Shown: piece by piece, positions 1-48,285 of the stretch
How the letters are laid out: every line of letters begins with the position of its first letter
Numbering within the stretch: position 1 is the first letter of the stretch
DNA from: Polyrhizophydium stewartii
Taxonomy: Eukaryota > Chytridiomycota > Chytridiomycetes > Rhizophydiales
Direction: 5' to 3'
NCBI GenBank assembly: GCA_027604665.1
Contig: JADGIZ010000015.1
Span: 1-48,285 of the forward strand
Length of the DNA: 48,285 nt
Notes under the pieces: generated by a model
What the model was told of the DNA's origin: nothing
The model's database searches: none
The model's input: the letters and a program-made list of their open reading frames with translations, nothing else
Program-made: the position numbers and the translations under genes

Positions 1-128
1 AGGTTTGGTCAGCAGCGGGGGCGGCCAGGGTGGCCAGGGGAGGCGGGTCCAAGAACATGGAAGAGCCTGCATGCAAGCTGCGTTTCTGCGGCCCACGGGC
101 GTCCGCCACGAAGCTGCGCTTCGCTTAC

Positions 129-342
129 CGCTTGGCGCTGCTGCTGAGCGCCGAGGCCTTGAGCACCGACTTGCCTGCGTTCTTGGCGAGCGCCGAGGCA
201 GCCGAGGCCTGCGGGGCCGATGCAGCGCCGGAGCCCGCGGCGGCAGCAGACGACTGCTGCCACGACGCGGCCGGCGCCGGCGCCGGCGCCGGTGCGGCGG
301 CCGTGGCCGCTGCGGGTGTGGTGCGCGCTGCCGGGTCGCTCA
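129..342 (-). CDS. Unknown Ala/Pro/Ser-rich protein, first exon (partial)
   Basis: The ATG at 342 on the minus strand opens a 71-codon exon beginning MSDPAARTTP, followed by an Ala/Pro run and an Ala/Ser-rich stretch ending near KASALSSSAK. It ends at a good donor (gcg|gtaagc at 128-127). A CTGAC branch-like motif lies at 7-11 on the minus strand, so the acceptor and the rest of the gene lie outside the window. The sequence is low-complexity and I recognise no family. Its start codon lies 69 bases from the divergent start of the UBE2U-like gene, so the two probably share a promoter. The exon is plausible from its start and donor, but no domain supports it. Confidence 0.45.
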
Positions 343-411
343 TTTCGGTTGGGTGTCGTCGGACAAGGCCGCTGTCGCCGATTTTCGGCCGACCTCCCTC
401 GGCACGCGGAC

Positions 412-2176
412 ATGGCATCGCGCGCGGCGATGCTCCTGGCGCGCGAGCAGCACCGGCTCGAGCGCGCCGGGCCGCTCAAGGTTCGGCGCGCAGCAGAACC
501 GTGCAGATTGGATGCGCCGCCTGGCACCGCGCTGCCGCCCCCGCCGCCCGACGCTTGCTGCGGCTGACGAGATCGCCCGCAAACCTCGCGAGCAGGGCAT
601 CAGCTACTATCTGGTCAAAAACAACATCTTTCATTGGCACATCACGCTGCAAGGCCTCGCGGACTCGGCCTGGGAAAGCGGCATATTCCAGCTTGAGATG
701 CATTTCGACGAATCGTACAGCGACACGCCGCCGCAAGTGTTCTTTCTCAGTGTGCCGTTCCATCCAAACATCGACATGAACTCTGGCCGGCCATGCCTCG
801 CGATTCTCGACGCAACGAATGCATGGCATCCATTGATAACGATTCAATCCTTGCTGCTGCATCTGCAGGTGCGAGCACGCGACCAGCGCGGCTGGGCTGC
901 CCTTGCTGGCCTTCTGACAGAAGGAGTCGCTCCAAGGCACTCCTGTCAGAGCCCGAGCTGCAGGACGCGGCCAATCCCGCGGCGGCGGAAATCTTTGTTC
1001 GTGCTCCGCATCTCTATGCTCAGCTCGTACGAGACAGCGTCGTTGCCAGCCGCCGTCTTGCATCGGGGCTTCCGCTCTTTGACGAGCCGCCAATCGACTT
1101 TGAGCCGGCTCGAGCAGAGAGCCTGCCGCCGCTTCCAGCAGAGCGAGACTCGAATCATCACAGGGCTCGCAAGACCATCGAGCTTTCGTTTGAGGCATAC
1201 CATCGTGATTGGAAGTCACTGGCGACATCGATACCCGTGATTCCCGATGGGAGCGACTCTCCAGGTCGGATTATTTCTCGGAGCTGCTTGCGGCCCGCCG
1301 TGGGCTGACTTGAGGAAGCGACTTAGAAATCTCCAAAGCTCTTCGGCAGCTCGCCCTTGGCGGCGTCTCGTCACGCGCCAAGGTTACCGAGGATCAACTC
1401 AAGGAAACTTTGCAAAGGCAAGACCGCGTTCAGTGCTGCGTTTGGCGCAACGATTGGGAAGTCACTGACGCAGTCGATATGGTTTGTAAAATGTGCACGC
1501 CAGGCAGCACCTGCTGTGGTACGGGAGCTTCAAGCACTCCAAAACGCACGCTCCTCGCGGCAGGCAAGCAGACGCAAAAGCTGAGCTGCGCAGAGAGCGG
1601 ATCGAGTCCATGAAACGAATTTATAGTCTGCGCAATGCTCTGGACGCACAGCAACAAGCAAATCACGCCGCCGGCGCCGCGGCCGAAATACCGGCGGCGC
1701 CGCCTGCGTCCGACTCTGCTGCTCAGCGATTTCTCGAAAGCGGTGGCTCGAGCGCCAACAATGGAAAGGATTCGACTGATTCAAGACAGCGGGCTGGCGG
1801 ACCACGAGCAAGTACGGGCTTGCGCTCAACGGATGGTAGCGGCCTCGGCGACGCTGGCTCGTTTGTGCGCGACAAAGGAAGCCGAGGCGCCAATCCAACC
1901 TCCGGCATCGCCGCCAACGAGGCGAGTCGCCCGCCACGTGGCGCCGGCGCCGCTCGAGCCGGCTCTCCGTCATCTACTCAGTCGTCGCTCTCGCAAAAGC
2001 AGCTCGGATCGGTGGCGTCGTCCTCTTCCTTGACAAACTCGACACGACTGTGGACTGGTGCATCGTCGGGCATCGAACGCACCGAATCACGCCCGACAAC
2101 GGGGCATCATAGCAACTGGGAAGCCGAGGCCGATGATCTGGTGGAGTGGTCTCGGGACCTACCAGACGACACATGA
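412..2176 (+). CDS. Ubiquitin-conjugating enzyme E2, UBE2U type
   Basis: This is an E2 enzyme that would accept ubiquitin from E1 on a cysteine thioester. The exons I can phase are 412..480, 596..868 and 937..about 1264; further exons run from about 1315 and reach the stop at 2174-2176. The protein starts MASRAAMLLAREQHRLERA and joins to GISYYLVKNN, the first strand of the UBC fold. The HPN motif lies in FHPNIDMNSGRPCLAILD, and the Cys of GRPC is the expected catalytic residue. The next exon (ALLSEPELQDAANPAA) matches the helix after the active site. The last residues (EAEADDLVEWSRDL) resemble the acidic C-terminus of animal UBE2U as I remember it, which separates this from ordinary E2s. The Ser/Gly-rich region before the C-terminus is poorly conserved. 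The exon joint near 1480-1530 is unresolved. It lies tail to tail with SNRNP40. Confidence 0.7.
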
Positions 2177-2277
2177 CGGTGTGCGAGGATGCGGTTCAAA
2201 CAAGATGCCACGGCGTTGAGCAAGACACGATTGTTGGCCGAAGCCCGTGCTCGGCGGCGCGTCAAACACTGCGAGCT

Positions 2278-3689
2278 TTATATAACTTCGCTCGTGTTGA
2301 GCTCGCCTACAAACAGCGTCTTGTCGCTGCTTGCCGAGGCGAGGATCGCATCAGACCAGTCAACGTCGTTGACACAGCCTTTGTGTCCGGGCAGCTTGTA
2401 CACAATGCTTTCCGATGAAACGTCCCAGACAACAACGGAGCGGTCGCCACTGCCCGTTGCGACAAACTGCGAGTCTGGGGACCAGCACGGGCGGATCAGG
2501 TTCTTTTCGAACCCGTGTGGAGCACCTGCGTTCGCAGTGCAGCCAGAGGGGAGGTCAGCTCGGTGTGTTGAGTGGAAAGCGCACAGATTGTGCAAACAAC
2601 CTTGTAGAGTTTTGATCAGCCTCGTGGGCGTAATCGTAAACGGCTTGACATCCCAGATGCAGACTGCGCCGGGCAGATCAGCTATCGTATGTCCCCTTGC
2701 AAGAAAGACGCAGGCTCGAAAAATATCACCTTTGTTGTCCATGGCGTTCGAGACAAGCCTGTCTCCCTCGGGACTCAGCCTGAGTCCCGTGACGACGTCC
2801 TCGTGCGACTCAAGCGTAAAGGACACGGCGTCTTGGCGTAGATCCCATGCTTTGATGTCGCCGTCGATGCCACCAGCAAGGACCGTTCCGCCGTCGAGCG
2901 AAAAGGCGACGGCGGTCAGAGGGACCATGCCCTTGAATGTTTTGACCGGCGCCTTCTGGCGCAGATCCCATATCAGCAGCGCAGAGTCATCGGCTGCACT
3001 CGCAAGCAGCTCGGGGCCACGGCGGCTGGCCGAGCACGAGTTGACGACGCCCGTGTGCCCCTTGAGCCGCCGGACACGCTCGCCTGTTTCGGCGTCCCAC
3101 ATCGCAACCGAGGCGTCTGCGGATGCCGAGAACAAGCGGGCGCTGTCTCTCGACCACTGGACCTGCACGATCGGGCCTGTGTGTCCCGTTATGGCGCAGT
3201 AGTTCCGAACATCGCCGTAGGCGTTCCAGAGCACTGCGCAGGTGGATGCGATCCGAGAGCCGCAGCGTCAGCTCAGCAGCGAAGCAAGTGAGCAGATGGG
3301 CAGGCCACGAGCGCAGCCGGCTCACAGATGGACTTGTCGAAGCCAGCCGAGGCCAGGTGCCGGCCGTCTGGGCTAAAAGCGCACGAAAGAACCTCTCCAG
3401 TGTGGCCCGACAGGAGCATGATAGGCGCAGCCAGGTCGGACACACGCTTGACCTGTGCATGGCCGCGCCGAGCACCAACGTCGAGAGACCAACGGAGGAG
3501 TCAGCAAAGGCACAGGCGGCGACAGCGAGCGCCGGCGCTGCGCACCGTGCGGATGAGAGGTCCGCCAGACGCTCCGTCGGTCGCGTCCGGTCTGGACCGT
3601 TTGGTGAGCGCGAGCGCGCCGGCGGCCGCGGCGCCGTCGCCGAGGCCCGCGTCCTGGCCGTGATCGTCGCCGCCCGCCCGCTTCGACAT
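2278..3689 (-). CDS. SNRNP40: U5 snRNP 40 kDa WD40 protein (SNRNP40/WDR57-like)
   Basis: This is a WD40 beta-propeller of the spliceosomal U5 snRNP. Five exons phase perfectly: 3689..3546, 3452..3326, 3233..2730, 2663..2601 and 2525..2278, giving 361 residues. The basic N-terminus (MSKRAGGDDHG...ALTKRSRP) is followed by seven WD repeats. Diagnostic segments include IMLLSGHTGEVLSCAFSPDG, ETGERVRRLKGHTGVVNSC, GGIDGDIKAWDLRQ, LSNAMDN...VCIWDVKPF and NFEKNL-like GFEKNLIRPCWSPDS, in the same order as animal SNRNP40. It ends SDKTLFVGELN plus a short tail. Length matches the family (about 357). The start lies 79 bases from the divergent Vps3844-like gene. Four short introns, two with clear GCTGAC branch sites, show the local splice grammar well. 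Confidence 0.93.
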
Positions 3690-3768
3690 AAGCGAAATTC
3701 CTGGCGAAGAACAGATGCAGCCGAAATCGCTTAAGAGCCGCTGCTCGCTGGTTAGCAAACTCTTCCAA

Positions 3769-5706
3769 ATGCGATTCTCTGTCCTGGCGGCCGTCTCCGT
3801 CGCGGCTGCTGCTGCCCCCGCCGCGGCCGCGGCCGGAGCTGCTGCGGCTCTGACCTACACGCACGGAGGAGCTACCCAGCAGCCTGCTGCGACGCAGCCG
3901 CTGCCGTGGGCGCTTGCTCGGGCCTGGCTGCTGCAGACCGTGCCGGCCTCGAGCAGCGACCTGACCCTGGCTTTGGCGTCGGTCTCGCGCGGCGCCGCAG
4001 CGCCCAAGCTCGGCCTTGAGCTTCAGGACGCCGACGTGGGCACGGGCGCCTCGCGCGTTGCCGACGAGCTGCCCGCCGCTGCTGCTGCGGCCGCCGCCGC
4101 CGCCGAGCTGCCGGTGCGTTGACTGTCGCCTGACGCGACACGCTCGCGATCCGCACGCCGCTGGAGGCTCACATCCCGCCGCCCCGTGCGCTGGCATGCA
4201 TTCTCGCTCTCGTCCTCCCGGCCCCGCCTCACCGGGCGCCTTCATGGCTCAACCTGGCGCTCGAATGCGCGCAGGCCTCTCGCTCGCCTTTTGACGCTCT
4301 CCCAACGGCCATCGTCCTCGACTTCCGCCCCGGCATGGGTGAGACTGGACGCTCCTTGAACATCGTGGGCCGCTGCGAACTGACACTGGAGCATTCTTTC
4401 ATTTTGAACTTGGGTCTGGTCGCCATCACAGCCGACACCCAGAGGCCTGCCTTTCTCGTGGATGCATCAGACATTGATCTTGGCTCGCTTGCCGACCTCT
4501 GGCGTGCCCCCGCCGCGGGAATGACGGTTTGGTCGGAGCGCAAGCTGGTCGAGGCTCGCAGCCCCGTGGTGGGTGCGATGAATCCCCTCCGGTCCATCTG
4601 TCTTCCCGTGGTTGCTGACTGCCGAATCCAGCCTCCGGAAGAACTCTCCCGTCTGCGTAAAGACCACTGCGGCGGAGACTGCGGCCTCGAGGTATGACGC
4701 AGCTTGCTTACGCATCAGCGGTGTGGTTGGACGGCTGACCGACCCCGGCCTGCAGAATGACGATGCGTTCCTGGTGCGCGTCCAAAGTTGCCGCAAGCAG
4801 ATATGATTTGGACCTTCAGCTGCTGACGTGCTTGCGCTGCTCCCGCGGTTTGCATTAGACGGAGCTGCTTGCGCTCGAGCAGGCGACGCTGCGCATCCAG
4901 CAGGGCAAAGTCGACCTTCTCGTCATCTCGCTAACTGCTCTCCAAGTCGAGCGCCCTGCCAAGCCGCGTGCCTTGGAGCGTGCCTCATCCGTGCAGGAGA
5001 AGCTGCTTGCTCAAGTGCGCGATCTGCCTCGCTTGCGCTCTGTTCTGGTCCACTGCTCACACACCTTCGCGTATCAGATGGAGCAGGCATTCTCGGCTGC
5101 TCACCGTGAAAGCGCCGTGGTTGTGCGTTTTGCGCTTCCCTCGGCCGTCGATTCAGCCGTTCAGCTGCTCTCCGCGGACTCCGGTGTCAGAAAGCAGAAG
5201 CGCGCCCTGGACAGCAGCTGCCCGCAAAGCGTCTCTGACTGCCAGACGTAAGTGCGGCTCACCCGACCGCTCTTCTCAAACAAAAGTCTGAGGGCGCTCC
5301 GCTGACCCAACGATGCTCTGCAGTCTTTTCGCCAACTGCTCGCACCACGGCGTGTGCACGTCCAGGCAATACCCGTCCAAGGTCTGTTACTTTTGCTCGT
5401 GTACGTCGACCAAATGGACCGACGACAACGGCAACGCAGTTCCCAACTACGACGGCCCGGTCGCATGGACTGGAGACTCGTGTCAGTACCAGGACGTCAG
5501 TGCTGCTTTCCATCTCGTGTTTTGGCTCACGATTGCCTTCTCCGTCGTCACCATGTGAGTCTGGCAAAGTGCGTTTGAGTGTAGATGGCGGATCGGCGCG
5601 CTTCTGACGCATCGGTGTCAGCTTCTCTATTTCTCTGCTGAGCTCGGTTGGCGACTCGTCGGGCGGCGGCTCTGGCTCGCTGTCGTCGCGCACAAAGACC
5701 GAATGA
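3769..5706 (+). CDS. Vps3844-like ER/vacuolar-sorting membrane protein
   Basis: The ATG at 3769 starts a signal peptide (MRFSVLAAVSVAAAAAPAA). An in-frame ATG at 3715 is possible but would bury that signal. The C-terminal part is diagnostic: a Cys-rich module with NCSHHGVC, CYFCSCTSTKW and DSCQYQDVSAAF, then a transmembrane helix around HLVFWLTIAFSVVTIFSISLL and a short Ser/Gly tail ending at the TGA at 5704-5706. This arrangement matches the fungal Vps3844 C-terminal domain (DUF3844). Supported joints are 4859..5247, 5324..5554 and 5622..5706, plus a tiny exon at 4756..4773. The lumenal region from 3769 to 4755 has several introns, of which only the donor near 4111 is clear, and its protein sequence is uncertain. 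The product is probably a type I membrane protein with a large lumenal N-terminus. Confidence 0.72.
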
Positions 5707-5799
5707 AAGCGGCGCCGAGTGCGCTAGTCATGCCGCGCGTCATGCAGCGCGCTTGGGCTTCCCGACAGGACGCTCGCACACTTGCCCGCCGACGCCTGG

Positions 5800-8700
5800 A
5801 TGCCCGACGCGGGCTTCTTTGTGTCGCACGCCCGCGTGGCCCTGGGCGTCGACTTTGGCTACCAGTCGCTGCAGGTCTGCCCCAGCGGCTCTTGCTCTCC
5901 CCCCCTCCCCTGCCGGCATGCTTCGCGTGGCAGCCAGCCCCGTGGCCACGGCGAGCAGGCCAAAGCCCTGTCGACGCTGCCGCCTCGGTGATCCCTTCAG
6001 CAGCAGCAGTCGTCCCCGCTGCCGCTGCCGCTGCCGCTGCTGCTACCGCTGCTGCTACTGCGTCCGGCAGGCGAAGCACATGGCCGCTGCGCTGACGCTG
6101 CCGCCGCCCCTGCCCGTGCCCTGGCCACGACATCAGGGAATCGTCGAGTACACCATCAGCCCGCTCGTGCCCGTGCTGCGTGAGCTCAAGTTCAACTGCC
6201 GCCAGTGCGGTGCGTACGCGGCGCCCACGGGCCTTCGCCATGCCCAGCGGCTAGTGCGGCAATGTCTCGGTGCCTTGGGAGTGGCGCTGACACCCCCGCG
6301 CCTGAAGACATTGTCGATGTCACCATCAACGGCATTCCCGCTTCGTTTGTGCTGCTGGATCCAACGGCCGTCGTCGTGCAGTCCGCCAAGTGCGGCCTGT
6401 TCTACGAGGCCCCCGAGTTCCACCTCGATGCGGCCCGCAGGGCAGACACCGAGGAGCTGCAGATCACCGTGCCTCCCGGCCTCGAATGCGAAATGGTAGA
6501 CTCGCTTGTGCTGCACGAGCCTGCACCAGCCCAGCCCAACTCTGACGGCCACCTGCTGCACGCATGCAGATCAACTCGAGCCAGTCGCAGACAGCCGCCG
6601 GTACAGCCGGCTATCAAAGCTGGACGGTGCGCATCGAATACGTGCTTGCGCAACCCCAAGTTGCCGTCAAGTTCAACGGCATGTCAAGCGATCCCCTCTC
6701 GCCCAAGGTACGTCTGCCGAGGCGAAATGCAACCCCGCTTTGATATCTGATCCCATCTTTCCAGATGCCGCACATGATGCTCTTCAACCCGAATGTCCAG
6801 GCACGCTGGTGGATGCCATGCATCGACAAAATCCACGACCGCCTCACGTTTGATTTCGAGATCACGATCCCGCGAACTGTTGGGGATGCCCTCGGAGAGA
6901 TCCGCGTGCCAGATTCGCTTACGCCGCTCGAACGTGACATGCTGCGCCGGCGAGAAGCGGATCGCGCACTCGAAATGGTTGCGCTTTGCAGCGGCGAGCT
7001 CGTGGAGCATTTTGTGCATCCTGCAGATCCGAGCAAGTCTGTTTGGATCTTTGCGGCGCGTACTGCCATCAACGTCTCCAGTATCCTGATCTCTGTGGGC
7101 CCGTTTGAAGCCGTGCCCATCGTGGGCTGGGGCCGCCCAAGTGGTCAGACTCTGCGTAACGGCGAGCCCACTCTCGGCGATGACGAGGCCTTTGAGACAA
7201 GCGTGCAGCGCAGTGGCGGCAAAGGCACTGTTTTTGTGCTCCCGCAGTACAAGCGCGATGTTCGGGCTACGACGTTTTTCCTTCCACAAGCGCTTGAATT
7301 CTTTGAGCAGTGGGTTGCGGCATCATTCCCATACTCGTCCTTCAACGTCGTCTTTGTCGAAGAGAACCACTGCTCCGTTCTGACCGGAAGCACAATGGTG
7401 CTTGCCAGGTTCGTTTTCCCAGCGTCGTCGACCGACTTGCGCGCGGCAGAAATTTGCTGACGCAGGAGCGATGGGTATGTCCGGCCGTCGCTGAGTCCAG
7501 TGTCGATCTTCTGGTCGACGAGTCTCTCATCGATCAGGTTTACGAATCGCGGTACTCGCTCACTCGCGCACTCGCTTCACAGTGGTTTGGGCATTATATG
7601 GCGCCAAACAGATGGTGCGTCGCAGCGCTCCCTTTGAAGCGATGCTTTGCTCCGCTGACTGCGTGCTTGCAGGACGGATACGTGGGTCATTGTTGGCTTT
7701 GCGAACTACATGGCCAGCCAGTTCATGCGGAAGATGTTTGGCAACAACGAGTTCAAGTATCGCATCCAGCAGGTAACATTTTGTATGCATGCAGCCTTGC
7801 CCGCATGTGCAGCGAAAGCTTACATGATGTCCTGGACGTGGGAGCACAGGATGTCGAGCGCGTCTGCACGCTTGACGTCAATCAGCCGCCCCTCTGCCCC
7901 GACATTGAAATTCTGGGCGGATACACAGACGACGAAGGCGCACCGTCGGCGATTTCGATTGGCGGCCTGATAGCCCAGAGCTTCCATCCAAACGACGATA
8001 CGCTCTCAGCGCACGCCGAACTCATCATGCTCAAATCGCCGCTTGTACTGAACATGCTTGAAAAGCGCATGGGAAAGGGCTTGCTGCAGAAGCTGGCCAC
8101 CAAGCTCATGGTCAGCGCCATGTCCGGCGAACTGGCCACCGGCCTCTCGACAACCACGTTCCTCAAGATGGTGCGCAAGCTCAGCGGAAAGCTCGAGACC
8201 AAGGAGTTTGCCGATCAGTGGATCTTCCGCAGCGGATGCCCGATCCTGACGATTCGCTACCACTTCAACCGCAAAAAAATGGTCATTGAGCTCAAGATTG
8301 TGCAAGAGTGCACAAACGACGGCATGATTGGCGCCGTCTCGCGCTTTTCGGTAAGATCTGCTCGTATGCACTACAATCTACGGCCCGCCCGTGCTGATGC
8401 CTGGCGTGTGGATGCAAAGGGCCCGTTCACGGTCCGCGTGCAGGAGCCCGGCGGAACATTCGACACCGAGGTGCGCATCGAAGAAAAGGTCAAGCAGTAT
8501 GACATCATCTACCACACAAAGTACAAGCGCATCCGTCGCCGCGCCAACAAAAAGGCAAAGCGAGCTCAGGAAAACGAAGAGGACGAGCCGGACGACGATG
8601 ACATGGACGACGAGGACGATGACGGCCGCCCAGCCGACATGATGATCTTGGACAACGATATGCAGGAGTCTGGCGACGTGCGCATTGAGGAGCCAGACCG

Positions 8701-11700
8701 GTACGTCGGCGGGTGTCACCGCAGCTGTGCTTGTGCCGCGAGAGCATCGAGCTGTTCTGTGCTCACTCCTCGCTGCGCCTCCCTTCCCGCACCCTTCCGA
8801 ATCAGCATCACATTCGAGTGGATTCGTCTGGATCCGGACAACAACTGGGTGTGCAGCAAGTCGTTTGAGCAGGAAGATTTCATGTGGAACGCGCTGCTTC
8901 GGAAGGAGCGCGATATTAGTGCGCAATGCGAGGTGCCCATTGCGCCTTGCTTCTTCTTACTGTATTGCTTTACGCTACTCGAGCCACAGAGTATCTGACT
9001 GCGGCACCAATCGATGATGTCGGCGCATGCAGGCAATTGACGCGCTGTCGAGGATCCAGTCGCTGGCGACGTTGACGACGCTGACGTCGTTCGCACGAGA
9101 CCCAAACCACTTTTATCAGCTGCGCCTGTTTGCAATTCGTGCGCTATGCAAGGTGCGTTTTAAACATGATCCGCACGAGCTAGGCCCTCGATGCCTCCAA
9201 GAGCCACAAGCCTTAGTGTTGACTTTGCGTTTAAATGCTGCAGTTTGAATCAGAGGAAGTCGAGTCGACAGCTCTGGGCAATCTGTTCAAGATGTACACG
9301 GATCTATTTTGCATCTCCGAGAATGGCGCCGCTGTGCCCAAACGGAACAACTTCAGCTCGCTTCAGGAATATCACATGCGCCAGGCGATTGTAAGGACGC
9401 TTATTCGGTTCGTCGACAGTCGCGGGAGCTCGCCGACATCCGTTAGGCGCTTCCTGGTGGATCTGCTGCGCCTAAATGACAATTCGGGCAACGAGGTGGG
9501 ACGCGCAGCATCAGCATGTACCTCATGATATTCTGGTTGGCCCTGACGCACACAACACACTGCCGCAGTTTGCCGACGGCGAGTGGGTCGCACTTCTTGT
9601 CAAGCTCGTCGGGGATGTGTTCATTCTGCGGCCAAAGGAGAAGCGAGCGCCTTCGGCCGCCGTTGCGCTCGCCTCTGCTTCTGGCGGTCGTGGGTCGTCG
9701 CGCTCGCTGTTCTTGGCGTCGACGGATGTTGAGGAGTTTGAAATCTCCTCTCGCGAAAAGTCACAGGGCATGACGATTGCGGGTCTGTCTCACGCGGCAT
9801 TGTCGCCCGAGGATCTCGAGCTGTTCAACGAGGCGCACAAGCAGATTCTACGCCAGCTTGAGCGAGACAAGGTGCTTCCGTCGCACTACAACTCGGTCAC
9901 GACAGCATCGCTCGAAGTAAGGCTGCGTCGGTCAATCCCGCGCATTCAAGAGCTGGCAGCAGCTGACCGTCGTTGCTGCTGGGGACCGACGCTGCGCTCA
10001 GGTGCTCCTCAAGTGGCAGCTTGCGGGACTGCTGCCAATCAGCTACTTCCTTTTCATGGGCTATACGAGGTGCGCACAGAGACTTGCTGCACCCGAGTTT
10101 GCACCAGCCCGCTTGCCGCCGACCTGCTGGTATCAGGAAAATGCTGACCCGTGCTCAGGAGCGGACATTCCCGGCCGATCCGGCAGATGGCTGTGGATTG
10201 CCTCATCCTGCTTTCTGCGATGGGCAAGCAAGACTTGACCCGCTATTTGGTGCACCTGGCCATGTCCGACGAGGACCACTACTTCCGATTCGCAGCACTG
10301 CAGAGCATCGTCAACTTTTTCGAGATCTCCCTCTTCGGCCACAAGCCTAGCGTGCTGATTGAGCAAGCCGTCTCGGCCCTTTCGCGAGAAGTGGTGTTTG
10401 TGGCCGACTGCGCCGTGCAGTATGTTGGGTAAGGTCGATAGCGTGGTTTGGGAAAGCCGGGGCCCCGAGCACATGCGTCGCTCACGCAAATTGCCGACAG
10501 CAACTCGACGGAAAGCCGCATCTGGCGGCTGCTGCTTCGGCTCTTTGAGATGGCAGGCACCCTGTTCCCAGAGCGCCTTGCGCAAACGATGCCGGTCACG
10601 CTGCGCGTGCCTGCGTCGTCCCAATCGGCTGCGACGGCCCATGCTGCGTCGTGTGCGGATGCGTCAGTGCCTGCGACTGGGTCGACGCCTACTTCCTCTT
10701 CAGCAGCCGGCTTTGTGCCTGCATCTGTGTCGAGTCCCTCGACCGCGGAGCAGCACTCTCGCCCAACGGCGACTCTCGTCATCAAGGCGCCGCGGCCCAC
10801 GCAAGCCCAATCAGATGACCGCGCAGGCAAGCGGCTTGCCGAGCCAGCTGTCAAGTCGGAGCCTGTGCACGAGCACACCAAGTCGCGTAAGCGTACAAAG
10901 GCGGCGGCGGGCATGAACGACTCGGATGCCGAGGAAAGCCTCTCCGAGGCCGACCCCGACTTCATGCCAAAGTCAAAGGCCAAGTCAAAGGCCAAGCCCA
11001 AGCCCAAGCAGGCAGAGAACCCCTTGTCCCAGCCCTCGCCCTCGGTCATGTCCGCTCCTCCGCGCGCCGCGCCTTCAGGGCCCCCTGCAGTCCCAGTCGC
11101 GCCAGCGCCGGATGCAGACGCCTCAGCCCCAGCCATTCACACGCCGGCAAGCCGACCAAAGCTTCTTTCAGGCGCTGGGTCGGCTGCTGCGCCGATGTCG
11201 TCGTCACAATCGAAGCTCTGCCGCAAGGCCCTTCTCGAGCTGCGCACCATGAACGGCTCGATCTGGTTCCTCAAGCCTGTGGGTGCACTCGCCACTTGCT
11301 CTGCTCGCGTGTTTGCACCGCGGCGCCTGACCTGTGTGCTGGACTGTCCCAGGTCGACCCGGTTGCGCTGCAGATCCCAAACTACTTTGAGATCATCAAG
11401 CATCCCATGGACTTCTCGACCATCCTCGACAATCTGGACTCGAGCCGCTACCACACGGCAGATGCATTTGTCAAGGACGTCCGGCTGGTGTTTGCCAACG
11501 CCAAGCGCTTCAACCCGCCCGACTCGCAGGTCTATCGCGACGCCGAGAGCTTGCAGGCGCATTTTGAGGGTCGTTGGACCGAAAGCATCCTGATGCCAGC
11601 CAAGTCGGTTCAGTTGGCGGCCGAGCCGCCCGAGCGCATGATCCTGGACGACTTGATGATCCACAAAGATGCGCTTATTTTCCTGCATCCCGTCGATCCG

Positions 11701-12201
11701 GTCATGTACCCTGACTACCACGCCAAGATCAAGCGGCCCATCGACCTCGGCACAATCGATGCTCGCATGCGACGCGGCGAGTATGCCAGCTTCGAGGAGT
11801 TTGACCGTGACATCCAGCTGCTGTTCCGCAACTGCTTCACTTACAACAGCAAAGGAACTGTTGGATACGGCATGGGCAAGGCACTCGAGAGCTTCTACCA
11901 GAAGCGGTGCCGCGATCATCTCAAGAACCTGAGAGCGGCTGCGCAGACGCCAATGCAACCTCGGCCGCCGAAGCAGCCCAAGCCGGCTGACCAGCGGCGT
12001 GCATCGATGCCGTATCCGCCATCGCAGTCGCCCGCGTCAGCTATGCCCACGGCGCACCATGCGACGCCGCAGGTGGTGGCGCCGCAGCCCACACATGACC
12101 ATCCGCAGGCTTCCGCACATGCTGCCGCGCAGGCGGCACCGGCGCCTGCTCTGACGCCCAATGAGCCCAAGCTGAAGCTCAAGTTTGCACTAAAGCACTG
12201 A
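5800..12201 (+). CDS. TAF2: TFIID subunit TAF2 with C-terminal tandem bromodomains
   Basis: TAF2 is a core TFIID subunit with an M1-aminopeptidase-like fold that contacts promoter DNA around the initiator. The ATG at 5800 is chosen because the frame has a stop at 5725 and no other ATG between. Early exons 5800..5874, 6137..6209 and 6308 onward read ALGVDFGYQSLQ, GIVEYTISPLVP and VDVTINGIPASFVLLDPT, followed by MPHMMLFNPNVQARWWMPCI and ALASQWFGHYMAPNRW. The HExxH zinc site of true peptidases is absent, as expected for TAF2. The middle (8000-10430) carries FNRKKMVIELKI, an acidic linker, WIRLDPDNNWV and HEAT-like helices. After a Lys/Pro/Ser-rich linker (10600-11220) come two bromodomains: IPNYFEIIKHPMDFSTI...AKRFN and YPDYHAKIKRPIDLGTI...CFTYN. 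Both keep the acetyl-lysine-binding Asn. The tail ends KLKLKFALKH. About a dozen short introns are present, and interior joints are not all fixed. Confidence 0.9.
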
Positions 12202-12280
12202 ATCCCAGCACCCGCATATCTGCTCTTTCCCGCGCAGGCTCCACTGTGTCCGTGCGCCTCCGCGCAGGTTTCCCGCGCCA

Positions 12281-15200
12281 ATGGCCAGCGTCGAGAAGCG
12301 AAAGGACGCGTTGCAGAAGGGCAGCGCGAGAAACATCGCCTCGCTCTTCACGACATGGGAGATCCCGCAGTTTCCAAAGAGCCTGCCGGCCGCCATAGCG
12401 CGCGCAGAGCGCCGTGAGCTCGTCAGGCACCAGCTGCACAAGCTGCAAGCCAAGCCCGCGCGCGGCGCTCTCGGCAGCGCAGGCAGCCGCCAAAAGTACA
12501 GTCGCGCACTCGGCCAGATTGGCTACGAACAACTTCCGCTGTTGCCACTGAGGGACATCCCCGAAATCGAGGTAGAGTGCTCAGACGCTCGAGTCGCCTC
12601 TTCTGGTTTCGTTGATTCTCAGTCGCCTTGGCCCTGGCGTGGCGGCCCGCGCCAGCAGCCACTCAAGGACCGCCGATACCCGCTCCAGCAGAACGCGATT
12701 GTTGGCGTGCCTGACCGCGATGGTGGTTTTCCCGCCAGAGCCTCTCGATTCGGATGGTTCTGCGCAGTAATCGTGCTTACAAAAGGCTGGCAGCATATCT
12801 CAACACGTCAAGCCTCCGAGAAACGATGCGGCTTATCGTCGCAGATATTGACAAGATTCCTTGGCTTTCGGAACCCGAGAGACAGCAGATGGTGGGCACC
12901 ACGGATTCAAGGCTGTTTTGAAGTCCATAACACTGACACCCGCTCGAAACTTTCCACGCCAGGTTAACACCTTCATCACAGACATTGCCAGCCGCTATAA
13001 CCAAATCCAAGACATGATGCAACTGCGCGGCACACCGCGCGAGAACCGTGAGCTTATCATCAAGATCCTCGAGCGCTTTCGCCTCATCACCGCGTCGATC
13101 CTTGAGATGCTGCGCCATCGCAAACAAAGTGCGCTGCTCCTCGCTGTCGTTTACTCTGGCGATTGGTTCTGAAATAGCGCTTTTGTCTGCAGAAATGGAG
13201 CGGCTGGGAATATTCGAAGGCGACACGAACTGCGGACGACTTCGGACCGTATTTTTGACTGAGCTTCGACGGCGGTAAGCCCTTCCTTTTGACGCTGTCG
13301 AAACGATCCACCATCTGATGTGTCTTCACGTGATTGCGGCTGCTGCGCAGAATCGACACGACAAAGCTTGTCAAGCACGCAATCATTGAGCTTCGTGGCG
13401 GCATATCGACCAAGAGAGCCGTCTCGGCCGCGAAAACGGATGTTGCGCTGTCGGAACTCCAGGAGGTGTGTGGGCATCAAGTATCGGTGCGAATATTGGC
13501 GAGCGCGGGAGGCTTACATCCAATGCGTGAGCAGATGAAGCAGACGCTGGATCGTATTGCTCGCCCAATGCCGCATCTCACTGCTCCGATTGTTACCGGG
13601 CACGACAAGAACAGCAAGCGTGGCGTAGACGGTGTTGAGCACGCGGAATCTTCCGCGCAGAGTCATATCCGCTTCGAGAAGATTCTTGCTGCGAAGCAGC
13701 AAGAGCGGGAGCTGGCGCTCAAGGCTGTTTGGCAACAGCACAAGCTCATATCCGAGGACTTGATATCTCTGCTGCGCAAGCCACGAGACAGCGACGAGCC
13801 CGACACGGCTGTCGCTGATGAAGGCGAGCTTTGGGAGGATGTTGATGAGAACGAGTATGAAGAGCAGGCTCGGATGGAGCTCGAGTACAACGACGCAGAC
13901 ATTCAGGTCATGGCCATCAACGCCACGGACGACCCGATTCTACAGGCGCACACTGAAGTGTCGCTATTCACGAGGCGCGAACGAACGCCGCTGGTATGTA
14001 GAACAAGTGATTCGGCTGCAGTCTCACATTTTGCAGACTCAGCGGCGCTCTGACTGGCGGGCCGAGCAGATGCCGTCAGCACCAAAGCGCTATCTGCAAA
14101 CGAAATTCCGTCACGCACGATCCTCTGTTTTGGTCAAGGGATTCGACCTCAACGCGCTTGAACAAGTTCAGGTGTGTGGCGTTCCCGAGGCCATGCTTTG
14201 AAACATACGTTCGGCTAACGCGCAGACACACACTGCCTCAGCTTGCCCCGGACACCTCGCGGCTCAGAGATAAGCTACCAGCGTTCTTATCCCCGCACAG
14301 CCACATTGCCGAAAGCAAGGTGGATGAAGTCATCACGCAAATTGAGCTGGCCTGGCTGGTACCTTTTGAGCTGACTCGGCGAATATGAACTGAAATGGCG
14401 CAATCATATCAAGACAAGCGTTCGCTCATTCAACTCGCGCGTCTCGATGCGCGTGCCAAAAGACTTTATATCGCTTGCTGCCGAGCCCACATCTGGTGCT
14501 GGCGAGTTCAACAGCGAGGTCGACAATCGCGTTCTGAATGTACTTGGTAAGCATTTGACCTTGCGGGCATTACGGTCCAAGGCAGATGGTGCAATCCGGT
14601 TTTCTGACCTGCTGTGCGAAACGCAGACGAAAAGCTGGCTAGATACAAAGAAGTTGAAGAGCTCTACGATGAGATCATGAAAACCGTGCGCGGCAGTCAT
14701 ATGGAGACCGATGAAGGTATTTTAGTAAGCTTTCAGTCAAACAGCCTGGTATACCCACGATTTAACAGAGAGCTTTGCCCAAATTTCGTCCGTATTGCTC
14801 GCAGACGAGGATCTTGTGTTTGCCTGCCCAGCGGCACCCTTGGATCCGCAGATCCCGCTCACGGACACATATCTCGGAGTCAAGTCCGTTGTTAAACCGA
14901 GAAAGAAAAAGAAGTGGCTGGCAAAAGGCCCCACCGATGTCGGCAGCAAGTCGGACGCCGAGTCGCCCACGGGAGGTCGCCGCACGCCAACCATCATGCT
15001 TACGACGCGCGCGCAGCGCCAAGGAGCGCAGGTGCACGCAGACGAGTTTATTCTGGACCGGGTGGCCGCCATGAAGAAGACGCAGTCGTCCAAGTACACG
15101 ATGCGCTACAACTTTGGAGGATACATCCCGACGCAGGTGGCTGAGGAGCGGCGGAAGCCGCGAGAAGAGTTTGGCGCAAGCGACTACTCAGACTATCTCC

Positions 15201-16645
15201 GCGGCAAGATGTGTGACTTTTTGTCGAACATGATCTTCCAAGATGATGATCAGGAGGACACCGAGTCTGAATCCGAAGAGATTGCAAGCACACTATCCGC
15301 TGAGGAGCGCCGTAAGGCAATCGAGGAGGCCGAGCGCAAGCGCAAAGAACGGCTCGAGCGCTTGTTTGACTTCAAGAAGGACATGTGGAATTCGGAAGTC
15401 TTGGACTACATAAGCGAGATCAGCCGAGCACCCGAGCCCGCGCCTGCCGCCATTCGGCTCGACGTTCCCGAGGCCATTCCAGAAGAGCCAGACGAACCGA
15501 CGCAACTCGCGGGCAATCACGGCTCTGAATCCGAAATGACCTATCCGAACTCGGCTTCCCAAGAAGCCCCTGCGAACGAGAGCGCGGCGCCCGCAGGTGA
15601 ACACGGCACACAAATCAGGCAGCCATCAAACATTGAAGTTTTGGCGGCAAAGGCTCGCAAGATTTCCGTCGAGGTGAGATGTGCCTCCTGGCACACCAAT
15701 GCGGCAACTTGAGCGTGCCCGCTGATCTTGGCGCGGCAGGCCGCCCACGAGAGCAAGAAGATACACGACCCACAAGCCGAGCTAGAGGCACTGTGGGTTG
15801 TTCTCAAAATGCCTCTTGATCAGAAACTCGACATGGCGATCAAGTACGGCAGTCACAAGTTCACAAAGCTGTCGACGGTGAGATAAATGGCTGGCTGGTT
15901 GCACCCCGGCAAGTGTGCTGCGGCTCTCATCTCTCGTTGCTGACGGCTTTGAGGGCCGACCGCCGATTCGAAATGCAGGCGATCCGGCTGTGGAAGACGG
16001 CATCAGAAAACATAATGCTTCGCGAAAAACTGATGAGCCAGCTGGAGGACTTTGAAATGACGGCCTCGGATCCTGCGTATGTCGGTGCAAATGCAAATTG
16101 TTTCTGTGAGGCATCTCCTGCTGACACGGTACCACAATCCGTATTCAGCCGCTTCTTCAGCAAAGGATATGCGGGCTCCTCGGCAGCGCGGCTCAAAGAA
16201 GCAGAGAAACGAGAGGAGCTGATGCGTCAGCTGCATTCCCTCGAGGCCAAGATCTCAAGTATCGCAAGCCACATCAAGTACGAGCTCCGCGAAACAGTGA
16301 CTTTCGACGGTAAAAACTGCTTTTCAACCAGCTTCTGAACGCCGAGGTCTGCGGCAAGTAGCTGACACCATGATCACAGGTGCGCCGTATCTTGAGAAGA
16401 TGAAAACGGATTACAGCGAGATCATCAAGAGATGCGCAAAGGCAAGAGCCGAGCAGGCGTCGCGGCAGCCACCTTTGGCACTGCAACAGCAGGCACATGC
16501 GAAGCCGCTGCCGTCACCGCCGCCCCCGCCGCCGCTCCCGCTCCCATCACTACTGCCGCCATCGGCGTCGCGGCAGTCGGCGCCGCGGCATCAGCAGCAA
16601 GGCACATCGCCAGTGACGCCCTCTCCTCCACCTCGCCAGCACTAG
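12281..16645 (+). CDS. CCDC87-like coiled-coil protein (putative flagellar)
   Basis: The ATG at 12281 begins MASVEKRKDALQKGSARN. Exons then continue, broken by many 50-100 base introns, through helical segments such as NTFITDIASRYNQIQDMMQ, an acidic DEGELWEDVDENEYEEQ patch and FNFGGY-like YNFGGYIPTQVAEERRK, to the stop at 16643-16645. The C-terminal part has the pattern I associate with CCDC87: LMSQLEDFEMTASDP, FFSKGYAGSSAARLKEAEKR, LHSLEAKISSIASHIKYEL, then VTFDG joined by splicing to PYLEKMKTDYSEIIK. A Pro-rich tail follows. CCDC87 relatives are found in organisms with motile cilia, which fits the dynein in this window, but the function here is inference. It starts 79 bases after the TAF2 stop on the same strand. 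Most exon borders are approximate. Confidence 0.6.
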
Positions 16646-16719
16646 CAGCCGCCAGGGCACTGTGCGCTTTGGATCCAATTGCGCAGTTGATTGAAGTCGC
16701 GAGCAAGAAACCATAGTGA

Positions 16720-17902
16720 TCACGATGTGTCGTGCCGCTGCTTTAGTGACGACCGGAAGTCTTCGATGCGCCCATCAAGTCGGCGCAGCGTCTCGGCCTC
16801 CAGGGCCGACTCTTGCCGCCGCCGCTTGCGTGTCTCAGGATCGTTTGCAGATGAGGTCAACGAAAATATGCGATCTGTTGTCTCCTTTGATATCCCTGAG
16901 ACCGCCGAGTCCGCCTGTGAAAACTGGAATGCCGCAAATACCGGTGCGCTCTCTTCGATTTGCTGGATGCGATCCTCTAGGGCTTTAATTCTCGATGCCA
17001 GCGTCCCGTGGTCTTATGTGATTCAAGAGAAGGCGTTGGGAACCAGAGAGTCAGCAGTTTGGTTCATCCGGAACGGTAAAGGCTCAGCTTCCCAGCAGAC
17101 CTGAGGCAAGCCCAAGATGCGACTCGAGTCCCCGGACTCGCTGCACAAGGCCGGCCTCGGCGTCTGCCTTGGTGAGCGATTGCTTTGGAAGAGAAGAAGC
17201 GTCTGCGACCACTGTTGATCGCTCGAGCGGTCCGGACGTATTATGCGCAACATTAAGTTGCATTCGTGTGCCGAGATCAAGCTCCTTGGCGTCGATTCGA
17301 GCAGCGCCAGCTGCGGCGCGGGGGCGGGGTCAGTCAGGTAGCGAGACCAAAGCACGAGGGCTTGGCCTTCACCTCGCTTGGCCGCGCCAACAGTGAACTC
17401 GTCTCTGTTGCTCTGGTCGATCATGCGCTGCTGATGCTGGATAAAGTCGCGCATGCATGCGTCGATCTGGGGGGGGGAGACATTTCAGCGGCGCTGCGAC
17501 AGCAGAAGCAGTCCAGCCAGCAGCGGCTTCACCTCGCCGGGCGTTGTCTCTGAATCGTCGAGTGCGATGTCGGCGGAAAGCTCCTGTACGCAGTCGCGGT
17601 CAGCGCGACGAGGGTGCTGGAGCTGCACTCCCCGGCTGTTGCCCTGAGCAGCAGCTGGCAGGCGCATACGATGGCCAAGAGGTACCTTCAGCCGACAAAC
17701 TAGGCCTCGCAGCTCCCGAAAGGTGTGGTCAGGGTTCGACAGCGCGGCGTGAGCGAGCTGGCTGGTGATGTCGACACCAATCTGTTGGAGAGCCGTGAGC
17801 CGGGGCGGGCGGCCATGCGGCACTCAGAGTGCCTCGACGCACGTTCAGCAGAAATGCGTCGACCTGCGCCAGTATCCGCAGGCCGGCGTCGTCGTGCTGC
17901 AT
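16720..17902 (-). CDS. MBIP-like protein (ATAC-complex subunit family)
   Basis: No exon here is long, but a consistent minus-strand gene can be spliced from the ATG at 17902 (MQHDDAGLRILAQVDAFLLN) to the TGA at 16722-16720. The exons read IGVDITSQLAHAALSNPDH, ELSADIALDDSETTPGE, IDACMRDFIQHQQRMIDQSN, LNVAHNTSGPLERST, VQRVRGLESHLGL, and SRIKALEDRIQQIEESAPVF, with a final LRRLDGRIEDFRSSLKQR. The order fits MAP3K12-binding inhibitory protein 1: an FI..K..EI..N..EF helix, a V..NTxGP..R strand, an IKxLEDxIxxLExxSP coiled coil, and a C-terminal LDxxIxxLKxxL helix. In animals MBIP is a subunit of the ATAC histone acetyltransferase complex. The assignment rests on remembered motifs and is moderate. 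The intron ending at 17451 has a nine-base pyrimidine run before its acceptor. It is divergent from the methyltransferase (116 bases apart). Confidence 0.5.
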
Positions 17903-18018
17903 GTCGCCAAGTGCTCGGCAAACCGCAGAGTCGCTTTCTGTGTTGCGCCATGGGTCTCCATATGGTCGGCCGCGGCTGGTTGTGACACGGCGACAGCGCC
18001 TTGCCCTGCAGACCAGAG

Positions 18019-18828
18019 ATGGCGGCGTGGTCGGTCGAGGAGACGGTCCGCTACTTTAGCTCGTACGCAGCCAAGTACGACGAAGACCTCTCTCCAGAGA
18101 CGTATCCGGCGCCGTTTGTCGTGCCGGCGTGGGTGCTCGAGCGGCTGCTGGACACGCCCGAGCTCGCACAGCTCGACAAGGGTGCTGGGTCGGAGCCACC
18201 ACGCCCTCTCCGCGTCCTCGACCTTGGCTGCGGCACGGGACAGAGGTGCGGCATCCGGGCGTGCGCGTGTGCCGTTGCCGCATGGTCCGCTTCCGTGGGC
18301 CGCTGCAATGGCTGCCTTTGCTGACACGGCGAGGAGCTCGAGGGTGTTCTTTGAGCACCCGCTTCGCGACCACTTCCGAGTCGTCGGCGTGGATGCCTGC
18401 GAGGAGGCAGGTGCCCGGCTCGCAGTTTTGCGTGAAGCCGCGCATGTGCTCATCTTGGGCAACCGCAGATGCTTGCGCTTGCCCGCAAGCTGCCGTTTGC
18501 CGAGACTCACTGCAAGGATATCGAGTCCGAACTCGATATCGGCTTGGACTTTGATGCTGTCGTTTGCATCGGGGTCATGGACTTTTGTCGCGATCCGTCG
18601 GTGTTCAAGCAGTTACACAAGATGCTCTCTCCCAGCGGCTGCGCTGGAATCACGTTCCCCGATGCACGCGGCGACGGCTCGCTGGCGAAATTCAACAGAG
18701 AGCAGATTGAGTCACTTGCCGATGCACACCAACTCTCGATTGTGCGCTCGGAGCAGCTCTTCGGATACCGTGACTCGGAAACAGGCGAAGATACGCACTA
18801 CATTGGCGTGGTGCTTATCCGCAAGTAA
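18019..18828 (+). CDS. SAM-dependent methyltransferase (class I, METTL27-like)
   Basis: The ATG at 18019 gives MAAWSVEETVRYFSSYAAKYDEDL, a pattern seen at the start of METTL27/WBSCR27-like methyltransferases (Y...YD.D). Motif I is clear: LRVLDLGCGTGQ. A second exon from about 18337 reads VFFEHPLRDHFRVVGVDAC (acidic end of strand 2). The third, from about 18470, reads MLALARKLPF, then FDAVVCIGVMDF (motif IV-like), LHKMLSPSGCAGITFPDA and a C-terminal HYIGVVLIRK before the TAA at 18826-18828. The fold and SAM binding are well supported; the substrate is unknown. Donors near 18244 and 18410 are approximate, and the joint before MLALARK does not phase cleanly in my reading. It is convergent with the dynein gene, with only nine bases between the stop codons. 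Confidence 0.75.
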
Positions 18829-18837
18829 ACTGGGCAA

Positions 18838-21800
18838 TCAATCGCTCAGGCTCAGTAGAGCGGCAACGCCGCGCATGATCCACGTCTCCTCGGGGACCTT
18901 GGTTGGAATGCGCATGGACATGACGTAGTTTGTGCTATGTCTGTTTGCGCCAATGAGCGGTTAGAGTTTTGCGCGCGCAAGTTCGCACTCGGTAGCGGCC
19001 ACCGCATGCAGCACGCCCACAGCATACATACCCTGTTGTTGACAGCGTGCCCCGACGAGCACCGGTCTTGTAGACAGGACAGTCATACGTGTTGGCGAGA
19101 TTGAACTTTGATCGCTCGCCAGGCTTGAGCCAGATGATGGGCATTGCGTCGTAGAGCACGCGCGGGTGCGACTCTGCAATCGACGCCTCTTTGATGTCCC
19201 AGCGCGCGCCTTCGAGGAACAGGCCGTTGACGTGCTGGCCCTCCTCGGGCCGCACGCCTGCCGTGCGAGTCGACTGCACTTGGAACTCAAAGGCCAGCAA
19301 GTCTATCGGGAGTGTGTACTTGCGCGCGTAGTTCTGCAGGCATCCAGTCAGGAAGCTCTGCGTGAAGAAAAAGCCGCTGAGCCAGAACACGATAGGCTGT
19401 CCGTCGTCGATCCACTTGCGGAAGAACTGCAAACGCTGCAAAAGATCGTTGAAGTAGCTGCCGAGAGGCTTCATCGACGGATACGACTTGCTCGCCCACA
19501 TCTTTGGGATGCCGCCGACCAAAAAGCTGGAGCTGAGATCCTCGAGCTCCGACGACATGACGACAAGTCCCTTGATTGCCTTTTGGATGTTCTTCAGGCT
19601 CTCGCGCACGACTTCGGTCAGGTTGCGGAACCGAATCGCCTCCTGCAGTAGCACTGTGTTCATACTCTCGCTATAGCTGACTGGGTATTTTGCAGCGAGT
19701 TTTGCGAGATCAAACGCCTCCGGCAGGCGTGTGAGCATGTCCGACGCGACTTCCGAGATGATCTGCTCGTTTGACTTTGCGCCGCCCGACTCCATCTTTC
19801 CCTGCGTCGAGAGAATGGCCCTAAAGAATGTGTCGGTTTCGAGCTGGTTCCTGGCAATATCGGCGTTGTCATGCAGGCAGAATACTTCAGGCTTCGCCTC
19901 GAGCGGCAGTGTTTTGAGGTACTCGAGGATGCCGGCGTGCGATGTGCTTGAGGGAATGTGATAGATGCCACTTGCCGAGAATTTGAAGTTCTGGAACAGT
20001 TTTGTTATCGACTAGGAGTCAGTGATTTCCGACGCAATCCGATGGCTGCGGCTGACCCGAGGCCGTTCGGCTCGCGCGCCTCTCTTACCTGCTGGATGTT
20101 GATATTCGGCGTATATACTACCGATAGAAGCGTCACCAGCGTGCGCCGGTCCTTGTCGTCAGTCACGCGGCCTCCGTAGTTGCACTGGCCTGTTGTGCGG
20201 GATCGCGTCAGTTGAGCGTTTCGCGCAGTCAATCAAGGAGAGATCCTCAACCCACCTGTCAGATACGCGAGTGCCTCGTATGGCGTCTCCTCATATTCAC
20301 TCAGGAAGTTGCGCAGCTGGCGGGCCGAAATGCGCAGATCTGTGTCGTTGAACTCGTATGGGATATTCCAGCCGATCGGCCCAAACTGTCTGCGCTCCTG
20401 CACGACCGCATGGAAGAAGCAAAGCCCAAGCAGCATGCGCTCAAACTGTGTTTGCTTCTTGCAGCCCTCGTAGAAACTTTTGTCGTTGATTGGGTCGCTC
20501 AGGTAAGACTTGATCAAGTTGGCGCGCAGACCCTTTGGCGGCTCGTTCGTCATCTTGACACCGTTTTGGAGCAGCGACACCGGAAACTTATCCGAAGGAT
20601 ACGACGTGAGCCAAAGCCGAAAGTCGCGGTGCGTATTTTCGGGCGACATCTCCTCGCAAATCTTCTCAAGCTGGGGCATCCAGCTGATCGCCAGGTGGCA
20701 GTTCTGCAGGACGATCCAGGATCCATCGTTGACTGCCGCGTTGATCATTTTGGCAGCAATCGGGCCCTGGCCCTGGCCGAGCGAGATCGAGTTGAGCCGA
20801 TTGCCGCCCATCTTCATGTCCTCGGCGAACCGCAGCAGGCCCGTCATTGGGTCCGCACCTGGCGAGAGCACAAAAATCAAGGGTGCACACGGGTTCGAGT
20901 CGCCGTAGCTGCTCGCCAAATCAAACGGCGGCGGCTCGACGTACTTGTGGCCCATTTTCTCGATAATAAAGCCCGTGATCGCAATCGTCATCTTGTCGGG
21001 CCGCAGACAGCGCAGCACAAGCAGCCGCTCAAACGATGTCAGGGCCATGTGCCATTTGCCTGCATTATTTGCGTCGCGGTTAGGATATGCGGCTGGCGTG
21101 TTTGCGGCGGCTCGTGGAGAGCAGCTCACCGGGGAGATTAAAGTCCTGTGGGTCAGGGCTCTCAAAGAGTCGCTTCCACTCGGCAATGTTCTCATTGAAA
21201 GTCTTGGCAAAGTCGCTGAACGGCTCCATATCAGACAGTCGCACAATCTCGCCCCAGCTTTTCTCGGAGATCCACAGCGGATCGGGGTTTGGCACGGGCG
21301 AGCTGCCGACGCCAACGCCGCCCGTGAGCAGGAAGCGCCACTCGGTTGGATCCACCTCGTTGTTCGCCCGCAGGATCGCCACCGTGAGCATGAACGAGAA
21401 CACAAGCTTGTCCTTCTCAAACAGCGAGCGGCACACGTTGCGGTAAAGCGACTCGGTAAAGTGAGTTCGGAGAGTCTCAAGCCGAATGGCCACATCAGAC
21501 GACTTTTCGCTGTTCTCGATCGAAGCGACAAAGAGGCTGATGTACCAGTTGAGCGAGTACTGGTACATGGGCTCGATATTGCCGAGGTCTGCGATGCAAA
21601 AGAACATGACTGACGAATGCTCGGCAATCGGCTTGTATCCAATGCGGATCTCGTCAATCTTGATCTCGGTCTTTTCTGCGACGGCCTGCTTCTCGCTGAT
21701 GGTCTTGGCGAGGACCTTTGACGACGACAGGACCTGGATACCGGTCTCATCCTCGAGAATGTTTCCTTCGGAGCTGGACAGAACCTCGAGGATCTTGTCT

Positions 21801-24800
21801 TCGATCTCCTGCAGCTGCTTCTTGTTTTCGGCGGACTGCAGCAGTAGCTGTGTCTTCATCTCCTCGAGCTCTGGACGTTCCTTGGCAATGACGATGCCGA
21901 GGAGCTGGTCCTCGAGGCCCTCGGGCGTAATCATGAAGTTGAGCAGCGTGACTTTGGTCGAGAGCTCGGGAAGATAGTGCGGATTGCGCAGCTTCGTGGT
22001 CACGTAGAAGCGAAACTCGGGCGAGTATTCGACGGTAGAGTCGCCCAGGCGGATGCACGTGATGCCACCTTGCTTGAATGTTTGCTTCAGCAAAAGCGGC
22101 TCGAGGACAGGGTCGAGCTCCTCGCCAACGTTCTCGAGAAGCACGGGCGTGCCAAACTGGACTGCGTTCTCGATCGTGCGGATGTAGTCCGAGTCGGTTA
22201 GCTTTATGACTTGAAGTGACTTGGCCTTCTCCATATTTTTGATCCATCGGTTTGCTTGTCCCTGTGGATCGATCATGAGTGGCCAGCGACGCGCGTTTGA
22301 TATCACGATGCCGTTGTCGATTGAGAACGAGTCGTTTGGCAGTCCCGCGAGCGTCCACGCGCGCGCCTTGACTGGCTCTCCAAGGACATTGAAAAGCCGG
22401 ATATCATCCGAACACGGGATGTTGCGCTGCTTGCACAGGCGCGACCAGTCGGCCACGCACTCGTCGCGAAACAGCTTTGTGAAAGCGCCGAGGTAGGCGA
22501 CAATGCCCGATGACACGAGCACGTCGCCGGTCAGCGACGTGAACTTGATTTCAAGGTCTGCCGCGCACTGCGTCCACCGATCGCGCTCGTCGCCAAGACT
22601 GCCAATGAGCTTCTCTGCGCGCACGAGCTGCTTCGAGACAGAATCAACCTGGTGCTCAAGATCCTCCTTCTTTTGCACCATTGCCCGAAAGTTGGCTTCG
22701 AGCTTGGCCATGCGGTCCTCGACGGCCTTGAGCGTCGCGCGCTTCTCGTTGAGGCTGGCCATGGTCTCAGCAAGCTCGGACTCGGCCTTTGCGAGCGCCT
22801 CCTTTTTTGGCGCAACGACCTTGGCCACACGATCGTAGCACTCCATGGCGCGCACCCAGCGGCACAGGCCCTCGGCGGCCGACGAAGCCGTCTTGATCTT
22901 CTCGGGATCAAACTCGGGGTTATCCATGTACTTTGAGCGGATAATTTTCATGATCGCGGGCGAGATGTTGTCCTTGTCGTATGCCTTGAGGTTGTCGAGG
23001 AACTTCATGTCGGACATGAGTGTCTTGGATGGTCCCCAAAAGTCCTCGATCTTCTTGCCGGACCCGGCTGGGTCGGGGATCTTGACTGGCTTGACGTCCT
23101 TCATGACACACACCGCCTCCATGACGAGCTTGACACCAGCAGGCGGGCTTTTCATGGACTTGAGTACGGTAATGTCCGCAGGCTTGAGGGTGTCGAGCGC
23201 CTGGACAGCCGACTCAAGCGCCGGAATCGCCTCTGCAAGCTGTGCTTCGCAATCGTCCTTGATGGCCTTGGCTTCTGACGCCTTCTTGCTCGCAACCTCC
23301 TCGTCGGCTTGCACGATAGTCTTGGTGGCCTGCACCTCCTTTGACTCCTTCTCGATCTGGACCATGATCTGATCGGTCTCGTGCTTGGTCTTGATCAGCT
23401 GCGGCTGCAGCTCGCCGAGATCAACCTGCATCTTGGACACGGCGCCCTGGGCAAAATTGAGTTTCTCGAGGCCGTTGACGTACCGGAACTTGAGCTTGGA
23501 GACGGCTGTGCGCTTGAGTCCAAGCAGCGACTTGAACGTGCGGATCAGCTCCAGATACGACGTCGGAGTGACGTAGTTGTAGCGTCGCAGAAGCGACATG
23601 AACTTGGCCGACTGCTTCTGCGTGCTTTCGTGCATGTGCTTGCACATCTGGACAACCTCCCTGCGCACCATGTCGTCCATGTCGACATCACGCAAGAACT
23701 TGCTGGCAACCATTTCGAGCGCGTCGTTCGGCCAGTCTTTGAACCAGTCGATTGTGCAGCAGTTGATGAGTGACGGGAACTTTCGCAGGCGGTTGCGAAA
23801 CGCCTCGCCCACAGGGCTCATGCACAAGCAGACGTGCAGGTTCTCTCGGCAGCGATCAACAAAAACGCCAAACATGTACGTCGGGGTCCCCTCAAAGGAC
23901 TTTCCAGAGCTCTTGAGGTCGTTTCGGATCAGTTCAAAGAGCTCCTGCTTCTCGTCTGGCGCGTAGAGGTTGGGCACCTCGCCCGAGTTCAGGATGTTGC
24001 TGATGTCCTCGAGGAACGACTCTTGCTGAATCTGTGTGTCGCTGAACAGAAACACGGTCTGCTTGCCCTGCCCGCCAGCAATCTTGAAGACCTTTTTGAG
24101 GTCGTCGTGCCAATTACTGACATTGTAGTTTTTCGCAATCTCGACCTGGATCAGATCGTACTCGGCTACATATGCAGCCATGCGCGAGAGAGACTGCCTG
24201 CCACTGCCACCGACGCCGACGAGAAGTATGTTTCCGCGCGGCTGCTGCAGCACGCGGCTGATGCGCGAAAGATGCTCGATAGCGAACCGGAACATGACAA
24301 GGTCCATCGGTTTCTTGCTTATCTGGTTGTACTCGGTCAGGCATCTGTCCATGAAGGAAGTCAGCTCGCCCAAATCCGCGATTTCGTTGTAGGCCTTTCC
24401 AGATGCCTCGCGCGGCGAGAGATAGGTGGCGAAAATGAGGCTGCGCAGGTCTTCTTCCGTGACCTTGCCATCCGCGTCGCCATCGTAGGTGCGGAAGACG
24501 GTGTTGAAGTCGGCCTCGAAAGCCTGCGAAACGACTTTCTTGGAGTAGTCGAAAAGCCATCGCCGGTCGTCGTCGTCAATGAGACGGTCGTAAAAGACAC
24601 GGAACTGCTCGTGGAGCCACAGACGGATCATTTTGTGTGGCTCGCTGACGGTGTCGGGGCGTGACAAGAGCACGCCTTGGATCACTCGAGCAAAGTCGCG
24701 CAGATTGAATGTGTAGTGCGACTTCTTGGGCGTCGGCAGCAAGCTCGCCATTGCGCCGCGGTAGATTTCCTTGGTGGCCCCAACAACCTGGCGGAACATG

Positions 24801-27800
24801 GCAGAAATGGGTTTTGGGAAGCCGTTTGTGGTCAGGTGCCACTCGAGGATCGTCTCGAATATCTTGTGAAGCGTGAGATCGTCGAATGGCGTGACTGAAA
24901 TGGTGTTGAAGTGGCGGAGGAACTATTCGCGCAGGATTCGGTAAGTTTGAGGTGGCCGGTGGTGTGCGGCAGACAGTTGTCGCGTTGCTTACCCTTGGGG
25001 TGACAGGGTTGCGGCCTCCGCCTGGAGGACCCATGGCGCCGATGAACTGAATATCAATGATCTCTTGCATCGAGTTCTCCGTCAAGTTGTACCACCCGCC
25101 ATGATCCATCCACTGGCGTAAAAGCTCAATGGGTGGCTGTGCGCCATACTGCTCACGCGCAGGCATGTTGAGATCGTCGACAAAGATTAGACAGCGCTTG
25201 CCGAGGGGTGGACCAAAGACACCTTTGCGCCGCTTGTCCAGCTTCGACTCGAGGATCTCCTGGGTCTGCAACGCCGATGTCTGGGCCGAGAAGTTGATGA
25301 ACACGGGTATGTAGACGTCCTTGGCCATTCCGTTCATCAGCGTATCGCGGACGTACATCGACTTGCCTGTGCCAGTGGGCCCAACAAAAAGGATTTGCTT
25401 GTTGTTGCGCGCAAGTAACTTGAGGAGGTACGAGTAGCGCGCCGTGTCAACCGTCGGCACCATGATGTTGTCATATTTTGTCTTTGGCGCGATGGCGTAG
25501 TTGCCTGGGAGCGTGTCAAGCCAGTTGCGCCAGACGTTGCCATTGACGTGGTCAAAGAGGTAGTCGTAGACCATGCCGTCCGCCGGCAGCGCCACCTCGA
25601 CCTCAAAGGCAGCGGGCTTTGGCACATCAGCCGAACCCGAGAGCAGCGTGCGCAGAAATGTGCTAAACTTTGGCCTTCCAGCCTCATTAACGCTGCCACC
25701 AAGAGCCCAAATGACCGCGAAAACGCAACAGCCCTGGATTGACTTGGGCGTGAGCTCAACCGAGCGGCCCGAAGGCGCCTCCTTGAAGAGACTGTCCATG
25801 ATGTTCAACGCCGACACAATGAGGTTGATATCACTTGTCTCGGAGATCTCGACGCAGTCGTTACGGACGAGACGAAGACATGGCGGGCAAAGCCAATCCA
25901 TGACGGCGCAGAGAAGCTTCTTTTGCTCGTCGTCGAGTGCGTCCTGCTTGTTCATCCAAGACGTGACGATTGTGTCGCGCCAGCCGAGGCGGGAAGGCTC
26001 CATGTATATCATGCCGCAACGCGACACTGTCGCCGGGGATGCCACGGCAAGATCGCGCACCTCAAAGACCATACTCATCGAGCTCGAAAGCTGAATGATC
26101 TCGCCGCTGTTGAGGCAAAGCTTCTTGTTGTCGTCAAGCACCGTGTTCATGTTCTCGATCCAAATGGCGTCCACAGGCCCATCAAAGATGACCCACTTGC
26201 GGTCAGGCGTTGGCTGCGACGCAAAGTTGCGGAAGCCGAGGGCCAAAACACCATCGGTCCATTCGTGGGTGACTGGATCAAACTGGCCATACAGCTGGCC
26301 CATCGTGATCGATTTGGGATTGAGAACCTGCGTCTGAACCTTGGACTCCTGCGACGGATTGGCCTTGTTGATGTCGGTTAGAGCGCCTTGCAGCACCCGG
26401 TACGCCGCCGTCTTTCCGGCAAACGGCTCTCCGACGATCATGAATCCGTGCCGCACCTGCGCAGCCGGGCTCAGAATCGTGGCGCATAGGGCATCAAGCT
26501 GCGTCTTGCCTCACCTGAACCATCTCGTAGATCTGCAACACTTTTTCGCAGAACGGAGCGACGTTCTGCAAGTTCATCTTGTCGCAATTGCTCTGGATGC
26601 TTTTGATAAGAACCCCGTAGTCCGGCGTTGGCAAAGTCACACCGGGGAACAAGTCTGCGGTGATGCCCTTGAAGAGGGGAATGTCTTGAGACAAAAACTT
26701 TGCCAAGTTCACATCCATAATCGAGCGCAGAACTAGGACGTTCTCGTTTTCGTTTGGATATCGCAGCTTGAGTGCGCCGCACGCGTTGAGCACCGACTTG
26801 ACGGCACGCATGCCGTAGTCGTAGTGATCCTGTGACGAGAGCTGCTCCGAGCACAGGCGATACGTTGCAGTGATTTTGACGGCAAGGCTGCGCGCCTGTA
26901 CAAAACCAAACGAGTACAGCGAGATCTCGGCGATTAGTGTGTAGTCGGGCACCATCATCGCCACCGGCCGGAACAGCGCCTTCAGGTTGTCGGGCAGCTC
27001 AGAGCGACCGGCGTATCCTGGGTTCATGGTGATGAATATCGCGCAGTACGGATTGAGGTTCAGCTCAGTGCCTTCAAACACAAACGTTTCGAGCTTCGCC
27101 ATTTTCGCTCGCTGGATCGTCAGGACCTGCTGCGCAACAACCGAAAGCACCTCGAGGTCGATGCGGTTGAACTCGTCAAAGCATGCCCAAGCACCCGATG
27201 CGGCCAAGCCCTTGAAGAACTTGCCCATGGCGATATAGTCGAGGCCGTCCGAGCAGTTGAACACAACGCAAAGATAAGCCAACGCCTTGGCGAGGTCCTT
27301 TGTCGTCTCGGTGTTGTGCGTCACGGTGTAGTCCTGGAGCAGGCAGCGGCCGTCGCGGCCGTCGAGCGAGAAGCCAAAGTAGTTGTCGATGCCGACGCAT
27401 TCGATCGTGAAGCCAAAGCACGGGTCGGTGCTCTGTGCGCTCGATGCAGGCTCCGCGACAGCGCTGCGCTTGTCGTCGGTCACAATGTGCTCGGCAACAG
27501 CCGCGAGGCCCGCACCGCGGACCGCGATGGATGCGTGCTCGTGCGACTTTCCGACGACGAGACCGAGGCCGCGAGCCAGGCTCGCCGCATCAGTCAGGAT
27601 GCCTGCCGATGCACATGTGATCGTGCAGCCGCCGTCCTCGCCAATGTGTCCGCAGCAGTCGACGAGTCCGGCCAGCAACGCACGGCGCACCGTCGGGCAC
27701 TCGGTCATCAGCTCGCCCGGGACGTGCGTGGCCTGGGCCAACCCGTACGATCCAAGCAATGTCGAGAATCCCGACCCGCACTTCCCCGGCATGCGCTCGC

Positions 27801-30800
27801 CGAGCATCGCCGCGATGCGGTCAAACTCCGAGTGCACTTGCTCGCAAGTCTCGAGGCAGCCGGAACCAGCGCTCAGCGCCAGGCATGCGCCGATGGCCCA
27901 TGCGACCTGGGCGACAATGGCGAGCGACGCCTCTGCACCGCGCATCTCGCTGATCCTCGCAGTGAGCGAGACGGCCGGCGACGGCCACTCGATCAGCGGC
28001 GACTGGAACATGGCCAGTGACCGCTGCAGCGACTCGTCCTTGATAGCAAGGTAATCGACGACGGTGCACTCGAACACGAGCGGCTGCCGCGCGGTGCGCA
28101 CAAGCTCGTCGATGAACGCTTCGGCGTCGTCGCGGGTCGCGAATGCACCGCCAACGAGATCCGCACACGGGATCTGCGAGACGGCGCTCGTGCCGGGCCG
28201 CGTCGTCCACGTCTTGACGAAGAACCGGCCGCCAGCAGCAACAACGGTTGGCTTGGCGTTGAGCTGCAGCACGAGGATGTGCGGGCCGTTGCAAGTCCAC
28301 GAAATGCGGGCGTCGTCAGTCGCCTTGACGCGGTACATGGCCTCGGTGCCGCGCGTGATGGAACCGGGCCGCACGATGCGCGGCTGCGAGTCCGGCCCCA
28401 TGAGTATGTCGCCCTCGCGGATCTCCTCGACCGCCTTGGCCGTGCCGTCGAGCATGACCAGCCGCGTGCCGCGGCCCCAGCATTTGCCCGTTCCTGGACC
28501 GGTGGTCAGCTCAAATGCGTTGACAAGTACACTGCAGGCACATCAGCTCACCAGCGGGGCCTTCTGGAGCTCCGCCGAGATAGAGCTGCAGCGCACCAAA
28601 AAGCGTGCGATAACAGCGGTCCGTGAGCGGCGTGATGACGAGACGGCCCGTGTTGCCGAGGTACTCGTAGCCGTACTTTTGCACCGAATTTATCATCTTC
28701 ACGATGACACCAGATTCCTTGTCCGGGAAATAGTAGCGCAGTTGCGACAGCCAGCCAAAGTCGTTGATCGACGACACCTTTGCATCATCAAGCTGCTCAA
28801 CAACGTCGCGAGCGTGCACGTCGATCTGCATCAGGTGCGTAAGTCGCAACGCTTGATGTGCAAGTACCGCCTCATGTCACCTCACCACAACAAGCGCCTC
28901 GAGGGTCGTGCGCGCAAGGCGAGTCAGATTGCCGCGGACTAGCTCAACCACTTTGGAGAGGCGCTCGGTGCTGAGCTCGACGTAGCGCTTGAGGCCATTT
29001 GCGCGGCCCTCAAGGATCGTGAACTCTACCTCTTTGGTCCAGTAAATCTGACTGACGCCAAGCACGACCTGTCCAGGCCAGTTGACGACCCATTTTTCAC
29101 GTGGCGTGTCCTTGTAGTTTTCAAATGCAAGCGCAGTCACATGACGCATGCTCGCCAGCATCGCCTTTTCAACGTCGAGCAACCACTTTTCGACTGCGCC
29201 GGCAGCTTCTGCAGTCGAAATGGTCGTCGTGAACTTGATGAACTCTTTTTGCGCACTATACATGCCGGTGATATCCTGGTTTGGCTCGAACTCGAGACTG
29301 TTAATGCCCTCGAAGCATTTCTTGAGGTGCGGCTGCACGCGCGTTGGGTCGCGCGTCTCTGACAGGATCTCAAGCATTTCGTCGTTGGACAGGAAAAAGA
29401 AGCGCGGGAAGAACAGGCGCTTGATCTCGAGGTACTGGTTGAGCCCTTTCTGAATGAGTTCGAGCTCCTCGTTGCTGTCCTTGAGGCGCTGCAGCAGATC
29501 AGGCATCTCGCACACTTTCTGCACGTGCTTGTCGAGCGAGCAGTGGATCATGATATCTTTCCACGTCTTGTTGACCGAAATGAAGCGTTTCCCCTCGGAG
29601 GGCATCTGGCGCATGATGTCCTCGGAGCTGAAGATGGGCTCAAGATAGAGCCAAGTGGCTTGCACCTTGAGCCACTCGTCGAGGATCTCTTGGATGAGCA
29701 TCAGCTTCGAGTCCCAGCCGCGGGTCTCCTCGTCAAACGCCTTGATGAAGGGCGAGCCGCGCATCGTCTGCGTCTTGACAATGTGGTCGTCAAGCAGAGT
29801 TTGAATATCGTCAACACCTGCGAGGATTTGCGTGCCGGTGTCACGGTAGTCGATTGTGACAAACTCGACATCTTTCCACTCCGAGTACATCTTTTGCAGC
29901 GCCTTTTCGAAAGAGAACTCCTTGGTTGCGACGGCCGAGATTTGCTCGAGGGCCTCCATGTACTGCCCCAGGTTGCGCTCGAGCACAGCAGACAGGCTGG
30001 TCGACTCGTCGGGCTGGAAGCGAAAGCCCACAACCTGGGAAATATCTTTCCAGTGCCTGTCTCGCAGGCCGGGATTGCAGAGGGTGCTGATCAGCGGCAG
30101 GTGCACCTTGAACCGCTCGATCTGCTCCTTGGTGATTTGCGCAAAATCGTATGGAGCCGAGTCCGCAGCGAACGTGAGAGTGAGCTTGTAGATGTTGCGC
30201 CACATGGTCGTAACGTCGTTCTCGACGCTCTCGGGCTCCAGCTTGAGGAAGGGCCCCGTCATCCACGTGTGGTAGCATCGTTGGAAATCGACCGATGTCT
30301 GGTAGAGCGTGAGGAATGGCGACAGACCCTCCATCGCACCGGATAGCGCCGTGAATCGCGTCGTCTCCCATCCAAACAACTCCTCCTCGTGGTTAAAGCC
30401 TGCAATGCGCTCAGCAATCGAATCAAGACGCGACTGCAACTTCTGAGCAGCTTTAAGGTACTTGTTGATCTCTGAGTAGTCACCAAAGCTGTAGTACTCT
30501 TCGATCTGCTTGGAGTAGCCCTCCAGCTCCGTGAGAAGCTTTTCCTTCCGCGCCTTGAGGTCGTCCTGGTTGCTGGCGCGCGACTTTAGAAGATTGCTCT
30601 CGCCCTCCCCGAAAATAGGCCCAATCTTTTGCGGCCACGTAAAGAGCACCGTGTTCATGTCAAAATCCTCGCGCTTGAGCTCCGAGAACGTAATCATGAA
30701 ATTCAGCCTCCGCAACAGGTGTCAGTAAACTGACCCGGATTCCCACGACAGAGTGAGCACGCCTACTTCTTCTTGGCCTCGTCAACAGCCTCCTCAAGAG

Positions 30801-33332
30801 TTTTCATCGAGACGTTGCGGGACGTGTCAATGAATTTCTGCAGCGCCACCATCTCCTCGACGTTCGCGGGCATTGTTGTGATGCGCTTGGCCATTTCCTC
30901 AAACGAAGCAATCAGGCTGCGCAGCGCGATGTCAGAGGCAGCACCAACTTGCAAGGTCTCTTCCGGGATGTCCCACCTCGCGTTTGCCGCACGGTAGTCG
31001 TTGGCCATCTTCTCCAAAATCCGGTTGGCGAGGCCAAGCGCTCTGTCTGTCAGATCGCGGATAAAGTCGGTGCACTGCAGCTCGACGAGCGGAAAGTGGA
31101 CCACGAGCGGATACGCGCTGAAAATCATGTTTGTAGCCTGGAATCTGTACTTTTTGACCTCCTGTGCTCGTCGTTGTTGAGTCAGCCAAAAGTTCGGCGA
31201 GTCCTCAGCCTCGGAATCGCGGATCTTGCCTCCATCATTTTCTCCTGCGACGCCTCAGTCGCAAGAAACTCGGAAACATCGACATCGGATGCCTTTCCGA
31301 TCAGCGCCTTGTGCTTGTCAAACTCGGATAAATACGCATACGGTGCGCTGAGTAGCTTGGCGAGGTTGGTGCGCAGCGTTGCGCGCATCTGGTCGACATA
31401 TTTTGGGAACGTCGCCTCGAATGCGACGCGGATACACTGCTCTGGCTTCACGGGGTTCATGCCGACACGGCTGTTTGCCGTCGCAGCCTGGCCGCTCGCA
31501 AACAGCTGAGTCTCGATCTTTGGAATTCGGTCGGCTGCCGTCAGGAGTACGTCCATCAGTGCCTCAACGACAGACTGGATCTCAGCCGTTGGAGGGTCAA
31601 ACTTGATCTTGGTGTCGTCCAGAGTCAGTCGGACCGAGAACATGATGGCCTTGGTGCCGGACGGCAGGTTCGAGTTACTTGCTGCTGCGCTCGAGTCAAA
31701 CAACGACATGAAATCCTTAAGCGACTCGCGCACAATATGGCGCAGCTGGTCACCGAGCATCAGAGACACGGCTCTGAAGAACGCCTCCATGCGATCGTTG
31801 GGGATCGAGGACCATTCGTTCCGCTTGCTTCCCTGATAGAACACGTTCAGGATCGCAGGGTACCATCTGAGGGGAGTCGGCAGCGTCAACCATCCTGCAC
31901 GGTGCTGGATCGTCATAGCAAGACGCCTACGTTGTCAGCAGCTTCTCGTGCGCCTTTTCCAGCTTCTGCGACACGGCCGACTTGAAAGCACGCAGCTCAA
32001 ACGAGCCACCTTTGGCGAAAAACGGCTGAACTTCGATCAGACGCGTGTCTTTGAAACGGTTCCAGACATCGAGGATTTCAGTAACAGACGGGTTTGTAGT
32101 GAAAAGTGTTGTGCGAATAACATCGCGCGATTCGCGGTACGCGCTCTGCCAGGTTGGCGTGGACATGCGGATGCTGCCCACGCTGCGCGTTAGCCGCTCC
32201 CATCGGGCAAGGCTGGCGCCAAGCCGGCTTCGCACTTGAGAAACTCTTCCGGATGGTCGCTTTCATGGCTACCGTACTCGTTCTTCTGGCGCGGGTCCTT
32301 GAGAACAAAATCAACTGTTTGATGAAACATGAGCGACCGTCCGACATCAATCGACAGTGCTGTTGATGCTCACCGATCGCCTTTTTGACACTCATATGGT
32401 AATCCTCGCGCATCTCGGCCGACAATTGCTGAACGCTCAGTTGCAGCGTTTTCAGCTTCGCGGGAATCAGCCGTAGCACATTCGAGAGCCACTTTTCCTC
32501 CATGTCGGCGACGTGCTGGGTGTCGACTCCGTTTGCAATATAGTAGTAGTAGCGTTGCTTGAAAGCGATCGTCAAAATTACGCTATGCGCATGGAGTTTG
32601 GTCGAGCACTGCACCCACCAGCATGTCTTTATCCTGGACGCTCCCGGACTTGATCGCCTCGTCCATAAGATCTTCGAGCGATACGTCGGCGCCATCTCTG
32701 TCTTCCTCATCGGGTGATGCGCTTTGCCTACGACTGCGTCAGGCTTGCTATCTCCGTGCGGACGGCAAGTCGCGTGCGATCTTACATGACTATGTTGACG
32801 AGCGTCGTGCGAAAGGATTCTTTGTCGCGCTTGACACCCTTTTCTGCACGTGCGCCTTGCTGGACACAGTGCTGCGGCTCCTGTTGGTTTTGAGACTCTT
32901 GAGCATCCGGCGTCTGAAGCTGGGCGTGGTCCTCGACGCCTTGCATCATCACTGGGCGATGTAAAGCCAGATGCTGCTGCTGGGCAGCCATCAGCTGCTG
33001 CTGTTGCTGCGCGAGAACATGCTGCTGGGTTTGCGACTGTGCGGCAGCGAGGTGTTGCGGCCCTGCCGGCAGCTGGTCGTGCAGCGCCTTTGGCCGCTTT
33101 GGGTCTCGGCCCATGATGCGGTCGCTGACATCTGCAGCAAAGGCAAGTCAGCAGCGCGCAGATGCATCGGCCATCGGCCATGCGCACCGTAGTCGCGCAT
33201 GCTTTTCAGAAAACGCGCGTGGATCTGGTCGAACTTGGCGAGAGTCGTGTTGTCTCCGGGCTCCTCGCGAGGGACATACGAGAACTCGCCCTTCCACGAG
33301 CGGCCACGCGTCCCCGTCGGCAAGATGTTCTT
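18838..33332 (-). CDS. Axonemal dynein heavy chain, single-headed inner-arm type (DNAH3/7/12-like), with an intein
   Basis: This is the microtubule motor of an inner dynein arm. At least fifteen short introns split it; the host protein is about 4,000 residues, normal for DNAH7/12. N-terminal exons give [15 protein letters not shown] (33332..33188), a Gln-rich stretch, [20 protein letters not shown] and [11 protein letters not shown]. The linker has [21 protein letters not shown]1 has GPAGTGK-T, interrupted by the intein, and Walker [10 protein letters not shown] near 27180. AAA2 has GEPFAGKTA near 26425, AAA3 GPTGTGKS near 25370, and AAA4 GVGGSGRQS near 24210. Stalk and microtubule-binding tip lie at about 23440-22560, AAA5 near 22300 and AAA6 near 20800. 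The C-terminal domain has [13 protein letters not shown]. The last exon, 18942..18838, reads [12 protein letters not shown] and ends at the TGA at 18840-18838. The start codon is unresolved; an ATG at 33466 could be spliced to 33332. No frameshift is needed. Confidence 0.95.
27313..28482 (-). mobile_element. Intein (390 aa) in the AAA1 Walker A of the dynein heavy chain
   Basis: An in-frame 1,170-base insertion with no stop codon lies inside one dynein exon. The upstream protein reads GPAGTGK and the downstream [11 protein letters not shown], so its removal restores the canonical dynein AAA1 P-loop. Intein blocks are visible. Block A is [13 protein letters not shown] (1-13) followed by [12 protein letters not shown]. 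Block B is [11 protein letters not shown] with His68. Block F is [20 protein letters not shown], and block G is TVTHN ending in His389-Asn390, with Thr as the +1 nucleophile. The fold class looks VMA-like/Hint. Residues 140-345 hold a LAGLIDADG-type region: [13 protein letters not shown] (about 196-208) and [11 protein letters not shown] (270-280). Neither has the catalytic Asp at the usual place, so the endonuclease is probably inactive while splicing residues look intact. Base composition resembles the host gene, which suggests an old or well-adapted resident. Splicing activity itself is inferred. Confidence 0.95.
28494..28551 (-). other. 58-base spliceosomal intron splitting the AAA1 P-loop
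   Basis: Donor gctg|gtgagc (exon ends at 28552), branch GAGCTGACC, acceptor ggtccag|ga (exon resumes at 28493). It is a phase 1 intron inside the second Gly codon of GPAG|TGK. Only eleven bases of exon separate it from the first intein codon. Confidence 0.93.
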
Positions 33333-33592
33333 CTGTTGTCGGGGCAGCGGCACGCCAGCCCACACCGCAACGCGGCATGCCCCGACAAACGCGCCAACGA
33401 CGGTTCAGCTAAGCCCGAGCCGCCAACCGCCAACCAGCACGCGCGATCATGGCGGCTCCGCGACATCGCACACTCGCACCTTGCCGTCGGATTGCGCGGC
33501 CTTTTGGGCAGGCGCCTTCGGAAACATCGCGTCAAGTCAAAAACGCGGGATCAGAAGGCACCAAGATCGCTTCTCTTCGGCTCGTTCATTGG

Positions 33593-36500
33593 TCAGTCTC
33601 TGGAGAGTGTCATCAGCTCCTGCTCGAGACTGATGCAGCGTGCCAAGAGCATGGAGCGCTCGCGCTCGAGGTCGGCCTGCGTATTGAGCACGAACTCCTT
33701 GACCTGGCGGTCCTGGTCAGGACGGCAGATCGCGTAACGTTCTCGCGCAGCTTGCTTACCTGCTTCCTAAGCGCGCAGACTTCGTCGCTCACCGTCTGGC
33801 CAAACTGCATCAGTGCATCGCTGGACCGGGTTCAGGCTCGAAACTGCAGTGCCTACCTTTGTTTCTGGCTTTTGCTCTTGCGTCTGGCGCATGTTGTAAG
33901 CGCCCTGCATAGCCCGCAAGACGCAAGCCAACTTACCCTGAGGAGCTCAAATTGCCGCTTGATGATCTTTTCGTATCTCTGCGATGAGGCAAAGAGCTCC
34001 TCGACTGTTTTGCTGATGTATTCCCTTGTCGAAAAGCTCGAGCCTGCGCGCGGTTAACGGAACATACATTGTCGCAGTAGTTGATACAGTCGAAGCTTAC
34101 TCTGATCACGCTCTCTTTCGAGCACTCCGCGCAGACGTGATCTCAAGTCATCCGCCAGATTCTTTACCTGGATTGAAGTCAATAATGTCAACTCTGTCTT
34201 GGGACCCACAGCGTTCGCGCAGGGATCAAGGAACAGATATTACGGCGCTGCACCTCTTCCAAAAGCATTGAGTAGTCTTGAATGGGATCTGAAGCTCGGT
34301 TGGAGGAGTTGCGCATGTTGGCGAGGTTCCGCTGATGCTCGATCGCGGCTATTTGATTATCGGCCAACTTCTTCAACTAATGCAGCCGCATCGTCAGCGC
34401 ACAGCCTTTTGCTGTCATCGAAGAATAAAACCGACCGCGCTGTCCTCCAAGCTGCTGCTTTTCACGATTTCGCTTTGCAGCCGACTGCGTCTGATAAATA
34501 TGGTAAGCATGAACGGCGCACAAATGCATATGAATTTGCGTCAGATCGTGGCACTTGCTTCGCCGCACAATCAGCGACCTTTTGAAGGCGTTGTTCGAGA
34601 TGTTTGTTGCTGCAAGGACATGTTAGAAACTTATTTTCACGGCTGACTCCACGTTGCAAGCCATACTGCTTTGTCAGACGCTCGATCTCTCGCCCGCACG
34701 ACTGCCGCTGCTGCAAAAGAGCCTCCTGCGATAGTTTGAGTTCAGCACTGCCCAAGGCACGTTGCACTTGATCAAACCCAACCTTTTGGTTCATGAGCGC
34801 TATGATTTCAAGGCCCAGCTCCTCATTTCGTAGAAGAGCGGTTTTCAACTCCTGCGCCGTACGGCGCTGAGCTGTCCGCAGATCGACGAGCTGTAAATTG
34901 AGCTGTGGTGTTGGAAAGCGTCAGAAACAAGCAGCTTATTTGTGCGTATTGACACTGACCAACCTCGGCGAGCGATGTCCTGAGCTGATCGTTTGACTGG
35001 CGGAGTTGGTCAAGCCGCCCGATGGCCGACCCGTTGTGTTCGATATCACTCCCGCCGCTCATCTGAGCGAGAGTCTCCTCAAGCTGGTAGACGTTAAAAT
35101 TGAGTCGCTGTGCAGCAGTCACATGAGGGTCTCACCGACTTGACGCGGGACTGTGCCTCTTGGCTTGCCGTCGTATGTCTAATTTCGGCGTCCAGAAGCG
35201 CCTGCTTGGTGAAAAGAGCCTCCTGCTCTTTTCCAAGCAGCTGGCGCTCGGCCGCAGCCTTGTGCTCGATCACAACGTTGAGCCTTGAATATCTGCCAGT
35301 CAGCCGCAGACGCACAAGCGAAGATTGGCGCACACGTAGGCACCTTTCCGTGAGATCTCTGATCTGGTGCTGAAATGCCTCATCAGACTTAAGAACGTGC
35401 GCTGCGGTTCATGTCAGATGTCGGCAACGGCACCGCGAGTGCGGCTTTCGGGACTCACGTTCGAGATGATCCGGAAGGTTCACATGCCTCGTTTCTGAGT
35501 TTGTTGTCGCAATGGCGGCGAAGCGCGAGGCTTGCTCCTGTTGGCGACGCATTGTTAGTTGTGTACAAGAGAAAGGTGGCATTCTGGCTCTCACCCTTGC
35601 GGACACCATTGCTTTTCTTGTATTCTCGTCATTTGACACCGGAAACGTGACAAGCTGGCGCATACTTTCCGCAAAAGAGAGCGCGTTGATGCTGAGCAGA
35701 ACAGAGTCGGCCGGGTTCAACGACATGACAAAGGAGACAATGCAGTTTCCGCCAAGCTCATTGAGAAATAGCCGCGTCAGGGGTACATGCCATGCTTCTT
35801 GCGGGACTCGCTGTGTGCGTTCAGCCAGCGAAACAGTGGTCAGCCCCAAGCAGCCTCAGCGCACCTTTTCCGAAGCGCACTGAGTAAAACAAGCCGATGC
35901 CGAAAGGATTGCTCCGCCAACCCGCGGGCCTGGCGTGGGTTCATCAGCTTATGCACCATCCGGCCGGCTTCTGGTTGCCTTGATACCTTCTTTCATCAAC
36001 AGGCGTACCGAGTCGACGAAGAAGAGATCGAGCGCACAGCAATCGATGACCGTAAAGCGTGACTGGACCGTCTGCTTCGTCCGGCAGGCGATCAGTGTCA
36101 GCGACCAAAGACCAAGAATCTGCTAGGCAGGTGCATCCTCACTGAGCCTGCATCGCTCATGGATGGTGCGACGGCTGTAGAGGCCTGGCAAATGTCAAAT
36201 GTATAAAAAACAAATGTCTTGCTTGATGAGTCGGAACTGTCTCCAAGACGGTTGAGTTGCGCCTAATTGCGCGGGTGGCCAGCGTCAAGATGCGGCAAAA
36301 CCGTCGCCAAGCTCGACAAAAAGGCGGACCTTTTCCAGCGCACTGCAGCAGTCCTCGAGATCCGAGACCCAAACGCTCGAGAGGCCGCTTACGGTGGGAC
36401 CCTCCGCGACAGTCACATCGACGCGAAGGCCGTCTTTGCGCGGGTCGAGCAGATCACGCACCCAGTCTCCATATATCTCGCACGCTGTGAGTCGGCGTCA

Positions 36501-37139
36501 AGGTGATCGCATATCGTGGTAAATGAAGGAGCTTATACAGCTCTCAGGGCAGTCGGAAAAGGATATCTGACTGAGACGGTGGCCTCGCCTCCGGCGCCAA
36601 CGGTTGCAGCACAGATCCTCTCGCTTATGCTGCGAAGCAGGCCGGATTCTGGTGGGCAAGCATAGCGTAAGTAAACCCAGAGATAGGAAACGGCGCCTAT
36701 GAAGCACGCACCTCCAGAAGAGCTGCGGCGGGGCGTGCCGAGGACGAACGACTTTCCACTGCCCGAGCAGCCTATGGACAGCAGCGAGACATTGAATCCA
36801 GCCAGACACGACTCGACGAGCGGCAGTACCGCCTGGTCAAACAGCTCGCCGATGCCGTCGGCGCCGTCAAAAACATGGTCGAAGCAAAAGGCACGCTTCC
36901 TGGCCATGGCCGTCAGCTGGCCCGACGGCACTGCAAACGCTCTTTGCGTGCCTGGCGCACCTCCCTGCGCCAGCGCCATCCGCCACGGTCAAGGCCTTGG
37001 CGATCGGATCGAGCGCCCACACATTCGCAGCGCCAGGCCGCCGCTGCGGCTGCGGCTTTATTCGCACCGCAACGCTTGCGCGGCGTCCCATCGAGGCAAA
37101 CCTCGCATCAGAGCGTTTGGACTGCAACATCCGCGCCAT
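33593..37139 (-). CDS. Kinesin-like protein with degenerate motor and long coiled coil
   Basis: The ATG at 37139 gives MARMLQSKRSDARFAS, then ASVAVRIKPQPQRRP, the first kinesin strand. The next exon has KRAFCFDHVFDG and a P-loop GCSGSGKSFVLG in place of the usual GQTGSGKT. Later segments read IYGDWVRDLLDP (kinesin YNE..RDLL), DSSSKTFVFYTFDICQ at the switch I position (no SSRSH), and SRFTVIDCCALDLFFVDS where DLAGSE of switch II is expected. HVPLTRLFLNELGGNCIVSF matches the YRxSKLTRLLxDSLGGN region, then LNPADSVLLSINALSFAESM. After this come coiled-coil exons (VIEHKAAAERQLLGKEQEAL, LAQMSGGSD, LKTALLRNEELGLEIIALM) down to MLLARCISLEQELMTLSRD and the TGA at 33593. P-loop GKS is kept but both switches are eroded, so ATP-driven motility is doubtful. 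Family unassigned. Many introns; borders are approximate. Confidence 0.7.
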
Positions 37140-37180
37140 TGGCTGTAAGCAAAAGCAGCGACCGGCCAGGCAACACGATT

Positions 37181-38732
37181 CTATAACTTACTCAGTTGCT
37201 CTGCGACACCAGATGGCGTAAGGACGCCGACATCCGTGAAGATCATGCTGATGTAGTTTGGCGGCGTGTAGTCGATGGTTGGGTTGCTCATCTGTACAAC
37301 ACAGCTGTCAGGCAAAGGCGCCTCGCGCTCGGCATGCCAGCGCCGTGAACCCACCAGGCATTTGCCCCCGTCCTCTTCGTCAGTAAAGTAGATGGCCGAA
37401 GATATGGGAAGATCGTCCTGGTTCAGTGGGAAGAGCTGCACAAACTTGTAGCTGCGTGAAAGCCTCTGCGTAAGCGCATGTGTCGGCATCGCTGCGCGCT
37501 GACTGTGCGACCGCGAACCTCTCTGTGACAGCATAAAACGGCTTATTCGCCGCCTTTGACACAACGGCAATCTGGTACGTGCCGATTTGGTTGATGAGGC
37601 CTCCGTTCTGCACGACGCCCTCGGCGCCAACTAGGACCATGTCGACCTTTTCAATGATGTATCCGACTGCGGTATCGTTAATCAGCGCCGCCGGGATGCC
37701 TGAGCGCCGCAACTCCTCAACAGCGCGGCGGCCCGAGTCCGAGGGGCTTGCGTCGGTCACGATGACTTTGAAGCGCTTGGAAACTGCGGCTTTAACAAGC
37801 ATCATCATGACCACGCGCGAGTACGAGTGGATCAAAATGACCTTTCCAATATCGAACGCCAGGTGGCACCGGCATCCAAAAGCACCCAAACAGCCACAAG
37901 GAAGTTAGCTTCGTATCAGAAACGGCGCAATCAGCATGTTTCCTTACAGCATCGTCCTTGATGAACTTGACACCGCTTTCTGCGGCGGCCTGCCGGTAGT
38001 TTCCGCAGCTTTCAACCATCTTCTCACCCTTGCTGATGATCAGTTCCTTGAGCCGCTCTACCTCCTGAATGCATGAATACAGTAATGCAGTAAAATATAG
38101 AAGTTACAGTGTCAGACATGCTTCCGTAAGCGTGTGCCAAAAGGCAGGCACTTGCCGACGATCCATTCGAGTTCTGCCGGGTGGCGAAGCGAACAAACAG
38201 GTCGCTGCCGGCAATCATCGAGATCTTGTTCTCGGGCAGCGACTTGAGAGTCCTGCTTGCAACCCCAAGGTTCTCCATGAGTTCGGTCGTGGTTGACGCT
38301 GTTGCGGTGCGCGCACGTGTGTCAACATCGATGTCGTCCGGAGCGACACCACGACGGGCACACCTTGGCTGTTCTTGATGGACTCGATGAGTGACTGCCC
38401 GTGCGCGAGATTGACGCCGTTGGCCATGAAGCAGAGTCAGGTGTAAGCACGGTGGGCGACGCAGCCGTGCAGGAGGGGGGGGCATGGTCGGCCAGGCCGC
38501 GGTCGTGGCCAGGGAGAGAGCGCCAACGCCGGTGACGGGTCTGACTCGGCGAGCCAAGGCCGGCGCTGCCTCACGGCGGCCCCATGGGTTCGAGCCCGCA
38601 CAGGCGCCGTCCAGGGGTGGGGCGCACGGTGGCTGGCAGACGCACCTTGACGGCAACGACGGGCAGCGACATATCCGGCTGCTCGCGGCGGATCCGGGTC
38701 ATGCACTCGACAATGTCGAATGCGGCGGTCAT
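37181..38732 (-). CDS. Translation initiation factor eIF2B subunit alpha (GCN3 family)
   Basis: This is a regulatory subunit of eIF2B, the guanine nucleotide exchange factor for eIF2 that senses phosphorylated eIF2 alpha. The ATG at 38732 starts MTAAFDIVECMTRIRREQPD...SLPVVAVK. Following exons read GQSLIESIKNSQ, TTELMENLGVASRTLKSLP, ISMIAGSDLFVRFATRQ, FIKDDAV, DKGKVILIHSYSRVVMMML, VIVTDASPSDSGRRAVEEL, INDTAVGYIIEKVDMVLVGA, EGVVQNGGLINQIGTYQIAV, NKPFYAVTERFKFVQLFPLN and DYTPPNYISMIFTDVGVLTP, ending AEQLSKL at the TAG at 37183-37181. Segments follow the order of animal and yeast eIF2B alpha without a gap. Its stop is only 41 bases upstream of the kinesin-like start on the same strand. Five or six short introns. 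Confidence 0.92.
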
Positions 38733-39497
38733 GTCGCTTCGATTTTGGGCAAGTTGGATCGATGTTTCTCGCCGATGCAGGCCTGCGACCGGGGAATATA
38801 CGAGCTGCCGACTCGAGACATGCTGGGTTGTGGCGATGCAGCGTGTGGCGACGGCACACCGGCAGCTGCGCTGTCTCGTCCAGCGCGCAGGCGTCTGACG
38901 CTGGGACAACGGGGCCAAATCTTCAAGGCGATCACACTAGAACGCAAGGCGCAGGATGCAAAGAAAGCCAGGCACGACATTATAATGCATCTCGGGTCAT
39001 TGGGCGGCGACACCTGCTCTCCCGTCGACCACACGCAGCGGCGGCATGGTGCTCGAGCGTCGCCGGACGATGTCGCCAGGACGCGTGTGCCCTGGCAAAG
39101 ACATGTGTGAAAATCATCCTCAGGTCGCGCTGCCGAAGCCGTTTTCGCCACCGCGGCGCTCCGCTCCACGACACCCCACCGACCCAGAGGTGTGTTTTCG
39201 CGCGGGCGACGCGGACGACACGGCACCGCCGCGGGCGCCCCCCTCGAGCCATCCATCCGCACGTCCATCCGCGGGTGCATCCACGCGCGCGCGTGCGCGC
39301 TCAAGCATCCGTGCGCGCGCGCACATCCGCCGGCCCGCACCGCGACCCGTCGGCGGCCAGGCCGGATGGATGGATGGATGGATGGATGGACGCCCGTGTG
39401 ACGCCTGTCGCCGACCACCACACAGGCCCCGTCGGAGCACCATGCACAGACTGCGACACGACTGCTGACGCTGCCACGGCTCTGGCCCGACTTGCAG
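38733..39497 (+). promoter_or_regulatory. Divergent intergenic region between eIF2B alpha and RPL30
   Basis: This 765-base spacer is the longest gene-free stretch in the window. It should hold both promoters, since the two flanking start codons face away from each other. I see no TATA box in a convincing place. It contains a Cys/Arg-rich ORF in several frames that looks like GC-driven noise, a GGAT repeat (39364..39390), CCATCC motifs near 39250 that could pair with it, and an alternating CG/GC stretch around 39289-39323 with Z-DNA-like sequence. Non-coding 5' exons of either gene could lie here. Confidence 0.55.
39364..39390 (+). repeat. (GGAT)n microsatellite
   Basis: Near-perfect tetranucleotide repeat of about 6.75 units in the divergent promoter region, about 108 bases upstream of the RPL30 start codon. 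Confidence 0.95.
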
Positions 39498-40381
39498 ATG
39501 GCACCCGCTGCTAAGAAGTCCAAGGCCCTCAAGAGCGCTGGTGCGTGCGAAGGCGTCTTGGCCCAGAGAGCCCCGTCGTGTGGGCTTGAACCCGCCGTTG
39601 CTCGCAGCGCACCCGTGCGGCGAGGACCGGCCGGTGCCTTGCTCGGGCTGGCGCCTCGCTGGACCACCGTGCTCTGCGTCCGTAGCGAGGCCGGGGCGTG
39701 TTGTGTGCACAGCACCCAAAGCCCGAGCTCTGGACGGCTGCTGCACTCGAACCGCCAGCTGACGGCGAGACGCCTCCCACGCCCAACTCCCTGTCTGTAT
39801 GCGCACCCGACGCTGCGCTTCTGGGAACAACAGAGTCGATCAACACCAAGCTCGCTCTCGGTGCGTTGAGCTCGACGGCTCGATGCCGTGGCTGCCGACC
39901 AGCAGCAGGTGCGCGAGGCTGACGCTCGATGCCCCTGCCCCTTGACACGATAAAGTCATGAAGAGCGGCAAGACGACTCTCGGCTACAAGTCGACGCTCA
40001 AGAGCTTGCGGAACGGCAAGGGTGAGGGCCGCCGCCACTTGCTCTTTTCCCGGCGGCTTGTTCCGGCCGACATCTGACACAACAGTGGTGTTGCCCCTTG
40101 CAGCCAAGCTCGTCCTCATCTCGGGCAACTGCCCCCCGCTGCGCAAGTCCGAGATCGAGTACTATGCCATGCTCTCGAAGACCAACGTTCACCACTACGC
40201 AGGAAGTGAGTTTTTTTCTGGGAATTGGGCTGCGCCTGCGTGTGTGCGGTGCTCACGCTGCTGCCTCTTGTCCGCAGACAACATCGAGCTCGGCACCGCG
40301 TGCGGCAAGTACTTCCGTGTCGGCAGCATGTCGATCCTCGATGCCGGCGACTCGGACATCATCTCGGCTCCCTCGGAGTAA
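39498..40381 (+). CDS. RPL30: Ribosomal protein L30e (RPL30/eL30)
   Basis: This is a large-subunit ribosomal protein of the L7Ae/L30e RNA-binding fold. Five exons phase exactly: 39498..39540, 39834..39860, 39956..40021, 40104..40205 and 40278..40381, giving 113 residues. The protein reads [84 protein letters not shown] and [20 protein letters not shown], ending SDIISAPSE. Length and sequence match the family closely. The first intron is long for this locus (293 bases) and the second exon only 27 bases, so purely similarity-based gene finders may miss its 5' end. In yeast, L30 controls splicing of its own transcript; the long first intron here may be worth comparing, but no such element is shown. 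Confidence 0.97.
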
Positions 40382-40511
40382 ATGCCCAGCTCTGCCAGCG
40401 CCGGAATGAATGTGGATCTTACGTAGCGCCGTCCCGCCGCTCGGCGTGCGCGAGCACCTGCACTCGATCTGATGCAGAGCCCTCCTGCCTGTGCGCTGGG
40501 CATCGCCGCCC

Positions 40512-42762
40512 ATGTCCGACCGTCTCGGCGGAGGCCGTGCTCGTGGTTTGCCACCGCGCGAGATGGTGCGTCGCCTCCGCCTGCATTGTTGTCACTTGGC
40601 CTGGGGGCGCCTTTGGCCAGCGGCGCTGCCCCTTCCCCCCCCGCTGGGGGTGCGCGCAGGCCGCTCCGCGCTGGCGGCGCAACCATATGCCTGCTGCCAG
40701 CTCTCGGGAACCACGCCCCCAACGGGCGGCCTTGGCTCACGCTTTGTGCCGCACGCCGACACTTTGCAGACGTCAGTGTCGGCGCTGACAGAGTCGACAC
40801 CCAAGACCAAGTCCGCCGCCAAACTCAAGCGCAGGCTGTCCATAACAACAGTCTCGAGCCCAGGCGTCTCACCCGCACCGACCGCGTCGACCGCCTCGGC
40901 CACCGCCGCTGCCGCCGCTGCCGCCGCCGCCGCCGAGACCACTGACCGCTCTCGAGTCCCGAGACAAGCCGTTCCCCTCGGCGCCTCCCACACCAGCCCC
41001 ATGCACTCGGCGCGGAGCGCCAGCGCGGACGCTTCCGCGAGCGACCTTGCGCAGCTGCTGCTGCCGGACAAGCCGCTTTGGGGCCACCTAAAGGGATTTC
41101 CGTGGTGGCCGTGTAAGGTGAGCATGCCCGACCCTCCGCCTCCGCCGCGGGCGTGCCTCCGCCCGACCCACCGCAAGCTTGTTTGCCGATGTTGTTGTCC
41201 GATCGCTGGATCGCATTCGGCGGCATCCACCACCTCGCTGCATCGCCCGGCCCAGGCCCCGACGCGCACGCTGACACTGCCCACACAGACCGTCCTCGAC
41301 GAGTCGCTTTTGAGCCAGGACGTGCTCGGCGCAAGGCCATTCAAGTCCACCAAGCACCTGCCCGTCGTGTTCTTTGGGACATATGACTAGTGCGTGCCCT
41401 CCCCAGCCTGGTCTCGCTCTGCATCCGCACGGGCCCCCGGATCGCTGCATGCAGCCCTCTATGTTGCAAAGTGCTGACACGCTCGTCCGCTGCCCGCACT
41501 GCTCAGCGCGTGGATTCTCCCCGAGTCTCTGCGACCGTTTGCCGAGTACAAAAAGGAGTTTTCGGCAAAGAGCAAGGGAAAGCTGTTCCTTGCAGCAATC
41601 AAGGAAGCCGAAACACCTTCTTCTTGGCCTGCTTCAGTCCGTCCCGCTGGCTTTGAGAGCGACACCGCCGACAGTGAGGCCGACGACGCAGACTCGGATT
41701 CAGGCTCTCGCCAAACAAGCTCCAAACGCCAAAAACCATCTTCCAGCTCCGCCAAGGCTTCTAAACGCAGTGGAAAGCCCTCTTTTACAGACTCCCGTGG
41801 CCGCGACGACGACGATAGCGACGGCGCCGAGCCGTCTGGTGGCAGGGGAGTCGCAGCCCGTGGCAGCACTAGCACATCGAAAAGCTCGCGGCGGAGCCTC
41901 AGGGACACGCTCAAACCCTTCGCCAAGGACTCGCCGCTGCAAAAAGCTGCGCGCTCGGCAGGATCTCGAGAGAGTGATTCGCCATCAAGCGCATCTCGAG
42001 AAGACGGCGATCTCGGCGCAACGATCCCACGCGCAAAACGCAAAGGAGAAGAAGCGTCCCTGCGCAGCTCGCCTAAGCGAGTCAAGGTGGGTTTGTGAGC
42101 GCCGATGAATGCGCATCTGCGCCTTCTGACAACACGCAGGCCGAGACCGGCTACGACCAAGAGGAGATCCGTGCCTCCAGCCAGCATGCGTCGACTTATC
42201 GCCTGGAGTCAGTTGAAGGCTCGCTCTCGTCATCTGGCGCGCCAACGCCATTGTCGGCGCATCGCATCAACAGCGGCGAAGGCGCCCATGCGAGGCCCCA
42301 GCGCCAGTTAAGCCGGCCGGCTGCCTCAAAACGCGACCAGCTGATGTACTTGCGACTCAAGCTGCAGCGCTTCATGCAGCAGAAAGACGCCCGCCAGGTG
42401 CGCGCGCGGCGACCGGCCAACCAAGGATGCGCGCTTGTGCTGACAAGCTCCTTCTTGCTCCCGCTGCACAGCCCAAGGACTTCCAGAACGCAGACGCTTG
42501 GCTGCGGGATGTCGAGCGGTTCGACATCACGTTGGATCTGTTTCGGGAAACCAAGATCGGCAAGCTCATCAAACACATGTGCAAGATGGAGCTTGAGATC
42601 GACGAGTGTGGTATCGTTGAGCGCTGCCGCAGACTACTGGACCGCTGGCGCAGCGAGTTTTCGGTGCCGGCGACGTCGTCTCCGCCTGTGGCCCAAACCG
42701 TGCCGCGAGAGCAGAGCCAGGCGATGGCCCGTGCGCCCATCGACAGCAGCAAGTCTGAATGA
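40512..42762 (+). CDS. PWWP-domain chromatin protein with LEDGF/TFIIS-N-like helical domain
   Basis: The PWWP domain reads LWGHLKGFPWWPCK, joined by splicing to TVLDESLLSQDV, HLPVVFFGTYDYAWILPESL and RPFAEYKKEF. PWWP modules bind methylated histone H3 tails plus DNA, usually H3K36me. A long Ser/Lys/Arg-rich linker with basic clusters (PKRVK, RAKRKGEEA) follows. A C-terminal helical domain then reads YLRLKLQRFMQQKDARQ, PKDFQNADAWLRDVERFDIT, ETKIGKLIKHMCKM and VERCRRLLDRWRSEF. This resembles the integrase-binding domain of HDGF/LEDGF and TFIIS N-terminal bundles. Supported introns include 41116 to about 41286, one between GTYDY and AWIL, one between KRVK and AETG, and one between DARQ and PKDF. 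The start is uncertain: the ATG at 40512 is in frame, but an upstream intron or the ATG at 41001 is possible. Stop TGA at 42760-42762. Confidence 0.75.
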
Positions 42763-42899
42763 AGCCGCCGCGCACAGCAGGGGCCTGCAGCGTGCCCATT
42801 GGCGCGGCCGGAGGTCCTTGAGCAGCGGCGATCCGCGAGCAGGCCTGCAAGTCGACCTCAAAGCGCGGCGGCGGCGGGAATCTTTCCGAGCTTTGCCCC

Positions 42900-43522
42900 A
42901 TGACGACCGAGGCGACCGAGGCGGCCGGCTTCAAGGTTGGCGACCACATCTACGCCTTCAGCAGCGAGGTGCGTATGCGCATGCGCGGCCGTGCGCAGGC
43001 GGCGCAGCGGGCCCGCACGGGCGGCCGTCGGCGCCTTGGTGCACGCGGCGCTGGGCAGCGGCAGGCGGGCGGGCGGGCTGGCTGCCGCAGCGCCTCGTTT
43101 TTGTGGGACACAGGGCGAGGCGTTGCCGGGCATGCGGGCCGCCACGCCATGCCGCCTCGCCGCGGCAGGCCCGCGTGGCCGCACGCCGCCCGCAGGGCCG
43201 TTGCCGCCGCCCGCCTGTGGTGCGCCGCGGGCCGCCGCGGCCCTCGCGGCTGAACGGCGCACACCGCCGTGTCTCATGCCCCGTGTCCGGCCGCCGCCGT
43301 GCACGCCGCCGCCCCGGGCCAGCCGCCGCATGAGCGGCCCCTCCCACCCGAGCTGACACTCGCCCCCGCGCACTCCCGCTGCGTCCGCAGGCGACGCAGC
43401 CTTATGTCGGCAAGATCGCCTTCCTCGGCCCCACCGAGTTCTCGGAGGGCGAGTGGGCAGGTGCGCGTTGCCTGAGCCGTCGCCGGCACCGCCCACCGTC
43501 CCGGCGTCCGCCTGTTGCTGAT

Positions 43523-43556
<34 letters not shown>

Positions 43557-46500
43557 AGGCATCGAGCTTTTCGAGGTTGGCGCCGGCAAGCACAACGGCA
43601 CCTTCCAGGACGTGCGCTACTTCACCTGCCCGGACAACACCGGTGAGCACGCTGCCGCCCTGCGTGCGCGCTGCGTCGCATGCGTCGTCGTTGCGCCGCC
43701 GCCGCCCACCATCGCCGCTCCCCATGCGCCGCACGCCCGATCTCGCCTCGCCCAGCGCCACCCCGCTCCCGCTGACACAAACGGCCTTTGCCCGCATCCA
43801 TCCCTCGCTGCCCAGGTGTCCTGATCCCCGCCTACAAGATGCACAGGTTGGAGTACGACGCCGAGGGCCGCCCCATCATCCGCACCGACGCACCGGGCTC
43901 GCCCGCCGCCAGCGCCGAGGCCGTGCCGCCCGCCGCCGACACTGCCGCCGAGGCCGTCGCTGAGGCCGATGCCGAGGCTGCCTCTGCGCCGGAGCAGTCG
44001 CCTGCGGCCGACGACGCCGCCGACCCGGCCGCCGCATCCGAAGCCGCCTCTGTCGCCGAGGCGGCGTCCGGCGCCGAGGCAGCCTCTGTTGCCGAGGGCG
44101 CCGCCTCTGAGACCGCCGCGCCCGCTGCGGAGCCGCCCTCGGCTGTCGACGGCGCCGAGGACGCTGCCGGCCAGGCGGATGCCAAGGCGCTCACCACCCC
44201 GCCTGAGTCTGGCAAGACATCGCCCAAGGCCGCCGCCAAGCCTTCGAGCGCCAAGCCTGCGGCCTCCAAGACCGCCAGCAAGCCCGCCGCAGCCAAGGCG
44301 TCCCCCGCCAAGGTCGCGCCTGTCAAGTCTGCGGGCGCGAAGCCCGCTGCTGCGAAGCCCGCTGCCGCCAAGCCCGCGGCCGCCAAGCCCGCTGCCGCCA
44401 AGCCAGCGGCGGTCAAACCCCCGGCCGCCGCTGCAGCGTCTGCGACGGGCGTGACCAAGCCCATTGCGGCGGCCGCTGCCGCTGCCGAGAAGAAGCTGGC
44501 CGTTGTCGAGAAGCGTCCGATTGTCGTGCACCCGCCAGACAAGAAGCCCGCCGCTGCCGACAAGAAGCCTGCCGCTGTCGACAAGAAGCAGGCAGCTGCC
44601 GACGCCAAGCCTGCTGCTGCCGACGCCAAGCCTGCCGCTGCCGAAAAGAAGCCGGCTGCCGCGGACAAGAAGCCCGTCAACGGCACCGTCGCCCCCGAGA
44701 AGAAGCCCGCCGCAGCACCCGCTCTCAAGCCTGCCGCCACCAAGCCTGCTGCCATGGCCAAGTCGACGCCGCCCAAGCCTTCGGCTCCCGCCGCGATGCC
44801 AAAGACGCCGCGCTCGGTCACCAAGGTTAGCTCGCCTGAAAACAAGGCTGCTGCTTCGCCGGCGCCAAAGTCGGTCTCGCCTGTTGCACGAGCGACGTCG
44901 GCCACCACCGCCGCGGCCGCCGATGTTCAGGTATTCAAGGACCGCATCACCGCACTCGAGGCCGAGAACGAAGCTCTGATCAAGAAGGTGCGAGTCGGTG
45001 CCTTGTCGCATGCTCGTTTCCATGATCCAAGGCTGTGCCGCTCACACCCTCTCCGCCCGTCCTCCTGCCGATCATGCAATGCGCCGCTCCTCCGCCTCGG
45101 TCTTGCCTCGCTCCGCAGATTGGTGCGATTCAAGAAACGCACCTCAGGGCGCTCGCCGAGTCGGACGGCTCGAGCGACGAGACCCTGGCCCTGAAGCAGG
45201 AGCTTGCTCGCCTCACGGAGCACAACAGCGCCCTTGAACAGCAGGTTGCGTCGCTCGCCGAGCAGGTCGCCGCTCTCACCAGCGGCAGCTCCGAGACCGC
45301 CGAACAGCTGCGCGCTCGCACAGCGGCGTCGGCCGAGCTCGAGGAGCGACTCAGCGAGGCCGCCGAGAAAGCTGCCGCGACCACTGCCGCGCTCTCGGAC
45401 ATCAGCGACAAGTACGCCGCCGCAGAGGCGGAGCTTGCCAAGATCCGCGACGAGTTTGCCACTGCAGCCTCGGAGCGCGAAGAGCTCACCGCCAAAGTCA
45501 AGCAGCTTGCCGAGGAGCATGCCCAGCGCCTGACCGACGCTCTGGATGCTGCCCGCGCCGAAGCCGACGCGGCACTCGCCGCCGAGCGCGCGTCCGCTGA
45601 GGCAGCACGTGCCGAGCTCGCTGCGACAGTCGATGCGCTGAAGCGCGAGCACGAGCTCCAGATCGAGTCTGTGCGCGAGCAAAGCCGCTCGTTCTCGGAG
45701 CAGTCCAATCAGCAGATCGTGCAGGAGCTTGAGGCCGCCAAGACCGACTTCCGCGCCCAGGTCGAGATTGTCGCGTCGCTCAAGCAGCAGCTGGACGAGC
45801 GCGCACAGCTGGTTGCATCGCTCGAGGCCAGCAACATCGGTCTCTCGTCGGAGCTCTCTGGCAAGGACGCTCTGGTGACCGACAAAATCAACACCATTGC
45901 GTCGTTCAAGGCTGAGCTCGACGACCTGCGTGCCGCCCATGCGGCGACCCTCGAGGCCGCGGCGGCCGCTGCCGCCGGTCCGTCCCAGCGCGAGATTCTT
46001 CTTCAGCAGGAGCTTGACTCGACCCTCGCGGCCGCCGCCCTTGAGCGCCGCGAGGCCCTCGAGCGCTACGAGGCTGCCATGGCCGCCACCGCCAGGGAGA
46101 GCGCCACGGTGCAGCAGCTGCGCGTTGAGCTCGACGCCTCCAAGGACAAGTTCAACACCCTCAATGCGACGCTCGACGAGCTGACGGCTGCGTCCGACGT
46201 CCTCATGGTCACGATGCAGCAAAAGGACGCCCGGATTGCCGAGTTCGAGGGTATCATCGCGACGCTCAAGACCGAGGCGGCCAACAACGCCGACCAGGCG
46301 CATGCCATCCATGAACTCGAGAAGCAGCGAGCCGAGCTCGGCTTCAAGCTCTCGCAGGCCGAACTCTCGATCAAGACAAAGGACGAGCTGATCTCGGACC
46401 TTGTTTCGCGCGCCGACGAGCATGCGGCGGCCGAGCAGAAGCGCGCCGAGCACGCAACTGAGCTCGAGCGTGCGCTCTCCGCCATTGCCTCCAAGGACCA

Positions 46501-47743
46501 GGCCTTTGCCGAGCTGGCCATCAAGCTCGAGCAGGCGACGATGGCGCTGGCTGCGGCTGAGGAGAAGGCTGCCTCCAAGACGGTCGGCAATGCCGAGGCA
46601 TCCGCTGCCGTTGCCGCGGCCAACGCCGCCGCCGAGGAGCAGGCGGAGCTCTTTGAAGCAACCATCAGCCAGAAGAACCAGGCGCTCCAGCGCTTCCAGG
46701 TCGAGCTCGCTGAGGCGCTCGCCAACCTCGAGACCGCGCGCCAAGAGATCGACTCTCTCGAAGGCGCGCTTGCCGATGCGCAGCAAGCCAAGGCCAGCAA
46801 CCCGGCGATCTCGCAGGAGGACATTCAGCAGCTCGAGGAGGAGAGCCTGCAGAAGGATGCTCTGATTGACCAGATGCGAAACCAGTTCCAGGACATTGTC
46901 AACGACTTTGACGCACAAATCCTGATCAACAAGCAGCTCAAGGATCAGGTGCAGCAGGTTGAGTCGGCCCTGGCCGACAAGGCCGTGCTTCTCGACCTGC
47001 TGTCGCGCCAGTCGCAGGAGCGCGCCGAGCTCGACCAGGCCCGCTTTGAGCAGCTTCAGCAAGCGTACGACGAGCAGCGGCTCCAGCTTGAGCACCTGCG
47101 CACGCTGCTTCCCCACGCGCCCATGTCGATCAAGCCCACGCTCGACGCCATCCTCGAGGAGGACGACGAGGTGCCCATGACCCCCATGACGCCTGTTGTG
47201 CCCAACCCGCCCGAGCTCCAGGCCCACGCTGAGGTCGCTGCTGTCGTCGACGCCGCCATTGCGGCTGCACCTGCCGCTGCCGACGAGGGGCAGCACGTCC
47301 ACCACGCCGTGCCTGCCGAGACCTCGCACGAGATTGCTTTGTTTGCCGCCGCTGACGATACCGCCGCACCGGCGGATGCCCGAACGCTCGCCTACGATGA
47401 CGACGCCGGCTCGATGGTCGGACAGGTGGAGGAGGACTCGCATGTGCACGAGACCACCACCCACTTTGGCACGGTGCACCACCATGCCATCGAGGCCACG
47501 ACGGGCGACTCTGTTGCCGAGTTTGAGCAGCAGGAGCTCCAGCACCAGCACGACGCGCACGAGCAGCAGGTGCACAACCACAACCACGACGCCGCGGCCG
47601 AGAGCGCCCCTGCTGGCGTGCCCGATGGCATCCCCGACGATGAGGTGCGCGCTGCGCAGGAGCGCATTCTCGCGTTCCAGGCGGCCGAGGCTGACGCCCA
47701 ACCCGATGCTGCCGCGGCCAAGAACAACTGCAAGGCCCAGTAA
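42900..47743 (+). CDS. CAP-Gly coiled-coil protein (CLIP-like microtubule plus-end protein)
   Basis: Five exons phase exactly: 42900..42968, 43391..43460, 43559..43642, 43816..44987 and 45119..47743, giving 1,339 residues. The N-terminal CAP-Gly domain reads FKVGDHIYAF, VGKIAFLGPTEFSEGEWAGI, GAGKHNGTFQDVRYFTCPDN and LIPAYKMHRLEYD. The normally invariant GKNDG signature is GKHNG here. An Ala/Glu/Ser-rich segment and then a Lys-Pro-Ala repeat region (about 44220-44780; units such as KPAAAKPAAAK and DKKPAAAD) form a basic linker like those that help CLIPs hold microtubules. About 850 residues of almost continuous coiled coil follow, ending in a His/Ala/Asp-rich tail (QAAEADAQPDAAAAKNNCKAQ without its first residue). 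I see no p150Glued dynactin domain, so CLIP-like is preferred over dynactin. No zinc knuckle is visible at the C-terminus. Confidence 0.88.
43523..43556 (+). repeat. (CCG)n tract at a 3' splice site
   Basis: About eleven CCG units run straight into the acceptor cgcag|gc of exon 3 of the CAP-Gly gene, where a pyrimidine tract would normally be. The exon itself begins at 43559. Confidence 0.9.
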
Positions 47744-47973
47744 TGGCACTTTCCTTGCGCGGCGCATCCCCACATGTCAACTTTCCCATCCCAGCACTTC
47801 TGTCCCATCCTGAACCTGCCCAATCAAACCAAATCGAACAAACGCACGCCTCTGCCTAGAATCCCGTGCTCCCGTCTGGACGTGACAAGAACGAGTCGTT
47901 CCTGTGACAGAGATCTTCATTCTCGCCGCTGCTCGGCTCAGCCAGAGATCCGGGAGTGCTACGACGATGAGGC
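47744..47973. other. Convergent 3' intergenic region
   Basis: This is a 230-base spacer between the stop codons of the CAP-Gly gene (+) and alanyl-tRNA synthetase (-). It is more A-rich near 47815-47845. I see no gene and no clear polyadenylation signal of either strand. Confidence 0.7.
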
Positions 47974-48147
47974 TTACAGGCTGAGCTTCTTGGCAAACGC
48001 GAGAGCGAGCTCGGCGGCCTCGTCGGCGAGATCGACGCGGTCGCCCGCGCCCTGAGCGGCAAGCTCGTTGCCTCCCTTCTTGCCGCCGACCTTGCCGGCA
48101 ACAAGGTCGGACCATTCGGTGGCCTTGAGGCCCTTGTCAAGCAGCGT
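47974..48147 (-). CDS. Alanine--tRNA ligase, last exon (partial)
   Basis: This final exon of 57 codons plus the TAA (47976-47974) reads TLLDKGLKATEWSDLVAGKV, GGKKGGNELAAQGAGDRVDL and ADEAAELALAFAKKLSL. It matches the extreme C-terminus of eukaryotic alanyl-tRNA synthetase: the V.GGKGGGK-type glycine-rich loop of the C-Ala domain followed by the last helix. The acceptor gcgcgcag|acg lies at 48148 with a CACTGACGG branch site upstream. The remaining upstream exons lie beyond the window or in the disrupted edge sequence. Aminoacylation and editing domains are therefore not visible, and the call rests on this C-terminal signature only. Confidence 0.75.
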   Translation of the reverse strand, partial: TLLDKGLKATEWSDLVAGKVGGKKGGNELAAQGAGDRVDLADEAAELALAFAKKLSL

Positions 48148-48219
48148 CTGCGCGCACGATGCCGTCAGTGTTTGTGTCGCAAGGCCATCAAAGCAGCATC
48201 GTCGCCGCTGCCTTGGCCG

Positions 48220-48285
48220 CCCCCCCCCCCCCCCCCCCCCCCCGGGCGGCCGGGGGGGGCGGGCCGGCCCGGGGGCCCGGGGGCC
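48220..48285. repeat. Poly-C and G/C-only edge
   Basis: A run of 24 C is followed by a segment made only of G and C (GGCCGGGG, CGGGCCGG, CCCGGGGG) to the end of the window. It falls where an intron or exon of alanyl-tRNA synthetase is expected. It resembles homopolymer error or a low-quality contig end rather than a biological element. Confidence 0.75.

Follow-up and report, generated by a model that had tools for sequence, protein, structure and literature searches.

Inteins with a companion spliceosomal intron in the Walker A loops of dynein heavy chains of Polyrhizophydium stewartii

Introduction

How does the catalytic ATP loop of a dynein motor come to be split by 390 additional codons, and what becomes of them? 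The question is raised by a 48,285-nt stretch of Polyrhizophydium stewartii DNA (contig JADGIZ010000015.1; hereafter, the window), in which a first-pass annotation had marked an open 390-codon insertion that starts with Cys, ends with His-Asn and is followed by Thr, and had interpreted it as an intein placed between Lys and Thr of the AAA1 Walker A motif of a flagellar dynein. The observation and the insertion site were both confirmed, and the interpretation is supported in part: that the segment is an intein is borne out by the agreement of Hint profile, Hint fold and splicing residues (Table 1).

Table 1. Features of the dynein gene and its insert, in window coordinates
Feature	Position	Strand	Remarks
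Dynein linker/tail region DHC_N2 (N-extein)	28880..30715	(-)	E 1.7e-147
Upstream exon end (Gly-Pro-Ala and first base of Gly)	28552..28561	(-)	Left edge of shared sequence
58-nt spliceosomal-type intron, GTGAGC...CTGAC...CAG	28494..28551	(-)	Interrupts the GPAG Gly codon in phase 1
11-nt exon piece GAACGGGCAAA, end of Gly plus Thr-Gly-Lys of Walker A	28483..28493	(-)	Copied with the cassette
Intein, 390 aa, class 1 layout	27313..28482	(-)	Cys1, block-B His68, block-G His389-Asn390, +1 Thr
N-terminal Hint (splicing) part, ~residues 1-85	28228..28482	(-)	dN/dS 0.17 among seven AAA1 copies
Degenerate LAGLIDADG homing endonuclease region, ~residues 151-340	27463..28032	(-)	Catalytic Asp positions are Leu and Cys
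C-terminal Hint part, ~residues 341-390	27313..27462	(-)	
Remainder of AAA1 (C-extein)	26497..27312	(-)	PF12774, E 1.6e-119
AAA2-AAA3 exon of host dynein	24579..26456	(-)	AAA_5, AAA_7; AAA2 P-loop GEPFAGKT unbroken
AAA4, stalk, AAA5 of host dynein	21083..24799	(-)	Best solved match DNAH7, 1661.8 bits
AAA6 region of host dynein	20236..21750	(-)	Dynein_heavy D6, AAA_lid_11
C-terminal domain of host dynein	18938..19795	(-)	Dynein_C

A class 1 intein in an axonemal dynein

A Hint profile matched the 390-residue segment above the curated cut-off (PF05203, E 3.2e-17), as did the homing endonuclease domain (PF05204, E 7.9e-08); NCBIfam gave no match. The insert has the Hint fold, and a chance open frame is ruled out by the profile matches and the fold. 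By profile, fold, terminal residues and restored host motif, it is a class 1 (Hint) intein.

Pfam matches over the gene cover the linker, the AAA domains, the stalk and the C-terminal domain, AAA2 being recognized by AAA_5 together with direct reading. The leading solved-structure matches of the AAA4-AAA5 region are DNAH7 (1661.8 bits) and DNAH12 (1623.4 bits), in line with the flagellar host proposed initially; judged from its sequence, the host is an axonemal dynein heavy chain with six AAA domains. A putative separate intron ends approximately eight codons upstream of the AAA2 P-loop in the same gene. The suggestion that dynein is a new intein host also stands as far as the sources reach: dynein is absent from the table of most common inteins in a 2018 survey, the word has 0 occurrences in the main text of that survey (PMC5784728), and no report of such a host appeared among the titles and abstract beginnings searched.

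Eight copies in one genome

The single intein described at first is real, but the description was incomplete: the genome has eight such inteins, all accompanied by a 58-nt intron and distributed over seven heavy chains. AAA1 is occupied in all seven and AAA2 additionally in one of them (C59). The AAA1 copies reside in different dyneins, each on its own contig; identity to the window copy is 87-89% for the six others and 41% for the AAA2 copy. All eight inteins are free of stops and retain the block-B His, with Cys1, His389, Asn390 and the +1 Thr invariant in 8/8 copies. In-frame removal of the intein together with the RNA intron restores GPAGTGK+TE at 7/7 AAA1 loci and GPTGTGK+TK at the AAA2 copy. 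One further Hom_end match in the genome, in C180, reads as a PRP8 intein.

Host type was tested at 9 of the 13 AAA_6 loci. The seven intein hosts are all closest to axonemal heavy chains, with scores of 462 to 1662 bits for the motor parts searched against solved structures of such dyneins (for C59, the top-ranked solved record carries an unrelated name and DNAH5 comes second), and they cover outer-arm and single-headed inner-arm types. No intein is present in the DNAH2-like and DNAH10-like chains, and the AAA2 P-loop is unbroken in ten other heavy chains examined, unlike in C59. Two chains (C123 and C267) we take to be cytoplasmic-like, on the strength of sequence motifs and of a branch that they share in the tree; C7 and C45 are divergent and carry no type assignment. 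From the presence of a radial spoke gene (matched in 0/14 control genomes) and strong chitin synthase matches (found in 4/14 control genomes), we infer a flagellated fungus.

The companion intron

The 58-nt intron occurs in eight near-identical copies, each 11 nt before an intein, and its retention would place a stop ahead of the P-loop; no copy without an intein was found in the genome. The ends of the shared cassette and the equal age of intron and intein are established from the sequences. At the identical phase-1 position of AAA1, the DNAH10-like gene C27, which has no intein, is interrupted by a 77-nt intron whose sequence differs. The position may thus have held an intron before the intein arrived, and some of the seven AAA1 introns may not be gains. 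Set against the C169 intron, part of the C27 intron gives an alignment that 4/300 shuffles match or beat; for the C15 and C49 introns the counts are 115/300 and 108/300, respectively, and a distant kinship may exist.

Introner elements are near-identical spliceosomal introns of one sequence, present several times per genome. The 58-nt introns resemble them as near-identical copies within one genome but, unlike introners, which are dispersed in many unrelated genes, number only eight, all linked to inteins and all at dynein Walker A sites; an introner family was therefore rejected.

Constraint on the Hint domain and loss of endonuclease residues

In comparisons restricted to the seven AAA1 copies, with the one at AAA2 handled separately, dN/dS is 0.17 in the N-terminal Hint part, 0.36 in the endonuclease region and 0.34 in the C-terminal Hint block, the latter being no more constrained than the endonuclease region. 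By this measure, the Hint sequence is under purifying selection across the seven copies. The catalytic aspartates of active LAGLIDADG homing inteins are missing at both motif positions in 8/8 copies, and the replaced residues rule out active homing at present. The three relatives aligned beside the copies (P0003, P0005 and P0009) were picked for intact motifs; in a wider alignment, P0004, P0006 and P0007 lack the aspartate at one or both catalytic positions, while the endonuclease region is missing altogether from P0008 and P0010; such loss is therefore not peculiar to dynein. Simple recent homing is hard to reconcile with catalytic residues lost from every copy, and another copying route or later homogenization must be assumed.

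Relatives of the dynein inteins

The fungal VMA1 intein (PI-SceI) occupies one host gene, and its endonuclease is active in yeast. The portions of the literature covered describe no companion intron for it, unlike the dynein inteins. Transfer between nuclear genes of one genome has been inferred for the fungal GLT1 and CHS2 inteins from a mean similarity of >50% (PMC5784728). The dynein inteins would likewise have moved between nuclear genes, but their eight copies lie in one paralog family, in homologous P-loops, and with a hitchhiking intron.

The dynein inteins resemble the Walker A inteins known from phages, other viruses and bacteria (for example, TerL1-a), with which they share the P-loop site between Lys and Thr/Ser, Cys1, the TVTHN end, the +1 Thr/Ser and the Hom_end_hint profile. 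Lys-Thr has been called a 'classic' P-loop insertion site (PMC5050341). Among 79 of the best 80 of 419 confirmed viral loci (L121, whose match starts at residue 8, was omitted), found with patterns favouring TVTHN ends, the insertion lies between Gly-Lys and Thr/Ser in 56; one row is cut before the residue ahead of Lys, five have SK, AK or HK before Thr, 15 are inserted three residues earlier, before Thr/Ser/Cys-Gly-Lys, and two elsewhere. Both protein searches scored the 8000 or 7999 candidates with the most words in common; in the protein list, 18 of the 22 entries could be parsed: 16 are inserted between Gly-Lys and Thr/Ser, one between Ala-Lys and Ser, and one before Ser-Gly-Lys. A scan of genome contigs with two peptide patterns for a close bacterial source yielded 126 stretches and no confirmed relative. 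Unlike the phage, viral and bacterial inteins, the dynein copies sit in a eukaryotic cytoskeletal motor, eight per genome, without catalytic endonuclease residues and coupled to a spliceosomal intron.

How the copies may have spread

The best explanation as a whole, to which we assign a probability of about 0.86, is the spread of a composite cassette of intron and intein across dynein P-loops. The lineage of Walker A inteins found at Lys-Thr/Ser in P-loop ATPases of phages, other viruses and bacteria would have supplied an intein to one dynein heavy chain in a flagellated fungus; this intein, the 11-nt P-loop piece and the upstream 58-nt intron would then have been copied as a unit to AAA1 of seven axonemal chains, and to AAA2 of C59 after recombining with an intein of more distant kinship, although the recombination border in that copy is not clean. 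P-loop sequences could have served as the sites of copying, through break repair or gene conversion between them, the early rounds perhaps driven by an endonuclease active at that time. Each host would require two excisions four codons apart, of RNA first and of protein second, to rebuild GPxGTGK-T, and its catalytic site would be unable to bind ATP before protein splicing, which presumably takes place. Given that the P-loop is split by the intein, flagellar motility likely depends on protein splicing, and most flagellar motors are probably unable to work until the insert excises itself. With seven heavy chains of one genome interrupted in the catalytic ATP loop, the movement of an organelle would thus rest on protein splicing. 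Conditional splicing might, as first proposed, gate flagellar assembly. A concrete route to spliceosomal intron gain is offered as well, whereby an intron adjoining the intein site is copied along with the intein.

Unlikely, if the best surviving alternative, is a history in which the AAA1 P-loop intron is ancestral in axonemal dyneins, the intein came separately, and gene conversion among paralogs later homogenized both. The intron of C27, at the same phase-1 position without an intein, is consistent with this history. The intron and intein trees differ, suggesting later exchange among the copies, and the AAA1 inteins show unusual likeness over their last 60 nt (6/220 fourfold differences), so some conversion among copies is likely. 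However, conversion should spill into the flanking exons, yet in the upstream exon 88/150 fourfold comparisons over the last 30 nt show a difference. Moreover, the same intron is found at AAA2 of C59, a P-loop left unbroken in ten other heavy chains examined, and it was found nowhere in the genome apart from an intein.

It appears improbable that the inteins act as putative regulators whose simultaneous splicing in many axonemal heavy chains turns on zoospore motility. The exclusively axonemal-like hosts and the site in the catalytic ATP loop point that way, and conditional splicing is known for other inteins (e.g., PMC6195587 and PMC5790916), but the DNAH2-like and DNAH10-like chains are spared, and a selfish explanation works without any benefit. 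If 7 of 11 canonical chains are occupied, the chance of sparing any given two is, by our own arithmetic, approximately 0.11, and the host pattern therefore proves nothing. Equally doubtful is the broader proposition that intron, P-loop stub and intein form a self-copying composite unit which, lacking an active endonuclease, adds introns and subjects outer-arm and single-headed inner-arm dyneins to shared control by protein splicing, such that motility starts only once splicing is allowed.

That the inteins are decaying parasites in dispensable genes of an organism losing motility is very improbable: the endonuclease region lacks its catalytic residues and evolves faster than the N-terminal Hint part, but all eight inteins have kept open frames and splicing residues, the host motor parts still match solved axonemal dyneins, and a radial spoke gene is present. 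Finally, to read the segment as an assembly artefact or as an intron, whether retained or spliceosomal, can hardly be entertained, since it runs TGC...AAC in place of GT...AG and intron and intein are separated by the GTGK codons, so that joint removal with the true intron would delete Thr-Gly-Lys and excision from the mRNA is unlikely, and since purifying selection acts on the Hint part of seven copies in separate dyneins and contigs.

Dynein heavy chains as intein hosts

Eight intein copies were identified in the P. stewartii genome (12.86 Mb, 690 contigs), with protein and profile searches in agreement, and none contains an internal stop codon. AAA_6, the family corresponding to AAA1, gave 24 matches at 13 loci, seven of which carry the intein in AAA1. 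The eighth copy (41% identity) lies in AAA2 of the C59 heavy chain, between Lys and Thr of GPTGTGKTKC. Judging from the DNAH names, we take the C169 and C59 hosts to be outer-arm types and the other five AAA1 hosts to be single-headed inner-arm types; C123 and C267 presumably encode cytoplasmic-like heavy chains, given their motifs.

Intein-bearing and empty dynein loci, by contig, and the predicted intron of the window
Feature	Contig	Domain	Position	Assignment or remarks
Intein host	C15 (window)	AAA1		best solved match DNAH7/12
Intein host	C49	AAA1		best solved match DNAH6
Intein host	C246	AAA1		best solved match Chlamydomonas-type record DHC2, then DNAH1
Intein host	C106	AAA1		best solved match DNAH7/12
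Intein host	C74	AAA1		best solved match DNAH3/12/7
Intein host	C169	AAA1		best solved match DNAH17, then DNAH9
Intein host	C59	AAA1 + AAA2		DNAH5; record ranked first has an unrelated name
Empty	C27	AAA1		DNAH10-like by search
Empty	C19	AAA1		DNAH2-like by search
Empty	C123, C267	AAA1		cytoplasmic-like by motifs
Empty	C7 (L052)	AAA1		divergent AAA1-like locus; atypical P-loop GPVSVGKTE
Empty	C45 (L053)	AAA1		divergent AAA1-like locus; atypical P-loop GQGGSGKTA
Predicted 58-nt intron	C15 (window)		28494-28551	start GTGAGC, branch-like motif CTGAC, end CAG (sequence reading)

The most common nuclear inteins tabulated in the 2018 survey reside in Prp8, VMA1, RNA polymerases, ThrRS, GLT, CHS and IF2/eIF5B, and the word dynein does not occur in its main text (PMC5784728); as far as that table and main text extend, the first-pass annotation was right to regard a dynein heavy chain as a new intein host. 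No dynein intein was found among the matches listed for titles and abstract starts of the open-licence literature. The element is of a known kind; its host family and companion intron are new.

A probable cassette of intron and intein

The first-pass annotation placed the intein inside the Walker A motif, and the insertion between Lys and Thr stands, but it missed the intron: the adjoining upstream text reads as a predicted intron followed by 11 nt, not as dynein exon. In the window, these 11 nt (GAACGGGCAAA) separate intron from intein and encode the end of a Gly codon, then Thr-Gly-Lys. In conceptual translation, a retained intron introduces a stop codon ahead of the P-loop at all eight loci; the Walker A motif thus appears to be put together by one RNA excision and one protein excision, separated by four codons.

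The intron sequence occurs eight times at ≤3 mismatches, each time 11 nt ahead of an intein (reversed control, 0), and the P-loop GAACGGGCAA is common to all eight, this 10-mer being missing at the four empty canonical AAA1 sites. Across the 21 pairs of AAA1 copies, the mean intron distance (0.166) is close to the intein dS (0.170), which fits joint copying with a freely drifting intron. Within the block shared by these copies, the intron differs at 179/1218 sites and the intein at 587/4561 fourfold comparisons; outside it, the differing share rises to 88/150 fourfold comparisons over the final 30 nt of the upstream exon and to 141/305 across the 150 nt directly downstream (25/88 in the nearest 30 nt). 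This jump at both flanks puts the left edge at or close to the intron 5' splice site and the right edge at or just past the intein end. The intron and intein trees disagree. In the last 60 nt of the AAA1 inteins, 6/220 fourfold comparisons differ, versus 587/4561 over the whole intein, pointing to 3'-end homogenisation or DNA-level constraint.

The AAA2 intron of C59 differs from that of C169 at 2/58 sites (3.4%), and the first 20 intein codons at 1/60 nt and 0/12 fourfold sites. Beyond codon 20, fourfold differences run 4/8, 2/12, 11/16, 11/18, 12/20, 3/4 and 3/9, and nucleotide differences 8/48, 43/120 and afterwards about half, which argues that the 5' end of the AAA2 copy was exchanged with an AAA1-type copy, the border not being sharp. 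Because the AAA2 P-loop is unbroken in ten other heavy chains (C49, C246, C106, C74, C169, C27, C123, C267, C19 and C15; in C27, C123, C267 and C19 judged by the position of the second P-loop), the C59 AAA2 intron appears to have been gained there along with the intein.

Endonuclease decay and constraint on splicing

The first catalytic aspartate of the endonuclease is replaced by Leu in the AAA1 copies and Arg in the AAA2 copy, and the second by Ser, Cys, Arg or Ala, so that Asp is found in 0/8 copies at either position. Both positions are Asp in three relatives that were selected because their motifs are intact; in the wider alignment, P0004, P0006 and P0007 lack one or both aspartates, and two relatives lack any endonuclease region. 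Cys1, His68, His389, Asn390 and the +1 Thr are invariant across the copies. The endonuclease thus appears to have been lost and the splicing residues kept. The overall intein dN/dS of 0.29 breaks down into 0.17 for HintN (residues 1-85), 0.12 for residues 86-150, 0.36 for the endonuclease region and 0.34 for HintC. By this measure, the N-terminal half is clearly constrained and the C-terminal block moderately so, since HintC is not below the endonuclease region.

Relatives and provenance

Among 5.8 billion proteins, single-sequence search yielded at least 8 matches and profile search at least 19, none of those listed bearing a dynein Pfam label. The relatives reside in DnaB, ResIII helicases, an ABC ATPase, AAA_22 and clamp-loader-like proteins; 16 of the 18 insertions parsed, out of 22, lie between Gly-Lys and Thr/Ser. 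PMC5050341 names the Lys-Thr junction the 'classic' site of P-loop insertion. Among 79 viral loci, taken from the best 80 (L056-L135) of 419 confirmed relatives, the same site is used in 56, and 15 are inserted three residues earlier, before [TSC]-Gly-Lys; viral Walker A inteins of this type thus occupy mainly two sites, three residues apart. Among the top-ranked matches in a viral structure library are helicases of giant viruses and a packaging ATPase; a scan of bacterial and archaeal genomes with two patterns yielded no confirmed relative. We infer that a Walker A intein arrived from a virus or a bacterium.

Proposed mechanism

Class 1 inteins proceed by Cys1 attack, transfer to the +1 residue, Asn cyclisation and ligation. 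The locus structure is observed directly; from it, we infer that RNA splicing would come first and translation would then yield a dynein precursor whose P-loop contains the Hint domain. Cys1 attack, transfer to the +1 Thr and Asn390 cyclisation would lead to ligation and rebuild GPAGTGKT, and AAA1 could bind ATP only after protein splicing. Regulation by splicing is speculation.

Gene-to-gene copying would require either a DNA break at the P-loop or conversion there; with the donor intron 11 nt away, pairing would resume only past the intron, which would therefore travel along. Copying may have been started by a then active endonuclease. Since the enzyme's catalytic residues are missing from today's copies, either copying would have outlived endonuclease activity or the copies would have been homogenised later. 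The AAA1 intron may be older than the intein in some genes, because the empty DNAH10-like AAA1 of C27 (L048) has a 77-nt intron at the identical phase-1 Gly position and no intein; one of three comparisons with cassette introns beat most shuffles (4/300 reached the score).

Other inteins and endonuclease frames

A further intein, with the endonuclease motif LAGLVDSDG, lies on the minus strand of G000:C180 (~12.2-14.2 kb; L136) in one 1266-codon open frame with its extein flanks, which read as PRP8, a known intein host; the 58-nt intron is absent next to it. At L054 and L055, on the minus strand of G000:C356 (~10.0-11.3 kb), what reads as the largest subunit of RNA polymerase II, complete with a heptad tail, is interrupted by an insertion that matches Intein_splicing weakly, at sub-threshold scores of 24.9 and 20.7 bits. 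This insertion starts after TLN and ends with Arg-Asp before TFHYAG, an end atypical for an intein. Finally, G000:C98:1500-4000 (L137) carries a LAGLIDADG_3 open frame made of two tandem copies of one unit, which probably represents either the endonuclease of a mitochondrial intron or a duplication introduced by assembly.
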